From assembly GCA_040371205.1 (NCBI GenBank), contig AP031382.1, positions 1,237,562-1,301,561 of the forward strand: DNA of 64,000 nucleotides, read 5' to 3'. This document shows, one piece after another, positions 1-64,000 of this stretch. The DNA is from Rhodanobacter sp. GTDB lineage: Bacteria > Pseudomonadota > Gammaproteobacteria > Xanthomonadales > Rhodanobacteraceae. Each line of letters begins with the position of its first letter. Positions within the stretch are counted from its first letter, which is position 1. A program made the position numbers and the translations under genes. The notes beneath the pieces were generated by a model. It was given only the letters and a program-made list of their open reading frames with translations, was not told the origin of the DNA and searched no databases.

Positions 1-491
1 GTGTGCCGAACCGGCTCGCGCTGGAGGAGCGCTACGCCGGCATGTTGGCCGCGCCCGGCACGGCGCAGGCGCCGTTCTGCCTGCTGCTGCTGGACATCGA
101 CCACTTCAAGAGCGTCAACGACCGCTTCGGGCACGACTGCGGCGACAAGGCGCTGAAGGCGTTGACGCGCCGCGTGCGCGGCGTGCTGCGCGGCGGGGAC
201 ATGGTCGGCCGGCTGGGCGGCGAGGAGTTCATCGTGCTGGCGCCGGACATGCACTGGGGCGCCGGCCAGGCGCTGGCCGAACGCATCCGTGCGGCGGTGG
301 CAGGCACGCCGGTGCCGATCGACGGCTACGAGCTGCCGCTCACCGTGTCGGTGGGTGTAGCCGAGGCCGAGCCGCACGAGCGCGACATGTCCACCACGTT
401 GCGGCGCGCCGACAAGGCGCTCTATGTCGCCAAGCACGGCGGCCGCAACCGCGTGGAAGTGGCGCCGCGCTATGACGGCGGCCTGGCCTGA
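1..491 (+). CDS. Diguanylate cyclase (GGDEF domain), 3' part only
   Basis: This is the C-terminal part of a GGDEF domain, which makes c-di-GMP from two GTP. The first codons read (V)PNRLALEERY, the usual entry of the domain (TG-PNR), so the gene starts upstream of the window; the GTG at position 3 is not a credible start. LLDIDHFKSVNDRFGH (nucleotide and metal binding) and GGEEF (the signature loop, intact, so catalysis is expected) are present, as is the late KALYVAKHGGRNRV segment. There is no EAL domain after it. The sensory part is unseen, so its input is unknown. It ends 46 bases before the leader peptide of the next gene. Confidence 0.9.
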   Translation, partial: VPNRLALEERYAGMLAAPGTAQAPFCLLLLDIDHFKSVNDRFGHDCGDKALKALTRRVRGVLRGGDMVGRLGGEEFIVLAPDMHWGAGQALAERIRAAVAGTPVPIDGYELPLTVSVGVAEAEPHERDMSTTLRRADKALYVAKHGGRNRVEVAPRYDGGLA

Positions 492-537
492 GATAGGTCC
501 AGCGGTTATTTGCAGCGCACGGAACGAAGTGCTATTG

Positions 538-627
538 ATGGACGCCATGACCCACACCGCCCGCCAGTACTTTTGGTTTTATGGCTATCCGAAGCCGCTG
601 GCGGAGGCATGGGTGCGATCGTCCTGA
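538..627 (+). CDS. Aromatic leader peptide of the DAHP synthase gene
   Basis: This 29-codon ORF contains the run QYFWFYGY: codons Tyr 568-570, Phe 571-573, Trp 574-576, Phe 577-579, Tyr 580-582 and Tyr 586-588. A later Trp lies near the end, and the stop is TGA at 625-627. GGAACGAAG lies about 10 bases before the ATG as a possible ribosome site; a second ATG at 547 is in frame. An ORF so rich in all three aromatic residues, placed just before an intrinsic terminator and a gene for the first step of aromatic synthesis, is the hallmark of ribosome-mediated attenuation. The peptide itself probably has no function. The role is inferred from composition and context. Confidence 0.8.
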   Translation: MDAMTHTARQYFWFYGYPKPLAEAWVRSS

Positions 628-662
628 CGAAACACTGAAACCCCATCCCGAAAGCCGCCAGC
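597..662 (+). promoter_or_regulatory. Predicted antiterminator of the aroG attenuator
   Basis: GCTGGCGG at 597-604 is exactly complementary to CCGCCAGC at 655-662 (8 pairs). The second arm overlaps the 5' arm of the terminator at 651-659, so the two structures exclude each other. A ribosome stalled at the Tyr-Phe-Trp codons (568-582) would leave 597-604 free and allow read-through. One that reaches the stop at 625 would cover it and let the terminator form. Pairing was read by eye; no energies were computed. Confidence 0.65.
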
Positions 663-683
663 CACCCGCAAGGCGGCTTTTTT
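651..683 (+). terminator. Attenuator terminator before aroG
   Basis: AAAGCCGCC (651-659) pairs perfectly with GGCGGCTTT (672-680) across a 12-base loop, and the T run extends through 683. It lies between the leader peptide stop (627) and the aroG start (716), so it can only control aroG. The 5' arm sequence AAAGCCGCC occurs again at 707-715, overlapping the aroG ribosome site. Confidence 0.85.
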
Positions 684-715
684 CATGGCCGCCGACCCGC
701 CCGAGGAAAGCCGCC

Positions 716-1795
716 ATGTCCCACGCTGCCACCGACGACCTGCGCATCCGCAGCATCCATCCGCTCGCCACGCCCGCCGAGGTGATGGACGAGTACCCCG
801 CCACCGACGCCGTGCTGGACACCGTAGGCAACGCGCGCACGGCCTTGCACCGCATCCTGGCCGGCGCCGACGACCGCCTCGCGGTGGTGATCGGGCCGTG
901 CTCCATCCACGATCCGCGCGCGGCGCTGGACTACGCACGGCGATTGGCGGAGCAACGCGCTCGCCTCGGCGGCGAGCTGGAGATCGTGATGCGCGTGTAC
1001 TTCGAGAAGCCGCGCACCACGGTGGGCTGGAAGGGGCTGATCAACGATCCCGATCTCGACGGCAGTTTCCGCATCAACAAGGGCCTGCGCGTGGCGCGCC
1101 AACTGCTGTGCGACATCAATGCGCTGGGCATGCCGGCGGGTTGCGAGTTCCTGGACATCATTTCGCCGCAGTACCTCGCCGACCTGGTGGCCTGGGGCGC
1201 GATCGGCGCACGTACTACCGAGAGCCAGATCCATCGCGAGATGGCCTCGGGGCTGTCGTGCCCGGTAGGCTTCAAGAACGGCACCGACGGCAACGTGAAG
1301 GTGGCGGTGGACGCGGTGCAGGCGGCGTCGCATCCGCACCATTTCCTCGCCGTGACCAAGCAAGGGCAGGCCGCCATCGCCGCCACCCGCGGCAACCGCG
1401 ACTGCCATGTGATCCTGCGTGGCGGCAAGCTGCCGAACTACGACGCGGCGAGCGTGGAGTCGACCTGTGCCGCCATCGGCAAGGCCGGCTTGCCGGCGCG
1501 CGTGATGGTCGACGCCAGCCACGCCAACAGCGGCAAGAATCCCGAAAACCAGCCGCGGGTGATCGCCGACATCGCGGCGCAGATCGAGGCTGGCGAGCAC
1601 CGCATCGTGGGCGCGATGGTGGAAAGCCATCTCGTCGCGGGGCGCCAGGAGCTGGTGGACGGCCAGACGCTGACCTACGGCCAGAGCATCACCGACGGTT
1701 GCCTCGGCTGGGACGACTCGCTGCGCGTGCTGGAGCGGCTGGCCGCCGCGGTGCGGCGCCGGCGCGGGACGGCGAAGGACGAACTGGCGGCGTGA
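716..1795 (+). CDS. aroG: 3-deoxy-7-phosphoheptulonate (DAHP) synthase, class I
   Basis: It condenses phosphoenolpyruvate and erythrose 4-phosphate, the first step of the shikimate pathway. The protein has 359 residues, close to the E. coli AroF/G/H length (about 350). GPCSIHD (residues 60-66), the substrate-binding KPRTTVGWKG (98-107) and VDASHANSGKNP near the C-terminus are intact. The ATG at 716 was chosen because GAGGAAAG lies 5 bases upstream and the protein then starts like the family; the open frame extends upstream without a start context. Expression is probably set by the attenuator at 538-683, which senses Tyr, Phe and Trp charging together. Which aromatic acid inhibits the enzyme cannot be read from the sequence, so the symbol marks the family rather than the isozyme. 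Confidence 0.93.
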   Translation: MSHAATDDLRIRSIHPLATPAEVMDEYPATDAVLDTVGNARTALHRILAGADDRLAVVIGPCSIHDPRAALDYARRLAEQRARLGGELEIVMRVYFEKPRTTVGWKGLINDPDLDGSFRINKGLRVARQLLCDINALGMPAGCEFLDIISPQYLADLVAWGAIGARTTESQIHREMASGLSCPVGFKNGTDGNVKVAVDAVQAASHPHHFLAVTKQGQAAIAATRGNRDCHVILRGGKLPNYDAASVESTCAAIGKAGLPARVMVDASHANSGKNPENQPRVIADIAAQIEAGEHRIVGAMVESHLVAGRQELVDGQTLTYGQSITDGCLGWDDSLRVLERLAAAVRRRRGTAKDELAA

Positions 1796-1861
1796 GGGCG
1801 GTATCCTTGGCGCCCTGTCCAGGGAGATCGCCATGCATCACCAGTCTGCGGAGTCGCGCGC

Positions 1862-2536
1862 ATGACCGCCACCGCATCGAAGCCGCGGCGGTTCCGGCTG
1901 CTGCACTTCATCCGCGGGCGGCCGCGGCTGAGCATCTGCACGGTGGTGTTCGCGCTGACTACCGCGGTGCTGCTCATGATGCGCATGCGCATGGCATCGG
2001 CGGTGCTGCTGGGCTTCGATCTCGGCGCGCTGCTGTACCTCATAACGCTGGCGCGGATGTTCTCGCGTTCCGGCTGCGAGCACATCGGTCGTCAGGCCAA
2101 GCTGCAGGACACCGGGCGGCGCGCCACGCTGGCGGTGGCGGTGATTGTCTCGCTGGTGGTGCTGGTGGCGCTGACCACCGAGCTGCACGCAGGCAAGGCC
2201 GGCGGTGCCTCGGCGGTGGGCCTCGCCGCGCTCAGCGTGGTGCTGTCGTGGCTGTTCATGAACACCACCTTCGCGCTGCACTATGCGCACGGCTACTACG
2301 GCGACGACGGCCACCTGCAAGGCGGCCTGGATTTCCCCTCCACGCCCAAGCCGGACTACTGGGATTTCGTGTACTACTCGTTCGTGATCGGCATGTGCTT
2401 CCAGGTCTCGGACGTATCCGTGCGCAGCCGTCCGATGCGCCGGCTCACGCTGTTGCACAGCGTGGTGGCGTTCTTCTTCAACGTGTTCATCCTGGCGATC
2501 AGCGTGAGCGTTGTGGGCAGCCTCGGCGGCGGCTGA
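1862..2536 (+). CDS. DUF1345 family inner-membrane protein
   Basis: The 224-residue protein has a basic N-terminus followed by about five hydrophobic segments (roughly residues 23-45, 48-66, 85-107, 117-140 and 195-218). The conserved DYWDFVYYSFVIGMCFQVSD segment of DUF1345 lies before the last helix. The family is widespread in proteobacteria but has no established function. It follows aroG by 66 bases with no terminator seen, so co-transcription is possible. It is convergent with yajQ, 9 bases apart. Confidence 0.85.
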   Translation: MTATASKPRRFRLLHFIRGRPRLSICTVVFALTTAVLLMMRMRMASAVLLGFDLGALLYLITLARMFSRSGCEHIGRQAKLQDTGRRATLAVAVIVSLVVLVALTTELHAGKAGGASAVGLAALSVVLSWLFMNTTFALHYAHGYYGDDGHLQGGLDFPSTPKPDYWDFVYYSFVIGMCFQVSDVSVRSRPMRRLTLLHSVVAFFFNVFILAISVSVVGSLGGG

Positions 2537-2545
2537 GCCGGCGCC

Positions 2546-3028
2546 TCAGTCGCGCAGGTTGTCGAACTGCAGCGGCAGCTCCACGTCGGCCTTGCGCAGC
2601 ACCGCCATCGCGTCCTGCAGGTCGTCGCGCTTCTTGCCGGTGACGCGCAGCTTGTCGCCGTTGATCTGCGCCTCGACCTTGAGCTTGGCTTCCTTCAGCG
2701 CGGCCACCAGCTTCTTCGCCACCGGCTGCTCGATGCCCTGCTTCACGGTGATCTTCTGGCGCGCGCCGGCGAGGTTGGTCTCCACCTCGCCGATGTCCAG
2801 CGCGCGGATGTCGATCTTCCGCGTGACGAGCCGGCCGCGCAGGATGTCCAGCATCTGCTGCAGCTGGAAATCGCTGGGCGCGGTGAGCAGGATCTCGGAC
2901 TTCTCCAGCGCGAACTTCGCGTCCGAACCCTTGAAGTCGAAGCGGTTCGCCAGCTCGCGGTTGGCCTGGTCCACGGCATTGGTGAGTTCGTGCTTGTCGA
3001 CTTCGGAGATCACGTCGAAGGAGGGCAT
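2546..3028 (-). CDS. yajQ: YajQ family nucleotide-binding protein
   Basis: The 160-residue protein begins MPSFDVISEVDKHELTNAVD and ends LPLQFDNLRD, both diagnostic of the YajQ (DUF520) family of two ferredoxin-like domains. In Xanthomonas a member of this family binds c-di-GMP and acts with a transcription factor; binding here is inferred from the family. The ATG at 3028 gives the standard family length. The reading frame continues far upstream only because of high GC content. A partial GGDEF protein at the start of the window offers a loose c-di-GMP context but no operon link. Confidence 0.93.
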   Translation of the reverse strand: MPSFDVISEVDKHELTNAVDQANRELANRFDFKGSDAKFALEKSEILLTAPSDFQLQQMLDILRGRLVTRKIDIRALDIGEVETNLAGARQKITVKQGIEQPVAKKLVAALKEAKLKVEAQINGDKLRVTGKKRDDLQDAMAVLRKADVELPLQFDNLRD

Positions 3029-3068
3029 GGCGGCGGCTCGCGGATGGGAAGGCGCAAAGTGTACGCGA

Positions 3069-3077
3069 TGCGATAAT
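3069..3077 (+). promoter_or_regulatory. Extended -10 promoter of the flavoprotein gene
   Basis: TGC followed by GATAAT fits an extended -10 element. A start near 3084 would give a 5' leader of about 23 bases to the GTG at 3107. No good -35 element is seen. Confidence 0.5.
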
Positions 3078-3106
3078 GCGTGCCTTGCATGGCGGGAGCG
3101 GGCTTG

Positions 3107-4285
3107 GTGAAAACGGATGTGCTGATCGTCGGCGCCGGCGCCGCGGGGCTGATGTGCGCGATCACCGCCGGGCAGCGCGGCCGCCGCGTGCTGGTGGTGG
3201 ACCACGCCAACCGCGTCGGCAAGAAGATCCTGATGTCCGGCGGCGGCCGCTGCAACTTCACCAACACCGGCGCATTGCCGGCCAACTACCTCAGCGCCAA
3301 CCCGCACTTCGCCAAGTCCGCGCTGGCGCGCTACACGCCGGCGGACTTCATCGCGCTGGTGGAGAAGCACGGCATCGCCTACCACGAGAAGGAACTCGGG
3401 CAACTGTTCTGCGACGACTCGTCCAAGCAGATCGTGCGCCTGCTGCTGGACGAATGCGCCGCGGCCGGCGTGCGCATCGAGACGAGCTGCGGCGTCGAGC
3501 GTGTGCGCCGGACGGACGAAGGCTTCGCCGTGCTCACCGCGCGCGGCGAGCTGCATGCGGAGTCGCTGGTGGTGGCGACCGGCGGCCTTTCCATTCCCAG
3601 CATGGGCGCCACCGGTTTCGGCTACGAGCTGGCGCGCCAGTTCGGCCATGCCGTATTGCCCGTGCGCGCCGCGCTGGTGCCGCTGACCCTGAGCGGCAAG
3701 CACCAGGAGCATTACGCCGACCTCGCCGGCGTGGCGCTGCCGCAGGCCGAGGCGCGCGTGGGCAAGCGTGCGTTCCGCGCGGGCCTGCTGTTCACCCATC
3801 GCGGCCTGAGCGGGCCGGCCATCCTGCAGATTTCCTCGTACTGGCAGCCGGGCGACGACCTGCGGCTCGACCTCGCGCCCGATGCCGAGCTGGGCGATTG
3901 GCTGGTGGCGCAGCGCGTCGCGCGTCCGGCCGCGGAGCTGAAGAATGTGCTCGCCGAGGCTTTGCCGAAGCGCCTTGCGCAACGCCTGTGCGAACGGGTC
4001 TTCGAAAGCCGCCCGATGCGCCAGTACCGCGACAACGAACTGCGCGAGATAGGCCGCCAGCTGCACGACTGGCCGATCACCGCCAGCGGCACCGAAGGCT
4101 ACCGCACCGCCGAAGTGACGCTGGGCGGCGTGGATACCGACGTGCTTTCCTCCAGCACCTTGCAGTCGAAGCTAGTGCCCGGACTGTATTTCATCGGCGA
4201 GGTGGTGGACGTCACCGGCTGGCTGGGCGGCTACAACTTCCAGTGGGCCTGGGCTTCCGGCCATGCGGCGGGCGAGGTGGCGTGA
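3107..4285 (+). CDS. HI0933/BaiN-type FAD-dependent oxidoreductase
   Basis: The 392-residue flavoprotein opens with a Rossmann motif, VLIVGAGAAGL (Gly 9, 11 and 14). It carries the family signature GKKILMSGGGRCNFTN and the C-terminal FIGEVVDVTGWLGGYNFQWA, which closes the FAD site. These mark the HI0933-like/BaiN group of putative NAD(P)/FAD oxidoreductases; the physiological substrate is not known. GTG at 3107 was chosen because GGGAG lies 8 bases upstream; ATG at 3089 is in frame but lacks a ribosome site. Confidence 0.88.
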   Translation: MKTDVLIVGAGAAGLMCAITAGQRGRRVLVVDHANRVGKKILMSGGGRCNFTNTGALPANYLSANPHFAKSALARYTPADFIALVEKHGIAYHEKELGQLFCDDSSKQIVRLLLDECAAAGVRIETSCGVERVRRTDEGFAVLTARGELHAESLVVATGGLSIPSMGATGFGYELARQFGHAVLPVRAALVPLTLSGKHQEHYADLAGVALPQAEARVGKRAFRAGLLFTHRGLSGPAILQISSYWQPGDDLRLDLAPDAELGDWLVAQRVARPAAELKNVLAEALPKRLAQRLCERVFESRPMRQYRDNELREIGRQLHDWPITASGTEGYRTAEVTLGGVDTDVLSSSTLQSKLVPGLYFIGEVVDVTGWLGGYNFQWAWASGHAAGEVA

Positions 4286-4358
4286 AGCCACGGCTTCGCG
4301 TGCGCTGAACGCTCGGCGTGTTTCACTGATGGATCGAATCCACTTTGGAGTGCAATAC

Positions 4359-5246
4359 ATGAAAGTCGGTTTCCTTGGCCTGGGCGCGATGGGCGCCGCG
4401 ATGGCAACGAACCTGCTCAAGGCCGGCCATGCGGTGACGGTGTGGAATCGCTCGCCCGAGGCTACGCAGCCGCTGGCCGCACTGGGCGCCGCGGTGGCGT
4501 CGACGCCGGCCGAGGCGGCACGCGGCGACGCCGTGCTCACCATGCTGGCGAACGACGAGGCGGTGCGCGGCGTGATCCTCGGCGGCGGCGTGCTCGACGC
4601 ACTGGCGCCCGGCGCGGTGCATGCGAACCACGCCACGATTTCGGTGAAGCTGGCGAAGGAGCTGGCGCAGGCGCATGCGGCGCGCGGCGTGGGTTATGTC
4701 GCCGCGCCGGTGTTCGGCCGGCCGGACGTGGCCGCCGCCGGCCGGCTCAACATCCTCGCCGCGGGCGAGGCGCAGGCGGTCGAGCGCGTGCGTCCGTTGC
4801 TGGAGGCGATGGGCAGCCGCGTGTGGCCGCTGGGCGAGGCGCCGGAGCGCGCCAACGTGGCGAAGATCGCCGGCAATTTCATGCTGGCCGCGGCGATCGA
4901 GAGCATGGCCGAGGCCTCCGCGCTGGTGCGCGCGCACGGCATCGGCGCGGCCGATTTCCTCGACGTGATGACCGGCACGCTGTTCGCCGCGCCGGCCTAC
5001 CAGGGCTATGCGAAGCTGATCGCCGAGCAGCGTTTCAAGCCCGCGGGTTTCGCGCTGCCGCTGGGCTACAAGGACGTGCGGCTGGCGCAGGAGGCCGGCG
5101 AGGCGGCGCGCGTGCCGTTGCCGTTCGCCGGCGTGCTGCGCGACAGCCTGCTGGAGGCGCTGGCCGCGGGCGACGAGGATGTGGACTGGTCGGTGCTGTC
5201 GCAAGTGGCGGCGCGGCGCGCGCGCCTCGACCAGCGCGGCGGCTAG
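4359..5246 (+). CDS. NAD(P)-dependent beta-hydroxyacid dehydrogenase (HIBADH family)
   Basis: The 295-residue protein begins [20 protein letters not shown], with the dinucleotide motif GLGAMG at residues 7-12. It has the family Lys/Asn region AKIAGNFML and the all-alpha C-terminal domain typical of 3-hydroxyisobutyrate and related beta-hydroxyacid dehydrogenases. The substrate (3-hydroxyisobutyrate, tartronate semialdehyde or another semialdehyde) cannot be assigned, and no pathway partners are next to it. TTGGAG lies 8 bases before the ATG. Its stop TAG (5244-5246) interlocks with the stop of the opposite-strand gene in the palindrome CTAG at 5243-5246. Confidence 0.88.
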
Positions 5247-5707
5247 CGCAGGCCCGCCAGCCAGCGGTCCAGCTGGTTCGCGAACGCCTGCTTGTCGCGC
5301 GCGTGGAACGGCGCGTGGCCGCCGGTGTCGACGCCGGCGCCGCGCAGTTCGTCCATGAAGTTGCGCATGCTCAGGCGCTGGGCAATGGTGTCGGGCGTGT
5401 GCAGCGTGCCGCGCGGGTCCAGCGCGAGCGCGCCTTTTTCGATCACCATCGCGGCCAGCGGGATGTCCTGCGTGACGACGAGGTCGCCTGCATTGGTACG
5501 GCGCGCGATCTCGTGGTCGGCCACGTCGAAGCCGCCCGGCACCTGTATCGCACGCACGAAGCGCGAGGGCGGCGTGCGCAGGTACTGGTTCGCCACCAGG
5601 GTCACCATCACCTGGGTGCGTTCGGCGGCGCGGAACAGGATCTCCTTGATCGGCACTGGGCAAGCGTCGGCGTCGACCAGGATCTTGGGAGTTCGATCCT
5701 CCGGCAT
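5243..5707 (-). CDS. UPF0178 (YaiI/YqxD) family protein
   Basis: The 154-residue protein contains [55 protein letters not shown] and [10 protein letters not shown]. These match the E. coli YaiI family, which has a PIN/NYN-like fold with acidic residues; no function is proven. The ATG at 5707 gives the usual family length. An alternative in-frame ATG at 5827 overlaps the phzF-like stop as ATGA, but would add 40 low-complexity residues encoded by a run of hairpins (5692-5805), so I reject it as the main start. Confidence 0.88.
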
Positions 5708-5805
5708 CCTGCCTTCGGATCGAATCGACGCATCCGGTGCATGCCCGGATGCGTCTCCGTCCGTCGGCGCGGACGCGCCGCCGGACGAGGAACCCTCCGT
5801 GGTTC
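5692..5805. repeat. Cluster of four inverted repeats between the phzF-like and UPF0178 genes
   Basis: Four hairpins follow each other. TTCGATCC (5692-5699) pairs with GGATCGAA (5717-5724). GACGCATCCGG (5727-5737) pairs with CCGGATGCGTC (5745-5755) over a 7-base loop. CGGCGCG (5765-5771) pairs with CGCGCCG (5774-5780). GAACC (5790-5794) pairs with GGTTC (5801-5805). This is far denser than the surroundings and may be a REP-like or mRNA-stabilising element. Confidence 0.6.
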
Positions 5806-5823
5806 GAACGGGCGACTTGCCGC

Positions 5824-6705
5824 TCATGCCGTGTTCCAGTGCAGCGCGCCGTCGACGATGGTGTGGGTGCGGCCGCCGACCCACACCGCGCCGTCGGCGA
5901 TGCGCACGACGAGCTGGGCGTCGTGGCCGATCTCGCGGCCCTGGCTCACCACGTAGCCGGCGGCCAGCGGGCCGCGCGGTTCGGCCTGCGCGATGTACGC
6001 GGCGATCAGGCCGTTGGCGGCGCCGGAGGCGGGGTCCTCGACGATGCCCACGCCGGCGGGGAAGGCGCGCACCACCAGTTGGTAGTCGGGGTGTGCGCTG
6101 CGCGCGAACGCGCACAGACCCATGCTGTCACTGGCGTGGGCCAGCGTGCCGATCGCGCTGTGGTCGGGTTGCCACGCGCGCAGCGCGGCTTCGCTTGCCA
6201 CCTCGGCCAGCCACCAGCGGCGGCCGCCGTCGACCAGCGCGGGCGGCAGCACGCCCGTGCCGATGCCGGCCAGCGCGGCGGCGAGCAGGGGGTGCGCGTC
6301 GCGGCCGGTGTCCAGCACGCGTTCGCCGGGCGACTTCAGCAGCAGATGGCGGTGCGCGCCGGCGCCTTCCACGCGCATCGGCAGCACGCCGGCGCCGCAT
6401 TCCTGCCACAGCAGCCCGTCGACCGGTTGCGCCAGGCCGCATTCCAGCGCGGCGTGCGCGCTGCCTACGCTGGGGTGGCCGGCGAACGGGATCTCCTTGT
6501 GCGGCGTGAAGATGCGCACGCGGTAGCTGGCCGCGGGATCGCTGGGCGGCAGCAGAAAGGTGGTTTCGACCAGGTTGGTCCAGCGCGCGAAGCGCTGCAT
6601 CGCCGTGCCGCTCCAGTGCGCCGCGCCGATCACCACGCCGAGGTGGTTGCCGCCGCCGTGGGTGGCGGCGAAGACATCGAGGTGCAGGTAGCGTAGCGGC
6701 GACAT
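5824..6705 (-). CDS. PhzF family isomerase-like protein
   Basis: The 293-residue protein starts [20 protein letters not shown] and has the PhzF features: GN near residue 20, the catalytic-type Glu47 in [18 protein letters not shown] after the IPFAGHP motif, and DPASGAANG in the second half. PhzF folds like diaminopimelate epimerase. Characterised members isomerise a phenazine precursor, but most chromosomal copies act on unknown substrates, and there are no phenazine genes here. It lies upstream of the UPF0178 gene on the same strand and may be co-transcribed across the hairpin cluster. Confidence 0.85.
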
Positions 6706-6864
6706 GGGCAAGAGGTTGGCGTAAAGCCCGGCATGATAGCGAGTGCGGGCCGCGGCGGCGCCGGCGGATCGGGCATATCGGCGGCGGCCGGCGGCATAAG
6801 CGCCGGTCGACAAGCCGCGGCGCGGCGGCCAAGATGGCGTCTTTGCGACTGCCGCGGTGCCTCC

Positions 6865-7470
6865 ATGCCGATCACCCTCATCATCCTCGCGATCACCTGC
6901 ATTGTTTCGTTCATGGCGCTCAACAACCGCAAGCTGATGGACGACCTGATCCTGTGGCCGCCCGCGATCAGCCGCCGGCACGAGTACCACCGGCTGGTCA
7001 CCTACGGCCTGGTGCACGCGGATTTCGGCCACCTGCTGTTCAACATGATCACCCTGTTTTTCTTCGGCCGCGCGATGGAGGGTTTCTACACGGCCCAGTT
7101 GGGCACGTTCGGTTTTGCTTTGTTTTACATCGGCGCGCTGGTGGTCTCGATCCTGCCCACCTATCTCAAGAACCGAGGCAATGCGGGCTACCACAGCCTC
7201 GGCGCCTCGGGCGCGGTGTCGGCGGTGCTGTTCGCCTACATCCTGCAGGCGCCATGGTCGCGCATCATCGTGTTCGTGCTGCCGATGCCGGCGATCGTCT
7301 ACGCCGTGCTCTACACCGCGTATTCGATCTACATGGACAGGCGCGGCCTGGACCGCGTCAACCACAGCGCGCACCTGTGGGGCGCGGCCTATGGCGTGCT
7401 GTTCACCGTGCTGGTGAATCCGCCGGTGCTGCCGTACTTCCTTGGCGAGTTGTCGCATCCGCGGTTCTAG
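6865..7470 (+). CDS. Rhomboid family intramembrane serine protease
   Basis: The 201-residue membrane protein has the rhomboid layout: HADFGHLLFNMITLFFFG (residues 51-68), the catalytic motif GASG with Ser115, and the partner His170 in HLWGAAYG. It has about six hydrophobic segments. Rhomboids cleave membrane proteins within the bilayer; the substrate is unknown. The ATG at 6865 starts directly before the first membrane segment (PITLIILAITCIV); the frame upstream is Ala/Gly-rich and unlike protein. A second rhomboid lies at 49437. Confidence 0.88.
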   Translation: MPITLIILAITCIVSFMALNNRKLMDDLILWPPAISRRHEYHRLVTYGLVHADFGHLLFNMITLFFFGRAMEGFYTAQLGTFGFALFYIGALVVSILPTYLKNRGNAGYHSLGASGAVSAVLFAYILQAPWSRIIVFVLPMPAIVYAVLYTAYSIYMDRRGLDRVNHSAHLWGAAYGVLFTVLVNPPVLPYFLGELSHPRF

Positions 7471-7535
7471 CATCAGCGCCGGTTCAAGCGCGCGGGCGCA
7501 GGCTGATGCCATCGTCTCGTCACGGGGGCTGAGCC

Positions 7536-7919
7536 ATGAAACGCCTGGTTTGCGGTTTCGTTCTGGTCGCGCTGGCCGCGTCGCTGTCGGGTTGCTATTA
7601 CCAGCCGAGCTACGGTTACGTGCGTGCCACGCCTTATGCCGGTCCGGCCTATTACGGCACCACCACCGTCTACAACGACGGCTACTACGCGACGCCGGGC
7701 TGGTACGGCTATGGCGACGGCTGGTATGGCGGTTACGGCTATGGCTGCTGCTATGCGCCGGGCTGGACCGTCGGCGGTGTGTGGTACGGCCATCGGGATT
7801 ACCGCCACTACCACGGCTGTTATCGCGGTGGCGACTACATGCGGGGCCATGCTCCTGCTCACCCCGCCGGTGGCGGGCACGGTCGCTGGGGCGGTCGCGC
7901 CTACGGCGACCATCATTGA
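7536..7919 (+). CDS. Small Gly/Tyr-rich lipoprotein
   Basis: The 127-residue protein has a lipoprotein signal peptide with lipobox LSGC (Cys about residue 20). The mature part is dominated by Tyr, Gly and His (YGYGDGWYGGYGYG). The low-complexity aromatic pattern suggests a surface or envelope structural peptide, but I recognise no family with known function. It stands 65 bases after the rhomboid gene and 24 bases before the next lipoprotein gene. Confidence 0.75.
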   Translation: MKRLVCGFVLVALAASLSGCYYQPSYGYVRATPYAGPAYYGTTTVYNDGYYATPGWYGYGDGWYGGYGYGCCYAPGWTVGGVWYGHRDYRHYHGCYRGGDYMRGHAPAHPAGGGHGRWGGRAYGDHH

Positions 7920-7943
7920 CGATCGTTGCGGCATGATGGCGGG

Positions 7944-9026
7944 ATGACTTGTTGGCATCCCGCCGTTGTTCCCCGACTTCGCCTCGGCTGTCTCGTTTTC
8001 GCGGTGCTGAGCCTTGCCCTGTCCGGATGCGGCAGCCTGCGCTATTACGCGCAGGCCGTGCATGGGCAGGGTGAGCTGGTGCTGCGCCGGCAGCCGGTGC
8101 GCAAGCTGCTGCGCGATCCGGCCACCGATCCGAAACTCGCCGCGCGCCTGTCGCTGGCGCTGGCCGCGCGCGAGTTCGCCAGCCGCCATCTCGACCTGCC
8201 GGACAACCGCAGCTACACCACCTACGTGGCGCTGCACCGGCCCTATGTGGTGTGGAACGTGTTCGCCACGCCGCGCTACTCGGTGGAGGCGGTGCAGCAC
8301 TGCTTTCCCGTCGCCGGTTGCGTGGCCTATCGCGGCTGGTTCAGCGAGGCGGCGGCCGAGGCCGATGCGGCGCGCCTGCGCAGCAGGGGCGACGATGTGT
8401 GGGTGGGCGGCGTGCCGGCGTATTCCACGCTGGGCTGGTTCGCCGACCCCATCCTCTCCAGCATGCTGGGCTGGAACGACGACGAACTGGCCAGCACGAT
8501 CTTCCACGAGCTGGCGCACCAGCTGATCTACGCCAAGGGCGATACCGCGTTCAACGAATCCTTCGCCACCTTCGTGCAGACCGAAGGCCTGCGCGAATGG
8601 CGTGCCGCGCGCGGCCTGCCGCCGGACGACGGGCGCGCGCAGGCGATGGATGACGCTTTCACGAAGCGGGTGCTTGAGCTGCGCGACCGCCTGAAGGCGC
8701 TGTATGCCAGCGGCGCGGACCGCGAAGCGATGGAGGCGGGCAAGCAGCGCGAGATCGCCGCGTTCCGCCAGCGCTACGCCGCATGGCGCGACGCGCACTT
8801 CCCGGGCGACCACCGTTACGACGCTTGGGTGGCCAGGCCGATCAACAACGCGCGGCTGTTGCCGTTCGGCCTGTACGACCAGTGGACGCCGGCGTTCGCC
8901 GCGTTGTTCCGCGAGGGCGGCGGGCAATGGCCGGCGTTCTACGCTCGGGTGCGCGTGCTGGCGCACGAGCCGATGGCCACGCGCGATGCCACCCTGCAGG
9001 GGTTGCTGCCGGCAAGGGCGCCCTGA
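7944..9026 (+). CDS. Predicted zinc aminopeptidase, lipoprotein (COG4324 type)
   Basis: The 360-residue protein has a lipobox signal (LALSGCGSLRYY), then a conserved SLRYYAQAVHGQ start typical of the COG4324 predicted aminopeptidases. The zinc motif HELAH is at residues 188-192, followed by NESFATFVQTEG, which supplies the third ligand. The cleaved substrate is unknown; a periplasmic or outer-membrane location is inferred from the lipobox. ATG at 7944 is preferred over TTG at 7926 because the signal peptide then has a normal length. Confidence 0.83.
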   Translation: MTCWHPAVVPRLRLGCLVFAVLSLALSGCGSLRYYAQAVHGQGELVLRRQPVRKLLRDPATDPKLAARLSLALAAREFASRHLDLPDNRSYTTYVALHRPYVVWNVFATPRYSVEAVQHCFPVAGCVAYRGWFSEAAAEADAARLRSRGDDVWVGGVPAYSTLGWFADPILSSMLGWNDDELASTIFHELAHQLIYAKGDTAFNESFATFVQTEGLREWRAARGLPPDDGRAQAMDDAFTKRVLELRDRLKALYASGADREAMEAGKQREIAAFRQRYAAWRDAHFPGDHRYDAWVARPINNARLLPFGLYDQWTPAFAALFREGGGQWPAFYARVRVLAHEPMATRDATLQGLLPARAP

Positions 9027-9027
9027 C

Positions 9028-9837
9028 TCAATGCGCCGCCTTGTGCTTCGCCATGTAGCGCAGGTAGGCCAGCACCGCGCCGAGGTCGGCGTCGCTCAGC
9101 GAATCCTGCGTGGGAAAGCCGTGCATCTTCGCCTCCGGCCAGCGGTGCAGCGACTGCGGATTGCGGATGAAGCCGCGCAGCAGGTCGGCGCGCAGGTATT
9201 CGGTGGGGTTGTACGGAAGGTTGAGATCCGGCCCCAGCGTGGCGTCGCCTTCGCCGTTCATGGTGTGGCACGCGAAGCAGGTGCGCTTGAACACGTCGAA
9301 GCCGCGCTGCACCTCGGCGCCGGTGTCGGCCTGCGGCACGATGGCCGGAAAGCGCGTGTAGGCGTCGGCCAGCACGCGGATCGCCGCCAGCTGGTAAGGC
9401 CACTGCTCGGGGCCGATGCGCGCGGCCTGCGGATTCGTCCACACCAGGTAGAACGGTCCGGCGCTCCGCGTGTTGCCGGTCAGCGCGGGCCAGGGCTGGG
9501 CCGGATCTTCCACCGCCAGCCAGGCTTGCGCGCCGCGGTGGTCGAGCAGCGTTGCGGCCGGCATCTCGGCCACGAAGCCGTCGCGTGCCACGAACTGTAG
9601 GTGTTCGCCCGGTGCCAGGGCCGGCAGCAGCGCCAACAGCGGCACGGCGCGATAGCGCATGGTACGGCGGTAGGCGACGTCCGCAGGAATGGATATTTCG
9701 CGGGCGTCGGCGCGGGCCAGTAGCTGGGTGGTGTTCCAGGTCTTCGCGCCATGGCCGAGGTCGATGCGCAGTTCCGCCGCGTGGGCGAGCCGCGGCAGGC
9801 ACAACCAGAGCAGGCAGCAGCAAAGCAGCGATTTCAT
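9028..9837 (-). CDS. Periplasmic cytochrome c with an N-terminal oxidoreductase-like domain
   Basis: The 269-residue protein has a signal peptide (cut near Ala-Ala 20-21). A domain of about 145 residues follows, with WNTTQLLARADAR and GPFYLVWTNPQ...IGPEQWPYQ, reminiscent of the sulfite-oxidase/molybdopterin-binding fold. A class I cytochrome c domain completes it, with CFACH (Cys187, Cys190, His191) and a likely axial Met238. The N-terminal domain shows no obvious molybdopterin Cys, so it may be a relic or a docking domain. The electron partner is unknown. It is convergent with the aminopeptidase gene, 1 base apart. Confidence 0.8.
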   Translation of the reverse strand: MKSLLCCCLLWLCLPRLAHAAELRIDLGHGAKTWNTTQLLARADAREISIPADVAYRRTMRYRAVPLLALLPALAPGEHLQFVARDGFVAEMPAATLLDHRGAQAWLAVEDPAQPWPALTGNTRSAGPFYLVWTNPQAARIGPEQWPYQLAAIRVLADAYTRFPAIVPQADTGAEVQRGFDVFKRTCFACHTMNGEGDATLGPDLNLPYNPTEYLRADLLRGFIRNPQSLHRWPEAKMHGFPTQDSLSDADLGAVLAYLRYMAKHKAAH

Positions 9838-9892
9838 GCAGGTGTCGGAGACGGGCGGCCAAGGCGTTGCCGTGCATCTTCGCATGCGGACA

Positions 9893-10840
9893 TCAGCCCG
9901 AGGCCGCATCGAGCCGCCGGGCCACGGCGGGGTCGAGGCTGCGCAGAAAGGCCTCGACCGCATAGGTGTAATCCGACGGCAGGCCAAGCTGCTCGTTGAT
10001 CGCTTCGTGCGACAGGTCCTCGGACTGCACCTGGGCGCGCGTCCCCAGGCTGCTGGCCTTGGCCACGAAGCGTCGCGCCTGCGGGCAGGATGCGGCACGT
10101 TGCGACGAACACACGGCAAAGAAGGGGGCGATGCGCGAGGCGAGCCGCTGGTAGGGCGAAGCCGCCGCCCAGGCCGATGGATCGTCGCCGAACGCTTCGT
10201 CGTACAGGCGAAAATGGCGGTTTCGCATGATTTCCGCCACGTCGTAGGCCGCGCTGTCCAGCGCCACCGTGCCCAGCCAGGGCGTGGCGCCCTGCTCCAG
10301 CGCCAGTGACGGCGCAGCGCTGATGAGGCTCACCAGATGCGCGCCGGCCGAGTGGCCGATCAGGATGAAACGCTGGCGGTCGCCGCCCCAGGCCGCGGCC
10401 ATCCGCTGTGCGGTCGCCAGCGCCAGGCCCAGGTCGCGCGCCTGCTGCAGCGGCGTGGCCGCCGGCACCAGCGGATAGTTCGCCGAGACCACGATGAATC
10501 CGCGCGGCACCCAGCGTGCCACCTTGTTTTCCACCACGCGTGCGGAAGCCTTGTCGCCGCGCGACCATGCGCCGCCATGCACCAGGAAGATCACCGGCGC
10601 GCCGCGCACCGGCTGCGTCGGCAGGTAGACGTCGAAACGTTCCTGCGCATCGGTGCCGTAGGCGACGCCTTCGATGGCGCGCACGCCCGGCGGCAGGTGC
10701 GCCATGGGTTGCTGTGCGTCTTGCTGTTGCAGGCGCCGCTCCAGCAGTGCGCGGCGGAACATGCCCGTCTGCGCCGTCGCAGGCGTCATGGCCGCGACGA
10801 GCAGGGCGCAGGGCAGGGCCAGCCAAGGTCTGGTTTTCAT
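9893..10840 (-). CDS. Secreted alpha/beta-hydrolase (carboxylesterase-like)
   Basis: The 315-residue protein has a signal peptide, an oxyanion motif HGGAW (residues 88-92) and the nucleophile motif GHSAG with Ser164. This fits the BD-FAE/esterase-lipase branch of alpha/beta hydrolases; the substrate is unknown. The ATG at 10840 has GGGAGG 5 bases upstream; the adjacent ATG at 10843 overlaps the stop of the sterol-desaturase gene (TGA at 10842-10840). The two genes are therefore translationally coupled and probably act on related lipids, which is inference. Confidence 0.83.
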   Translation of the reverse strand: MKTRPWLALPCALLVAAMTPATAQTGMFRRALLERRLQQQDAQQPMAHLPPGVRAIEGVAYGTDAQERFDVYLPTQPVRGAPVIFLVHGGAWSRGDKASARVVENKVARWVPRGFIVVSANYPLVPAATPLQQARDLGLALATAQRMAAAWGGDRQRFILIGHSAGAHLVSLISAAPSLALEQGATPWLGTVALDSAAYDVAEIMRNRHFRLYDEAFGDDPSAWAAASPYQRLASRIAPFFAVCSSQRAASCPQARRFVAKASSLGTRAQVQSEDLSHEAINEQLGLPSDYTYAVEAFLRSLDPAVARRLDAASG

Positions 10841-11655
10841 CATGGCCTCCCGAAAAGCACCCCGAATACCTGGCGCGCCCCGCTTGCCGCGCGCAGATCC
10901 GCCAGCAACCGCCGCCACTCGCCGAGGGCGATGACGAAAGGATGCTTCGATGCCGGCGGATGCGCCAGCCCGTAGCGCACCGGTTCGTCCGCGCGCTCCT
11001 CGCGGAAGCTGCAGAACAGACGATCGAACACGATCACCATGCCGCCGTAGTTGCAGTCGAGGTAGTCCGCGTTCGAGGCATGGTGCACGCGGTGGTGCGC
11101 CGGCGTGTTGAGCACCCACTCCAACGGGCCGAGCCGGCCTACCGCCTCGGTGTGCAGGAAGAACTGGTAATGCAAGTCCAGGGCGAGCAGCGCAAACACC
11201 ATGCGCGGGTCGAAGCCGGCCAGCACCAGCGGCAGATAGAACACCCAGCCCAGCGACAGCACGCTGGTCCAGCCCAGCCGGATCGACGACAGCAGGGTCA
11301 TCTCCTCCGGCGTGTGGTGCACGGCGTGCGTGGCCCACATCCAGCGCACCGTGTGGCTGCAGCGGTGATACCAGTAGTAGGCGAACTCCACCAGCACGAA
11401 GCCGGCCAGCCACACGCGCCAGTCGCGCATCGACCAGTGCACCGGCGCCAGCCGGCTGGCCAGGGCGAATACGCCGCCCAGCACCAGTGCGCTCGCCGCG
11501 CCGAAGGCCACGTGCCCGACGCCGACGGCCAGCGACACCGCCGCGCCATGCAGGTCGTAGCCGCGGCGGGCGACGCGCTTGCGCCAGAACCATTCGGCCG
11601 CGATCAACACCAGGCCGATCAGCAAAAACCATGGGGATCGTCCCATCCGTTCCAT
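10840..11655 (-). CDS. Sterol desaturase/fatty acid hydroxylase superfamily protein
   Basis: The 271-residue membrane protein carries the histidine clusters of the integral-membrane di-iron oxygenases: YHRCSHTVRWMW with ATHAVHH (HxxxxH and HxxHH type), then HTEAVG and HHRVHHASN. Hydrophobic segments surround them. Family members hydroxylate or desaturate lipids with O2; the substrate is unknown. GGAG lies 8 bases before the ATG at 11655. It is the first gene of a pair with the secreted esterase. Confidence 0.86.
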   Translation of the reverse strand: MERMGRSPWFLLIGLVLIAAEWFWRKRVARRGYDLHGAAVSLAVGVGHVAFGAASALVLGGVFALASRLAPVHWSMRDWRVWLAGFVLVEFAYYWYHRCSHTVRWMWATHAVHHTPEEMTLLSSIRLGWTSVLSLGWVFYLPLVLAGFDPRMVFALLALDLHYQFFLHTEAVGRLGPLEWVLNTPAHHRVHHASNADYLDCNYGGMVIVFDRLFCSFREERADEPVRYGLAHPPASKHPFVIALGEWRRLLADLRAASGARQVFGVLFGRP

Positions 11656-11666
11656 CGACGTTGCTC

Positions 11667-12113
11667 CTAGTTCCTGCTTTCGGTCATCGCGCGGGCCTGT
11701 TGCGCGAACTGTTCGAATTCGTTCTTGTCGACCACGCCGTCGTGGTTGCGATCGGCCAGGGCGAACGCGCGGTTGCCTGCGGCAATGAACTCGGCGCGGC
11801 TGACGCGGCCGTCGTGATCGGTATCGGCCAGGCGGATCAGCGCCTTCATACGCTGTTCCGCTTTCGGACGGGAACGCAGAAGCGCGGGGATGTCGCCCAT
11901 GCCGATATAGCCGTCGCCGTTGCGATCCAGGTGGTCGAAGCGTGCGCTGCGCGCAGCCTGGAATTCCGCGAGGGTGACGACGCCGTCGTGATTGGCGTCC
12001 GCCTCGGCGAACATCTCGTCGGGGCTGAGCGGCGATTGCTGGGCGAGCGCCGGCAATGCCGCAGCCAGGGAAAGCAGGGCAATGAGCAATGCTGGTTTGA
12101 TCGGGAACCGCAT
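11667..12113 (-). CDS. Secreted EF-hand calcium-binding protein
   Basis: The 148-residue protein has a signal peptide ending near ALAQ and four complete EF-hand loops, at residues 39-50 (DANHDGVVTLAE), 63-74, 97-108 and 121-132 (DRNHDGVVDKNE). All the acidic ligand positions are kept, so calcium binding is expected. Its role is unknown. GAGAGG lies 9 bases before the ATG. It lies 77 bases downstream of the Asn/Gly-rich protein on the same strand, both divergent from an OmpR/EnvZ-like system. Confidence 0.88.
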   Translation of the reverse strand: MRFPIKPALLIALLSLAAALPALAQQSPLSPDEMFAEADANHDGVVTLAEFQAARSARFDHLDRNGDGYIGMGDIPALLRSRPKAEQRMKALIRLADTDHDGRVSRAEFIAAGNRAFALADRNHDGVVDKNEFEQFAQQARAMTESRN

Positions 12114-12190
12114 GTTCGTCGACCTCTCTTCATGTTCTGTAATCGGCAAAGACCGGGTCGCGTCCGCGACCCGGCGGTGCGAGGCGCAGG

Positions 12191-12838
12191 TCACGGGCAG
12201 GCGATGGGGTTGCCGCTGGCGTCGCTGCACTGGCCGCTGTGCGAGACGCCCTGGCCCTTGGTATAGGTGGTCTGTCCCGAATAGCTGTCGCCGGCCGCAT
12301 TGGTGGCGGTGGTCTGGTGCGTGGTCGTGCCGTTGGCCGAGCTGGTATTGCCGTTGTAGCTGGCGCCGTTGGCGGCGCGGACGCTGGTCTGCGAGCTGCC
12401 CGTCACTGCGCCGTCGGCGCTGCGCGTGTAGGCGCCGCTGCTGTTGTAGCTCCCCCCGGCCGCGGTGGCGCCGTTGCCATAGTGGCTGGCGCTGGCCGAA
12501 CCGTCGGCGTTGCGCACGTAGCTGTTGTTGCCGTTGTAATAGCCGCCGTTCGCGCCGCTGACATGGGTGCCGCCCTGGTGCTGCACGCTGCCATCCGGGT
12601 TCACCGAGGTGTAGGCGCCGTGCTCGCCCGAGCCGTTGGCGTTGTTGAAGCTGGTGCCGCGTGCGTGGGTCACGCCGCCCGAAGCGTTGCGCCAGGTGGC
12701 GCCGGCATGGGTGCCGTTTGCACCCCGTGCCGCATGGAATCGGCTTTGTGCTTGCGCCGTCGAGATGCCTGCGAATGCCAGGGCGCCCGTGGCCGCCATC
12801 AGGGCCAGGCGGGGAAGGCGATGCGGTGTCGTGTTCAT
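12191..12838 (-). CDS. Secreted Asn/Gly/Ser/Thr-rich protein of unknown function
   Basis: The 215-residue protein has a signal peptide (cut near AQAQ). The mature chain is built of loosely repeated units of 10-15 residues, with Asn-Gly steps and alternating small polar residues (SGANGGYYNGNNSY, RNADGSASASHYGNG). The periodic NG/DG turns suggest a beta-rich or disordered extracellular chain. The C-terminus has two Cys (QCSDASGNPIACP) that could form a disulphide. I recognise no family. GAGGAG lies 7 bases before the ATG. It is divergent from the OmpR/EnvZ pair, with 212 bases between. Confidence 0.7.
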   Translation of the reverse strand: MNTTPHRLPRLALMAATGALAFAGISTAQAQSRFHAARGANGTHAGATWRNASGGVTHARGTSFNNANGSGEHGAYTSVNPDGSVQHQGGTHVSGANGGYYNGNNSYVRNADGSASASHYGNGATAAGGSYNSSGAYTRSADGAVTGSSQTSVRAANGASYNGNTSSANGTTTHQTTATNAAGDSYSGQTTYTKGQGVSHSGQCSDASGNPIACP

Positions 12839-12980
12839 GCGGTTGCTCCTCGGGGTCATGATCGGTTTGAGATCCGCCCTGGTCACTCGGCGGCGTGGTC
12901 GCCACAGTGCCCCGATGGCCTCGCCGAGGTGTGTCTGCCGTCGGTGCGGGTGTGAGCGGATGTTGCGCACCGCCCGGCTG

Positions 12981-12997
12981 GAAACATTCGCTTACAA
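12981..12997. promoter_or_regulatory. Possible OmpR-type operator between divergent transcription units
   Basis: Read on the minus strand, the site is TTGTAAGCGAATGTTTC. This is a TGTaa-N5-TGTtt direct repeat at about 10-base spacing, in the general style of OmpR-family sites. It lies 54 bases before the regulator start and 143 bases before the Asn/Gly-rich gene. The assignment rests on this weak similarity and on position. Confidence 0.3.
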
Positions 12998-13050
12998 ATC
13001 CGCCGGTCGAAGGCTTGCCGGGTCGAGCGGGAGCGGGGGATAGTCGCCCC

Positions 13051-13785
13051 ATGGACACGCCACACATCCTCGTCGTCGACGACGATCTCCGCCTGCGCGA
13101 CCTGCTCGAGCGTTACCTCGCCCAGCAGGGCTTTCGCGTGCATGGCGCCGCGCATGCCGCTGCCATGCACCGCGAGTTGGCCACGCACCACGTCGACCTG
13201 ATCGTGCTCGACCTGATGCTGCCCGATGCCGATGGCCTGTCGCTGTGCCGCAGCCTGCGCGCGGACGGCTTCGACATGCCGATCATCATGCTCACCGCCA
13301 AGGGCGACGAGGTGGATCGCATCGTGGGCCTGGAGATCGGCGCCGACGACTACCTGCCCAAGCCCTGCAATCCGCGCGAGCTGGTGGCGCGCATCCGTGC
13401 AGTGCTGCGCCGGCGTCCGCCGGTGGTGGCCGGCGCGCCGCAGGCCGAGCGCGAGGCCGTGCGTTTCGGCCGCTTCAGCTTCGACCCGGCCAGACGCCAG
13501 TTGCTGGACGGCGAGGAGGCGGTGAAGCTGACCAGCGGCGAATTCGCCGTGCTGGCGGCGCTGGTCGGACACCCCTTCGAGACGTTGACTCGCGAGCGCC
13601 TGATCGCGCTGGCCCGCGGCCGCGAGCACGAGGCCTTCGACCGCAGCATCGACGTGATGGTGTCGCGGTTGCGGCGCTGCGTGGAGGACGATCCGCGCCG
13701 GCCGCGCTGGCTGCAGACCGTGTGGGGCAAGGGCTATGTGTTCGTGCCGGACGGCTCGGCGCAGGGCGGGACGGAGGAAGCATGA
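13051..13785 (+). CDS. OmpR-like response regulator
   Basis: The 244-residue protein has a receiver domain with the acidic pair Asp10-Asp11, phosphoacceptor Asp54 in VLDLMLP, and Lys104 in LPKPCNPREL, then a winged-helix DNA-binding domain ending WGKGYVFVPDG. The stretch ILVVDDDLRLRDLLERYLAQ and the AKGDEVDRIVGLEIGADDY segment are very close to OmpR itself. The stop overlaps the start of the kinase gene (ATGA), so the two are translated together. It may control the divergent EF-hand/Asn-Gly genes; this is inferred from position. Confidence 0.93.
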   Translation: MDTPHILVVDDDLRLRDLLERYLAQQGFRVHGAAHAAAMHRELATHHVDLIVLDLMLPDADGLSLCRSLRADGFDMPIIMLTAKGDEVDRIVGLEIGADDYLPKPCNPRELVARIRAVLRRRPPVVAGAPQAEREAVRFGRFSFDPARRQLLDGEEAVKLTSGEFAVLAALVGHPFETLTRERLIALARGREHEAFDRSIDVMVSRLRRCVEDDPRRPRWLQTVWGKGYVFVPDGSAQGGTEEA

Positions 13786-15065
13786 GCCGCAGGCCCACCA
13801 CGTTCGCGCTCGTGCTTGCGCTGTTGGCGCTGGCGTTGCTGTTGGGCCTGGGCTTGTCGGGGCTGTTCACGGCCCGCTTCAGCCGCCAGGTGGCCAGCGA
13901 TGTCTATGCCCGCTTGGCCACCGCCACCGCGCTGGCCACCGATGCGCTGGCGCCGCGGCAGGATGCCGACGCCCGGCGCACGCTGGCCCAGCTCGAAAAG
14001 CTCGGCGTGCGCCTCGCCAGCGGCACGCCGCCGCCTTCCACGGTGCGCCTGGCCCCGGTGGCGCAGATCGCGGCCCGGCGCATCGGCGAGCAACTCGGCG
14101 ACCCGGCGCGGGTCGTGCTCACGCAGACGCCGGATACGCAAGTCTGGGTGCGCAGCGAACACCTGCCCGGGCAATGGATCGTGATGCGCGAGCCCAGCAA
14201 CCGGCAGCGCATGCTGGCTTCGTCGGTGAGCATTGCCGTGCTCGCCGGGCTGGTCGCCTTGACGCTGGCCGCCGTACTCGCGCGCCTGCTCACCCGCCCG
14301 CTGGAGCGGCTCGCCGCCCGCGCCGGCGGATTGCTGGCCGGCGAGCCGGTGGCGCTGGATGGCAGCTCGCGCGAGGTGGAGCGCCTCGCCCAGGCTTTCC
14401 GCGAGGCCGGCGCCCGCTTGCGCGGCAGTGCGCGCGAGCGCGAGCTGATGCTGGCGGGCATCTCGCACGACCTGCGCACGCCGCTGGCGCGGTTGCGCCT
14501 TGCGCTGGAGCTGGGCGACGCCGGCGATCCGCAGCGCCGCGAGGCGATGGTGGCCGACCTGGAGGAACTCGACAGCGCGCTGGAGCAATGCCTGGCCTTC
14601 GTGCGCGATGGCCGCGACGAGGCAGTGTGCCGGCTCGACCTCGCCACTTTGGCCGGCCAGCTGCTCGGCCTGCGCCGGGAACCGGATGCCTGGCATTGCG
14701 TCGGGCCTGCCAGTCTGCCGGCGATGGCGCGCACCAGCTTGCTGCGCCGTGCCGTCGGCAACCTGATGGACAACGCCGAGCGCCATGGCGCCGCGCCGTT
14801 CCGCGTCGAGCTGGGCCGGGACGCGCGCGGCATCTACGTGCGCGTGGCCGACAAGGGGCTGGGCGTACCGCCCGAGTTCCTGCCGCAGCTCGGCCGGCCG
14901 TTCCTGCGCGGCGACCGCGCGCGCAGCACGGCCGGTACCGGGCTGGGCATCGGCATCGCCATGCGCGCCGCCGAACTGCATGGCGGGGCGCTCGAACTGG
15001 CCAATGCGCCGGGCGGCGGTTTCATCGCCACGCTGCATCTGCCCGATCCCCCTCCGCTTGCCTGA
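13782..15065 (+). CDS. EnvZ-like sensor histidine kinase
   Basis: The 427-residue kinase has two membrane segments (about 8-30 and 146-168) flanking a periplasmic domain of about 115 residues. It has a HAMP-like linker, the phosphoacceptor His229 in GISHDLRTPLARLRL (EnvZ style), and an ATP-binding domain with NLMDNAERHG and the glycine-rich TGLGIGIAM. It pairs with the upstream regulator by gene overlap. The signal is unknown; the short periplasmic domain has no recognisable ligand fold. Confidence 0.92.
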   Translation: MSRRPTTFALVLALLALALLLGLGLSGLFTARFSRQVASDVYARLATATALATDALAPRQDADARRTLAQLEKLGVRLASGTPPPSTVRLAPVAQIAARRIGEQLGDPARVVLTQTPDTQVWVRSEHLPGQWIVMREPSNRQRMLASSVSIAVLAGLVALTLAAVLARLLTRPLERLAARAGGLLAGEPVALDGSSREVERLAQAFREAGARLRGSARERELMLAGISHDLRTPLARLRLALELGDAGDPQRREAMVADLEELDSALEQCLAFVRDGRDEAVCRLDLATLAGQLLGLRREPDAWHCVGPASLPAMARTSLLRRAVGNLMDNAERHGAAPFRVELGRDARGIYVRVADKGLGVPPEFLPQLGRPFLRGDRARSTAGTGLGIGIAMRAAELHGGALELANAPGGGFIATLHLPDPPPLA

Positions 15066-15078
15066 TGGAATCCCTGCC

Positions 15079-16056
15079 ATGCCGACCTTCTTTCGCATCG
15101 CATTGCTGGGCGCGTTGATCCTGTGCGGCGGCTTCGCACGCGCGCAGGCCGCCGACCGCAGCGGCGACCTGCGTTTCGATGGCCTCGACCGCAGCTATCG
15201 GGTGCATGTGCCGCCCGGCGCCAGCGATGCGCCGCGTCCGCTGCTGCTGGTGTTCCATGGCGGCGGCGGTACCGCGCGCGGCATGCCGAGCCTCACCCAC
15301 ATGGACGAGGTGGCCGATCGCGAAGGCCTGATCGTGGCCTATCCGCAAGGCGTCGACCGGCATTGGAACGACGGCCGCGATTCGATCAAGAACAAGGTCG
15401 ACGACGTCGGCTTCGTGCGTGCGTTGATCGACAGGCTGGAACACGACGACAACGTGGACCGCACGCGCGTCTACGCCGCGGGGATTTCCAACGGGGGGAT
15501 CTTCGTCGAACGGCTGGCCTGCGACCTGTCCGACCGCATCGTCGGCATCGCCGCGGTGGCCGGCACGCTGGCACAGGACTATGCGCCGGCATGCCATCCG
15601 CCGCGGCCGGTGTCGGTGCTGCAGTTCGACGGCACCGCCGATCCGATCATGCCCTACGCGGGCGGCCGCGTGGCCGATTTCGGCGGGCATGGCGAGGGCG
15701 GCCGGGTGCTGTCGGTGGACGCCACCACCGCGTTCTGGGCGCGCACGGACGGATGCACGACGGCGAGCACCCAACAGAGGCTGCCGGTAAAGGCGGCACT
15801 CGACCCCACCCGGGCCTACTTCCGGAGCTGGCAGGGATGCCGCAACGGCAGTGCGGTGGCGCTGTACTCGATCCGGGACGGCGGCCATGCCTGGCCGGGC
15901 GGGCCGCAATACCTGCCGAAGTTCATCGTGGGGCGCGCCAGCCGGCAACTCGACGCCAGCGAAGTCATGGTGCGCTTCTTCCTCGATCACCCGCGTGTCG
16001 GTTCCTTGGCACGCGTCATGCCATCGCCGCCGCTGCCGCGGCTTGCTGAAAACTGA
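15079..16056 (+). CDS. Secreted LpqC/feruloyl-esterase-like hydrolase (PHB depolymerase family)
   Basis: The 325-residue protein has a signal peptide (ending near ARAQA), an oxyanion region LLLVFHGGGGTARG and a nucleophile motif GISNGG with Ser138. A His lies late in the chain (GGHAWPGG). These mark the poly(3-hydroxybutyrate) depolymerase/LpqC group, which includes extracellular acetylxylan and feruloyl esterases. The substrate is not known. It follows the sensor kinase by 13 bases and may be in the same operon. Confidence 0.85.
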   Translation: MPTFFRIALLGALILCGGFARAQAADRSGDLRFDGLDRSYRVHVPPGASDAPRPLLLVFHGGGGTARGMPSLTHMDEVADREGLIVAYPQGVDRHWNDGRDSIKNKVDDVGFVRALIDRLEHDDNVDRTRVYAAGISNGGIFVERLACDLSDRIVGIAAVAGTLAQDYAPACHPPRPVSVLQFDGTADPIMPYAGGRVADFGGHGEGGRVLSVDATTAFWARTDGCTTASTQQRLPVKAALDPTRAYFRSWQGCRNGSAVALYSIRDGGHAWPGGPQYLPKFIVGRASRQLDASEVMVRFFLDHPRVGSLARVMPSPPLPRLAEN

Positions 16057-16104
16057 ACCGTAACGCTTTATCAACTTGAACTTCCCCAGGATCGACTACA
16101 CTAA

Positions 16105-16238
16105 GCACACATATCGCCGTGAGGCGAAAGGAGACGGAGCAATACATCGCAACGTCGAGGGGTCGGCCCCTCTCTCCCCTCTTGACGCGCCGACCTGACG
16201 AACCCCGGTAGCTACTCCCCTGGCTACCGGGGTTTTTT
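16105..16238 (+). ncRNA. Candidate sX13-like small RNA with C-rich loops
   Basis: No ORF explains 16083-16238. It contains a small hairpin TCGCC-GTGA-GGCGA (16114-16127) and a hairpin formed by CGTC-GAGGGG (16153-16162) with CCCCTC-tt-GACG (16176-16187), whose loop holds CCCC. An alternative pairing of 16157-16162 with 16167-16172 also leaves CCCC unpaired. A strong terminator hairpin follows, whose loop again holds CCCC. TTGAAC at 16076 and TACACT at 16097 could be its promoter. Xanthomonas sX13 (about 115 nt) has the same architecture. Identity with it is a hypothesis; an untranslated leader of pncB is less likely because the terminator lies before that gene. Confidence 0.55.
16201..16238 (+). 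terminator. Strong intrinsic terminator
   Basis: AACCCCGGTAGC (16201-16212) pairs perfectly with GCTACCGGGGTT (16223-16234), 12 base pairs, over a 10-base loop containing CCCC. Six T follow the last G (16233-16238). It ends the candidate sRNA and insulates pncB. Confidence 0.92.
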
Positions 16239-16310
16239 ATGCCCGCGATTTGCCGAAGCCGCCATAATCGACGCCCTGGCGCGATGGGCGCCGCGCCGAA
16301 CGAACAACGC

Positions 16311-17495
16311 ATGATCGTCGAATCGCTGCTGGACACCGACCTCTACAAGTTCTCGATGATGCAGGTGGTGCTGCACCACTATCCGGCCGCGCAGGTCGAG
16401 TACCGCTTCAAGTGCCGCAACCCCGGCATCGACCTGGCGCCGTACATCGACGAGATCCGCGCCGAGCTGGCGTCGCTGTGCGAGCTGCGTTTCAGCACCG
16501 AGGAGCTGGACTACCTGCGTGCGATGCGTTTCATCAAGAGCGACTTTGTGGATTTCCTGGGCCTGTTCCGGCTCAACGCGAAGTACGTGACCATCGCGCC
16601 GGCGGAGTCCGGCAACGGCGAGATCGAGATACGCATCAAGGGGCCGTGGCTGCACACCATCCTGTTCGAGGTGCCGCTGCTGGCCATCGTCAACGAGGTG
16701 TACTTCCGCAACACGCATCCGCAGCACGACCTCGCCGAAGGCCGCCGCCGGCTGCAGGCCAAGATCGCGCTGCTGCACGGCACGCCCGGCTACGAGCAGT
16801 GCCGCATCGCCGACTACGGCACGCGGCGGCGCTTCTCGCGCGTCTGGCACGAGGAGGTGCTGCTTGCCTTGCGCGACGGCCTCGGCACGCAGCTCGCCGG
16901 CACCAGCAACGTGTGGTTCGCCATGCGGCTCGGCCTCACCCCGCTGGGCACGCTGGCGCACGAATACCTGCAGGCGCACCAGGCGCTGGGTCCGCGCCTG
17001 CGCGATTCACAGGTGGCCGCATTGGAAGCGTGGGCAAAGGAATACCGCGGCGACCTCGGCATCGCGTTGTCCGACGTGTACGGGCTGGACGCCTTCCTGC
17101 GCGATTTCGACATGTACTTCTGCAAGCTGTTCGATGGCGCGCGGCACGATTCCGGCGATCCGTTCGACTGGGGCGAGCGCATGCTGGCGCACTACCGCGC
17201 CAACCGCGTCGATCCGCGCAGCAAGGTGCTGGTGTTCAGCGACGGGCTGGACATCCCCAAGGTGATGCAGCTCTACGAACACTTCCGCGGCCGTTGCCTG
17301 CTGGCCTTCGGCGTGGGCACCAACCTCAGCAACGACACCGGGCCGACGCCGCTCAACATCGTGATCAAGATGGTCCGCTGCAACGGCCAGCCGGTGGCCA
17401 AGCTCAGCGACTCGCCGGGCAAGAACATGTGCGAGGACGCAGCCTACGTGACCTACCTGCGCCAGGTGTTCGGCATTCCCGACACGCAGGGCTGA
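16311..17495 (+). CDS. pncB: Nicotinate phosphoribosyltransferase
   Basis: It makes nicotinate mononucleotide from nicotinate and PRPP in NAD salvage. The 394-residue protein begins with [20 protein letters not shown] and has EYRFKCRN, the catalytic-region His in GTSNVWFA...[20 protein letters not shown] and [12 protein letters not shown] (phosphoribosyl binding). Length matches the E. coli enzyme (about 400). ATG at 16311 is chosen; ATG at 16284 is in frame and would add nine residues. CATAAT at 16263 may be its -10 box. Confidence 0.95.
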
Positions 17496-17498
17496 CGC

Positions 17499-18554
17499 TC
17501 AGCCGGCCTGCCGCGCCAGCGCCCAGGCCACGTGTTCGCGCACGATGGGCGAGGGATGGCCGGCACGGGCGTTGAGCGCATCGCGCACCGCCGCCGATCT
17601 CGGTGCATTGCCCAGCGCCACCGCGATGTTGCGCAGCCAGCCCTCGTGGCCGGTGCGGCGGATCGCCATGCCTTCGGTGCGCTTGAGGAACTCGTCCTCG
17701 TCCCATGCGAACAGCTCGACCAGCTTCGCGCCGTCGAGGCGGTGGCGCGGCGCGAAATCCGGTTCGGCCGCGTCCTGCGCGAACTTGTTCCACGGGCAGA
17801 CCAGCTGGCAGTCGTCGCAGCCGAAGATGCGGTTGCCCATCGGCGCGCGCAGTTCTTCGGGGATCGAGCCCCTCAGCTCGATCGTGAGGTAGGAAATGCA
17901 GCGGCGCGCATCGAGTTTGTAGGGCGCGAGGATCGCCTGCGTGGGGCAGACCTCGATGCAGCGTGTGCAGCTTCCGCAGTGCGCGCTGGCCGCTTCGTCC
18001 ACCGGCAAGGGCAGGTCGGTGTACAGCTCGCCGAGGAAGAAGTACGAACCGGCGCGGCGGTTGATCAGCACGGTGTGCTTGCCGATCCAGCCCAGCCCCG
18101 CATTGCGCGCCAGCGCCTTCTCCAGCACCGGCGCGGAATCCACGTAGGCGCGGTAGCCGAAGTCGCCGACCGCGCCGTGGATGCGCTCGGCCAGCTTCTG
18201 CAGGCGGTGGCGTATCAGCTTGTGGTAGTCGCGGCCCAGCGCGTAGCGCGCCACGTAGCCCGCCTCGCCGTCGCGGATCACGTCCCAGGCGTTGCGCGTG
18301 CCCGGCGGCACGTAGTCCATGCGTACCGAGATCACCCGCTGCGTGCCCGGTTCCAGTTCGGCGGGACGCGCACGCTTCGCGCCGTGACGCGCCATGTACT
18401 CCATCTCGCCGTGATGGCCGTCGGCCAGCCAGCGCTGCAGGTGCTGCTCGTCCTCGCCCAACGCCACGCCGCTGATGCCGGTCTCGGCGAAGCCGAGTTC
18501 GCGCGCCCATTGCTTGATGTCGCGGGCGAGGTTGGCGTAGTCGATGGCGGGCAT
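17499..18554 (-). CDS. queG: Epoxyqueuosine reductase
   Basis: It reduces epoxyqueuosine to queuosine in tRNA, the last step of the pathway, with cobalamin and two 4Fe-4S clusters. The 351-residue protein has the catalytic-type Asp139 in VDSAPVLEK, a ferredoxin motif HCGSCTRCIEVCP (Cys193, 196, 199, 203), a second cluster CDDCQLVCPWNKF, and a C-terminal HEAT-like repeat. It is divergent from nnr, with start codons 48 bases apart. The TACAAT box only 6 bases before the ATG suggests a leaderless mRNA. Confidence 0.95.
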   Translation of the reverse strand: MPAIDYANLARDIKQWARELGFAETGISGVALGEDEQHLQRWLADGHHGEMEYMARHGAKRARPAELEPGTQRVISVRMDYVPPGTRNAWDVIRDGEAGYVARYALGRDYHKLIRHRLQKLAERIHGAVGDFGYRAYVDSAPVLEKALARNAGLGWIGKHTVLINRRAGSYFFLGELYTDLPLPVDEAASAHCGSCTRCIEVCPTQAILAPYKLDARRCISYLTIELRGSIPEELRAPMGNRIFGCDDCQLVCPWNKFAQDAAEPDFAPRHRLDGAKLVELFAWDEDEFLKRTEGMAIRRTGHEGWLRNIAVALGNAPRSAAVRDALNARAGHPSPIVREHVAWALARQAG

Positions 18555-18560
18555 GCGCGC

Positions 18561-18566
18561 ATTGTA
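18561..18566 (-). promoter_or_regulatory. -10 box of queG (leaderless)
   Basis: On the minus strand TACAAT ends 6 bases before the queG ATG, so transcription should begin at or next to the A of the start codon. No -35 match is evident. Confidence 0.5.
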
Positions 18567-18590
18567 GGCGGGCAATGCCCTTTGCATGCC

Positions 18591-18596
18591 TATAAT
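18591..18596 (+). promoter_or_regulatory. -10 box of nnr (leaderless)
   Basis: A perfect TATAAT ends 6 bases before the nnr ATG at 18603, which places the expected transcription start at the start codon. TG lies two bases upstream of the box, close to the extended form. Confidence 0.65.
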
Positions 18597-18602
18597 TCGG
18601 GG

Positions 18603-20084
18603 ATGTCCGGTCGCCCACACAGTCATCAGCTTTACACCGTCGCGCAGGTGCGCGCGCTGGATCGCCGCGCGGTCGAAGCGCTTGGTGTGCCGGGCTTCGA
18701 GTTGATGCGGCGCGCGGCATGGGCCGCGTTCTCCGCCTTGCGCCGGCGTTGGCCGCAGGCGCGCCGCATCGCGGTGCATTGCGGTCCGGGCAACAACGGC
18801 GGCGACGGTTTCCTGCTCGCGCTGCTGGCGCGCGAGGCAGGTCTGACGGTGGACGTGCATGCGCTGAGCCGGGACGCCTCGGGCGATGCCGCCCTGGCCA
18901 GGCAGGCGTGGACGGAGGCAGGCGGCACCGTGCGATTTTGGCAGGCCGGCGACGCCGTGCAGACGGCCGACATCCATGTCGATGCGCTCTACGGCACCGG
19001 CCTGCGGCGTGCCCCCGAGCCGGCGGCGGCGGCGCTGATCGAGGCGATCAATGCCAGCGGTGCGCCGGTGCTTGCGCTGGACGTGCCTTCAGGGTTGGAC
19101 GCCGACACCGGCCGGACGCTTGGCGCGGCGATCCGCGCCGATCACACGGTGGTTTTCATCGCCGCCAAGCGCGGCCTGCATACCGGCCGCGCCGCGGAGG
19201 TCGCGGGCACGCTGGAACTAGATGCGCTGGGGCTGCCCGAGTCGCTGTGGCAGGACATGCCGCCGGATGCGCGATTGCTGGCGCAGGAGCATTTGCCGCC
19301 GCGTCCGCGCGACGCCAACAAGGGCATGAACGGTCATGTGCTGGCGATCGGCGGCGAACACGGCATGGCCGGTGCGATCCGCCTGAGCGGCGAGGCCGCG
19401 CTGCGCGCCGGCGCGGGACTGGTCAGCGTGGCGACTCGCGTCGAGCACCTGCCCGCCTTGAACGCCGCGCGACCCGAGCTGATGGCGCATGGCGTGGATG
19501 GCCCGCAGGCGCTGGAGCCGCTGCTGGCCCGCGCCAGCGTGCTGGCGGTGGGGCCGGGCCTGGGGCAGGGCGCGTGGAGCCACGCGCTCTGGCTTACCGC
19601 GCTGGACAGCGGCAAGCCGCTGGTACTCGACGCCGACGGGCTCAACCTGCTGGCGCGCGAGCCGCGCCGCTTCACGCAGCCGGCGGTGCTGACGCCGCAT
19701 CCCGGCGAGGCGGCGCGCCTGCTCGGCGGCACGGTGGCCGACGTGGAAGCCGATCGCTTCGCCGCCGCGCGTTCGCTGGCGGAACGTTTCCATGCCGTGG
19801 TGATGCTGAAGGGTTCGGGCAGCCTGGTCGCCGATCCGAATGGACGTCTGGACGTCTGTCCGTGGGGCAATCCCGGCATGGCCGCGGGCGGCATGGGCGA
19901 CCTGCTCACCGGCATCGTTGCGGCCTTGCTGGCGCAAGGTTGCGATGCATGGCGGGCGGCTTGCCTCGGCGTCGGCCTGCATGCGCGGGCCGGCGACCGC
20001 GCGGCACGGTTGGGCGAACGCGGCCTGCTTGCCGCCGACCTGTTGGCGCCGCTGCGCGCGTTGGGCAACGGAATCGACGCATGA
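18603..20084 (+). CDS. nnr: Bifunctional NAD(P)H-hydrate epimerase / ADP-dependent dehydratase
   Basis: It repairs hydrated NADH and NADPH. The 493-residue protein joins two domains. The YjeF N-terminal epimerase part has GPGNNGGDG at residues 61-69 and LDVPSGLDADTG; the carbohydrate-kinase-like dehydratase part has MNGHVLAIGGEHGMAGA, VGPGLG, LTPHPGEAARLL and NPGMAAGGMGDLLTG. It is the first gene of the conserved nnr-tsaE-amidase-mutL group and shares ATGA with tsaE. Confidence 0.95.
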   Translation: MSGRPHSHQLYTVAQVRALDRRAVEALGVPGFELMRRAAWAAFSALRRRWPQARRIAVHCGPGNNGGDGFLLALLAREAGLTVDVHALSRDASGDAALARQAWTEAGGTVRFWQAGDAVQTADIHVDALYGTGLRRAPEPAAAALIEAINASGAPVLALDVPSGLDADTGRTLGAAIRADHTVVFIAAKRGLHTGRAAEVAGTLELDALGLPESLWQDMPPDARLLAQEHLPPRPRDANKGMNGHVLAIGGEHGMAGAIRLSGEAALRAGAGLVSVATRVEHLPALNAARPELMAHGVDGPQALEPLLARASVLAVGPGLGQGAWSHALWLTALDSGKPLVLDADGLNLLAREPRRFTQPAVLTPHPGEAARLLGGTVADVEADRFAAARSLAERFHAVVMLKGSGSLVADPNGRLDVCPWGNPGMAAGGMGDLLTGIVAALLAQGCDAWRAACLGVGLHARAGDRAARLGERGLLAADLLAPLRALGNGIDA

Positions 20085-20545
20085 CCGGGCATTTGCATTG
20101 GCCGCTGGCCGACGAGGCCGCCACCGTTGCGCTGGGGCGCCGTTTCGCCGCGGCGCTGTCCGGCGGCGGCATGGTGGTCTACCTGCACGGCGACCTCGGC
20201 GCGGGGAAAACCACGTTCGCCCGTGCGCTGCTGGGTGCGCTCGACGTGGGCGAGCGCATCAAGAGTCCGACCTACAGCCTGATCGAAGGCTATGCCGCCC
20301 AGGGCCGGCCGGCCTGGCATCTGGATCTCTACCGCATTGCCGATCCCGGCGAACTGGAATGGCTGGGGCTGGATGCGCTGTCCGACCCGGTGGCGCTGGT
20401 GCTGGTGGAGTGGCCCGAGCGTGGCCGCGGCGCCTTGCCGCCGGCCGACCTCACCCTGCATCTGGCCTATGCCGACAGCGGGAGACAGGCCCGGTCCGAG
20501 GCGCATAGCGTGCGCGGCCGGGAAATGCTGGCGCGTCTAGGCTGA
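20081..20545 (+). CDS. tsaE: tRNA t6A biosynthesis ATPase TsaE
   Basis: This is a subunit of the complex (with TsaB and TsaD) that makes threonylcarbamoyladenosine at tRNA position 37. The 154-residue protein has a Walker A motif GDLGAGKTT (residues 37-45), KSPTYSLIEGY and HLDLYRI, all typical of YjeE/TsaE. Its start overlaps the nnr stop (ATGA), so the two are coupled, as in many gammaproteobacteria. Confidence 0.95.
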   Translation: MTGHLHWPLADEAATVALGRRFAAALSGGGMVVYLHGDLGAGKTTFARALLGALDVGERIKSPTYSLIEGYAAQGRPAWHLDLYRIADPGELEWLGLDALSDPVALVLVEWPERGRGALPPADLTLHLAYADSGRQARSEAHSVRGREMLARLG

Positions 20546-20692
20546 TCGGTTGCCACAACCCGCTGTTTCTCCATGGAAAATGCTTTTGGCGCGGGTGGGT
20601 GGTGGCGCCTGGGCAAGGGCGCACTTGCGAGCCATAGCTAGATACTCACTGATGAATGGCCCGCAGGTTATGGATATTCAAAGGAAAACTGC

Positions 20693-22288
20693 TTGCTTTC
20701 GCGTTTCGCCTGCGATTCAATGCATCGCATGCGTGGCTACCTGAACAATTGGGGTGGGGTGCTCGTCGCCGTTTTTGCGGCGGTGAGCGCGTCCGCGGGT
20801 GCGCAGGCGGCCGAAGTCGCGTCGGCGCGCGTCTGGTCCGATGCCAGCCACACGCGCCTGGTATTCGATCTGGACGGCAAGCCGAGCTACCGCATCGACC
20901 GCCGGGACGACCGGGTCGTGATCGATCTGGCCGGAAGCAGGATTGCAGGGGACTACACCGATCCTGGCGCGCACGGCCTGCTCCGCGGCATGAGCCACGA
21001 CCAGCGGGGACGGAGCCTGCGGCTCACGGCGAAGGTGGCCGCCGGCAGCAAGGTGCGCAGCTTCGTGCTTGCGCCCAGCCAGGGCGATCATTACCGGCTG
21101 GTGCTGGATCTGCTGCCCGGCAGCGGGTCCACGCCGGCACGTGCGGAAGCGGTGGTTGCCGATGCCGGCCGGACGGCCCATCCGGTCTCCGGCGACGCGG
21201 CGGAGCCGGCGCCGCCGGCCGTCTCGGCGGTGCTGAACGTCCGCACTGGAAGCAAAGCCATCGGCGCGAGCCGCCAGATGACCCAGCAGGCCGCGGCATT
21301 GCTGGACGGCCAGCGCAAGGTGGTGGTGTGTGTCGATGCCGGCCATGGCGGCAAGGATTCGGGCGCGATCGGCCCGGACGGCACCATGGAGAAGAACGTC
21401 ACGCTGGCGGTGGCGCGCGATCTTGCCGCGCAAATCGACAAGCAGCCCGGCATGAAGGCCATCCTCACCCGCGACGGCGACTACTTCATCCCGTTGGCGC
21501 GCCGTTACCAGATCGCCCGCGAGCACGACGCTGACCTGTTCATTTCCATCCACGCCGACTCCTACCCTGGCAGCGACGCGCGCGGTTCCTCCGTGTGGGT
21601 GCTGTCCTCGCGCGGCAAGAGTTCGGTGGCGGCGCGCATGCTGGCCGACCGCGAAAACAGCTCCGACCTGATCGGCGGCGTCTCGCTCGACAACATGAAC
21701 GACGGCCTCGCCAAGGTGTTGCTGGACATGCAGCAGGGCTGGGCGGTGCAGGCCAGCGATACGGTGGCCGGCAACGTGCTGAAGGCGCTGGCGCAGATCG
21801 GTCCCACCCATCGCGGTTACGTGGAGCGCGCGAACTTCGTGGTGCTGCGTTCGCCCGACGTGCCCTCCATCCTGGTCGAGACCGCCTTCATCAGCAATCC
21901 GAACGAGGAACGCAAGCTGCGCGATCCGGGGCACCAGGAAGCGCTGGCCACGGCGGTGATGGATGGCGTGAAGAGCTATTTCGAATCCACGCCGCCGCCG
22001 GGCACCTGGTTCGCCGCGCAGGAAGCGCGCCGCAACGGCACGGAAATCGCCTCGGCCAAACCGGAGCGGCCGGCCAGTCCGGTCGCCGGTCGAGGCAATG
22101 CGCCAGCCGCGGCTGCGGCACAGGCCACCGATGCCGGCGTGCGCGACCTGCACCGCGTCGGCCAGGGCGAGAGCCTGCGCAGCATCGCGCGGCAATACGG
22201 CATCAGCGTGGGTGCACTGAAGAACGCCAACCACATCGACGGCAACGTGGTGCGTGCAGGCACCTTGCTGGCCATTCCGGCGGGCTGA
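20693..22288 (+). CDS. amiC: N-acetylmuramoyl-L-alanine amidase with AMIN and LysM domains
   Basis: This periplasmic zinc amidase splits septal peptidoglycan. The 531-residue protein has a signal peptide (to about Ala40), an AMIN domain (about 42-140), a linker, and an Amidase_3 domain with VDAGHGGKDSGA (His218) and Glu233 in MEKNVTLAV. Its conserved ISIHADS and VETAFISNPNEE follow, and a C-terminal LysM repeat (about 485-529) completes it. TTG at 20693 is used because AAAGGA lies 7 bases upstream; ATG at 20720 is the alternative and leaves the signal peptide intact. It sits between tsaE and mutL. The symbol amiC is chosen by architecture; amiB is possible. Confidence 0.9.
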   Translation: MLSRFACDSMHRMRGYLNNWGGVLVAVFAAVSASAGAQAAEVASARVWSDASHTRLVFDLDGKPSYRIDRRDDRVVIDLAGSRIAGDYTDPGAHGLLRGMSHDQRGRSLRLTAKVAAGSKVRSFVLAPSQGDHYRLVLDLLPGSGSTPARAEAVVADAGRTAHPVSGDAAEPAPPAVSAVLNVRTGSKAIGASRQMTQQAAALLDGQRKVVVCVDAGHGGKDSGAIGPDGTMEKNVTLAVARDLAAQIDKQPGMKAILTRDGDYFIPLARRYQIAREHDADLFISIHADSYPGSDARGSSVWVLSSRGKSSVAARMLADRENSSDLIGGVSLDNMNDGLAKVLLDMQQGWAVQASDTVAGNVLKALAQIGPTHRGYVERANFVVLRSPDVPSILVETAFISNPNEERKLRDPGHQEALATAVMDGVKSYFESTPPPGTWFAAQEARRNGTEIASAKPERPASPVAGRGNAPAAAAAQATDAGVRDLHRVGQGESLRSIARQYGISVGALKNANHIDGNVVRAGTLLAIPAG

Positions 22289-22298
22289 TCCGCGCAAC

Positions 22299-22307
22299 TG
22301 TTAAAGT
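22299..22307 (+). promoter_or_regulatory. Extended -10 promoter of mutL (leaderless)
   Basis: TGT followed by TAAAGT ends 6 bases before the mutL ATG at 22314, so a leaderless transcript is predicted in addition to read-through from the amidase gene. Confidence 0.45.
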
Positions 22308-22313
22308 GCGCGG

Positions 22314-24155
22314 ATGCCCGTCATCCGCCCGCTGCCCCCCGAACTCATCAACCAGATCGCCGCCGGCGAGGTGATCGAGCGCCCTTCGTCCGTGGTCAAG
22401 GAACTGGTCGAGAACAGCCTCGACGCCGGTGCCTCGCGCATCGAGGTGGACATCGAACAGGGCGGCGCGCGGCTGATCCGCGTGCGCGACGACGGCGGCG
22501 GCATCGCGCCCGACGAACTGCCGCTGGCGGTGGCCTCGCACGCCACCAGCAAGATCGGCAGCTTCGACGACCTGGAGCATGTCGCCAGCATGGGCTTCCG
22601 CGGCGAGGCGCTGGCCTCGGTGTCCTCGGTGGCGCGCTTCGCGCTCACCTCGCGCCAGCGCGACGCCGACGCCGCGTTCCGCATCGAAGTGGACGGCGGC
22701 AGGCTGCAGGCCGCGCGTCCCGCGCAGCATCCGCCGGGCACCAGCGTGGAAGTGCGCGACCTGTTCTACAACGTGCCCGCGCGCAAGAAGTTCATGCGCG
22801 CCGAACGCACCGAGTTCGCGCACATCGACGATCTGCTGAAATCGTTGGCGCTGGCGCGCGGCCCGGTGGAGTTCCGCCTCAGCCACAACGGCAAGCCGGT
22901 GCGCATCTGGAAAGCCGCGCGTGACGCGCAAGCGCAACTGGCGCGCGTGGCCGAGGTGCTGGGCGAGGACTTTCCCGCGCAGAGCCTGCGCGTGGATTAC
23001 GCGGCGGCCGGCATGCGCCTGTCCGGCTGGGTGGGCCTGCCCACCGCCTCGCGTACGCAGGCCGACCAGCAGTACTTCTACGTCAACGGCCGGCTGGTGC
23101 GCGACCGCGTGGTGGCGCACGCGGTGCGCCAGGCCTACGCCGACGTGTTGTTCCACGGCCGCCATCCGGCTTTCGTGCTGTACCTGGAACTCGATCCCGC
23201 CGGGGTGGACGTCAACGTGCATCCGGCCAAGCACGAGGTGCGCTTCCGCGAGCAGCGGCTGGTGCACGACTTCCTGTTCCGCACGCTGCACGAAGCGTTG
23301 GCGCAGACCCGCGCGGGTCAGGTGGAATCGCACGCGCAGGACGGCGACGGCCGCCTGCACATGAGCGCCGCGGGTACGGCAAGCATGCATGCGCCTGCGC
23401 CCGGCCTACCGGCCATCGCGCGCATGTCGTCGTGGCCGGCGCACGCCGAACAGAACCGCCTCGCGCTCGGCGTGCGCGACGAACCGCTGGCCGATTACGC
23501 CGCGTTGCTGGGCGAGCCGCCGCGCGCGGTAACGGCGGCCACGGTCATGCCGGCGGCGGAAGAGGGCGAGGCGCCGCCGCTGGGCTACGCCATCGCCCAG
23601 CTCAAGAACATCTACGTGCTGGCCGAGAATGCGCAGGGCCTGGTGCTGGTGGACATGCACGCCGCGCACGAGCGCATCACCTACGAGAAGCTCAAGGCCG
23701 GCCGTGTTGGCAGCAACCTGCGCTCGCAATTGCTGCTGGTGCCGCTCAACCTCGCGGTCAGCGCGAAGGAAGCCGCCGCCGCCGAGGAACATGCCGATGC
23801 GCTGTCCGAGTGGGGGCTGGAGCTGTCGCGCAGCGGCCCCTCCGGCGTGGTGGTGCGGCGTATCCCCGCCTTGCTTGAAGGCGCTGACGTGACGCAACTG
23901 ACCCGAGACGTGTTGGCCGAACTCGCCCAGCACGGCAGCTCGCGCCGCCTGCTGGAGCTGGAGAACGAGCTGCTTTCCACCATGGCCTGCCATGGCTCGG
24001 TACGGGCGGGGCGGCGCCTCTCCATCCCGGAAATGAACGCGTTGCTGCGCGAGATGGAGGCCACCGAGCGCTCCGGCCAGTGCAACCATGGACGCCCGAC
24101 CTGGACGCAGCTTTCGCTGTCGGAGCTGGATCGCCTGTTCATGCGCGGACGGTGA
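22314..24155 (+). CDS. mutL: DNA mismatch repair protein MutL
   Basis: It couples mismatch recognition by MutS to strand removal. The 613-residue protein has the GHKL ATPase motifs ([12 protein letters not shown] at 29-40, [16 protein letters not shown]) and HPAKHEVRF. The C-terminal dimerisation domain has [21 protein letters not shown] and CNHGRPT. The last three resemble the metal-binding motifs of endonuclease-type MutL (DQHAxxExxxxE with Q replaced by M), so it may nick DNA itself; no mutH is in the window. No strong ribosome site precedes the ATG, in line with a leaderless mRNA. Confidence 0.95.
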
Positions 24156-24225
24156 GGCACGCCCGCTTGTCGGCGCGGTGTTTGGACGTCCATACTCGGT
24201 CCTTCCCTTGCCGCGGATCGTCCCC

Positions 24226-25146
24226 ATGTTGCGAATCGCCGCTTTCCTGTTCGTCTCGTTTTTCGGAGTCGTTGCCGTGTCTTCCGCCGAAACCCCGTCC
24301 TCCTACACGCATGACATCGAGCAATGGCGCGCCGCCCGTGTGGCCCGGCTCACCGCGCCGGACGGCTGGCTCAGCCTGATCGGGCTGGACTGGCTGCACG
24401 AGGGCGCGAACCGCGTGGGCAGCGCCGCCGACAACGACATCGTGCTGAAGGCCGGGCCCACGCATCTCGGCACGGTGACGCTGGCGGCGGACGGCACGCT
24501 GCGCATCGCATTGGACAAGGACAGCGGCGCCACCGTCGACGGCAAGCACGTTGCCGATGCCGCGCTGGTCGACGACATGCATGCGGCCGCGGGCGCCTCG
24601 CCCACTACCGTGCGCTTCGGGGATGCGAGCTTCTACGTGATCGACCGCGACGGCCGCAAGGCGCTGCGCGTGAAGGACATCGACGCGGAAGCGCGCCGCG
24701 ACTTCCTCGGCATCGATTATTTCGCCATCGACCCGTCCTGGCGCATCGAGGCCGACTGGGTGCCGTTCGTGCCGGAGCACGACCTCGAGATCGGCACGGC
24801 CATCGGCACCATCGACAAGGTGAAGGTGCCGGGCAAGGCGGTGTTCCAGCGCGACGGCCGCACGTTCGAGCTGCTGCCCTACCAGGAGGAACCCGGCGGC
24901 GAACTGTTCTTCGTGATCGCCGACCAGACCTCGGGCAAGCAGACCTACGGCGCCGCGCGCTTCCTGTACGCCGCGCTGCCTGCAGGCGGCGTGGCGAAGC
25001 CGGGCAAGCTGGTGCTGGACTTCAACCAGGCCTACAACCCACCGTGTGCGTTCACGCCGTTCGCCACCTGTCCGCTGGCGCCGCCGGAGAACCGGCTCGA
25101 CATCGCGGTGACCGCGGGCGAGAAGAAGTATCGCGGCGGGCATTGA
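24226..25146 (+). CDS. DUF1684 family secreted protein
   Basis: The 306-residue protein has a signal peptide (to about AVSSAE) and the family blocks WLSLIGLDWLHEG, RDFLGIDYFAID and the C-terminal FNQAYNPPCAFTPFATCPLA. DUF1684 is common in proteobacteria and actinobacteria, and its function is unknown. The start at 24226 was chosen because a signal peptide begins there (MLRIAAFLFVSFFGVV). It stands alone, 70 bases after mutL. Confidence 0.87.
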   Translation: MLRIAAFLFVSFFGVVAVSSAETPSSYTHDIEQWRAARVARLTAPDGWLSLIGLDWLHEGANRVGSAADNDIVLKAGPTHLGTVTLAADGTLRIALDKDSGATVDGKHVADAALVDDMHAAAGASPTTVRFGDASFYVIDRDGRKALRVKDIDAEARRDFLGIDYFAIDPSWRIEADWVPFVPEHDLEIGTAIGTIDKVKVPGKAVFQRDGRTFELLPYQEEPGGELFFVIADQTSGKQTYGAARFLYAALPAGGVAKPGKLVLDFNQAYNPPCAFTPFATCPLAPPENRLDIAVTAGEKKYRGGH

Positions 25147-25208
25147 CCGGCACCTCGCGACAATCCGCGCCGCCATGGCGGGCATCCGATTGCAGCGAGG
25201 CGCAACGA

Positions 25209-25991
25209 TCAGCTTCCCTTGAACGTGGCCTTGCGCTTCTCCAGGAAGGCGCCGGTGCCTTCGCGCATGTCCTCGGTGGAGAACATCAGCGCGAAGCCCT
25301 GGGTTTCGAATTCGAGGCCCTGATCCAGCGCCGCCTCGCCGCCTTGCAGCACTGCGTCGAGGATGCCGGCCGCAGCCAGCGGCGCGGCGGCGGCGAGCTG
25401 GTCGGCGAGCGCGGCGACGGCCTCGTCCAGCGCCTCGGCTGCCACCACGCGGTTGACGATGCCAAGTTCATAGGCACGCTGTGCGTTGATGGTGGCGCCG
25501 GTGAGGCAGAGTTCCAGCGCGGCGCTGCGGCCGGCCAGACGGAGCAGGCGCTGGGTACCGCCGAAGCCGGGGATCAGGCCGAGATTGATCTCGGGTTGGC
25601 CGAACTTCGCCTTGTCGCTGGCCACGCGCAGGTGGCAGGCCATCGCCAGTTCCATGCCGCCGCCCAGCGCGAAGCCCTGGATGCGCGCGATCACCGGCTT
25701 GCCGAGGCGTTCGATGCCGCTCATCAGGTGCTGGCCGGTGCGCGAGAAGCCCTGTGCCTGCACCGGCGTGTAGCCGTTCATCTCGGCGATGTCGGCGCCG
25801 GCCACGAAGGCCTTTTCGCCCGCGCCGGCCAGCACGATGGCGCGCACGCCGTCGTCCTGCGCGGCCTGGGCGAAGGCGAGGGTGAGTTCGTTGAGCGTGT
25901 CGCGGTTAAGCGCGTTGAGCTTGTCGGGACGGTTCACCGTGATGGTGCGCACGGCACCGCGGTTGGCGACTTCCAGGTTGCGATAGGCCAT
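25209..25991 (-). CDS. Enoyl-CoA hydratase
   Basis: This crotonase-fold enzyme hydrates trans-2-enoyl-CoA. The 260-residue protein has AFVAGADIAEM and GFALGGGMELAMACHLR (oxyanion hole and first catalytic Glu region), then PEINLGLIPGFGGTQRL (second Glu region). Both Glu residues of true hydratases are present. GGAG lies 7 bases before the ATG. No other beta-oxidation gene adjoins it, so the exact substrate range is open. Confidence 0.9.
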   Translation of the reverse strand: MAYRNLEVANRGAVRTITVNRPDKLNALNRDTLNELTLAFAQAAQDDGVRAIVLAGAGEKAFVAGADIAEMNGYTPVQAQGFSRTGQHLMSGIERLGKPVIARIQGFALGGGMELAMACHLRVASDKAKFGQPEINLGLIPGFGGTQRLLRLAGRSAALELCLTGATINAQRAYELGIVNRVVAAEALDEAVAALADQLAAAAPLAAAGILDAVLQGGEAALDQGLEFETQGFALMFSTEDMREGTGAFLEKRKATFKGS

Positions 25992-26121
25992 GGGCCTGCT
26001 CCAGCGATGCGGAAACGCGCATGGTAACAGCGGGAACCTTTGCGGCCGCACGGGTTCCTAACCTGCACACGGCAGGCGAAACCCTTACGATGGGGCGCCT
26101 CGGTACCCGATGGAGAACGGC

Positions 26122-26865
26122 ATGACACGACTGCGTTGGCTGCTGCCCTGCCTGTTGCTGGTCGGCACGGCGCATGCGCAGACGAGCGAACAGCCGGCGG
26201 CGCAGGTGAAGCTGGACAAGGCCAAGCTTTCCTATGCGATCGGCTACCAGATCGGCAGCCAGTTCGCGGACGGCCGCAGCCAGCTCGGCGTGCCCGACAT
26301 CGATATCGCCACCCTGCAGCGGGCGATCCAGGACGCCTACGACAAGCGCCAGCCGTCGGTGTCGATGCAGGCGATGCACCAGCAATTGCGCGCCTTCAAC
26401 CAGCAGCTGCGCACCGACGCGCAGGCCGAGTTCGAGCAGGTCGCCGCCGACAACGCGCGCAAGAGCGCGGCCTTCATGGCGCGCAACGCCAAGCTGCCCG
26501 GCGTGGTGACCCTGCCCTCCGGCATCCAGTATTCGGTGATGAAAAAGGGCGACGGCAAGGCCAGCCCCACGGTCACCAGCACGGTGGTGGTGAACTATCG
26601 CGGCATGCTGGTGGACGGCACCGAGTTCGACAGCACCTGGGCGCACGGGGCGCCGGTGAGCTTCACGGTGGACCACGTGATACCCGGCTGGCGCGACGTG
26701 ATCCCGCGCATGCATGTGGGCGACCGCTGGAAGGTGGTGATCCCGCCGCAACTGGCCTACGGCAAGGAAGGCGCATTGCCGCGCATCGGTCCGAACGAGG
26801 CGCTGGTGTTCGAGATCGAGCTGCTGGCGATCAAGCCGGACGCCGCGGAGCAGGGCCAGCCCTGA
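26122..26865 (+). CDS. FKBP-type peptidyl-prolyl isomerase (FkpA/Mip-like)
   Basis: This is a periplasmic folding catalyst for X-Pro bonds. The 247-residue protein has a signal peptide (to AHAQ) and a helical dimerisation region starting LSYAIGYQIGSQF. The FKBP domain is at about 140-236 (YRGMLVDGTEFDSTW, VIPGWRDVIPRMHVGDRW, IPPQLAYG, LVFEIELL). The ATG at 26122 has GGAG 6 bases upstream; ATG at 26110 lacks this spacing. Confidence 0.92.
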   Translation: MTRLRWLLPCLLLVGTAHAQTSEQPAAQVKLDKAKLSYAIGYQIGSQFADGRSQLGVPDIDIATLQRAIQDAYDKRQPSVSMQAMHQQLRAFNQQLRTDAQAEFEQVAADNARKSAAFMARNAKLPGVVTLPSGIQYSVMKKGDGKASPTVTSTVVVNYRGMLVDGTEFDSTWAHGAPVSFTVDHVIPGWRDVIPRMHVGDRWKVVIPPQLAYGKEGALPRIGPNEALVFEIELLAIKPDAAEQGQP

Positions 26866-26883
26866 GAGCCCCTGCCGGTCCGC

Positions 26884-26892
26884 TGCTAAAAT
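26884..26892 (+). promoter_or_regulatory. Extended -10 promoter of the DUF1289-Nudix operon (near-leaderless)
   Basis: TGC plus TAAAAT ends 8 bases before the ATG at 26901, so the mRNA should start at, or one or two bases before, the start codon. Confidence 0.55.
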
Positions 26893-26900
26893 GGCGGCCC

Positions 26901-27092
26901 ATGTCGAATCCACCCCTCTCCGCGCCGCCGGCTCCGGCCACGCCGTGCATCGGCGTCTGCAAACTGGACATGCAGGGCTATTGCGTCGGCTGCCGCCGCA
27001 CCATCGACGAAATCGGCCGCTGGCGCGGCATGAGCGACGACGAACGCTTGCGCGTGATGCGCGACGTGTTGCCCACACGGTTACGCCCATGA
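26901..27092 (+). CDS. DUF1289 family Cys-rich small protein
   Basis: The 63-residue protein has the family Cys pattern PCIGVC (Cys16, Cys20) and YCVGCRRTIDEIGRW (Cys28, Cys31), suggesting bound zinc or an iron-sulphur cluster. The function of DUF1289 is unknown. The stop (27090-27092) overlaps the Nudix start (ATG 27089), so it heads a coupled operon with the Nudix hydrolase and a sulfurtransferase. Confidence 0.88.
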   Translation: MSNPPLSAPPAPATPCIGVCKLDMQGYCVGCRRTIDEIGRWRGMSDDERLRVMRDVLPTRLRP

Positions 27093-27682
27093 CCGACGAA
27101 CTGCTGCTGGCGCTGCTGCCGCTCGCAGAGCCGCCCAGTGCGCCGGGTTGGAACCACGCCGACATGAGCGAGCTGCTCGGCACCGCGCAACGGCGGCAGG
27201 CGGCGGTGCTGCTGGCCCTGCGCGAAGGCGGCGAGCCGCGGCTGGTGCTCACCGTGCGCACGGACGATTTGCCGTCGCATGCGGGGCAGGTGGCGCTGCC
27301 CGGCGGGCGCATGGAACCCGGCGACGCCGACGCGCTGGCTACGGCGCTGCGCGAGAGCGAGGAGGAAATTGGCCTCGATCCGTCGCTGGTGACGCCGCTG
27401 GGCTACCTCGACAACTTCGAGACGATCAGCGGCTACCGCATCACGCCGGTGGTGGCGCGCATCGACGAACATGCCGTGTTGAAGGCCGCGCCCGGCGAAG
27501 TGGCCGAAGTGTTCGAGGTGCCGCTGGCCTTCTTTCTCGATCCGGCCAACCTGCGCCGCTATACGATGGAATTCCGCGGCCATCGGCGCGAGATGGTGGA
27601 ATTCGTGCACGGCGGCCATCGCATCTGGGGCGCCACCGCGGCGATCCTGCTCAATCTGTTGAAAAGGATGGGACGCGCATGA
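27089..27682 (+). CDS. Nudix hydrolase, CoA pyrophosphatase type (NudL-like)
   Basis: It probably cleaves CoA or acyl-CoA to 3',5'-ADP and phosphopantetheine. The 197-residue protein has a complete Nudix box at residues 72-96, beginning GGRMEPGDAD and ending RESEEEIGL. The upstream SHAGQVALPGGR block is typical of the CoA-pyrophosphatase subgroup. It overlaps both neighbours by ATGA, so the three proteins are made together. Confidence 0.9.
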   Translation: MTDELLLALLPLAEPPSAPGWNHADMSELLGTAQRRQAAVLLALREGGEPRLVLTVRTDDLPSHAGQVALPGGRMEPGDADALATALRESEEEIGLDPSLVTPLGYLDNFETISGYRITPVVARIDEHAVLKAAPGEVAEVFEVPLAFFLDPANLRRYTMEFRGHRREMVEFVHGGHRIWGATAAILLNLLKRMGRA

Positions 27683-28524
27683 AGACCACGCTGGTTTCCG
27701 CCGCCGAACTCGCCGCGCTGCCGCCGGGCGAGGTGCTGGTCGTCGACTGCCGCAAGGATCTCGCCGATCCGGCCAAGGGTCGGCGCGACTACGCGGCCGG
27801 CCACATCCCCGGCGCGGTCTACGCCGAGCTGGATGCCGATCTTTCCGATCTCTCGCTGCAGGCGCAAGGATTCGGCCGCCACCCGTTGCCGTCGGCGCCG
27901 GCCTTCTCGGCCGTGCTTGGCCGCTGGGGCTGGCGGCCGGGCTTGCAGGTGGTGGCCTACGACGCCGCCAACGGTGCGCTGGCCGCCGCGCGGCTGTGGT
28001 GGCTGCTGCGCTTCGCGGGCGAACGCGCCGTGGCCGTGCTCGATGGCGGCCTGGCTGCATGGCAGGCCGCCGGTTTGCCGATGGAAGCCGCAATCCCGCA
28101 ACGCGCAGCCACGACGGTGGCGGTGCATTTCGATCCCGCCCTGGCGGTGCTCGACCACGCCACCTTGCATGCCGCGCCCGCGCCGCTGCTGATCGACGCC
28201 CGCGCGGCGCCGCGCTATCGCGGCGACGTCGAGCCGCTCGATCCTGTGGCCGGCCACGTGCCCGGCGCGCTCAACCGACCGTTCGCCGACAACCTCGCCG
28301 CCGACGGCCGCTTCAAGAGCGCGGCGGAACTGCAGCGCGAATTCCGCGCCGTGCTCGGCGCGCGCGCGCCTGCCGAGGTGGTGCACATGTGCGGTTCCGG
28401 CGTCACCGCCTGCCACAACCTGCTGGCGATGGAACACGCCGGTCTCGCCGGTTCGCGTCTGTATGCGCCGTCGTGGAGCGGCTGGGTGAGCGACCGTTCG
28501 CGGGCGGTGGCGACGGGAGGGTAA
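27679..28524 (+). CDS. Two-domain sulfurtransferase (rhodanese / 3-mercaptopyruvate type)
   Basis: The 281-residue protein has two rhodanese domains. The N-terminal one lacks the catalytic Cys (YDAANGAL at 94-101), as usual. The C-terminal one has the active loop MCGSGVTAC with Cys238; CGSGVT favours mercaptopyruvate sulfurtransferase (SseA-like) over thiosulfate. It moves sulfur to cyanide or thiol acceptors. It shares ATGA with the Nudix gene. Confidence 0.9.
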   Translation: MKTTLVSAAELAALPPGEVLVVDCRKDLADPAKGRRDYAAGHIPGAVYAELDADLSDLSLQAQGFGRHPLPSAPAFSAVLGRWGWRPGLQVVAYDAANGALAAARLWWLLRFAGERAVAVLDGGLAAWQAAGLPMEAAIPQRAATTVAVHFDPALAVLDHATLHAAPAPLLIDARAAPRYRGDVEPLDPVAGHVPGALNRPFADNLAADGRFKSAAELQREFRAVLGARAPAEVVHMCGSGVTACHNLLAMEHAGLAGSRLYAPSWSGWVSDRSRAVATGG

Positions 28525-28597
28525 GGCGTGGCGTATCGATGAACCGCTTGGGCTTCGACTGCGATCACAGGCTGCGCCCGAGTCGAGCGTTTGGCAG

Positions 28598-29830
28598 TCA
28601 AGGCACCCGCTTCAAGGCCAGCACCGCATTCAATCCGCCGAACGCAAACGAATTGCTGAGCACCGCCCGCACCGGCATCTCGCGCGCGGTGTTCGGCACG
28701 TAATCGAGGTCGCAGGCGGGGTCGGGCTGGTCGAGGTTCGCGGTGGGCGGCACCACGTTCTCGCGCAGCGCGCCGATCGCGGCCACCAGCTCCAGCGCGC
28801 CGGAGGCGCCCAGCGCGTGGCCGTGCATGGACTTGGTCGACGACACCGCCAGCCTGTCGGCATGCGTGCCGAAGGCGAGCCGGATGGCGCGCGTCTCGGT
28901 GCTGTCGTTGGCCTGGGTGCCGGTGCCGTGGGCGTTGATGTAGTCCACGTCCTCGGGGTTGAGTTCGGCCTCGGCGAGCGCCTGGCGCATCGCCGAGGCG
29001 GCGCCGTCGGCGTTGGGCATCACGATGTCGCTGGCGTCGGCACTCATGCCGGTGCCGGCGAGTTCGGCAAGGATGGTGGCGCCGCGCGCCCGCGCGTGTT
29101 CCAGCGATTCCAGCACGAAGATGCCGGCGCCTTCGCCCAGCACCAGGCCGCGGCGGTTCGCGCTGAACGGGCGGCAGGTGTCGTCGGACAGCACGCGCAT
29201 GGCCTCCCACGCACGGAGCGCGCCGTAGCTGAGGCAGGCCTCGCTGCCGCCGGTGACGGCCGCATCGACCAGGCCGAAGCGGATCATCTGCGCGGCCTGG
29301 ATGACCGCGTGGTTGGCCGAAGCGCAGGCGCTGGCCACCGCGTAGGTGGGGCCATGCAGGCCGTAGGCGATGCTGATCTGGCTGGCCGAGGCGTTGGTCA
29401 TCAGCCGCACGATGGTGAGCGGGTGAGTGCGGGTGGCTTTTTCGGCGTAGAGCCGTCGGCTCTGTTCGTCCTGGGTGGTCTCGCCGCCCACGCCGGTGCC
29501 CACCACCACCGCAGTGCGCCGGCCCAGGCCGTTGCGGGCGAAATCCAGGCCCGAATGCGCGATCGCCTCGCGTGCCGCGTGCAGCGCGAATTCCGAGGTG
29601 CGGTCGAGCAGGGGCAGGGTGCGCTCGTCGATGCCGGTGGCCGGATCGAAGCTCTCCGGTACCTGCGCGGCGATCTTCACGCGCAGCACCTCGCTGTCCT
29701 TGTGGCGCAGCGGGCCGATGGCGCAGCGCCCTTCGCGCAGGCCGTGCCACAGCGTGCGCGCGCCCACCCCCAGCGGGCTGACCGCGCCCATGCCGGTGAC
29801 GACGACGCGGCGCGTTTCGATCGTGGGCAT
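28598..29830 (-). CDS. Beta-ketoacyl-ACP synthase (FabB/FabF-like)
   Basis: This condensing enzyme extends an acyl chain on ACP. The 410-residue protein has the Cys-His-His triad: Cys169 in VASACASAN, His301 in NAHGTGTQAND and His338 in KSMHGHALGASG, with Lys333. It therefore looks active. It is coupled to a dedicated ACP gene by a TAATG overlap (29828-29832) and lies outside any fab operon, which suggests a special acyl product rather than bulk fatty acid synthesis (inference). Confidence 0.9.
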   Translation of the reverse strand: MPTIETRRVVVTGMGAVSPLGVGARTLWHGLREGRCAIGPLRHKDSEVLRVKIAAQVPESFDPATGIDERTLPLLDRTSEFALHAAREAIAHSGLDFARNGLGRRTAVVVGTGVGGETTQDEQSRRLYAEKATRTHPLTIVRLMTNASASQISIAYGLHGPTYAVASACASANHAVIQAAQMIRFGLVDAAVTGGSEACLSYGALRAWEAMRVLSDDTCRPFSANRRGLVLGEGAGIFVLESLEHARARGATILAELAGTGMSADASDIVMPNADGAASAMRQALAEAELNPEDVDYINAHGTGTQANDSTETRAIRLAFGTHADRLAVSSTKSMHGHALGASGALELVAAIGALRENVVPPTANLDQPDPACDLDYVPNTAREMPVRAVLSNSFAFGGLNAVLALKRVP

Positions 29831-30087
29831 TACGAGGCGGCCTTCTCGTCCAGCGCGTTCTGCACGGCGTCGACCAGGCTCTGCGCGGTGTCGTTGTCGA
29901 AGTTGGCGCCTTGCTGCTCGGGGAAGTGGATGTTGAAGTGTTCCTCGATGTCGAAGATCAGTTCGATGGCCTCCAGCGACGCGATGCCGAGATCCTTCAG
30001 CGTGGACTCGGGTTTGACGCTTGCCACGTCGACCTTGGCCTGCTTGGCGATGATCTCGAACACTTGCTGCTGGGTCGTTCCGGGCAT
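29830..30087 (-). CDS. Acyl carrier protein, non-canonical
   Basis: The 85-residue protein has the ACP helix-loop with attachment Ser37 in LGIASLEAIELIFDIEEHF. The usual Asp before the Ser is Ala here (ASL instead of DSL), a feature of dedicated ACPs rather than AcpP, so a phosphopantetheinyl transferase should still modify it but with altered partner recognition (inference). GAGGA precedes the ATG by 7 bases. The stop overlaps the ketoacyl synthase start. Confidence 0.88.
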   Translation of the reverse strand: MPGTTQQQVFEIIAKQAKVDVASVKPESTLKDLGIASLEAIELIFDIEEHFNIHFPEQQGANFDNDTAQSLVDAVQNALDEKAAS

Positions 30088-30179
30088 GACGGAGTCCTCG
30101 GTGGCGGGCGACAATGGAAGCCCGGCGCAAGGTGCATCGCGCAGGCTAGCGCATACAGTCTAGGCAAACTCGCTTACTC

Positions 30180-31250
30180 ATGCCTTTCATTTCGCAACTC
30201 GAACCGGATGCGCTGCTCGCGGCCTTCATGGCGCAGCCGCCGATCGGCTTCACGGCCGGGCATTCGCCGCAAGGCATGCCCGGCTTCGTGGCGCCGTTCG
30301 ACCTGCTGACCACGGCCGACGACGCGCTGCGCACGCGCGTGGCGGCGCTGCCGCTGTACCGGCGCTGGAGCCGCCTGCTGCGCTGGCGCACGCGCTTCGC
30401 CGGCAGCACGGTAACCGAGTACGCGCCCTTGCCGACGGAGGTGCCGCCGGCCGAACTGGCGAAAAGCCTGAAGCAGGCCTGGGGGCGCGAGTGCAAGCTG
30501 CTCATCGTGAAGGACATCGCGCAGGATTCGCCGCTGCTCAGCGACACTGAAAATGCCCACGCGCGCGCCTTCGCCGAAGCCTGCGCGGCCGAGGGTTTCG
30601 TGCTGCTGGAGGGGCAGGCGCTGGCCTGGGTGCCGGTCGACTTCGCCTCGGACGACGAGTACCTGGCCGGGCTCAGCTACAGTCGCCGGAAGAACATCCG
30701 CCGCAAGCTGCGTTCGCGCGCCGCCCTCGACATCGAAGTCGTGCGCACCGGCGACGCGCGCTTCCGCGACGAGGCCACGTTGGCCGCGTACTACGCGCTG
30801 TTCGACAACGTGTACGCGCAGAGCGAGATCCACTTCGACCGCCTGAGCCTCGACTACTTCCGCCTGCTGCTGCAGGACGCGGGCAGCGGCGGCGTGGTGT
30901 TCGTCTATCGCCACGCAGGCGAGATCGTCGGTTGGAACCTCTGCTACGAACACGGCGGCAAGCTGATCGACAAGTACGTCGGCTTCGCCTATCCCGAAGC
31001 GCGCGAGCACAACCTGTACTTCGTGAGCTGGATGCACAATCTCGGCTACGCGCGCGAACGCGGCCTGACGCATTACGTGGCCGGCTGGACCGACCCGGAG
31101 GTGAAATCCTTCCTCGGCGCCAGCATGACCTTCACCCGCCACGCGGTGTACGCGCGCAACCCGCTGCTGCGCGCACTGCTGCGCAAGCTGGGCGGGCATT
31201 TCGAGAGCGACCGCCAATGGCAGGAAGCCGCGGAGCAAGACAATGAGTGA
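30180..31250 (+). CDS. GNAT/FemAB-like N-acyltransferase
   Basis: The 356-residue protein has an N-terminal region of about 160 residues without a known motif, then YSRRKNIRRKLRSR, ALFDNVYAQSEIHFDRLSLD and VFVYRHAGEIVGWNLCYEHG. The end is rich in Tyr (NLYFVSWMHNLGYARERGL). This matches the Acetyltransf_6 (BioF2/FemAB) branch of GNAT folds, which move acyl or aminoacyl groups onto amines. The substrate is unknown. It is divergent from the ACP gene and overlaps the arginase-like gene by 8 bases. Confidence 0.75.
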   Translation: MPFISQLEPDALLAAFMAQPPIGFTAGHSPQGMPGFVAPFDLLTTADDALRTRVAALPLYRRWSRLLRWRTRFAGSTVTEYAPLPTEVPPAELAKSLKQAWGRECKLLIVKDIAQDSPLLSDTENAHARAFAEACAAEGFVLLEGQALAWVPVDFASDDEYLAGLSYSRRKNIRRKLRSRAALDIEVVRTGDARFRDEATLAAYYALFDNVYAQSEIHFDRLSLDYFRLLLQDAGSGGVVFVYRHAGEIVGWNLCYEHGGKLIDKYVGFAYPEAREHNLYFVSWMHNLGYARERGLTHYVAGWTDPEVKSFLGASMTFTRHAVYARNPLLRALLRKLGGHFESDRQWQEAAEQDNE

Positions 31251-32124
31251 CCTCGCGCAACGCCCGGTGGTGCTGGACATCGACGGCTCGGTGGGGCCGT
31301 TGCCCGGCGGTCTCGTGCTGCCGCTGGCCGAATGGCAGGAGGCGATCCGTTTCGGCTGCGCGCTCGCCACCATGCGCCGTTTCCGCCGGTTGCTGGACGA
31401 ACGGCTGCCGGAACGTCACGGCACGGTGTTCACCGGCTCGGGCGATTTCCATCATCTGAGCTGGCCGCTGGTCGCCCGGCTCAAGCCCGCGACGTCGATC
31501 CAGGTGGTGGTGCTGGACAACCACCCCGACAACATGCGTTTTCCGTTCGGCGTGCACTGCGGTTCGTGGGTGCGCCGCGTGGCGGCGCTGCCCTTCGTCG
31601 ACCACGTGCACGTGCTGGGCATCACCTCGCACGACATCGGCGCGGGCCACGCGTGGGAGAACTACCTCGCGCCGCTGCTGCGCGGCCGGCTCACCTACTG
31701 GAGCATGGGCGTGGACACCGGCTGGTCGCGCCGGCTCGGCATCGCGCGCGCGTTCCGCGGTTTCGACACGCCGGATGCGCTGGTCGACGGCTTCGTCGAA
31801 CACCAGCGCACGCAAACCCTGCCGACCTACCTCACCATCGACAAGGACGCGTTCGCGCCCGAGGTGGCGCGCACCAACTGGGACCAGGGCCGCCTGCAGC
31901 TCGACCATGCGTTGGCCCTGATCGCCAGCCTGCGCAAAGGGCTGGCCGGCAGCGACATCAACGGCGAGGTCTCGCACTACCGCTACCGCACCTGGTGGAA
32001 GCGCAAGCTTTCCGCGATGGACGAGCAGCCCGAGATCGATACCGCGCAGCTTGCCGGCTGGCAGGCGCAGCAGCATGCCTTGAACCTGAAGTTGCTCGCG
32101 GCCATCGCCGAGCGCGGCGGCTGA
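31243..32124 (+). CDS. Arginase/ureohydrolase-like metalloprotein
   Basis: The 293-residue protein is not a close arginase, but keeps the metal-site pattern of the ureohydrolase fold: GSGDFHH (residues 65-71, like GGDHS), LDNHPDNM with Asp92, His94 and Asp96 (like DAHxD), and TIDKDAF with Asp200 and Asp202 (like SxDxD). A two-metal amidino or amide hydrolase is therefore plausible. The substrate is unknown, and it is not part of an arginine pathway here. It starts inside the acyltransferase gene (ATGAGTGA overlap), and its stop lies 1 base from the convergent DegT gene. Confidence 0.65.
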   Translation: MSDLAQRPVVLDIDGSVGPLPGGLVLPLAEWQEAIRFGCALATMRRFRRLLDERLPERHGTVFTGSGDFHHLSWPLVARLKPATSIQVVVLDNHPDNMRFPFGVHCGSWVRRVAALPFVDHVHVLGITSHDIGAGHAWENYLAPLLRGRLTYWSMGVDTGWSRRLGIARAFRGFDTPDALVDGFVEHQRTQTLPTYLTIDKDAFAPEVARTNWDQGRLQLDHALALIASLRKGLAGSDINGEVSHYRYRTWWKRKLSAMDEQPEIDTAQLAGWQAQQHALNLKLLAAIAERGG

Positions 32125-32125
32125 T

Positions 32126-33334
32126 TCAGGCGAGCGCTTCCAGCACGCCGCAGATCGCCGCCATGTCCGCCTCGGTCAGCCACTCGCTGTTGCCGATGGT
32201 GAGGCTGCGTGCGGCGAAGTCGCGGGCGTTCGGCACGTCGCTCGCAGGCACGATGTCGCGCAGGTAGCCGTAGTCGGGCAGGGCATGGATGAACAGGCGG
32301 CTTACGCCGAGGCCGGACTGCCAGAGTTGTTCCAGCGCGGCGTCGCGACGGCGCCGGTCGGGCAGCAGCAGCATGAAGAACGGCCATGTACCGTGCGCGC
32401 CGGCCGGATCGTCCAGCACGTCGACATCGGGGATGGCACGCAGGCGCGGCAACCAGCGTTGCGCACGTGCGGCGCATTGTTCGATGAAGCCGGGCAGGCG
32501 CGTGGCCGCATGCGCGCCGACCATCTGTCGCCAGCGCCCCACCGCATGCAGCGGCAACGGCAGCGAGAAATCGTCGCCCACCGCGGCCACCGGGTCGTCA
32601 CGTCGCAACGCGCGGCGCAGCGGATTGCCATAGGCGAGGCGCAGGCCGCGCGGGCGATACAACGCGCTGTAGCCCAGCAGTTCCACGCTGCGGCGCAGTT
32701 CCCAGCCGAGCTGGAAGGGCGCGATGCGTGCGGCGGTGCGTGCCAGCCGTTCGCGCAGTTCGGGATCGCGCGCGGCGAGCAGACCGCCTTCGTAGATCGA
32801 CAAGCCTTTGCCGGCGGCGAGGCTGAAGAAGCCGAGGTCGCCGGCCAGGCCCACGCTGCCTTCGCCGCGCCGAGCGCCGAGCGCCTGCGCGGCATCCTCG
32901 ATCACGTAGGCGCCCACGTTGTTGGCTACGGCCAGCGCGTCGTCCACGTCGGCCACGCGGCCGGCGAGATGGGTGGGCAGGATCGCCAGGGTGCGCTCGT
33001 CGCAGGCCGTGCGCAGCGCCTGCGGATCCATGTCGTAGTGGCCGCGGCGCAGGTCGCACAGCACCGGCTCCAATCCGGCCTGGTGTACGGCCAGCGGCAC
33101 CAGCGGACAGGTGTAGGCCGGCATCACCACGCGGCGGCCCGCGGGCTTGAGTTCGCGCAGCGCGGCCAACGCGATCAGCAGCGCGGCGGTGCCGGAGCAG
33201 GTGAGTTCGAGTGGCGGTGTTCCGAGTTGCGCGGCGACGTCGGCGGCCAGCGCGGCGCGGCCAGGACGCAGGTCGGCCAGCCTCGGCGGCAGGCCGGCGG
33301 TGGGCGGCAGTTCGTGGTGGCGACGGGGCAGCAT
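32126..33334 (-). CDS. DegT/DnrJ/EryC1/StrS family aminotransferase
   Basis: This PLP enzyme probably aminates a keto-sugar or similar substrate. The 402-residue protein has Asp147 in VIEDAAQALGAR (binds the pyridine N) and the PLP Lys176 in FSLAAGKGLSIYEGG, both in the family context. It is the last gene of an operon with two half-size EamA transporters and a hydrolase. The substrate is not known; no sugar nucleotide genes are adjacent. The start at 33334 lacks a clear ribosome site and is tentative. Confidence 0.83.
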   Translation of the reverse strand: MLPRRHHELPPTAGLPPRLADLRPGRAALAADVAAQLGTPPLELTCSGTAALLIALAALRELKPAGRRVVMPAYTCPLVPLAVHQAGLEPVLCDLRRGHYDMDPQALRTACDERTLAILPTHLAGRVADVDDALAVANNVGAYVIEDAAQALGARRGEGSVGLAGDLGFFSLAAGKGLSIYEGGLLAARDPELRERLARTAARIAPFQLGWELRRSVELLGYSALYRPRGLRLAYGNPLRRALRRDDPVAAVGDDFSLPLPLHAVGRWRQMVGAHAATRLPGFIEQCAARAQRWLPRLRAIPDVDVLDDPAGAHGTWPFFMLLLPDRRRRDAALEQLWQSGLGVSRLFIHALPDYGYLRDIVPASDVPNARDFAARSLTIGNSEWLTEADMAAICGVLEALA

Positions 33335-33348
33335 GCGCGCGCCGTGGG

Positions 33349-33750
33349 TCAGGCGCCGCCTGCTTCCGGCACCTGCTCGCGGCTCTCGGCGAAGCCGAGG
33401 CAGACGATGCCGGCGAGGATGGCGAGGGCGCCCAGCACGCGCGGCAGGGTGAGCTGCTCGTGGAACAGCCACAGCGACAGCAGCATCACCGACACCACCT
33501 CCAGGTGCGAGGCGGCGAAGGCCGGGCCGATCGGCGCGTGCTTGAGCAAGGTCATCCAGGTGAAGAAGGCGCCGACGTAGCCGATCACGGCGCCGTAGAT
33601 CCACGGCTTGCCGAACAGGCGCAGCAGCCAGGCGGTATCGGCCTGCACCGGCAGTGCGTGCATGCCGGCGTACTTGAAGCTGATCGCACCGACCGAATCG
33701 AACATCACCAGGATCAGGAAACCGATCAGGTAGAACCAGCCGCGCTTCAT
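33349..33750 (-). CDS. Half-size EamA/SMR-like transporter, second of a pair
   Basis: The 133-residue protein has four membrane segments (about 4-26, 45-65, 74-95 and 100-120) of the drug/metabolite transporter fold, the size of SMR or ArnE/ArnF subunits. It overlaps the preceding transporter gene by ATGA (33747-33750), so the two probably assemble as a heterodimer. The partner genes (DegT aminotransferase, hydrolase) recall lipid-linked amino sugar flipping, but that is inference. Confidence 0.8.
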   Translation of the reverse strand: MKRGWFYLIGFLILVMFDSVGAISFKYAGMHALPVQADTAWLLRLFGKPWIYGAVIGYVGAFFTWMTLLKHAPIGPAFAASHLEVVSVMLLSLWLFHEQLTLPRVLGALAILAGIVCLGFAESREQVPEAGGA

Positions 33751-34121
33751 CCGCCCGCTCCCACGATCACCACGCCCAGCGTCACCAGCAGGATGCCGGC
33801 CACGCGCAGGCGCGTCAGCTTCTCGCCGAACAGGAAGCGCCCGGCCACCATGATCGCCACGATGTTGATCGAGCCGAGCAGGATCGCCTCGGACAGCGGC
33901 AGCAGCGAGAGGAAGGCGATCCAGATCAGGAACTCGACCACGTAGCTGGCGATGCCCAGCCAGATCCACGGCCGCCGCGCCATGTACAGCCAGCGCGCCA
34001 GTCCGTCGCCGGCATTGGGATCGCCGGCAGCGGCCTTGAAGGCGAGCTGCCCGCCGGTGTCGAGCACCACGTTGAGCACCCAGAGCAGGGCGACGAGCGG
34101 CGTGATGGAACCTGTCGGCAC
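33747..34121 (-). CDS. Half-size EamA/SMR-like transporter, first of a pair
   Basis: The protein has 124 residues from the GTG at 34121, or 130 from the GTG at 34139. It has four hydrophobic segments and an LDTGGQLAFKAAA stretch typical of the first EamA helix. The GTG at 34121 lies 2 bases after the hydrolase stop (34124-34126) and was chosen for coupling; neither start has a good ribosome site. It forms an overlapping pair with the next transporter. Confidence 0.75.
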   Translation of the reverse strand: MPTGSITPLVALLWVLNVVLDTGGQLAFKAAAGDPNAGDGLARWLYMARRPWIWLGIASYVVEFLIWIAFLSLLPLSEAILLGSINIVAIMVAGRFLFGEKLTRLRVAGILLVTLGVVIVGAGG

Positions 34122-34123
34122 GG

Positions 34124-34960
34124 TCAGGCCGCGGCGCACTGGGTCATGTCGGCCGCCGCGATGCGGTCGAAGAACGCGGCGGAACGTTCGATCAGCGTGC
34201 GGCGTTCCTTGTCGATGGTGATCATGTGGTAGCTGTCGTCGAGCAGCAGCAGTTCCACCGGCGCGCTGACCTCGCGCATCACCAGTTCCGCGTTCTTGAT
34301 GCTGGCCACGTCGTCTTCGCTGGCGTGAGCCACCAGGCAGGGCGCGGTGACCTGCGCAAGCTGGCGGCGCACCGCGGCGGAAAGCTCGTACATCTCGGCC
34401 AGCGAATACCAGGGATTGCCCGGCAGGCCGGCGGCGGCGCTGTCGCCGCCCAGCATGGCGGCGCTGACCTGCGCGCGCAGGCGTTCGTCGCGGATGCCGT
34501 AGGGCGGCTGCTCCATGAAGCTGCGGTCACGGCCGATGCCGAGCTTCTTCAGCAGCGGCAGCACGAACGACAGCCGCGCCGCGCGCGGGATGCTCCAGCC
34601 GTCGTAGCGGAAGGTGGCGCCGTACACGCCCACGCCGGCGATCTGGTCGGGACGGTCGGCGGCGAGCTTGAGCGAGAGCAGGGCGCCCATCGACAGGCCG
34701 CCAACGAACAGGTGGTCCACCTTCTCGCGCAGCGCGTCGGCGGCCTGTTCCACGCTGGCGTACCAATCGCGCCAGCCGGTGGCGAGCAGGTCGTCGGCGT
34801 CGCCGCAGTGGCCGGCCAGCTGCATGCCGTGCACGGTGTAGCCGGCGCGGTTCAGGCCTTTGCCGAGCAGCTTCATCTCCATCGGCGTGCCGGTGAGGCC
34901 GTGGATCAGCAACACGCCGCTGCGGCCGCCTTCGAAGAAGAAATCGGTCTGTTGGATCAC
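34124..34960 (-). CDS. Alpha/beta hydrolase (carboxylesterase / S33-like)
   Basis: The 278-residue protein has the oxyanion motif HGLTGTP (residues 20-26), nucleophile Ser90 in GGLSMGALL, Asp in HASEDDVASI and His in DDSYHMITIDKER. It belongs to the carboxylesterase/monoglyceride-lipase group, so an acyl ester is the likely substrate. GTG at 34960 is used because the family begins there (IQQTDFFFEGG); the frame continues upstream into sequence with no coding character. It heads the operon with the EamA pair and DegT. Confidence 0.83.
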   Translation of the reverse strand: MIQQTDFFFEGGRSGVLLIHGLTGTPMEMKLLGKGLNRAGYTVHGMQLAGHCGDADDLLATGWRDWYASVEQAADALREKVDHLFVGGLSMGALLSLKLAADRPDQIAGVGVYGATFRYDGWSIPRAARLSFVLPLLKKLGIGRDRSFMEQPPYGIRDERLRAQVSAAMLGGDSAAAGLPGNPWYSLAEMYELSAAVRRQLAQVTAPCLVAHASEDDVASIKNAELVMREVSAPVELLLLDDSYHMITIDKERRTLIERSAAFFDRIAAADMTQCAAA

Positions 34961-35210
34961 GTGGGATATCCGGGAAGCATCAGGCCGCAGAGGCGGCAGT
35001 TCACGCGTGCCAGCGTGGCAGAGGGCGGTTTCTTCAGTCTTTCGGTCGTGCGCGCGGCGGGTTTTTCTGTCTGGCGCAGTGCTTTTCGTGCACCTGCAGG
35101 AGCCCCCAACCGTCATGCAGCCGCATGGCCATTGCAGGCGAGCCGGGCTGTGGCGGCAAAAGGGTCGCGCGAGTATCGCTTCACTCAAGGAGGAAGCGCG
35201 GCAGTCGCTG

Positions 35211-36128
35211 TCAGGGTTTGCCGTCCGGCAGGAACCGCACGATCACCCGTTGCCCGATGCGCAGCTGCTGCTCCGGCTGGTCGAACGCCAGCACGCATTC
35301 CACGGTGCGCGTATTGGCGCGGGTCTGCGGATCGTTCTCCAGCGTGGCGGGGCCGTAGACCTGGCCGATGCGCAGCACGTGCGCGCGCCAGCGGCCGCTT
35401 TCGGTATCGTCGTTGGCGACCACTTCGGCTTGCATGCCGGGATGCACCGCGCCGACGAAGCTTTCGTTGAGTTCGGCGCGCACGATGCGCGGCTTGTCCG
35501 GCAGCAGGGTGAACAGCGCCTCGGAGGCGGACACGCTGGCGCCGGGCTGCGCGGTCACGTGCACGACGCTGGCATCGAAGGGCGCCCGCAGGCTGCGTTG
35601 AGCCAGTTCGTATTTCGCTTCGGCCAGCTTCTGCGCGGCCATGTCGATGGCGGCTTGCTCGGCGGCCTGTTCGGCGTCGAGCTGCGCGCTGGCTTCGTGG
35701 GCGTCGTCGGCGCTCTGGCCGTCGCCGGCACCCGCGGCGGCGGCGGCGGCAAGGCGTTGTGCGCGCAGCTTGGCGGCGGCCTGCTTCACGGCGAGCAGCT
35801 TGAGTTGCGCTTGCGCCTGCTCGAGTTGCGCCTGCGCGGAATCCACGGCGAGCTGGGCGGGGCGCGTATCCAACTGGGCCAGCAGCTGGCCCTGCTTGAC
35901 GGTGTCGCCTTCGTGCACGGCCACGCGGGCGAGCACGCCTTCGCGCGGCATGTCGAGGGTGAGCAGGCCGCCTTCGATGTCGACGCGGCCACGCGCCACC
36001 GCGGCGTATTGGCTGGCGGCGGTCGCGGTGGCGGCCGGCTCCGCGTGCTTCGAGCAGGCGGCGAGCGTGAGTGCGGCGGCCAGCGCGCACGCGGCGAAAC
36101 ACGGCAGGCGGAGGGCGGTGGGCATCAT
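35211..36128 (-). CDS. HlyD/DevB-type periplasmic adaptor, lipoprotein
   Basis: This membrane-fusion subunit links the ABC permease to an outer-membrane channel. The 305-residue protein has a lipobox (LTLAACSKH), a biotinyl-lipoyl-like start, a long Ala/Gln-rich coiled coil (about 95-180) and beta domains (LRAPFDASVVHVTAQPGASV, GMQAEVVA, QRVIVRFLPDG). It is the last gene of the four-gene exporter operon and overlaps the ATPase gene (ATGA at 36125-36128). AAGGA lies 9 bases before the ATG. Confidence 0.88.
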   Translation of the reverse strand: MMPTALRLPCFAACALAAALTLAACSKHAEPAATATAASQYAAVARGRVDIEGGLLTLDMPREGVLARVAVHEGDTVKQGQLLAQLDTRPAQLAVDSAQAQLEQAQAQLKLLAVKQAAAKLRAQRLAAAAAAGAGDGQSADDAHEASAQLDAEQAAEQAAIDMAAQKLAEAKYELAQRSLRAPFDASVVHVTAQPGASVSASEALFTLLPDKPRIVRAELNESFVGAVHPGMQAEVVANDDTESGRWRAHVLRIGQVYGPATLENDPQTRANTRTVECVLAFDQPEQQLRIGQRVIVRFLPDGKP

Positions 36129-36877
36129 GGCGAAGTTTCCTTGGGAGCGCCGGCGCCGGGGCGCCTGTCGCTGAGAATGCGGCCGTCTTCCATCGCCAGC
36201 ACGCGGTCGGCGTGCGCGACCAGGCGGGGGTCGTGGCTCACGCACAGCACGGTGGTGCCGTGGGTGCGGGCGATGGTGTGCAGGATGTCGATGATGATCT
36301 GGCCGTTGGCGGCGTCCAGCGCACTGGTGGGCTCGTCGGCGAACAGCAGCTCCGGCTCCTTGGCCAGCGCGCGGGCGATCGCGACGCGTTGCTTCTCGCC
36401 GCCGGAAAGCTCGGAGGGGCGCAGCTTGACGCGGTGGGCCAGGCCTACTTCCTCCAGCGAGCGTTGCGCGCGCAGGCGGGCCTCCTGCTTCGACAGGCCC
36501 ATGTGGTTGAGCGGCAATTCCACCTGCTCCAGCGCGGTGAGCGCGGGGAACAGGTTGAAGCCCTGGAACACGAAGCCGGTGTGCTGCAGGCGGAAATGTT
36601 CCAGCGCGCGCAGGTCGAGCTGGCCCAGTTCGCTGCCCAGCGCGTGCACGCTGCCGCTGTCCACTTTCTGCAGCCCGCTGAGGATGGCCAGCAGGGTGCT
36701 CTTGCCGCAGCCGGAAGGGCCGGAGATCAGGGTGAGTTCGCCGGGGTCGATGCTCAGCGACAGGCCGTTCAGCACCTGCGTGCGCAGCTTGCCGGAAGCG
36801 AAGGCCTTGCACACGGTGTCGGCGCGCAGGATGGGCGCGGGTGCCGTGGGGGACGTGGCGTGCATGGAAGCGTTCAT
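36125..36877 (-). CDS. ABC transporter ATP-binding protein (DevA/MacB-type)
   Basis: The 250-residue ATPase has Walker A GPSGCGKST, the Q-loop in FVFQGFNLFPALTALEQVEL, signature LSGGEKQRVAIARAL, Walker B ELLFADEPTSALD and the switch His in CVSHDPRLVAHAD. The sequence fits the LolD/MacB/DevA group, which drives export through FtsX-type permeases. It overlaps both the permease (ATGA at 36874) and the adaptor genes. Confidence 0.93.
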   Translation of the reverse strand: MNASMHATSPTAPAPILRADTVCKAFASGKLRTQVLNGLSLSIDPGELTLISGPSGCGKSTLLAILSGLQKVDSGSVHALGSELGQLDLRALEHFRLQHTGFVFQGFNLFPALTALEQVELPLNHMGLSKQEARLRAQRSLEEVGLAHRVKLRPSELSGGEKQRVAIARALAKEPELLFADEPTSALDAANGQIIIDILHTIARTHGTTVLCVSHDPRLVAHADRVLAMEDGRILSDRRPGAGAPKETSP

Positions 36878-38004
36878 CGCAGCAGGGTTGCCGGATCGAT
36901 GCGGCGCATGCTGCGCATTGCCGCCATGCCGGACACCGCGGCCTGGCCCATCACCAGGGCGATGCAGGCCAGCGCGGCGATCGGGCCGAGCGTCACCGGC
37001 ACGTCCTCGGCACGCGCCGCCAGCAGCAGCAGCACGCCCAGCACCGTGGCGCCGACCAGGCCCAGCGCGCCGACCCAGAACGCCTGCTCCAGCACCACCT
37101 TGCGCAGCGCGCCGACGCCGACGCCGAGCGCGTTGAGCGTGGCGTATTCGCGCACCGAACCCTGCACCGCGCCCACCAGGGTCTGGCTGGTGATCACCGC
37201 GCCGACCAGGAATACGATGCCGGCGAGGAACAGCACGCCGGCGCCGGCGCCGGTGTCGAACAGCCAGTAGCGCACCGAGATGCGCGCGAAGTCGGCGGCG
37301 CTCCACGTGGTGTACGGGCCGAACGCCGTGCTGCCGCGCAGGCGTCGCGCCACCGCGTTGGCCTGCGCGGGATCACGCAACTTGGCGACGAGGTAGGTGG
37401 GGCCGGCGTCGTCGTTGTCGGTGTCGAGCCGGCGCGCGGTGTCCAGCGAGGCGATCACGTTGATGCCGCCGAGGCCGCGCAAGCCGCTGCTCACGCCGAC
37501 CACGCGCACGCGCCGGCCGTTGATGGTCGCGGTGCGGCCCAGTGCCACGCCGAGCTTGTCGAGGTCGGCGCGGTCCACGATCACTGCGTCTGGCTGATCC
37601 AGCCGCGCGCGCAGTACGGGCGACAACACTTTCGAGAACATCAGGCCGTCCGGCGAGGTATCGATGCCGGAGACGAACACCGACACGCCGCCGGTGTTGC
37701 CGTTGCCGCGCCAGTCGCCGTCGATCCATTCGTAGGGCTCCACGCGCGTCACCGCAGGGTCCATCAGGATGCGCGACTCCACGTTGGCGTCGATGGAGCG
37801 GCCCGAGCCTACGCTCTGCGTGCCGGGATAGCCGACCCATACGTCGGCGGAGGAGCCGGTGATGTAGACGCTGGTGGCGCCGAAAATGCCCAGCACCAGC
37901 GCCAGCTGCAGCAGCTGCAGCAGGCCGGCGAAGCCGACGGCGAGAATGGCCGGCAGGAAGCGTCGCCATTCGTAGACCAGCGTCTTGCGCGCCAGGGCCA
38001 CCAT
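36874..38004 (-). CDS. ABC transporter permease (DevC/FtsX-type)
   Basis: The 376-residue permease has one N-terminal membrane segment (about 17-45), a periplasmic domain of about 215 residues, and three C-terminal segments ending in the typical MRRIDPATLLR tail. The N-terminal helix followed by ADVWVGYPGTQSVGSGRSID matches the DevC subgroup. With the adaptor, ATPase and channel genes it makes a complete tripartite exporter. DevBCA of cyanobacteria exports a glycolipid; the cargo here is unknown. The start overlaps the stop of the channel gene (TGATG at 38002-38006). Confidence 0.88.
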   Translation of the reverse strand: MVALARKTLVYEWRRFLPAILAVGFAGLLQLLQLALVLGIFGATSVYITGSSADVWVGYPGTQSVGSGRSIDANVESRILMDPAVTRVEPYEWIDGDWRGNGNTGGVSVFVSGIDTSPDGLMFSKVLSPVLRARLDQPDAVIVDRADLDKLGVALGRTATINGRRVRVVGVSSGLRGLGGINVIASLDTARRLDTDNDDAGPTYLVAKLRDPAQANAVARRLRGSTAFGPYTTWSAADFARISVRYWLFDTGAGAGVLFLAGIVFLVGAVITSQTLVGAVQGSVREYATLNALGVGVGALRKVVLEQAFWVGALGLVGATVLGVLLLLAARAEDVPVTLGPIAALACIALVMGQAAVSGMAAMRSMRRIDPATLLR

Positions 38005-39425
38005 CAGTGCGGCCTCCCCGCCTCGGGTGCTTCGTTTGCCGGCAGCGGTGCGCCGCCCAAGGCCTTGAACAGGGCGACATAGGCCAGGCAGTGGCTGGCC
38101 CGTGCGTCGGCCAGTTCGAGCGCGGCCTGCGTGGCGGCGACTTGACCGTCGGCCAGCGCCATTGGGCTGTCCAGATGCAGCTTCACGCGGGTCTGCAGCG
38201 CGCCGTCCACGCGCTGCAGCGCCTGCCATGCCTGCTGGCTGTGCTGCTCGCGCTGCTCCTGCTGTTGCAGCGTGCCCAGTGCGGTCTCCACGTCGGCCAC
38301 GCCTTGCAACACGGCTTGCCGGTAGGCCAGCACGCTGGCCTTCAGTTCGTGCGACTTGGCGGTTTCGTTGGCCTTGCGCAGGCCCCAGTCGAACAGCGGC
38401 ATGTCGAACATCGGGCCCGCCGTGAGCAGGCCATTGTCCGAGGTGTGCCGGTGGTTGTTGTTGAGGTCGCTGGCCCAGAGTATCGAGGCGTCGAGGCCGA
38501 GGTTGGGGAAGCGGTTGGCATGCGCCACGCCCAGCGCGCCGGCGGCACGCAGCACGTTGGCCTCGGCGCGTGCGATGTCGGGACGTGTGCGCAGCAGGTT
38601 GGCCGGTGTGCCGGGCAGCTGCCAGGCGCCGAGTTGCGGCTGCGGGCCGGCCTGCAGCCAGGAGGGGTCGGGATGGTTCTGGGCCACCAGCACCGCCAGT
38701 TGTTGTGCGGCTTCGTTGATGGCCTGGCGTGGCGCGGCAAGTGCGGCTTGCGCCTGGGCGGCGGCCGCAGCGGCCTGGTCCACCGCGCCTGGGGGCGCCA
38801 GTTGCAGCTGCTGGCGGATTTTCAGCAGGTCGAGCTGGTGGCTGCGCAGGTCGGCGATCCGTTGCAGCAGGGCTTCCTGCCGCTGGGCGGTGCGCAGATC
38901 GATCCAGTTGCGCACCACTTCGGCCACCAGCGTCACGCGTGCCGCCTGCAGGTCGGCCATGCCGGCATCCAGTTGGCCCTGCGCTTCGCGCCGGGCACCC
39001 TGGGCGCGGCCGAACAGGCCGAACTCCCAGGTGGCGTCGATGCCGGCCATGAGGTAGGAGGCGCTGGCGTCGGGGTCGATCGTCTGGTCGGTGCTGACCC
39101 TGACATTGGGCAGGTAAGGCGCGTCGGAATGCTGCTGGATCGCGCGTGCGGCGCGCACCCGCTCCACTGCCTCCGCCACGTCGAGGTTGTGCGCCAACGC
39201 CCGGTCGACCAGGGCGTTCAAGGCCGGATCGTCGAACGTGCGCCACCAGCCGTGCAGGTCGGTGGGGGCGGGCGCCTGCGACGCCATGGCGTGTTGCCAC
39301 TGCGCAGGGATCGGCGGTTCCAGCTTCGGCATCGCCACCGAGCAGCCGGCGAGCGCGGTGGCCGCCGCCAGCAGGATGGTGCGCCACGGGTGGCGCCATG
39401 CGATGTCGGATCGGATCAAAGCCAC
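38004..39425 (-). CDS. TolC/NodT-type outer-membrane efflux lipoprotein
   Basis: The 473-residue protein has a lipobox (AATALAGCSVAMPKLEPP) and the two outer-membrane-efflux repeats of the NodT/OprM family (WWRTFDDPALNALVDRALAH, LPNVRVSTDQ, LRTRPDIARAEANVLRAAGA, VLQGVADVETAL). It forms the exit duct for the ABC exporter encoded downstream. GTG at 39425 begins VALIRSDIAWRHPWRT before the signal peptide; no strong ribosome site was found. It is the first gene of the exporter operon and directly follows a two-component system on the same strand. Confidence 0.9.
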   Translation of the reverse strand: MALIRSDIAWRHPWRTILLAAATALAGCSVAMPKLEPPIPAQWQHAMASQAPAPTDLHGWWRTFDDPALNALVDRALAHNLDVAEAVERVRAARAIQQHSDAPYLPNVRVSTDQTIDPDASASYLMAGIDATWEFGLFGRAQGARREAQGQLDAGMADLQAARVTLVAEVVRNWIDLRTAQRQEALLQRIADLRSHQLDLLKIRQQLQLAPPGAVDQAAAAAAQAQAALAAPRQAINEAAQQLAVLVAQNHPDPSWLQAGPQPQLGAWQLPGTPANLLRTRPDIARAEANVLRAAGALGVAHANRFPNLGLDASILWASDLNNNHRHTSDNGLLTAGPMFDMPLFDWGLRKANETAKSHELKASVLAYRQAVLQGVADVETALGTLQQQEQREQHSQQAWQALQRVDGALQTRVKLHLDSPMALADGQVAATQAALELADARASHCLAYVALFKALGGAPLPANEAPEAGRPH

Positions 39426-39474
39426 GGTCAGGTCACGCAACAAAGGGGAAGGGGACGGATAACGACCGTGCGGA

Positions 39475-39492
39475 CCTGTACAAGGATACAGG
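39475..39492. promoter_or_regulatory. Palindrome upstream of the exporter operon
   Basis: CCTGTA (39475-39480) and TACAGG (39487-39492) form a perfect inverted repeat with a 6-base spacer. It sits 50 bases upstream of the exporter operon's first start codon, just after the kinase gene. It may bind a regulator, or be a weak hairpin; no other evidence. Confidence 0.35.
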
Positions 39493-39508
39493 CTGGCCGT
39501 CGGGGCTG

Positions 39509-40942
39509 TCAGTCTGCCGCGGGCGACTCGGCTTGCGTCGGCATGCTGCGCCGTGTGCGCGGCGCCGGGAACCTCACCTCCACGCACAATCCGTGCTCTT
39601 CGGCCAACCGATAGGTCACTTCGGCATGATGGCGTTCGGCGATGCGCTGCACGATCGCCAGCCCGAGACCGCTGCCTTCCTCATTGGTTCCCGGTGCGCG
39701 GAAAAAACGTTCGCTCAGGCGAGGCAGCAGTTCCGGCGGCACGCCGGGGCCGTTGTCCTCGACCACGAGGGTGGCGCCGCCGTCGGCCCGCGCCTGCAGG
39801 CTCACCGTGACCGTGCTGCCGCGGCCGGCGTAGCGGAGGCAGTTGTCGATGAGGTTGTCCAGCAGGTCGTGCAGGCTGGCAGCGTGCCCGTGGATGCCCA
39901 GCGCCTGCTCGGGACCTTGGTAGCCGAGGTCGATGCCGGCGGCCAGCGCGTCGTGCACGCGCTGCATCACCGCCTCGGGCACCCAGTGGGTCAGGTCCAG
40001 CGGCATGTGTTCGATGGTGTCGGTGGACGGCGCCTGCGCACGGGTCAGCGCCAGCAACTGCGCGGTGGTGCGCGCCGCGCGCTGGTTGAGCCGCCGGATG
40101 TGCGCGAGCGCTTCGCGCACGTTGGACGGATCGGGATCGGCCAGGGCGCGTTCCACGTGCAGGCCGAGCCCGGTGAGCGGCGTGCGCAACTGGTGGGCGG
40201 CATCGGCGATGAAGCGGTCGTGCAAGGCCAGCATGCTGCGCAGCCGCGCGAACAGGGCGTCGATGGTGCGGGTGAGCGGCAGGATCTCCTGCGGCACGTC
40301 GGGTCCGCCGATGGGGCTGAGCTCGTGGCTGCGCCTGGCCAGTCGCCGGGTCAGCGGATCGAGCACGCGCAGGCCGTGGTTCACGCCGAACCACACCAGC
40401 GACAGCACGCACACGATCAGCAGCGACTGGGTGAGGATGGCCAGGTAAAGAATGCTGCGCGCCTGCGCATGACGGTCGCTCAGGGTCTCGGCCACGGTGA
40501 TGACCAGGGTGTCTTCCGGGTGGCCGCTGGCCGTGGTGCTCAGGGTGACCGCGCGAAGCTGATGGCCGTCCAGGCGGATGTCGAACAATTCGGGGCGCGC
40601 GCCCATGGCGGGGATCCGCGTCGCCGGCAGCAATCGCTCGTTGCCGGCGAGAAAGCCGCGCCGGCGGCTGACGATGCTGAAGTAGCCGTTGCCGTTGGGG
40701 TCGTATTGCAGCAGGAAGCGCGCCTGCGAGGTCAGCTCGCCGCCGGTCTGTTCGTTGCTCATCATCTTGGCGAGCGTCAGCGCGTCGTTGCCGAGGTCGC
40801 GGTCGTGCACGTGGTTGGAATAGCTCAGCGCCACGCCGTAGGTCAGCAGCACGTCCAGCACGAGCAGGCTGAACACCGGGATCAGCAGGAAGCCCAGCAG
40901 GCGGCGGCGCAGGCTGGGGCGGCGGGCCGGGGCATGGTTCAT
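39509..40942 (-). CDS. Sensor histidine kinase (PmrB/QseC-like)
   Basis: The 477-residue kinase has two membrane segments (about 15-40 and 163-187) around a periplasmic domain of about 120 residues. It has a HAMP-like region, phosphoacceptor His250 in DAAHQLRTPLTGLGL, and an ATP-binding domain with DNLIDNCLRYAG, EDNGPGVPPEL and EGSGLGLAIVQRI. The ATG overlaps the regulator stop (ATGA at 40939-40942). By position it may control the exporter operon that follows; the signal is unknown. Confidence 0.92.
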   Translation of the reverse strand: MNHAPARRPSLRRRLLGFLLIPVFSLLVLDVLLTYGVALSYSNHVHDRDLGNDALTLAKMMSNEQTGGELTSQARFLLQYDPNGNGYFSIVSRRRGFLAGNERLLPATRIPAMGARPELFDIRLDGHQLRAVTLSTTASGHPEDTLVITVAETLSDRHAQARSILYLAILTQSLLIVCVLSLVWFGVNHGLRVLDPLTRRLARRSHELSPIGGPDVPQEILPLTRTIDALFARLRSMLALHDRFIADAAHQLRTPLTGLGLHVERALADPDPSNVREALAHIRRLNQRAARTTAQLLALTRAQAPSTDTIEHMPLDLTHWVPEAVMQRVHDALAAGIDLGYQGPEQALGIHGHAASLHDLLDNLIDNCLRYAGRGSTVTVSLQARADGGATLVVEDNGPGVPPELLPRLSERFFRAPGTNEEGSGLGLAIVQRIAERHHAEVTYRLAEEHGLCVEVRFPAPRTRRSMPTQAESPAAD

Positions 40943-41625
40943 GCGCGGCCACCGTCGGCCGGGTTCTCCTCCAGCAGATAACCCAGTCCGCGGATGGTGC
41001 GCACGCCGGTGCCGCTGCCTTCCAGCTTGCGGCGCAGGCGATGGATGGCGATGTCCAGGCCGTTGTCGGTGAGTTCCTCGTCCCAGCTGCACAGCGCATC
41101 GATCAGTTGCGCACGGCTGGTGACGCGGTCGGCGCGCGTGGCCAGCGCTTCCAGCAGGCCGAACTCGCGCGCGGTCAGCTCCAGCGGGTCGTCGCCCAGC
41201 CAGGCGCGGTGGCCGGGCAGGTCCAGCCGCAGCCGGCCGATCTTCAGCTCGGGCACGCCCTGGCTGCTGCGGCGGCGGAGCAGGGCGCGCACGCGGGCCT
41301 CGAACTCGCTGAGCGCGAAAGGCTTGACCAGGTAATCGTCGGCGCCGAGGTCGAGCACGCGGATGCGCTCGTCCAGGCCGTCGCGTGCGGTCACCACCAG
41401 CACCGGCGCGTTGCCGCCGCGGCTGCGCAGCCGGCGCAGCACGTCGCTGCCGCTCAGTTGCGGCAGGCCCAGGTCCAGCACCAGCAGATCGTAGTCGTGC
41501 TCGCGCAGCGCGGCGTCGGCCAGCTGGCCGTTGGCCACGTGATCCACCGCGTGGTTGCTGTGGCGCAGCGACACGCAAATACCTTCGGCGATGGACGGAT
41601 CGTCTTCGGCCAGCAGGATGCGCAT
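40939..41625 (-). CDS. OmpR-family response regulator (PmrA/QseB-like)
   Basis: The 228-residue protein has a receiver domain (Asp8, Asp9, phosphoacceptor Asp51 in VLDLGLP, Lys101 in YLVKPF) and a winged-helix domain (RLRRKLEGSG, TIRGLGYLLEEN). The start at 41625 was chosen because MRILLAEDDP is the canonical beginning; an in-frame ATG upstream at 41673 adds 16 unlikely residues. It is transcribed with the kinase and is divergent from the M1 peptidase gene. Confidence 0.93.
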   Translation of the reverse strand: MRILLAEDDPSIAEGICVSLRHSNHAVDHVANGQLADAALREHDYDLLVLDLGLPQLSGSDVLRRLRSRGGNAPVLVVTARDGLDERIRVLDLGADDYLVKPFALSEFEARVRALLRRRSSQGVPELKIGRLRLDLPGHRAWLGDDPLELTAREFGLLEALATRADRVTSRAQLIDALCSWDEELTDNGLDIAIHRLRRKLEGSGTGVRTIRGLGYLLEENPADGGRA

Positions 41626-41776
41626 GCGGTTCGGGTTCCATTCGTCGGCACGGGAGGGCGTATAGCTTGCCATGCGCTACCCGTCCGCTGGCTTAGCGCC
41701 GGCCAGGCATGACCTTTGGCCTATGACGGCGGTGCCCGCTGCGGGCACGCTGGGCGAACCACTCGGGGAGAGCGCA

Positions 41777-43987
41777 ATGGGGTCGATCAGGTGCAGGGGC
41801 GCGCTGCGGCTCGCCGCAATGGTTGCAGGCTGGTGTGTCGCGGGGGCGGGTCTCGCGCAGGTGACGGTGACGCCGCTCGCGGCGGACAACATCATCTCGC
41901 CGATTCCGTTCGCGCCGGCGCACCAGACCATCGTCACCACGCCCAGCGCGGCCGACGCCTGGGGCGGCGAGCGCACCGGGCAGGAGGCCACGCTGTCCGA
42001 CCGCGTGGTCAGCTACGCCATCGACGCCACCCTCGATGCGGACAAGCACCAGGTGGCCGGCAAGGAACACATGACCTGGCGCAACCGCAGCGACCGCCCG
42101 GTCAGCCAAGTCTATTTCCACCTCTACCTCAACGCGTTCGAGAACGATGGCAGCACCTGGTTCACCGAGCGCAAGGTGCTCACCGCGCACGGCCGCTCGC
42201 GCGGCAACGCGGTGCTGAAGGACGGGGAGTGGGGTTGGGTTCGCCTGCAGAGCGTGGCGCAGGACGGCACGGCGCTGAAGTGGAGCTTCGTGCACCCCGA
42301 CGGCGGCCCGGACACCGACCACACCGTGGTGCGCATCGACCTCGCCCAGCCGGTGCCCGCAGGCGGCACGCTGGCGCTGGACATCAGCTTCCTCGACCAG
42401 TTGCCGCGCGTGGTGGAGCGCACCGGCTGGTGGGGCGACTTCAACCTGGTCGGCCAGTGGTTCCCCAAGATCGGCGTGCTGGAGCTGGCCGGCGAACGCG
42501 GCGCCACCGCACCGCGCTGGAACGTGCACGAATTCCATTTCAATAGCGAGTTCTACGCCGACTTCGGCAGCTACGACGTCCGCCTGAACGTGCCCAGCGA
42601 CTACACCGTGGGCGCGGTGGGCCAGTTGCAGGGCGAACCGCAGTCGGCCAACGGCCGCACCACCTACCACTACGTACAGGGCGATGTGCACGACTTCGCC
42701 TGGGTGGCCGCCAAGGGCTACAAGACGATGGACGGCACCTACACCGGCGCGGGCAGCCCCAAGGTGGCCGTGCGGGTGATCTATCCGTCCGAATACGTGG
42801 CCAGCGCCGCGCCCACGCTGAAGTCCACCATCGATTCGCTGGCTTATTTCTCGCAGACCATCGCGCCGTACCCGTACCGCACGGTCACCGCGGTGATCCC
42901 GCCGTACAACGCGCAGGAAGCGGGCGGCATGGAGTATCCGACCTTCTTCACCTCCGAGGGCTACAAGGAGGTCACGCCCGGCACCGTCAGCCAGTACATG
43001 AGCGACTTCGTGAACATCCACGAATTCGGCCACGGCTACTTCTACGGCATCCTCGCCTCCAACGAGTTCGAGGAACCGATGCTCGACGAGGGCATGAACG
43101 AGTTCTGGGACGACCGCATGATGCGCGCGCGCAAGGAAGACCTCGTGCTCGCCACGCCCTTCATGAAGTGGCTGGGCATCGCGCCGGCGATGAGCGGCTT
43201 CCAGATGGAACGCCTCGGCGCGCAACTGCGCCGGCCCGAGGATCCGCTGGCGCAGAACAGTTGGGACCGGCTTTCCAGCTCCAGCTACGGCACGGTCTAC
43301 ACGCGCACCGCCACCGCCATGCACGACCTGGAGCAGCGCGTCGGCGAGCCGGCGATGGACAAGGCCATCCGCCTGTACTACCAGCGCTGGCGCTTCCGCC
43401 ATCCCTCGGTGGCCGATTTGAAGCAGGCTCTGGTCGACGGCACCGGCGACGCGAAGGACGTCGATCAGATCTTCGACGAAGTCGTCTACGGCACGGCGCA
43501 CATCGACGACCGCGTCGCCGACATCGACACGCAGGAGGTACTGCCGCAGGCCGGCGTGACATGGAAGGACGGCAAGCCGATGGCCGACGAGGCCGCGCTG
43601 GACAAGCAGATCGCCAAGCAGCGCGCGGACTGGAAGAAGGCCCACCCCGACGCCAAGCCGGGCGATGGCGGCCCGTTCCCCTGGCATAGCACCGTGACCG
43701 TCTTGCGCGACGGCGCGCGCGTGCCCGAGACGCTGCGCGTCACCTTCGCCGACGGCAGCCGCGAGGAGGTGCGCTGGAACGACGACCGCCGCTGGGCGCG
43801 CTTCGAGTTCGAAAAGCCCAGCAAGGTGGTGTCGGCCGAGCTCGATCCCGCGCAGCAGGTCTACCTCGACGCCAACAAGCTCAACGACAGCCTTGCCACC
43901 CGCTCGAACGGCGCCGCTGCCGGGCGCTGGACGGCGGATGCGGCCGCCCTGCTGCAAACCCTCTACTCCATGCTGGTGACGCTGTGA
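41777..43987 (+). CDS. M1 family zinc metallopeptidase, secreted
   Basis: The 736-residue protein has a signal peptide (to about AGLAQ) and a gluzincin core with GGMEYPTFF, the zinc motif HEFGH (residues 415-419) and the third ligand Glu438, 19 residues on. This spacing is that of M1 peptidases. The last 200 residues are unassigned, with a Lys/Asp-rich segment. GGGGAG lies 6 bases before the ATG. The peptide substrate is unknown. It is coupled to the next gene by TGATG. Confidence 0.9.
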   Translation: MGSIRCRGALRLAAMVAGWCVAGAGLAQVTVTPLAADNIISPIPFAPAHQTIVTTPSAADAWGGERTGQEATLSDRVVSYAIDATLDADKHQVAGKEHMTWRNRSDRPVSQVYFHLYLNAFENDGSTWFTERKVLTAHGRSRGNAVLKDGEWGWVRLQSVAQDGTALKWSFVHPDGGPDTDHTVVRIDLAQPVPAGGTLALDISFLDQLPRVVERTGWWGDFNLVGQWFPKIGVLELAGERGATAPRWNVHEFHFNSEFYADFGSYDVRLNVPSDYTVGAVGQLQGEPQSANGRTTYHYVQGDVHDFAWVAAKGYKTMDGTYTGAGSPKVAVRVIYPSEYVASAAPTLKSTIDSLAYFSQTIAPYPYRTVTAVIPPYNAQEAGGMEYPTFFTSEGYKEVTPGTVSQYMSDFVNIHEFGHGYFYGILASNEFEEPMLDEGMNEFWDDRMMRARKEDLVLATPFMKWLGIAPAMSGFQMERLGAQLRRPEDPLAQNSWDRLSSSSYGTVYTRTATAMHDLEQRVGEPAMDKAIRLYYQRWRFRHPSVADLKQALVDGTGDAKDVDQIFDEVVYGTAHIDDRVADIDTQEVLPQAGVTWKDGKPMADEAALDKQIAKQRADWKKAHPDAKPGDGGPFPWHSTVTVLRDGARVPETLRVTFADGSREEVRWNDDRRWARFEFEKPSKVVSAELDPAQQVYLDANKLNDSLATRSNGAAAGRWTADAAALLQTLYSMLVTL

Positions 43988-44865
43988 TGATGGCCAGGAC
44001 GACTAACCCGCGCGCCGGCTTCGGCGCCCTGTTCTCCGCGATGGCCGAGGCTGCGCAGTGGCGCCTGCTGCTGCTCTGGGTGCTGCTGATGCTGCTGCCC
44101 GCCACGGTGGTGGCCTTGCCGCTGTGGCGCACCCTGGCCGGCCTGCTGGACCATTCCGTGCACGCCGAGGCGTGGGCACGGCATTTCGATCCGCTGATGT
44201 TCGGCGACGCGATGTTCGCACTGGGCGGCCACCTTGCATGGTTGAGCGGCGCCGCCTTGCTGGGACTGGTGCTTGCCCTGCTGCTGTCGCCCTTCCTCGA
44301 TGGCATGGCGGTGGGCAGCGGCCGTGCCGGCCGCCGGCTGGATTTCGGTGCGCTGCTGCTCAGCGGCTGGATCGAATACGGCCGCATGTTCCGCGTGATG
44401 CTGTGGTCGCTGCTGCCGTATGCGGTGGTCGTCCTGGTGGCGGCAGCGGGATCGCACCTGGCCGACAAGCACGCCGATCAAGCCGTGCTGCAGGCGCAGG
44501 CCGATGCCTGGCAGCACGGTGCGCAGTGGGCGATGCTGGCAGCCTTCGTGCTGATGCAGGCCATCGTGGAGTGCTCCCGCGCCGCCTTCATTGCCGATAC
44601 GGGCCTGCGCTCGGCCACGCGCGCCTTCGGGCGCGGCATCCGGCAATTGCTGCGCCGGCCGCTGAAGACCCTGCTGTTCTATCTGGCGGTGAGCCTGCTC
44701 GGCCTGGCGGTGGCCGGCGCGCTGGGCCTGGCGCGCATCCATGCCACGGCCGTGGGCGGCGGTTTCTGGTTCGGGCTTCTGCTCAGCCAGCTGATCGTGG
44801 TGGTGCTGGGCTGGATGCGCATTGCGCGGCTGTTCGCGCTGGCGCGGCTGGCGCCGGTGCGCTGA
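43987..44865 (+). CDS. Conserved-looking inner-membrane protein of unknown function
   Basis: The 292-residue protein has about six hydrophobic segments (roughly 27-48, 75-97, 130-155, 175-197, 230-252 and 257-280) and basic loops. I recognise no family motif. It starts within the stop of the M1 peptidase gene (TGATG, 43985-43989), so the two are coupled and may act together at the membrane; ATG at 43990 is also possible. The role is unknown. Confidence 0.7.
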   Translation: MMARTTNPRAGFGALFSAMAEAAQWRLLLLWVLLMLLPATVVALPLWRTLAGLLDHSVHAEAWARHFDPLMFGDAMFALGGHLAWLSGAALLGLVLALLLSPFLDGMAVGSGRAGRRLDFGALLLSGWIEYGRMFRVMLWSLLPYAVVVLVAAAGSHLADKHADQAVLQAQADAWQHGAQWAMLAAFVLMQAIVECSRAAFIADTGLRSATRAFGRGIRQLLRRPLKTLLFYLAVSLLGLAVAGALGLARIHATAVGGGFWFGLLLSQLIVVVLGWMRIARLFALARLAPVR

Positions 44866-44882
44866 CGCGCTCCAGAGGCTTT

Positions 44883-44901
44883 CCCCGCCTGCCGGGCGGG
44901 G
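44883..44901. terminator. GC-rich hairpin between convergent genes
   Basis: CCCCGCC (44883-44889) pairs with GGCGGGG (44895-44901) over 5 bases, without a T run. It lies between the stops of the membrane-protein gene and the GNAT gene, where a bidirectional terminator would be expected; strength is uncertain. Confidence 0.4.
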
Positions 44902-44932
44902 GCGGCGCCGGTCCGGGCAGGGTCGATGCGCG

Positions 44933-45475
44933 TCAGCCGCAGGCGGCGCGCAGGATCTCCCGGTGCGGCGGGTAATACGCGAACACGTGGGTATCGCAGC
45001 CGTAGAAATCCCGGTCCTCGATGTGGTCGCCGCCCAGGCGCTCCGCCACGCGGTCGGAGGCCTCGTTGCCTACGCGCACCAGGCTGATCACGCGCGGCGC
45101 ATGCAGGCGGTTCCAGGCGAAGTCCAGCACGGCGGTGCCTGCTTCGGTGGCGTAGCCGTGGTGGCGGTGTTCGGGCTTGAGCATCCAGCCCAGCTCCAGG
45201 TCGGGCCAGCCTTCGGGCTGGAACAGGCCGGCGCGGCCGATGAACTCGCCGGTAGCCTTCAGTTCCAGCGCCCACATGCCGTAGCCGCGCAGCTGCCAGT
45301 GGCCGAGCAGCATCGCCAGCGAACGCCAGGCATTGGTGCGGTCCAGCGGCTGGCCGTCGCCGATGTAGCGGGTACTGGCCGGGTCGGCCAGCATCGCGGC
45401 GTAGTCGTCGAAGTGGCGCTCGGTGAGTGCAGTCAGGCGCAGGCGCGCCGTGTCGATGGTGGGAATGTCGATCAT
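44933..45475 (-). CDS. GNAT family N-acetyltransferase (RimJ/RimL-like)
   Basis: The 180-residue protein has the layout of the acetyltransferase family: TARLRLTALTERHFDDY, the acetyl-CoA loop HRHHGYATEAGTAVLDFAW (Q/R-x-x-G-x-A/G pattern) and VISLVRVGNEASDRVAERLG. The RimJ/RimL-like group acetylates ribosomal protein N-termini or small amines; the substrate here is unknown. It lies downstream of the SET-domain gene on the same strand, separated by 80 bases. Confidence 0.85.
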   Translation of the reverse strand: MIDIPTIDTARLRLTALTERHFDDYAAMLADPASTRYIGDGQPLDRTNAWRSLAMLLGHWQLRGYGMWALELKATGEFIGRAGLFQPEGWPDLELGWMLKPEHRHHGYATEAGTAVLDFAWNRLHAPRVISLVRVGNEASDRVAERLGGDHIEDRDFYGCDTHVFAYYPPHREILRAACG

Positions 45476-45555
45476 GCCGAATCAGATGCAAGTCACGTGC
45501 CTTGGAGCCTGGTCATGCTCCCCCCTGGCGCTCCGCGCGCGTCCCCGCATCATGG

Positions 45556-46014
45556 TTATTTGAGCAAGGCCGCCAGTGCGCGGGTGCTCGAAGCGAGGCT
45601 TTCCGTCCAGGACAAGCCCACGATTATCCCACCAGTGGCCGCATCCGCAAAATCCTCGGCTTCGCCGGGCGGCAGCAGGTGGCGGTAGTCCACCGTGATT
45701 TCGCTGCCGGCGGGCAGGTCGGCCAGCGCGAACACGAAGCCGAGGTGCCACAGGCCGTTGGGCTGGAAGCTGTGGTTGATGTAGCACTCGTCGGGCCAGT
45801 CCGGCGACACCGTATAGCGGTCCTCGAACCAGCGCGCGCTGGCGTATTTCAGCTTCGCCAGGTCGGGTGCGTCGAATTCGGCCTGCCGGAAGGTGCGGTC
45901 GATGGCGTCGGGCGCGGTGACGATGCCGCCGGCGCGCACGGCCTCGTCCAGAAACAGGCCCTTGCCGGCGCCGGGAATGCGTGAGGCGGCGATGTGGTAG
46001 CGCGGCAGGATCAT
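45556..46014 (-). CDS. SET-domain protein (methyltransferase-like)
   Basis: The 152-residue protein has the SET pattern: an early IPGAGKGLFLDEAVRAG block, then CYINHSFQPNGLWHLGFVFA and ITVDYRHL, corresponding to the S-adenosylmethionine and substrate motifs NHSxxPN and the GExxxDY-like end. Bacterial SET proteins may methylate protein lysines; the target is unknown. No strong ribosome site precedes the ATG at 46014. It is divergent from the M20 peptidase gene. Confidence 0.83.
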   Translation of the reverse strand: MILPRYHIAASRIPGAGKGLFLDEAVRAGGIVTAPDAIDRTFRQAEFDAPDLAKLKYASARWFEDRYTVSPDWPDECYINHSFQPNGLWHLGFVFALADLPAGSEITVDYRHLLPPGEAEDFADAATGGIIVGLSWTESLASSTRALAALLK

Positions 46015-46068
46015 GGCTGGGTCAGTGGAGAAGGGGCGCCAGTGTAGGGCAGGCCGCGGGGCGCGGCT

Positions 46069-46077
46069 TGCTAGAAT
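46069..46077 (+). promoter_or_regulatory. Extended -10 promoter of the M20 peptidase operon
   Basis: TGC followed by TAGAAT would start transcription near 46084, giving a leader of about 28 bases with CGGAG before the ATG at 46112. Confidence 0.5.
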
Positions 46078-46111
46078 GGCGGTCTTTCCCACATTTTCGG
46101 AGTGCCGTCCC

Positions 46112-47542
<1,431 letters not shown>

Positions 47543-47552
47543 CCGCGCGGCC

Positions 47553-48263
47553 ATGGACCATTCCCAGCTCGCCGCCAACTGGGCCGACGTTCGCCATCGC
47601 GTGGACGCGGCCTGCCGCGCGGCAGGCCGCGATCCGGGGGAAGTTTCCATCCTGCCGGTCAGCAAGACCTTCGGGGCCGACGCGGTGCGCGCGGCGACGG
47701 CATTGGGATTGCGCCGCTTCGGCGAGAACAAGGTGCAGGAGATCCGCGAGAAGGCCGGCCCGCTGGCCGACTGCGGCATCGCCTGGGTGGTGATCGGCCA
47801 CCTGCAGACCAACAAGGCCAAGGACGTGGCGCGGCTGGCCAGCGAGGTGCAGTCGCTGGATCGCCTGGAACTTGCCGAGGCTCTGCACCACCGCCTGCGG
47901 ATCGAGGGGCGCAGCCTCGACGTGCTGGTGCAGGTGAAAACCGCGGCCGAGGAAAGCAAGCGCGGCCTGCCACCCGCCGAGCTGCCGGGTTTCCTCGACC
48001 GCCTCGTGCGCTGCGACACCTTGCATGTGCGCGGCCTGATGACGCTGGCCACGCTCAGCGACGATCCAGCCGAGGTGCGTGCTTGTTTCCGCCGGTTGCG
48101 CGAGCTGCGCGATGCGGCGCAGGCGCGCGGCCATGACTTGCCGCGGCTTTCGATGGGCATGAGCGGCGACTTCCCGCTGGCGATTGCCGAAGGCGCCACC
48201 GAGGTGCGCATCGGCAGCGCGATCTTCGGCCACCGGGCCGCGGGTGGAGCCTGCGGCGGCTAA
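47553..48263 (+). CDS. YggS family PLP-binding homeostasis protein
   Basis: The 236-residue protein binds pyridoxal phosphate on Lys38 (VSILPVSKTF) without known enzymatic activity and keeps the vitamin B6 pool balanced. The conserved FGENKVQE, WVVIGHLQTNKAK, RGLMTL and SMGMSGDFPLAIAEGAT blocks are all present. It shares the M20 operon; in many proteobacteria it lies with pilT or proC instead, so the placement is mildly unusual. Confidence 0.93.
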   Translation: MDHSQLAANWADVRHRVDAACRAAGRDPGEVSILPVSKTFGADAVRAATALGLRRFGENKVQEIREKAGPLADCGIAWVVIGHLQTNKAKDVARLASEVQSLDRLELAEALHHRLRIEGRSLDVLVQVKTAAEESKRGLPPAELPGFLDRLVRCDTLHVRGLMTLATLSDDPAEVRACFRRLRELRDAAQARGHDLPRLSMGMSGDFPLAIAEGATEVRIGSAIFGHRAAGGACGG

Positions 48264-48483
48264 TCGTCGCAGGCCGGCCGCCTTTGCGCCCGTAACCGAT
48301 GCCCGATCCTGGGCTGTGACGGGACAGCCGCGGCTCCGCGGCGTGACCGGGGTGGCGTTAGTTTGCGAACGACAGGGTTCAGTTAACCCCGATCCAACAA
48401 CCGGCCGGGTGTGGCTTGGTAAGTTCGCCCTTCGTCCTGCCGTCTGCCTGGCAGATGGCCTTGAACCCCAGGGGTTGCGCTAC

Positions 48484-49236
48484 ATGCCCATCCAGCGATT
48501 GACCGGTGTTGCCGCGCTCGTTTCGATGCTGCTGCTTGCCATCCCCTCGCATGCTGAAACGCGCGTCACGGCCAACTTCCCGCTCATCGCCGGCAATGCT
48601 TCCCCGCTGTCGCTGAACAAGGTTCCGGGCATCAATGCGTCGCCGCTGCTGGGTTCGCCCAGCATCGCGGATTTCGCCGGTGCCGCCCCGGCCATGGTGG
48701 CGGACCGCGGCCTGCCTGCCATGCTGGCTGCTCCGGCCAAGGCCGACGGTGCCACGCCGGATGCCGGCCAGGCGGCAGATCAGACGGCTGACCAGGCCGA
48801 CACCACCGCCGAAACGCTCACCGATCTGCGCAAGTCGCTGATCGCGTTGGCGATGAATTTGCGCGACGTGCGCTACGTGCGCGGTGGCCACAGCCCCGCC
48901 ACCGGTTTCGATTGCAGCGGTTTCGTCCGCTACGTGTTCGCCCATGCGATCGGCGTGCAGTTGCCCACCAACTCCGCCTCGCAGTTCCTCTCCGGCCTCA
49001 AGGTGAAGCGGGCCGACATGAAGCCGGGCGACCTGGTGTTTTTCCACACCGGCGGTCGCCGTCACGGCATCAGCCACGTGGGCATCTACATCTCCAATGG
49101 CCGCTTCATCCACGCGCCGACCTACGGCAAGCGCGTGCAGATCTCCAGCCTCGACGAGGCCTATTGGGCCAAGCGTTTCGTGGGCGCCAAGCGTCCCGAA
49201 GGCATGCTCGCGCTCGCGGCCGGGAACAACGGCTGA
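48484..49236 (+). CDS. NlpC/P60 (C40) peptidoglycan endopeptidase, secreted
   Basis: The 250-residue protein has a signal peptide (to SHAE) and a low-complexity linker of about 85 residues. The C-terminal NlpC/P60 domain has Cys144 in ATGFDCSGFVRYVF, His198 in GISHVGIYI and His210 in FIHAP, the usual triad. It should cut peptide bonds in the cell wall. The 220 bases before it contain no gene and probably the promoter, but I see no clear box. An intrinsic terminator follows. Confidence 0.92.
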   Translation: MPIQRLTGVAALVSMLLLAIPSHAETRVTANFPLIAGNASPLSLNKVPGINASPLLGSPSIADFAGAAPAMVADRGLPAMLAAPAKADGATPDAGQAADQTADQADTTAETLTDLRKSLIALAMNLRDVRYVRGGHSPATGFDCSGFVRYVFAHAIGVQLPTNSASQFLSGLKVKRADMKPGDLVFFHTGGRRHGISHVGIYISNGRFIHAPTYGKRVQISSLDEAYWAKRFVGAKRPEGMLALAAGNNG

Positions 49237-49256
49237 TTCCAGGCGCATCGCAGTCG

Positions 49257-49283
49257 AAAAGCCGCCGTCGATGGCGGCTTTTT
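49257..49283 (+). terminator. Intrinsic terminator after the NlpC/P60 gene
   Basis: AAAAGCCGCC (49257-49266) pairs with GGCGGCTTTT (49273-49282) over a 6-base loop, with the T run ending at 49283. Ten perfect pairs make it a confident terminator. Confidence 0.92.
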
Positions 49284-49436
49284 CGCATGTGCCTTTCCGT
49301 ACATGTCCCAGCGGCGCCGCAGCCGTTACGCTAAAGAGGTTTCGGTCTGCTTGCCGCACTGCTCATCGTAGGAGCGGCGAGCCGATGGCCGTTCGCCGGC
49401 CTCTCCTCTACGCAGCCCTCTACCGCCCCGCCCCGC

Positions 49437-50099
49437 ATGCCGAATCTTCCGCCCGTCACCCGCAACCTGCTGATCGCCAATGTGCTGGTCTTCGCGTTGC
49501 AACTGCTGCTGCATGATGCCGACACCTTTGCGTTGAGCCGCTACTTCGCGTTGTGGCCGCTGGGTCCGGACCAGATCGGGCAGGTGGCCGGCGGCCAGCT
49601 CATCTCGGTGGGTTTCCGGCCGTGGCAACTGGTGACGTATGCGTTCATGCACGGCGGCTACGAGCACATCCTGTTCAACATGTTCGGCCTGTACATGTTC
49701 GGCGGGGTGATCGAACACACCTTCGGCGCGCGCAACTACACGCTCTACTACTTCGTCTGCGCGATCGTGGCGGCGGTGGCGCAGCTTCTCGTGGTGAAGT
49801 ACTTCACCCACGGCTTCTATCCCACCATCGGCGCCTCCGGCGCGCTGTTCGGCCTGCTGCTGGCGTTCGGCATGCTGTATCCGCGCGAGAAGATGTTCCT
49901 GATCTTCCTGCCGATACCGCTGCCGGCCTGGTTGTTCGTGACCGGCTACGCGGCGGTGGAACTGGTGCTGGGCGTCACCGGCACGCAGGCCGGGGTGGCA
50001 CACTTCGCGCACCTCGGGGGCATGGTCGGCGGCTATGTCATGATCCAGTACTGGCGCGGCCGCCTGCCGCTCAAACCCAAGCGCATGCCGTTGCGCTGA
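49437..50099 (+). CDS. Rhomboid family intramembrane serine protease (second copy)
   Basis: The 220-residue membrane protein has MHGGYEHILFNMFGLYMFGG (residues 71-90), the catalytic GASG with Ser134 and the partner His192 in HFAHLGG. It is a better match to the standard GlpG-like pattern than the copy at 6865. The substrate is unknown. It is followed after 16 bases by an amino acid permease gene. The upstream 150 bases show no clear promoter. Confidence 0.9.
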   Translation: MPNLPPVTRNLLIANVLVFALQLLLHDADTFALSRYFALWPLGPDQIGQVAGGQLISVGFRPWQLVTYAFMHGGYEHILFNMFGLYMFGGVIEHTFGARNYTLYYFVCAIVAAVAQLLVVKYFTHGFYPTIGASGALFGLLLAFGMLYPREKMFLIFLPIPLPAWLFVTGYAAVELVLGVTGTQAGVAHFAHLGGMVGGYVMIQYWRGRLPLKPKRMPLR

Positions 50100-50115
50100 A
50101 CCCACAGGGAAATCC

Positions 50116-52648
<2,533 letters not shown>

Positions 52649-52656
52649 GGCCTGCG

Positions 52657-53487
52657 ATGGAACGCCTCGAACACCGCGCCTGCTTCGGCGGCTGGCAGGA
52701 CGTCTACCGGCACGAATCGTCCGCGCTCGGCTGCGCGATGCGTTTCGCTGTCTACCTGCCGCCGCAGGCAGAGCAAAAGCGGCTGCCGGTGGTGTACTGG
52801 CTGTCGGGCCTCACCTGCACCGAGCAGAACTTCATCGCCAAGGCCGGTGCCCAGCGCTGCGCCGCCGAGCACGGCGTGATCGTGGTGGTGCCGGATACCA
52901 GTCCGCGCGGCGAGGGCGTGGCGGACGACCCCGCTTACGACCTGGGCCAGGGCGCGGGTTTCTACCTCAACGCCACCGAGCGGCCGTGGGCGGCGCACTA
53001 CCGCATGCGCGACTACGTGGTGGACGAGCTGCCTGCGCTGGTCGAAGCGAGTTTCCCGGTCAACCAAGCCCGTGGCATCAGCGGGCATTCGATGGGCGGT
53101 CACGGCGCGTTGACGATCGCGCTGGGCAACCCGGGGCGTTATCGCAGCGTGTCGGCGTTTTCGCCCATCGTTGCTCCCGCACGGGTACCTTGGGGCGAAA
53201 AAGCCTTCATGGCTTATCTCGGGCCGGATCGCACGCAGTGGCTGCGCCATGACGCGACCGAGTTGCTGAAGACCGCTGGCGAACGCTTGCCGCTGCTGGT
53301 GGATCAGGGCGAGGCGGACGAATTTCTCGCCACCCAGCTCAGGCCGGAATGGCTGCGCGAAGCGTGCGCAGCGGCAAACCATCCGCTGACCCTGCGCCTG
53401 CATCCGGGCTACGACCACAGCTACTACTTTGTGGCCAGCTTCATCGGCGAGCACATCGCCTGGCATGCGCGGGCGCTGAAGGGTTGA
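52657..53487 (+). CDS. fghA: S-formylglutathione hydrolase
   Basis: It releases formate and glutathione from S-formylglutathione. The 276-residue esterase-D-type protein has [11 protein letters not shown], the nucleophile motif [10 protein letters not shown], and a late His in [13 protein letters not shown]. It lies 8 bases after the dehydrogenase gene in one operon, the usual arrangement. Confidence 0.96.
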
Positions 53488-53510
53488 GAGTGCGGTGATG
53501 GGGTCCGCCG

Positions 53511-53528
53511 TCCCGGCCTGCGCCGGGA
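53511..53528. repeat. REP-like hairpin between convergent genes
   Basis: TCCCGGC (53511-53517) pairs with GCCGGGA (53522-53528) over a 4-base loop CTGC. It lies between the fghA and rapA stops. The form resembles the CCCGC-TGCG-CGGG intergenic palindromes scattered through Xanthomonadales genomes, but only one copy is visible here. Confidence 0.4.
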
Positions 53529-53549
53529 TCGGGTCGGGAAGCCAACGCG

Positions 53550-56387
53550 TCAGCGCAATGCAAGGAAATCCGCGCTGACCACGAAGCGCACCGCATCCAG
53601 TCGCAGTCGCGATTGCGGCAGGGCGGCCAGCAGGGCGGTGCGCTCTGCCGCGACGCTGGCGATTTCGGCGGTGCTGATCGAAGGATTCACCATGCGCAGC
53701 GCCTGCAGGCGCGCCAGTTCCGCATCCAGTGTTCCGGTGGCCTCGGCGGTGGCCTGGTCGATGTTCGCCTGCGCGCGCGTGCGCGCCGCGGCTTCGGCCT
53801 TTTCCAGCATCGGCGGCACCAGCTTGGCGAGGAACTTGCGGTAGCGCGGCACCTCGATGTTGCGGTCGGCAGCCTTGCGCAGCGCGATGTCGCTGGGCTG
53901 GAAGTCCGCGCGTTCGGCGAGCCGGGTGTCGATGGTGACGGTGATCGGCAGCGTGGGCAGGAAGCGTTCCGCATCCAGCTTGCGGTCGGCCACGCATTCC
54001 AGCACGAACACCGTCTGCAGCAGGGCGCTGCGCGGCGGCAAGGCGTCGTCGACCATGAAGGCGGCGTTGCCCTGCTCGCCGGAGAGTGCGAGGTCGAGCG
54101 CGCCGGCGACCATCGGGTGGTCCAGCCGCAGCAGCGGCAGGTCCTCGCGCGCCAGCGCCACGGCGCGGCTGAAGGTGGCGGACTGCGGACCCTCGGCGAA
54201 GCCGGGCAGGGCGTCGGTGGAGAGGTATTGCGGATCGAGCAGCAACACCTTGCCGCCGAGTTCCTCGGCGTGGATGCCGTAGCCTTCCAGCAGCCGCTGC
54301 ACGAAGGCGTCGCGCGCCGGGTCGTCGTCCTCGCGGCGGAAGGCGCGCTCCAGGTCCTCGGCATGCGGGTCGCGGCTGGCGGCCAGTTCCAGCAGGTGGT
54401 CGCGGCCGGCGCGGATCAGCTCGGCCATCTGCTCGTGCGTGGCGCGGGTCTCGGCCAGCAGCGCGTCCAGTTCCTGGTCGCGGGCATCGTCGCCGCGGGC
54501 GTGCTGGTCGGCGAGCCGCGCCAGCGTGTCGCCGTAGCGGCGCAGCAGTTCGCGGCCGTCGGCGGGGCTTTGCCGGAAGGCGTTCACGCCCCGGTCGTAC
54601 CAGCGCGCCAGCACGTGCTGCGCGCTGTCCGTCACGGCGAGCATGTGGATGCTGATGTCGTGGCTCTGGCCGATGCGGTCGAGGCGGCCGATGCGCTGTT
54701 CCAGCAGGTCGGGGTCCAGCGGCAAATCCCACAGCACCAAGCGGTGCGCGAACTGGAAGTTGCGGCCTTCCGAGCCGATCTCCGAGCACAGCAGCAGGCG
54801 TGCGCCGTCGGGCTGGGCGAAGTACGCCGCGTTGCGGTCGCGCTGCACGATGCCGAGGCCTTCGTGGAAGCGTGCGATGCCTGCGCCGGTGCGCGTGCGC
54901 AGGGCTTCCTCCAGCGCCAGCACCTTGGCCTGGCTGCGGCAGATCAGCAGGAACTTGTCCTGCGGATGGGCGTCGAGCAGGGCCACCAGCGCGGCCAGGC
55001 GCGGGTCGTTCGCGTAGTCGTGTTCCAGCACCGGCGACGGCTGCTGGATGTCGGCGTGGAATTCGGCGAGCAGCGACTGCCGCGTGGCCTCGTCGAGGGT
55101 GCCGGCATCCAGCAGGTGCCATTGCGGCACGCGCTGCGGGAAGCCGCCGATGCCGGCGCGGCGGTTGCGGAACATCGCGCGGCCGGTGCCGTGGCGGTCG
55201 ATCAGCGCGGCGAGGATCTCGCGCGCGTGCTCGGGCCGGGTGGTGTCGGCGAGTCGCGCTTCGAGTGCTGCGTCGCCGGCGAAGGCGTTGCGCAGCATGG
55301 CGAGTTCGGCGTCGTCCAGCGCTTCGCCATCGAGCAGCTTGTCGGCCACTTGCGACAACGGTTGGAAGCGTTCCGCTTCGGCGAGATAGCTTTCGAGGTC
55401 GTGGTAGCGCTGCGGGTCGAGCAGGCGCAGGCGGGCGAAGTGGCCGCTGCGGCCGAGCTGCTCCGGGGTGGCGGTGAGCAGGATCACACCCGGCGTCTTC
55501 GCGGCGAGTTGCTCCACCAGGGTATAGCGCGGGCTGGCCGCTTCCGGCGTCCAGGCGAGGTGGTGTGCCTCGTCCACCACCAGCAGGTCCCATGTCGCAT
55601 CCAGCAGTTGCTGCGCACGCTTCGGGTTCGCTTCGAGGAAGCCGAAGTCGGCGATCACCAGTTGCTCGTCCTCGAACGGATTGCTGTCGTCGTTCGGCGT
55701 CAGCGCCTCGCAGCGTTCCTCGTCGTAGATCGCGAAGCTGAGGTTGAAGCGGCGCAGCAGTTCCACGAACCACTGGTAGACCAGGGTGTCGGGAAGCAGC
55801 AACAGCACCCGCGCGGCGCGGCCGGTGGCGAGCTGGCGCGCCACGATCATGCCGGCTTCGATGGTCTTGCCCAGGCCCACCTCGTCGGCCAGCAGCACGC
55901 GCGGCGGGCGGCGCGCGGCGGCGATGCCGGCCACGCGCAGCTGGTGCGGCACCAGCCCGATGCGCGCGGCGCCCAGGCCCCAGGCCGGCGAGCGGCGCGC
56001 TTCGGCGCGGCGGCGCAGGCCTTCCACGCGCAGCTCGAACTGCGCCACCGTGTCGGTGCGGCCGCCGATCAGGCGGTCGTCGGCCTGGCTCACGCTCTGT
56101 TCGTCGTCGAGCTGGCCCTCGTGCAACTCGCGGCCCTCGCCGCGATAGATCAGCAGCTCCTCGCGGATCTCCACCTGTTCGACCAGGAAGGCGATGCCCT
56201 TGCCAGCCACGCGTTGCCCGGCGCGGAACTCCGCACGCGCCAGCGGCGCGGAATCCACCGCATAGGGCCGGAGCACGCCGGCCTTGGCGAAAAGCACCTG
56301 CACGCCGCGCCCTTCGACGCGCAGCACGGTGCCGAGGCCGAGCTCCGGCTCGGCGGTGGAGATCCAGCGTTGACCAGGTACGAACAT
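53550..56387 (-). CDS. rapA: RNA polymerase-associated protein RapA
   Basis: This SWI2/SNF2-like ATPase recycles stalled RNA polymerase. The 945-residue protein starts FVPGQRWISTAEPELGLG (the tandem Tudor-like N-domains). It has Walker A ADEVGLGKTIEAGM, DEAHHLAW, a helicase C lobe ending QRIGRLDRIGQSHDI, and the RapA-specific C-terminal region. The length is near that of E. coli RapA (968). It appears complete and stands alone, convergent with fghA. Confidence 0.95.
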   Translation of the reverse strand: MFVPGQRWISTAEPELGLGTVLRVEGRGVQVLFAKAGVLRPYAVDSAPLARAEFRAGQRVAGKGIAFLVEQVEIREELLIYRGEGRELHEGQLDDEQSVSQADDRLIGGRTDTVAQFELRVEGLRRRAEARRSPAWGLGAARIGLVPHQLRVAGIAAARRPPRVLLADEVGLGKTIEAGMIVARQLATGRAARVLLLLPDTLVYQWFVELLRRFNLSFAIYDEERCEALTPNDDSNPFEDEQLVIADFGFLEANPKRAQQLLDATWDLLVVDEAHHLAWTPEAASPRYTLVEQLAAKTPGVILLTATPEQLGRSGHFARLRLLDPQRYHDLESYLAEAERFQPLSQVADKLLDGEALDDAELAMLRNAFAGDAALEARLADTTRPEHAREILAALIDRHGTGRAMFRNRRAGIGGFPQRVPQWHLLDAGTLDEATRQSLLAEFHADIQQPSPVLEHDYANDPRLAALVALLDAHPQDKFLLICRSQAKVLALEEALRTRTGAGIARFHEGLGIVQRDRNAAYFAQPDGARLLLCSEIGSEGRNFQFAHRLVLWDLPLDPDLLEQRIGRLDRIGQSHDISIHMLAVTDSAQHVLARWYDRGVNAFRQSPADGRELLRRYGDTLARLADQHARGDDARDQELDALLAETRATHEQMAELIRAGRDHLLELAASRDPHAEDLERAFRREDDDPARDAFVQRLLEGYGIHAEELGGKVLLLDPQYLSTDALPGFAEGPQSATFSRAVALAREDLPLLRLDHPMVAGALDLALSGEQGNAAFMVDDALPPRSALLQTVFVLECVADRKLDAERFLPTLPITVTIDTRLAERADFQPSDIALRKAADRNIEVPRYRKFLAKLVPPMLEKAEAAARTRAQANIDQATAEATGTLDAELARLQALRMVNPSISTAEIASVAAERTALLAALPQSRLRLDAVRFVVSADFLALR

Positions 56388-56619
56388 TGCGGAGCGGACT
56401 CAGATTGAGGACTGGCAATTATCCGCGTTGCGGGCGTCGATGGACAGCGAAGGTGCGGGCGGGCGGGTGCGCGGCCCCGGCGGCATCGTGTGATCCCGGT
56501 CACTTGGCTGGAGCGCAAACGCTCCGCTTGTCGGCCAAACACATCCGTTGATCGTCCAGCCTCTGGTTTCCATGGCGGAGGCGTGTAGATTGCGTAATTG
56601 CAGGCAAAGGGGAAAGTCC

Positions 56620-57201
56620 ATGCACGTAAAATCGCCATCGCGGAGCGTTCCGGCCACCGGTACGTCAGTCCGTGAGCGGGGTTTCACCATCGTCGAGTTG
56701 ATGATCACCATTGCCGTTGCGGCGATTCTTCTGATGATCGCCGTGCCCAGCTTCCGCAGCATGCTTGCCTCCAGCAAACTCACCGCAGCGACGAATGCGC
56801 TGGTCGGTGGACTCAGCGAGGCGCGCATGGAAGCCATTCAACGCAACTCGGCTGCCCAGTTCTGCAGTGACGCGGGCTCCAGCAACACCACCGATACGCT
56901 GGGTAAGCAATGCAGTATCAGCGGCGGCGGTGCGGTTGTGGCGACCACCGGCAGCACGGCAACCACCGTGCGTGCCGCACCGGCCAGTTTGGCAACACCC
57001 GTGCAATTGTCAGGGAGCATTGTCGCCATCCGCTTCAACGGGCAAGGGATTGGCTATCAGGCGGGTGTCACCAGCACGCCGTACAACAGCACCGTGGCCA
57101 CCCTGTGCAGCACGTCGGTGAGCAGCAACAACCGTGTCACTATCAACATGGCCGCAGGCTCGATCGTTACCACCACTCCCAGTACGGGGAGCTGCCCATG
57201 A
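56620..57201 (+). CDS. fimT: Type IV minor pilin, FimT/GspH type
   Basis: The 193-residue prepilin has a leader cut after Gly21 (RERG|FTIVELM, Glu at mature +5), the hydrophobic helix and a GspH-like C-domain rich in Ser, Thr and Asn. Minor pilins prime pilus assembly at the inner membrane. AGGGGA lies 6 bases before the ATG. It is the first gene of the operon to pilE and overlaps pilV by ATGA. The 230 bases before it carry no gene; TAGATT at 56586 is a weak -10 candidate. Confidence 0.9.
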   Translation: MHVKSPSRSVPATGTSVRERGFTIVELMITIAVAAILLMIAVPSFRSMLASSKLTAATNALVGGLSEARMEAIQRNSAAQFCSDAGSSNTTDTLGKQCSISGGGAVVATTGSTATTVRAAPASLATPVQLSGSIVAIRFNGQGIGYQAGVTSTPYNSTVATLCSTSVSSNNRVTINMAAGSIVTTTPSTGSCP

Positions 57202-57686
57202 ACGGATGCGGTAAGCAACGGTCGAGGTCCGGTCTCCAATGCCAGGCCGGTGTGGGCCTGATCGAAGTGCTGATTGCGGTGCTGGTGCTTTCAATCGGCT
57301 TTCTGGGCATCGCTGCGTTGCAGGCGCGCTCGCTTTCGATGAACAACAGCTCCATGGCGCGCAGCGTGGCCACCATCAACAGTTATTCCATCCTGGATGC
57401 CATGCGCGCCGATCTGGCCTCGGCGCAGAGCGGTGCGTACAACAAAACGGTCACGGCCAACAACTGTTCCACCAACACCAGCACGCTGGCCAGCACCCAG
57501 CTTGGCCAATGGTGCAGACAGTTGGCAGCCGGGCTTGGCGCATCCGCCAGCACGACAGGCACGATCAATTGCACAGGTCTTCTGGGCGATTGCACCGTTA
57601 CCGTGACGTTCGACGACAGCAAGTCGAAGTCTTCCTCAACCGATGCTTCCGGCACGCAGACCGTCGTCACCAGGGCCATGCTATGA
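57198..57686 (+). CDS. pilV: Type IV minor pilin PilV
   Basis: The 162-residue prepilin has a class III leader with cleavage probably after Gly18 (VGLIEVLIAVLVLSIGFLGI, Glu at +5). The ALQARSLSMNN block follows, as in PilV of Pseudomonas and Xanthomonadales. It overlaps fimT and pilW by ATGA at both ends, so the minor pilins are made together. The mature part is rich in Thr and Ser. Confidence 0.92.
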   Translation: MNGCGKQRSRSGLQCQAGVGLIEVLIAVLVLSIGFLGIAALQARSLSMNNSSMARSVATINSYSILDAMRADLASAQSGAYNKTVTANNCSTNTSTLASTQLGQWCRQLAAGLGASASTTGTINCTGLLGDCTVTVTFDDSKSKSSSTDASGTQTVVTRAML

Positions 57687-58762
57687 GCCGCCAGTGCACT
57701 CAAGATGCAAATAGCGCTACTCGCACAGTCCATCACGGGCGTGTTGCCGGGTTCACCCTGATCGAATTGATGGTGGCCATGCTGCTTGGTCTTGTCGTGA
57801 TCGGCGGCGTCACCAGTGTCTTCCTCGCCAATCAGCAGGTCTATCGCACCAATGCCGCATTGGGTGAGGTGCAGGACAATACGCGCGTGTCCTTCGAGTT
57901 GCTGGCTCAGAACATCCGCCAGGCAGGATTGCTTGGCTGCAGCAACAATGGTCAGGTGGCCAATGTGCTGGCCGATGGTCCCAACAATAGCGGCACCGAC
58001 TGGTGGGCCAACTGGAACAATGCATTGCAGGGTTTTGGCAGCGGTACGGGGGCCAATCCGGCGCTGACCGTGGGTACTACGGCCGGGCAACAGGTGGCTG
58101 GTACCGACTCGCTGATGTTGTTGAACGCCGCGGACGGTGGGCTTAGCGTTTCGAGCAACGACCCAGTGGGGTATACGTTCACGCTCAACGGCACCGACAG
58201 CAATTTTGCAGCCAACAAAATCATGATCGTGTGCGATCCCGATCATGCGACCCTGTTCCGCGCCAGCAGCTACACGACGTCAGGCGCATCTCCCGTTGTC
58301 GGTTATGCGCAGACCTCCGGAGGTGGAGGAGCCACGCTCAATTGCTCGGCGGGCCTGGGTTACCCCACGGTATGCACGCCGGCGGGCACGTCGTATACCT
58401 TCAATCCCAACGCCATGATCGCGCCGATGGCCGCCGGCGTCTGGTACGTCGGTTACAACCCGGGCGGTACTACTTCCTTGTACCTGGACAATGTAGACAC
58501 CACTACTGGCACCGCCACGCCGCAGGAGATGGTGCGTGGCGTCACCGCCATGGCCATTACGTATCACGTTTCAGGGAAGCCGAATTTCGTGACGGCTTCC
58601 GGCGTGAGCAGTTGGAGTTCGGTGGATGCAGTCCAGGTCAAGTTGACCATGCAAAGCACCAGTGCGCGCGTGGCCACCAACAGCAGCTCCGGGGCTGTTG
58701 CGGCAGCCCCGCTTCAGCGCAGCTACACCGTCACTGCTACCGTCCGTAATCGGGTGCAATAA
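57683..58762 (+). CDS. pilW: Type IV minor pilin PilW
   Basis: The 359-residue prepilin is processed after Gly23 (VAG|FTLIELMVAMLLGL, Glu28 at +5). It has the conserved QVYRTNAALGEVQDNTRVSF segment and a long Gly/Thr-rich C-domain ending SYTVTATVRNR. PilW joins the minor pilin complex that carries PilY1 to the tip. It starts inside the pilV stop. Confidence 0.93.
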   Translation: MSRQCTQDANSATRTVHHGRVAGFTLIELMVAMLLGLVVIGGVTSVFLANQQVYRTNAALGEVQDNTRVSFELLAQNIRQAGLLGCSNNGQVANVLADGPNNSGTDWWANWNNALQGFGSGTGANPALTVGTTAGQQVAGTDSLMLLNAADGGLSVSSNDPVGYTFTLNGTDSNFAANKIMIVCDPDHATLFRASSYTTSGASPVVGYAQTSGGGGATLNCSAGLGYPTVCTPAGTSYTFNPNAMIAPMAAGVWYVGYNPGGTTSLYLDNVDTTTGTATPQEMVRGVTAMAITYHVSGKPNFVTASGVSSWSSVDAVQVKLTMQSTSARVATNSSSGAVAAAPLQRSYTVTATVRNRVQ

Positions 58763-58763
58763 C

Positions 58764-59351
58764 ATGCAAACACTTCATGCACGAGTGCGAGGACTGCCCG
58801 CGCGCGCTGGCCAGCGTGGCGTGGCGTTGGCTGTGGCCTTGATCCTCCTGGTCGTGATTACGCTGGTCGGCCTCGCTGCCGTCAGCGGCACCATGATGCA
58901 GCAGAGAATGTCGGCTAATTTCTATGACCGAGCCATTGCGTTTCAGGCCGACGAGGCTGCGATGCGCCAGGCTGGCTTGGCGATACAGAAGGCTGCGGCG
59001 TCGGCAGTGGCGCCAGCAGGTTTCTTTGACTGCTCGGCCAGCAGCGGCAACCTCTGCCAGTCCAATCCGTTCAATGACCCCAATGTGCCGAGCAGCAACA
59101 TCTTCCCCGTTCCGACGGCTGCGTTCAACGCAGGCAACATGGTGGCGAGCCAGCCGCAATACATCGTCCAGTATCTGGGGCGGTTCGCGGTGCCCATCCC
59201 CAACGTGAAGGTGATATCGAGCTGCTCCGGCTATGGGCCATGCGCTCCTTCGCAGATGGCGGATTTCTACCGCATCACTGCGCGCAGCGGCGATCCATCC
59301 GCGATCGGCGACCGTGCCTATGTGGTGTTGCAATCGGTGTTCCGGGAATAA
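58764..59351 (+). CDS. pilX: Type IV pilus assembly protein PilX
   Basis: The 195-residue protein has the PilX start QRGVALAVALILLVVITLVG (no Glu at +5, as usual for PilX) and ANFYDRAIAFQADEAAMRQA. The C-domain has conserved Cys (DFYRITARSG region before them). It starts 1 base after the pilW stop. It helps load PilY1 onto the pilus (family knowledge). Confidence 0.92.
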   Translation: MQTLHARVRGLPARAGQRGVALAVALILLVVITLVGLAAVSGTMMQQRMSANFYDRAIAFQADEAAMRQAGLAIQKAAASAVAPAGFFDCSASSGNLCQSNPFNDPNVPSSNIFPVPTAAFNAGNMVASQPQYIVQYLGRFAVPIPNVKVISSCSGYGPCAPSQMADFYRITARSGDPSAIGDRAYVVLQSVFRE

Positions 59352-59377
59352 GCAAGCGCGAGCATAGGGGAACGCAA

Positions 59378-62300
59378 ATGATGAAACGATACAGCCGATA
59401 CCTGTTCGCGATCGCTGCCGCACTGATGGCCGGCGCCGTGGGTGCTACTACTTATTCGGACAGCTTCCAGTACGGCACCACCAGTCTGAAGTGGACGGCT
59501 TTGGGCAATGCCTGCCTCACGTCGGCAACTTCGTCGCCTTCCGCTACGGCGACGCAGACCAACATTCCCATCTGCACCGGTACGTTCCAGGGCGGTTCGA
59601 CCTACACGATTCCGAGCAACGAGCAGGTGGGCGGGCAGGGCGCGCTACTGCTCACTCCGCCATTGAACAATCAGACCGGCGCAATCCTGTCAGCGTTCCC
59701 TGCTTTCCCGTTGAGCCAGGGCATCAGTATTACCTTCACCACCTATACCTTTGGTGGCGATAGTGGTGGTACCGCTCGCAACGGTGCCGACGGCATCGTG
59801 TTCTTCCTTACGGACGGAACGAAGGCGGCACCCACCACAACCGGCGCGGAAGGCGGCAGCATGGGTTATGGCTGCTCCAACGGCAACGGCGTATACGATG
59901 GTGTTGCCTATGGTTATCTTGGCTTGGGCATCGACGAATACGGCAACTTTCTGAATAGCGGAGACAACGGCAGCGTCGGCATCTACAACTCGCGGAACTT
60001 GATTTACGGAACGACGGCAAACGGCGACAACAGCTACCAGAACAATGTGAATGGCGGCATCGCCGCCGGCTCTGGCCCGCAATACCAGCCCGAACGCATC
60101 GGCTTGCGCGGTGCGGGCAATACCAACTGGGCGTGGCTGACCGCAAACGGCGACCCCAAGTATTACACGGGTGCGTCGAGCGCGAGCAAAGTGCAGGCAG
60201 CCTGCAAGAGCGGCACGTATGCCACGAGCCATACCACGACGACCACCAAGGGTAAGACGACCACGACGTACAACTATTCGCCGATCCCCTACAACTACAA
60301 CGCGATCCCCGGTGGCTACGCTGTGTTGCCCAACAGTGAGCCGATCGCAAACAATTCCAAGAGCGCCACCCGCAATCCTGCAACGGGCACGGCGGCCTGC
60401 GTGGGCAACAGCCCTGCTTGTGGCACGGCTTGGCCGATCACTTACAAATTGACGATTTCGCCCTCGGGACTGCTTAATTTTTCCTATAGTTACAACAACG
60501 GCACCATGACACCGGTGCTGACCAATGCCAACATCACCGCCAGCAACGGCCCCTTGCCGAATTCGCTGCGCTTCGGCTTTTCGGCTGGTACGGGCGGCAG
60601 CAACAACACGCATGAAATCATCTGCTTCCAGGCTGCCCCCCTGCAGTCCACCAGCAGCGCAGCGGCCAACACAATTCAATCGGGTCAGTACAAGACCGGC
60701 ACACAGATCTATCTTGCATCCTATTCCACCGACAACTGGTGGGGTTCCCTGCAAGCCATTTCGCTGGACGACTCCAGCGGGTCGCTGGTCGTCGATCCGT
60801 ATGCGAATTGGGATGCGAAGTGCGTGCTTACCGGTGGCACATGCGACACGATGGCGCCCAATTCGAGCGGTGTATCGCCAACCATCACCGTGCAAGCGCC
60901 GACCGCACGTACCCTGTTGACCTCGAACGGGAATAACGGAAACGGCGGCGGCATTTCGCTGGAATGGAGTAGCCTCACCAGCGCCGAGCAGACGAGTCTG
61001 AATACCACCAGTTCCGGGACAGTAGACAGCAACGGCCAGATTCGTTTGAATTGGCTGCGCGGCGATCGCACGAATGAACAATTGCAAAGCGCATCGGGTA
61101 CCCTGCGCGCGCGCACTTATGTGCTGGGCGACATCGTCGACTCCAGTCCGACCTGGGTGGGGGCGCCTTATGCGAGCACCTATCCGAATGCCTTCAGCGA
61201 CGGTTTGTACGGAAGCGCGATTGCCGCTCCCGAGAACCAGAGCGGCGCGCAGAGCTATGCGACCTTCGTCAGCAACAATGCGACGCGCCTCAACGTGATC
61301 TATTCCGGCGGCAATGACGGCCTGCTGCACGGTTTTGAGTCGGGTTCATTCGACGCGAACGGCAACTTCGTCAGTACCAACAACGACGGTAAGGAAGTGA
61401 TTGGCTACATGCCGGCCGGCGTGCTGGCCAACAAGGCAAGGTCACTCACCGATCCCAAGTACTCGCATGACTACATGGTGGACGCGACGCCAGCTGTGGG
61501 CGATTTGTTCTACAACAAGGCGTGGCACACCTGGCTGGTCGGCGGCGTAGGCTCCACGGGCAAGGAGATCTACGCGCTGGATATCACCAATCCGACCAAC
61601 TTCTCCGAGTCCAATGCCAGCAGCCTGGTGATTGGCGACTGGACCAATACCTCGACCGGGTTGTCGCACTTGGGCAATACGGTGGGTTCGCCGATCATCG
61701 CACGCATGCACAATGGCCAATGGGCGATCATCTTCGGCAACGGTCTTAACAGTGGCACGAGCGCTGGTATCTACATTGGTCTGGTTGATCCGACCTCGGG
61801 TGCGGTGACCTACCAGTTCCTTGATACCGGGATCGGTTCGTCGACCAGCGCCAACGGCATCGCCTATGTGACGTCGGTGGATCTCGACGACGACCACATT
61901 GCGGACTATCTATATGCAGGCGATCTGCAGGGAAACGTATGGCGTTTTGACGTGACCAGCAGCGACCCCAGCAAATGGACTGTTTCGAACTTCGGTAACA
62001 AGACGGCGACCCCGTTGTTCGTAGCCAAGGATGCCTCCAACAATCGCCAGCCGATCACCACGGCGATTGTCGCTGCCGCTGTCCAGACAGGCAGCCTGAC
62101 CCGAACCATGCTGTATTTCGGCACGGGGCAGAAGACTCCGCAGACGTCCACATCGGCAACGACCTACAACACTACCGGAACCCAGACTTTCTACGGCATC
62201 TGGGACTGGGACATGAACACCTGGAACGGGGAATCCAGTGTCAAGTACGCATCGCTTAGCGAACCCCAAAGCTTCACGCGCAGCAATCTGTTGGCGCAGA

Positions 62301-62824
62301 CATCGACCGAAGCCACGGTAACAGGGAGCAGTACGATTGAGGGCTATCGCAGCCTGGCGACCGGCACCGTGGTCTGCTGGCAGGGCACCAATACATGCTC
62401 GTCGGGGAACACGCAGTATGGGTGGATGTACGACCTGCCCGATACCAACGAGCAGATCGTCTACAACCCGACGATCATCGAAGGCGCCGTGGTCGTGCAG
62501 ACGGCGATTCCACCGTCCGTGTCGGCGATCCAGTGCACCGCGGGTACCCAAACCGGTTGGACGATGGCCTTTGATCCGGCCAGTGGTGGCGGCCTTTCCG
62601 AGGGCTTTTTCCCGAATGCCAGCGGCTCCTTCGGTACCAATAGTGATGGCACGGTGATCGGCGGCCTGAAGATGAATGCGGTGGGCACGCCGACTACCGT
62701 CACCTACCAAGGGCAGATCTACATGGTTACCCAGACCGTTTCAGGCTCGGCCGCGCTCAGCAAGGTGAACCCGCCAAGCGCCGGCAATGACACGCGCGTC
62801 TCTTGGCGCGAAATCAGGAATTGA
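59378..62824 (+). CDS. pilY1: PilY1 tip adhesin with an N-terminal L-type lectin-like domain
   Basis: The 1148-residue secreted protein has a signal peptide (to about Gly22). Residues 25-420 look like an L-type (legume) lectin: GADGIVFFL (137-144), GGSMGYG, LGLGIDEYGNF (181-191) and the closing GFSAGTGGSNNTHEIICF (400-417). An Asn/Thr-rich insertion lies at about 265-350. From about 440 comes the PilC/PilY1 propeller (GDIVDSSPTWVGAP at 584, YSGGNDGLLHGFESG, GKEIYALDITNP). The calcium loop has Asp835, Asp837, Asp839 and Asp843 (DLDDDHIAD). PilY1 mediates adhesion and pilus retraction control. AGGGGA lies 6 bases before the ATG. The lectin domain replaces the usual von Willebrand-like N-part and suggests glycan binding (inference). 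Confidence 0.92.
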   Translation: MMKRYSRYLFAIAAALMAGAVGATTYSDSFQYGTTSLKWTALGNACLTSATSSPSATATQTNIPICTGTFQGGSTYTIPSNEQVGGQGALLLTPPLNNQTGAILSAFPAFPLSQGISITFTTYTFGGDSGGTARNGADGIVFFLTDGTKAAPTTTGAEGGSMGYGCSNGNGVYDGVAYGYLGLGIDEYGNFLNSGDNGSVGIYNSRNLIYGTTANGDNSYQNNVNGGIAAGSGPQYQPERIGLRGAGNTNWAWLTANGDPKYYTGASSASKVQAACKSGTYATSHTTTTTKGKTTTTYNYSPIPYNYNAIPGGYAVLPNSEPIANNSKSATRNPATGTAACVGNSPACGTAWPITYKLTISPSGLLNFSYSYNNGTMTPVLTNANITASNGPLPNSLRFGFSAGTGGSNNTHEIICFQAAPLQSTSSAAANTIQSGQYKTGTQIYLASYSTDNWWGSLQAISLDDSSGSLVVDPYANWDAKCVLTGGTCDTMAPNSSGVSPTITVQAPTARTLLTSNGNNGNGGGISLEWSSLTSAEQTSLNTTSSGTVDSNGQIRLNWLRGDRTNEQLQSASGTLRARTYVLGDIVDSSPTWVGAPYASTYPNAFSDGLYGSAIAAPENQSGAQSYATFVSNNATRLNVIYSGGNDGLLHGFESGSFDANGNFVSTNNDGKEVIGYMPAGVLANKARSLTDPKYSHDYMVDATPAVGDLFYNKAWHTWLVGGVGSTGKEIYALDITNPTNFSESNASSLVIGDWTNTSTGLSHLGNTVGSPIIARMHNGQWAIIFGNGLNSGTSAGIYIGLVDPTSGAVTYQFLDTGIGSSTSANGIAYVTSVDLDDDHIADYLYAGDLQGNVWRFDVTSSDPSKWTVSNFGNKTATPLFVAKDASNNRQPITTAIVAAAVQTGSLTRTMLYFGTGQKTPQTSTSATTYNTTGTQTFYGIWDWDMNTWNGESSVKYASLSEPQSFTRSNLLAQTSTEATVTGSSTIEGYRSLATGTVVCWQGTNTCSSGNTQYGWMYDLPDTNEQIVYNPTIIEGAVVVQTAIPPSVSAIQCTAGTQTGWTMAFDPASGGGLSEGFFPNASGSFGTNSDGTVIGGLKMNAVGTPTTVTYQGQIYMVTQTVSGSAALSKVNPPSAGNDTRVSWREIRN

Positions 62825-62826
62825 AG

Positions 62827-63321
62827 ATGAGTACTCAGCACTTTTGCGTTGTGCAGCGTCATCGTTCGAGCGGTTTCACCATGCTCGAACTGATGATCGT
62901 GGTGGCGATCATCGCGATACTGGCGGCGATCGCAATACCTTCGTATACGAGTTACGTGACCAAGACCAACCGCGCGGCGGCAACGGCCTGTTTGTCCCAG
63001 TACTCCAGCTACATGGAGAGGTTCTACACGACCAATCTGCGTTATGACTTGGCACCAGCCAGTTCAGGGACCGCAGCGGGCACGCCGAACCCGCTCATCC
63101 CCCCGGCAACCCTGCAATTGGATTGCGCTACGCAGGCCCAAACCGGAAACAATTACCAATACACCTTGCCGGCGTATTCGGCGACTTCGTATACCCTTCA
63201 GGCCACACCGATTGGTGCGCAACTGACAAGAGATACCAGCTGCGGCTCGTTGACGCTCAATCAGACAGGTACACGCAACATCACGGGTCCAGGCACCGTC
63301 GCCCAGTGCTGGGGAGGCTGA
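62827..63321 (+). CDS. pilE: Type IV pilin PilE (minor pilin)
   Basis: The 164-residue prepilin is processed after Gly16 (SSG|FTMLELMIVVAIIAILAAI, Glu21 at +5). It has a Cys pair in the C-domain (CATQAQ and CGSLTLNQTG...CWGG), forming the D-region typical of PilE. AGGA lies 7 bases before the ATG. It closes the minor pilin operon; a long hairpin follows. Confidence 0.92.
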   Translation: MSTQHFCVVQRHRSSGFTMLELMIVVAIIAILAAIAIPSYTSYVTKTNRAAATACLSQYSSYMERFYTTNLRYDLAPASSGTAAGTPNPLIPPATLQLDCATQAQTGNNYQYTLPAYSATSYTLQATPIGAQLTRDTSCGSLTLNQTGTRNITGPGTVAQCWGG

Positions 63322-63336
63322 GCTGGCTGTGGCACA

Positions 63337-63373
63337 CGCGGAGCGCAGGTAGGTTTCCAGTCTGCGCTCCGCG
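63337..63373 (+). terminator. Long hairpin after the pilin operon
   Basis: CGCGGAGCGCAG (63337-63348) pairs perfectly with CTGCGCTCCGCG (63362-63373) over 13 bases. No T run follows, so it may stop transcription only with Rho or protect the mRNA 3' end. Between pilE and murB (183 bases) nothing else is seen. Confidence 0.55.
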
Positions 63374-63504
63374 CGCATGATCAGTACGAACTTCGTTTTT
63401 CGGTGTACCGGTACCTGCTATCTGATCTACCCCTGATCGACGTGTTTACGGCATTGTTGCCGGGCAGAGAAAAGCATGTGACGGGCTAAGCCGGCCCGGC
63501 TTGC

Positions 63505-64000
63505 TCAACCGCCAACCACCACCGGCTCGGGCTCCAGGCGCACGCCGAATTTGGCATGCACGGCGGCGATCACCTTCTGTGCGAAGGCCCACAGTTCGCC
63601 GCCGCTGGCGTGGCCGTGGTTCACCAGTACCAGCGCGTGCCGGCTGGATATTCCGGCGTCGCCATCGCGCTGGCCCTTGAGGCCGGCGGCTTCGATCAGC
63701 CACGCGGCGGAGAGCTTGCTGTGGCCGTCGGCCTGCGGCCACGCGGGGAGTTCCGGGTGTTCGCGCTTCAGCGCTTCGGCCTGCGCGGCGTCGACCAGCG
63801 GGTTCTTGAAGAAGCTGCCGGCGTTGCCGATCACCGCGGGGGCGGGCAGCTTGCGCGTGCGCAGGCGCACCACGGCCTCGGCGACGTGGAACGGTGCGGG
63901 CCGCTCCACGCCCATGCGCGCGAGTTCCTCGCGGATGCCGGCGTAGTCGAGGCGCAGTTCGTGCGAGCGGGGCAGGGCGAAACGCACGGCGGTGACGATG
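63505..64000 (-). CDS. murB: UDP-N-acetylenolpyruvoylglucosamine reductase, C-terminal part
   Basis: It reduces UDP-GlcNAc-enolpyruvate to UDP-MurNAc with NADPH and FAD. The visible 165 residues hold the MurB C-terminal region: IGNAGSFFKNPLV (catalytic Ser in GSFFKNP), AAWLIEAAGLKGQRDGDAGI and HALVLVNHG. The start and FAD domain lie beyond 64000; the frame is open to the window edge (IVTAVRFALPRS). It is convergent with the pilin operon. Confidence 0.94.
   Translation of the reverse strand, partial: IVTAVRFALPRSHELRLDYAGIREELARMGVERPAPFHVAEAVVRLRTRKLPAPAVIGNAGSFFKNPLVDAAQAEALKREHPELPAWPQADGHSKLSAAWLIEAAGLKGQRDGDAGISSRHALVLVNHGHASGGELWAFAQKVIAAVHAKFGVRLEPEPVVVGG

Follow-up and report, generated by a model that had tools for sequence, protein, structure and literature searches.

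A conserved leader with tyrosine, phenylalanine and tryptophan codons and attenuator anatomy precedes the DAHP synthase gene aroG in Xanthomonadales and other Proteobacteria

Introduction

DAHP synthase, which catalyses the first step towards the aromatic amino acids, controls entry into the shikimate pathway, and the upstream region of one of its genes in Rhodanobacter sp. raises the question of whether a single RNA leader can adjust this entry point to the supply of tyrosine, phenylalanine and tryptophan together. The gene, aroG, lies in the window, by which we mean the whole 64,000-nucleotide stretch of contig AP031382.1 (assembly GCA_040371205.1, positions 1,237,562 to 1,301,561) that was analysed. 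A preliminary description of this stretch had proposed that a complete aromatic amino acid attenuator stands before aroG. Here we examine the anatomy of the leader, its conservation, the coevolution of its arms and its predicted response to stalled ribosomes, and weigh the explanations that compete with attenuation.

Results

The aroG locus

The gene encodes a type I DAHP synthase (Table 1) that scored far above the cut-off of the TIGR00034 aroFGH model and has a relative of solved structure in the PDB (5cks, E 3.4e-145); its closest named AroG relatives are from Dyella, Rhodanobacter, Pseudoxanthomonas and Stenotrophomonas. Because the protein just missed the AroG equivalog model (550.8 bits, cut-off 568) and passed the cut-off of an AroH-named subfamily model, the name aroG is a convenience and the isozyme is not settled. 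On the same strand a GGDEF-domain gene stops at 491, 5' of the leader and aroG, and between the two genes come, in this order, a weak sigma-70-like promoter, the leader ORF, a terminator and the aroG Shine-Dalgarno sequence. A DUF1345 gene (1862-2536, same strand) follows aroG on its 3' side. A strict consensus scan of positions 440-740 returned no promoter, because the proposed one is weak and non-consensus, and no terminator, because the 12-nt loop exceeds the 3-8 nt limit of that scan.

Table 1. Features of the aroG leader region, in window coordinates
Feature	Position	Strand	Basis
-35 element TTGCAG	510-515	+	proposed from conservation profile; family T at -36 in 64/71
Extended -10 element TGcTATTGA, 17 nt from -35	530-538	+	proposed from conservation profile; many relatives have TGTTATCAC
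Putative transcription start, A of leader ATG (leaderless)	547	+	8 nt from -10 to A; C at -1; no Shine-Dalgarno
Leader peptide ORF, MTHTARQYFWFYGYPKPLAEAWVRSS followed by stop	547-627	+	direct reading and family conservation
Arm 1, CCGCCAGT, partner of arm 2	561-568	+	folding; better than shuffles, without covariation
Control codons TAC TTT TGG TTT TAT (Tyr Phe Trp Phe Tyr)	568-582	+	family conservation and stall scan
Arm 2, GCTGGCGG, 5' side of antiterminator, within leader ORF	597-604	+	direct reading, coevolution, folding
Arm 2b, GGcATGGG, 5' side of inner antiterminator helix, partner 642-649	606-613	+	folding; whole inner segment coevolves
Apical hairpin TCGT/ACGA around leader stop codon	619-630	+	folding
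Arm 3b, CCCATcCC, partner of arm 2b	642-649	+	folding
Intrinsic terminator, 651-659 with 672-680, T-run 678-683	651-683	+	pair conservation, compensatory changes, coevolving arms
Arm 3, CCGCCAGC, antiterminator; overlaps terminator 5' arm 651-659	655-662	+	direct reading, coevolution, folding
Conserved post-terminator GGCCGCC ('arm 5'), complementary to arm 4	687-693	+	family motif count
aroG Shine-Dalgarno GAGGA	703-707	+	direct reading; outside terminator; family anti-Shine-Dalgarno energies agree
aroG, type I DAHP synthase, 359 aa	716-1795	+	PF00793, E 1.4e-94

Leader ORF and proposed transcription start

A 29-codon leader containing QYFWFYGY had been described. The ORF that opens at ATG 538 does have 29 codons, includes this motif and ends at TGA 625-627, but the start had to be moved: ATG 538 is unconserved and lies inside the -10 region, whereas ATG 547, which gives 26 codons, is the conserved start in the family (Rhodanobacteraceae). 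The majority pattern of the 71 family leaders is R-x-Y-F-W-F-Y-G-Y-P-x-P-x-A-E-x-x-A-R-S, and phenylalanine, tyrosine and tryptophan are all present in every one of them. Across the 135 leaders collected in total, all three occur in 122 and tryptophan is absent in 13; the aromatic residues come in 54 distinct orders, their content being largely retained.

Upstream of the conserved ATG, family members carry a -10 element of the type TG-TATC-A and, in 65/71, a C at -1; the hexamer of the proposed window promoter occupies 533-538. No leader (0/71) had an anti-Shine-Dalgarno energy below -4 kcal/mol, compared with 68/71 aroG starts, and mean energies were -0.70 for leaders, -3.31 (stronger) for random upstream 17-mers and -6.65 for aroG starts. 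From the promoter spacing, the C at -1 and the absent Shine-Dalgarno sequence, we infer that transcription starts at the leader AUG; the leader transcript probably begins at or next to its own AUG and would be leaderless. By eye, Oxalobacteraceae and Burkholderia-type leaders (L140, L147, L142, L149) have a likely -10 about 25-45 nt before the ATG and do not look leaderless, unlike those of Xanthomonadales and Bradyrhizobium.

Codon choice in the leaders departs from that of the gene they precede. Phenylalanine is written TTT 121 times and TTC 38 times in the 71 leaders, against 17 TTT and 141 TTC in 30 aroG genes, and CGA makes up 61 of 173 arginine codons in leaders but 20 of 867 in aroG genes. 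The preference for TTT, set against roughly 8:1 for TTC in aroG, may slow decoding or leave the stall region free of structure.

Alternative hairpins

Both pairings in the preliminary description are exact on direct reading. The antiterminator joins GCTGGCGG (597-604) to CCGCCAGC (655-662) through 8 pairs, and the terminator joins AAAGCCGCC (651-659) to GGCGGCTTT (672-680) through 9 pairs and is followed by a T-run. Folding of 538-715 gave the terminator plus a 5' hairpin, 561-568/597-604, with a minimum free energy of -63.9 kcal/mol (z -1.90; 9/200 shuffles equally good). In the folded window arms 1 and 3 compete for arm 2, and arm 3 is common to antiterminator and terminator, in agreement with the mutual exclusion that had been claimed; arm 1 (561-568), the rival for arm 2, had escaped notice. 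Positions 591-599, which resemble arm 3, can also pair with terminator arm 4 at 672-680 (9 pairs).

Behind the terminator, a motif of the arm 5 type (GGYYGC, at most 20 nt after the T-run) occurs in 59/71 family leaders and 5/64 others. Its pairing with terminator arm 4 had a shuffle z of -2.15 in 30 Xanthomonadales representatives and -1.35 in all 53 representatives. Arm 5 is present only in read-through RNA and therefore should not decide termination.

Conservation in the family and the order

Of the 147 genomes in the family sample, 72 hold a single full-length orthologue of aroG. Three weak rows, G097, G098 and G119, were excluded because their matches are not of aroG length, and the upstream DNA of all 72 orthologues was examined. 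The leader was found in 71/72, the exception being L020, where it is gone and which therefore stands outside the leader statistics. When the 300 nt in front of aroG were scanned for an ORF holding 5 or more aromatic residues in a stretch of 8 codons, 70/72 orthologues and 2/1440 shuffles had one. Every one of the 71 leaders has the T-run, whose end lies 50-64 nt past the first nucleotide of the leader's stop codon, and the distance from the leader ATG to the end of the T-run is 128-142 nt throughout. In the consensus terminator helix the 5 core pairs are invariant in 71/71, the outer 3 pairs are broken in 0-3 sequences, and 2 pairs are maintained by two-sided changes, in 10 and 13 sequences.

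A covariance model extended the survey to 398 genomes of the order and matched 180 of them at E <= 0.01, many weakly. AroG (E <= 1e-60) is encoded in 142 of the 398, as a single copy in each, and 141 of these 142 aroG genes have a strong leader and terminator match (E <= 3.1e-12) on the same strand 28-143 nt upstream, a count for which the sequence was inspected in about 69 family genomes and 15 others and which otherwise rests on the covariance model. Among the 398 genomes, those lacking aroG gave no strong leader match. The preliminary description had staked its case on the recurrence of the aromatic codons and of both hairpins in close relatives; they recur in 71/72 family orthologues and 141/142 in the order, and the proposed attenuator anatomy before a DAHP synthase gene is upheld.

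Coevolution of the arms

For tests on the arms, the 135 collected leaders were reduced to 127 usable ones, the other 8 lacking the GGCGG/CCGCC pattern, and then to 53 dissimilar representatives; p-values assume that representatives are independent, which they are only in part. Two-way swaps of own against foreign arms favoured own arms in the terminator (-2.36 kcal/mol, 50/53, p 4.7e-9), the antiterminator core (-1.06 kcal/mol, 38/53, p 2.6e-4) and the inner segment (-1.38 kcal/mol, 36/53, p 3.9e-4). Within Xanthomonadales alone the coevolution of arm 2 with arm 3 was not significant (p 0.12), and in a simpler swap test own inner halves ranked in the best 10% for just 3/53. Pairing of arm 1 with arm 2 beats shuffles (p 1.3e-5), and no covariation between these two arms was detected (p 0.17).

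The RNA that links arms 2 and 3 is more stably folded than its shuffles, with a mean z of -0.95 in the 127 leaders (below -1 in 67) and of -0.94 in the 53 representatives (below 0 in 44). RNAalifold on the arm 2-arm 3 alignment, with 64 distinct family sequences of the 69 used, recovered only the invariant GGCGG/CCGCC core, and with 15 distinct f2/f4-group sequences it recovered the core, some inner pairs and the stop-codon hairpin. Swap and shuffle tests were used in its place because the linker aligns poorly.

As arm 2 lies within the leader ORF, its codons could be compared with synonymous recodings. Pairing with arm 3 was above the median of the recodings in 52/53 and 51/53 representatives in two tests, and outdid 95% of them in 12/53. 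Part of this effect is base composition, since a reversed arm 3 also shows some (z -0.90, against -1.53 for the true arm 3); the codon bias nevertheless exceeds this control in 39/53 (p 4.6e-5).

Folding with a stalled ribosome

The consequences of stalling were modelled by moving the A site of a ribosome along the window leader in a folding model without arm 4. The probability of the antiterminator, P(2:3), was 1.00 for codons 2-12, 0.97 for codon 13 and 0 for codons 14-24, then 0.14, 0.98 and 0.97 for codons 25, 26 and 27. The YFWFY codons (8-12) form the downstream edge of the stall-permissive stretch, and an extra tyrosine codon at 586-588 (codon 14) falls outside it; in the model, stalls ahead of the aromatic codons are equally permissive. 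In 35/69 family leaders scanned in this way, mean P(2:3) fell from 0.82 at the Trp codon to 0.67 two codons and 0.18 four codons further on. The core of arm 2 begins a median of 14 nt (range 11-33) past the first nucleotide of the cluster's final aromatic codon; about 14 nt from the stalled codon is roughly where the leading edge of a ribosome lies.

In the model, two things block arm 2: pairing with arm 1, or a ribosome whose A site holds one of codons 14-24. Stalls up to codon 13 free the antiterminator there and positions 14-24 do not, but, contrary to the preliminary description, the antiterminator arm is left uncovered by a ribosome that has reached the stop codon: when its A site is at stop codon 625, the model footprint is 607-637, arm 2 (597-604) is free and P(2:3) is 0.97, so that the stop state is permissive again. 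A ribosome at the leader start also permits the antiterminator (1.00 in the window, mean 0.72), and with no ribosome 2:3 reaches 0.36 against 0.64 for the upstream pairing in the window (means 0.37 and 0.53). Because the start and stop states allow the antiterminator, and the no-ribosome state does so in part, the off-state is poorly captured by the model.

When arm 4 is present, the terminator is the favoured equilibrium structure in most states, and mean P(3:4) over 53 representatives is 0.88 even with a mid-cluster stall. In the window itself, a mid-stall on the full leader gave neither 2:3 nor 3:4; the helix 591-599/672-680 wins, which would also block the terminator. Since equilibrium favours the terminator once arm 4 has been made, the choice would have to fall during transcription, as in known attenuators.

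Spread beyond the order and gene copy number

Leaders similar to that of the window stand before aroG in many Burkholderiales and several Alphaproteobacteria. A scan for ORFs holding 5 or more aromatics per 8 codons in the upstream 300 nt was positive in 49 of 80 named loci, against 17/1600 shuffles and 0/80 3' flanks of the same loci. Gamma- and Betaproteobacteria among those reaching the threshold bear the names Xanthomonas, Stenotrophomonas, Burkholderia, Caballeronia, Cupriavidus, Massilia, Rugamonas, Polaromonas and Variovorax, and Bradyrhizobium, Devosia, Leisingera and Methylosinus reach it as well. None of five Enterobacterales loci (Serratia, Pantoea, Citrobacter, Dickeya) did, in a sample of one locus per genome that leaves other isozymes aside, and none did among the Thauera, Azoarcus, Methylotenera, Chitinimonas and Polynucleobacter loci, again one per genome. 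By eye, the threshold misses at least 4 likely true leaders (L158, L173, L190, L243). In a search of the phylum, 21/23 of the best-scoring loci outside the order, among the matches listed, reached the threshold, as did 8/20 of further loci chosen to cover other families (L242-L261).

On an AroG tree of 81 rows, built by a quick method, the leader label changes 11 times, against a mean of 25 when shuffled (0/500 as low). The leader therefore follows aroG clades, a pattern compatible with one origin or several. It is attractive to suppose that a single aroG copy calls for a three-way leader, and in family f19 of the phylum search, where 14/16 matching genomes have three aroG matches, the single upstream region inspected (L248) held no leader. 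The rule is not strict, because families f16 and f29 often have two aroG matches and show leaders nonetheless.

The genome from which the window comes additionally encodes a type II DAHP synthase, a second PF00793 gene and one TrpR-family protein, and it gave no match to a TyrR-type HTH. No short ORF with at least 4 aromatics in 8 codons was found in the 700 nt preceding the domain match of its trpE, a trpE-like gene, pheA or the second PF00793 gene, a check that may fall short of the true start of pheA or the second PF00793 gene and is blind to an ordinary Trp-only leader. Upstream of the type II DAHP synthase match (L075), a short ORF has 4 aromatics in 8 codons, which may be chance or a piece of another gene. 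A second, weak match of the RNA model in this genome (E 0.0077) was set aside, as it looks like an ordinary terminator behind another gene.

Discussion

Proposed mechanism

Three of the elements by which leader-peptide attenuators are recognised are found at this locus: a short upstream ORF in which codons for the amino acids made by the pathway are clustered, an intrinsic terminator between this ORF and the gene, and an antiterminator that excludes the terminator through the common arm 3. We conclude that aroG is very probably controlled by ribosome-mediated transcription attenuation, and judge the chance that all three aromatic amino acids are sensed, as the codon content suggests, to be a little better than even.

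In the mechanism we propose, the first ribosome would probably load on the 5'-terminal AUG at 547. If charged tRNA-Tyr, -Phe or -Trp were short, it would stall at 568-582, covering arm 1 and leaving arm 2 free to pair with arm 3 as this emerges; the inner helix 606-613/642-649 and the stop-codon hairpin would lengthen the antiterminator, and with the antiterminator formed the terminator would be absent and aroG transcribed. If all three were plentiful, the ribosome would be moving across arm 2 during the synthesis of arms 3 and 4, arm 1 could capture arm 2 behind it, and the terminator 651-659/672-680 would form and end transcription before aroG. In the cell, arm 2 may already be paired with arm 1 by the time a ribosome arrives at the stop codon; alternatively, that ribosome may disturb the inner helix and the stop-codon hairpin, which it overlaps.

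Relation to known attenuators

The attenuation principle is long known, and what distinguishes the present leaders is their breadth in Proteobacteria and their three-way codon content. The trpL, pheL, hisL and ilvL attenuators of E. coli share with the window the four-arm logic (1:2, 2:3, 3:4) and the control codons, and ilv leaders read several amino acids too; the window leader differs from them in having arm 2 inside the leader ORF and no Shine-Dalgarno sequence. Rhizobial trpL likewise has its leader ORF at the 5' end of the transcript in a proteobacterium, but carries Trp codons and precedes trpE(G). In C. glutamicum, the aroR transcript is leaderless. Its Phe-Tyr-Phe leader is described as an attenuator before the DAHP synthase gene aroF (Neshat et al. 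2014, as excerpted in PMC11802643 and PMC4046766), and the relevant passage of a review has it respond to Phe limitation and not to Tyr availability (PMC11802643). As far as these excerpts go, aroR-aroF is the closest precedent, since in both cases a leader-peptide attenuator with several aromatic codons together precedes a DAHP synthase gene; it differs in belonging to an Actinobacterium and in having no Trp in the reported motif, and the likeness is one of description, with no homology claimed.

Other reports touch on parts of this arrangement. In the excerpts consulted, the Acholeplasma uORFC-13-1 motif is a predicted uORF with one or more Phe codons and a terminator upstream of aroF; like the window it places both before a DAHP synthase gene, and unlike it occurs in Acholeplasma and environmental sequences, has a ribosome binding site and names Phe alone (PMC8632094). 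For Shewanella, the available text of PMC2659441 predicts 5' elements at aroF and aroH, attributes that of aroF to tyr-tRNA and cites Camakaris 1980 on E. coli aroF-tyrA; it thereby proposes that DAHP synthase genes of Gammaproteobacteria are controlled by attenuation or termination, but in that text describes no three-aromatic leader. A study of transcription-factor regulons in Proteobacteria reports, in the portion available, attenuation of trpEDCBA and pheA in E. coli and other gammaproteobacteria, and describes no aroG leader there (PMC5343134). The literature searched, as far as its text was available (including PMC2965389, PMC5343134, PMC3766115 and PMC1262725), yielded no three-aromatic leader before aroG in Proteobacteria, though an earlier description may exist, for example in Vitreschak et al. 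2004 or Neshat et al. 2014. Rfam gave two matches far under threshold in window positions 1-3000, both to unrelated families, and seven on 20 related loci, all under threshold; the sole match at a leader was Phe_leader on L168 (39.9 bits, cut-off 55), and nothing in these sequences attained the gathering score of Phe_leader or Trp_leader.

Alternative explanations

The alternative that deserves most weight is a narrower version of the same mechanism, in which the attenuator effectively senses one or two amino acids, such as Phe and Tyr, and the Trp codon is passive. We regard it as a serious possibility, though well short of even: the excerpted account of aroR, whose Phe-Tyr-Phe motif answers to Phe and not to Tyr (PMC11802643), offers a parallel, 13 of the 135 leaders do without Trp, and which codon dominates depends on the tRNA pools of the host. 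Against this, Trp is retained in 71/71 family leaders and 122/135 overall, and the first Trp codon lies on average in the permissive stretch (mean P 0.82, 35 family leaders), even though the aromatic order is free. A leader acting as a TnaC-like arrest peptide, whose nascent chain halts the ribosome when a free aromatic amino acid binds to it, would account for the conserved C-terminal half PxPxAExxARS in the family, but we consider it improbable, as the aromatic order varies, the C-terminus differs among groups, the codons of arm 2 are biased towards pairing with arm 3, and the excess of CGA in leaders (61/173) over aroG (20/867) indicates a constraint at the RNA level.

Slightly less probable still is control of aroG translation through masking of its Shine-Dalgarno sequence in place of control of transcription. 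The leader does lie directly 5' of aroG, with arm 5 (687-693) between terminator and Shine-Dalgarno sequence, but a T-run stands behind the hairpin in 71/71 leaders and the Shine-Dalgarno sequence at 703-707 is outside both alternative hairpins. That the hairpin is merely the terminator of the GGDEF gene, which ends at 491 on the same strand, next to an ORF arisen by chance, is refuted by conservation: the leader precedes aroG in 141/142 genomes, and its aromatic density occurs in 2/1440 shuffles and in 0/80 3' flanks of the named loci. Transcription attenuation by a stalled ribosome is the reading we retain.

Implications

The leader would be a compact sensor for aromatic amino acid supply, and should it read each of the three end products, a single RNA of 137 nt would combine three demands. 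In a wider picture, to which we give an even chance, these leaders would form an 'any-aromatic' attenuator family across Proteobacteria, in which a leaderless leader acts as an OR gate over tRNA-Tyr, -Phe and -Trp, gives a type I DAHP synthase the joint control for which enterobacteria use three isozymes plus TyrR and TrpR, and follows the aroG clades of Xanthomonadales, of many Burkholderiales and of several Alphaproteobacteria. Since the antiterminator spans the leader stop codon, translation termination itself would, in such an OR gate, be part of the switch. The family looks large, and no Rfam model reaches threshold on the members examined. Isozymes with repressors on the one hand and a single gene with a multi-codon leader on the other make a natural comparison.

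A last observation concerns L020 (genome G136), the sole aroG among the 142 in the order without a strong leader match. Its upstream region is rearranged and both leader and terminator are gone, yet by eye a stretch resembling the post-terminator sequence is left, and the locus is perhaps a natural loss of the attenuator.
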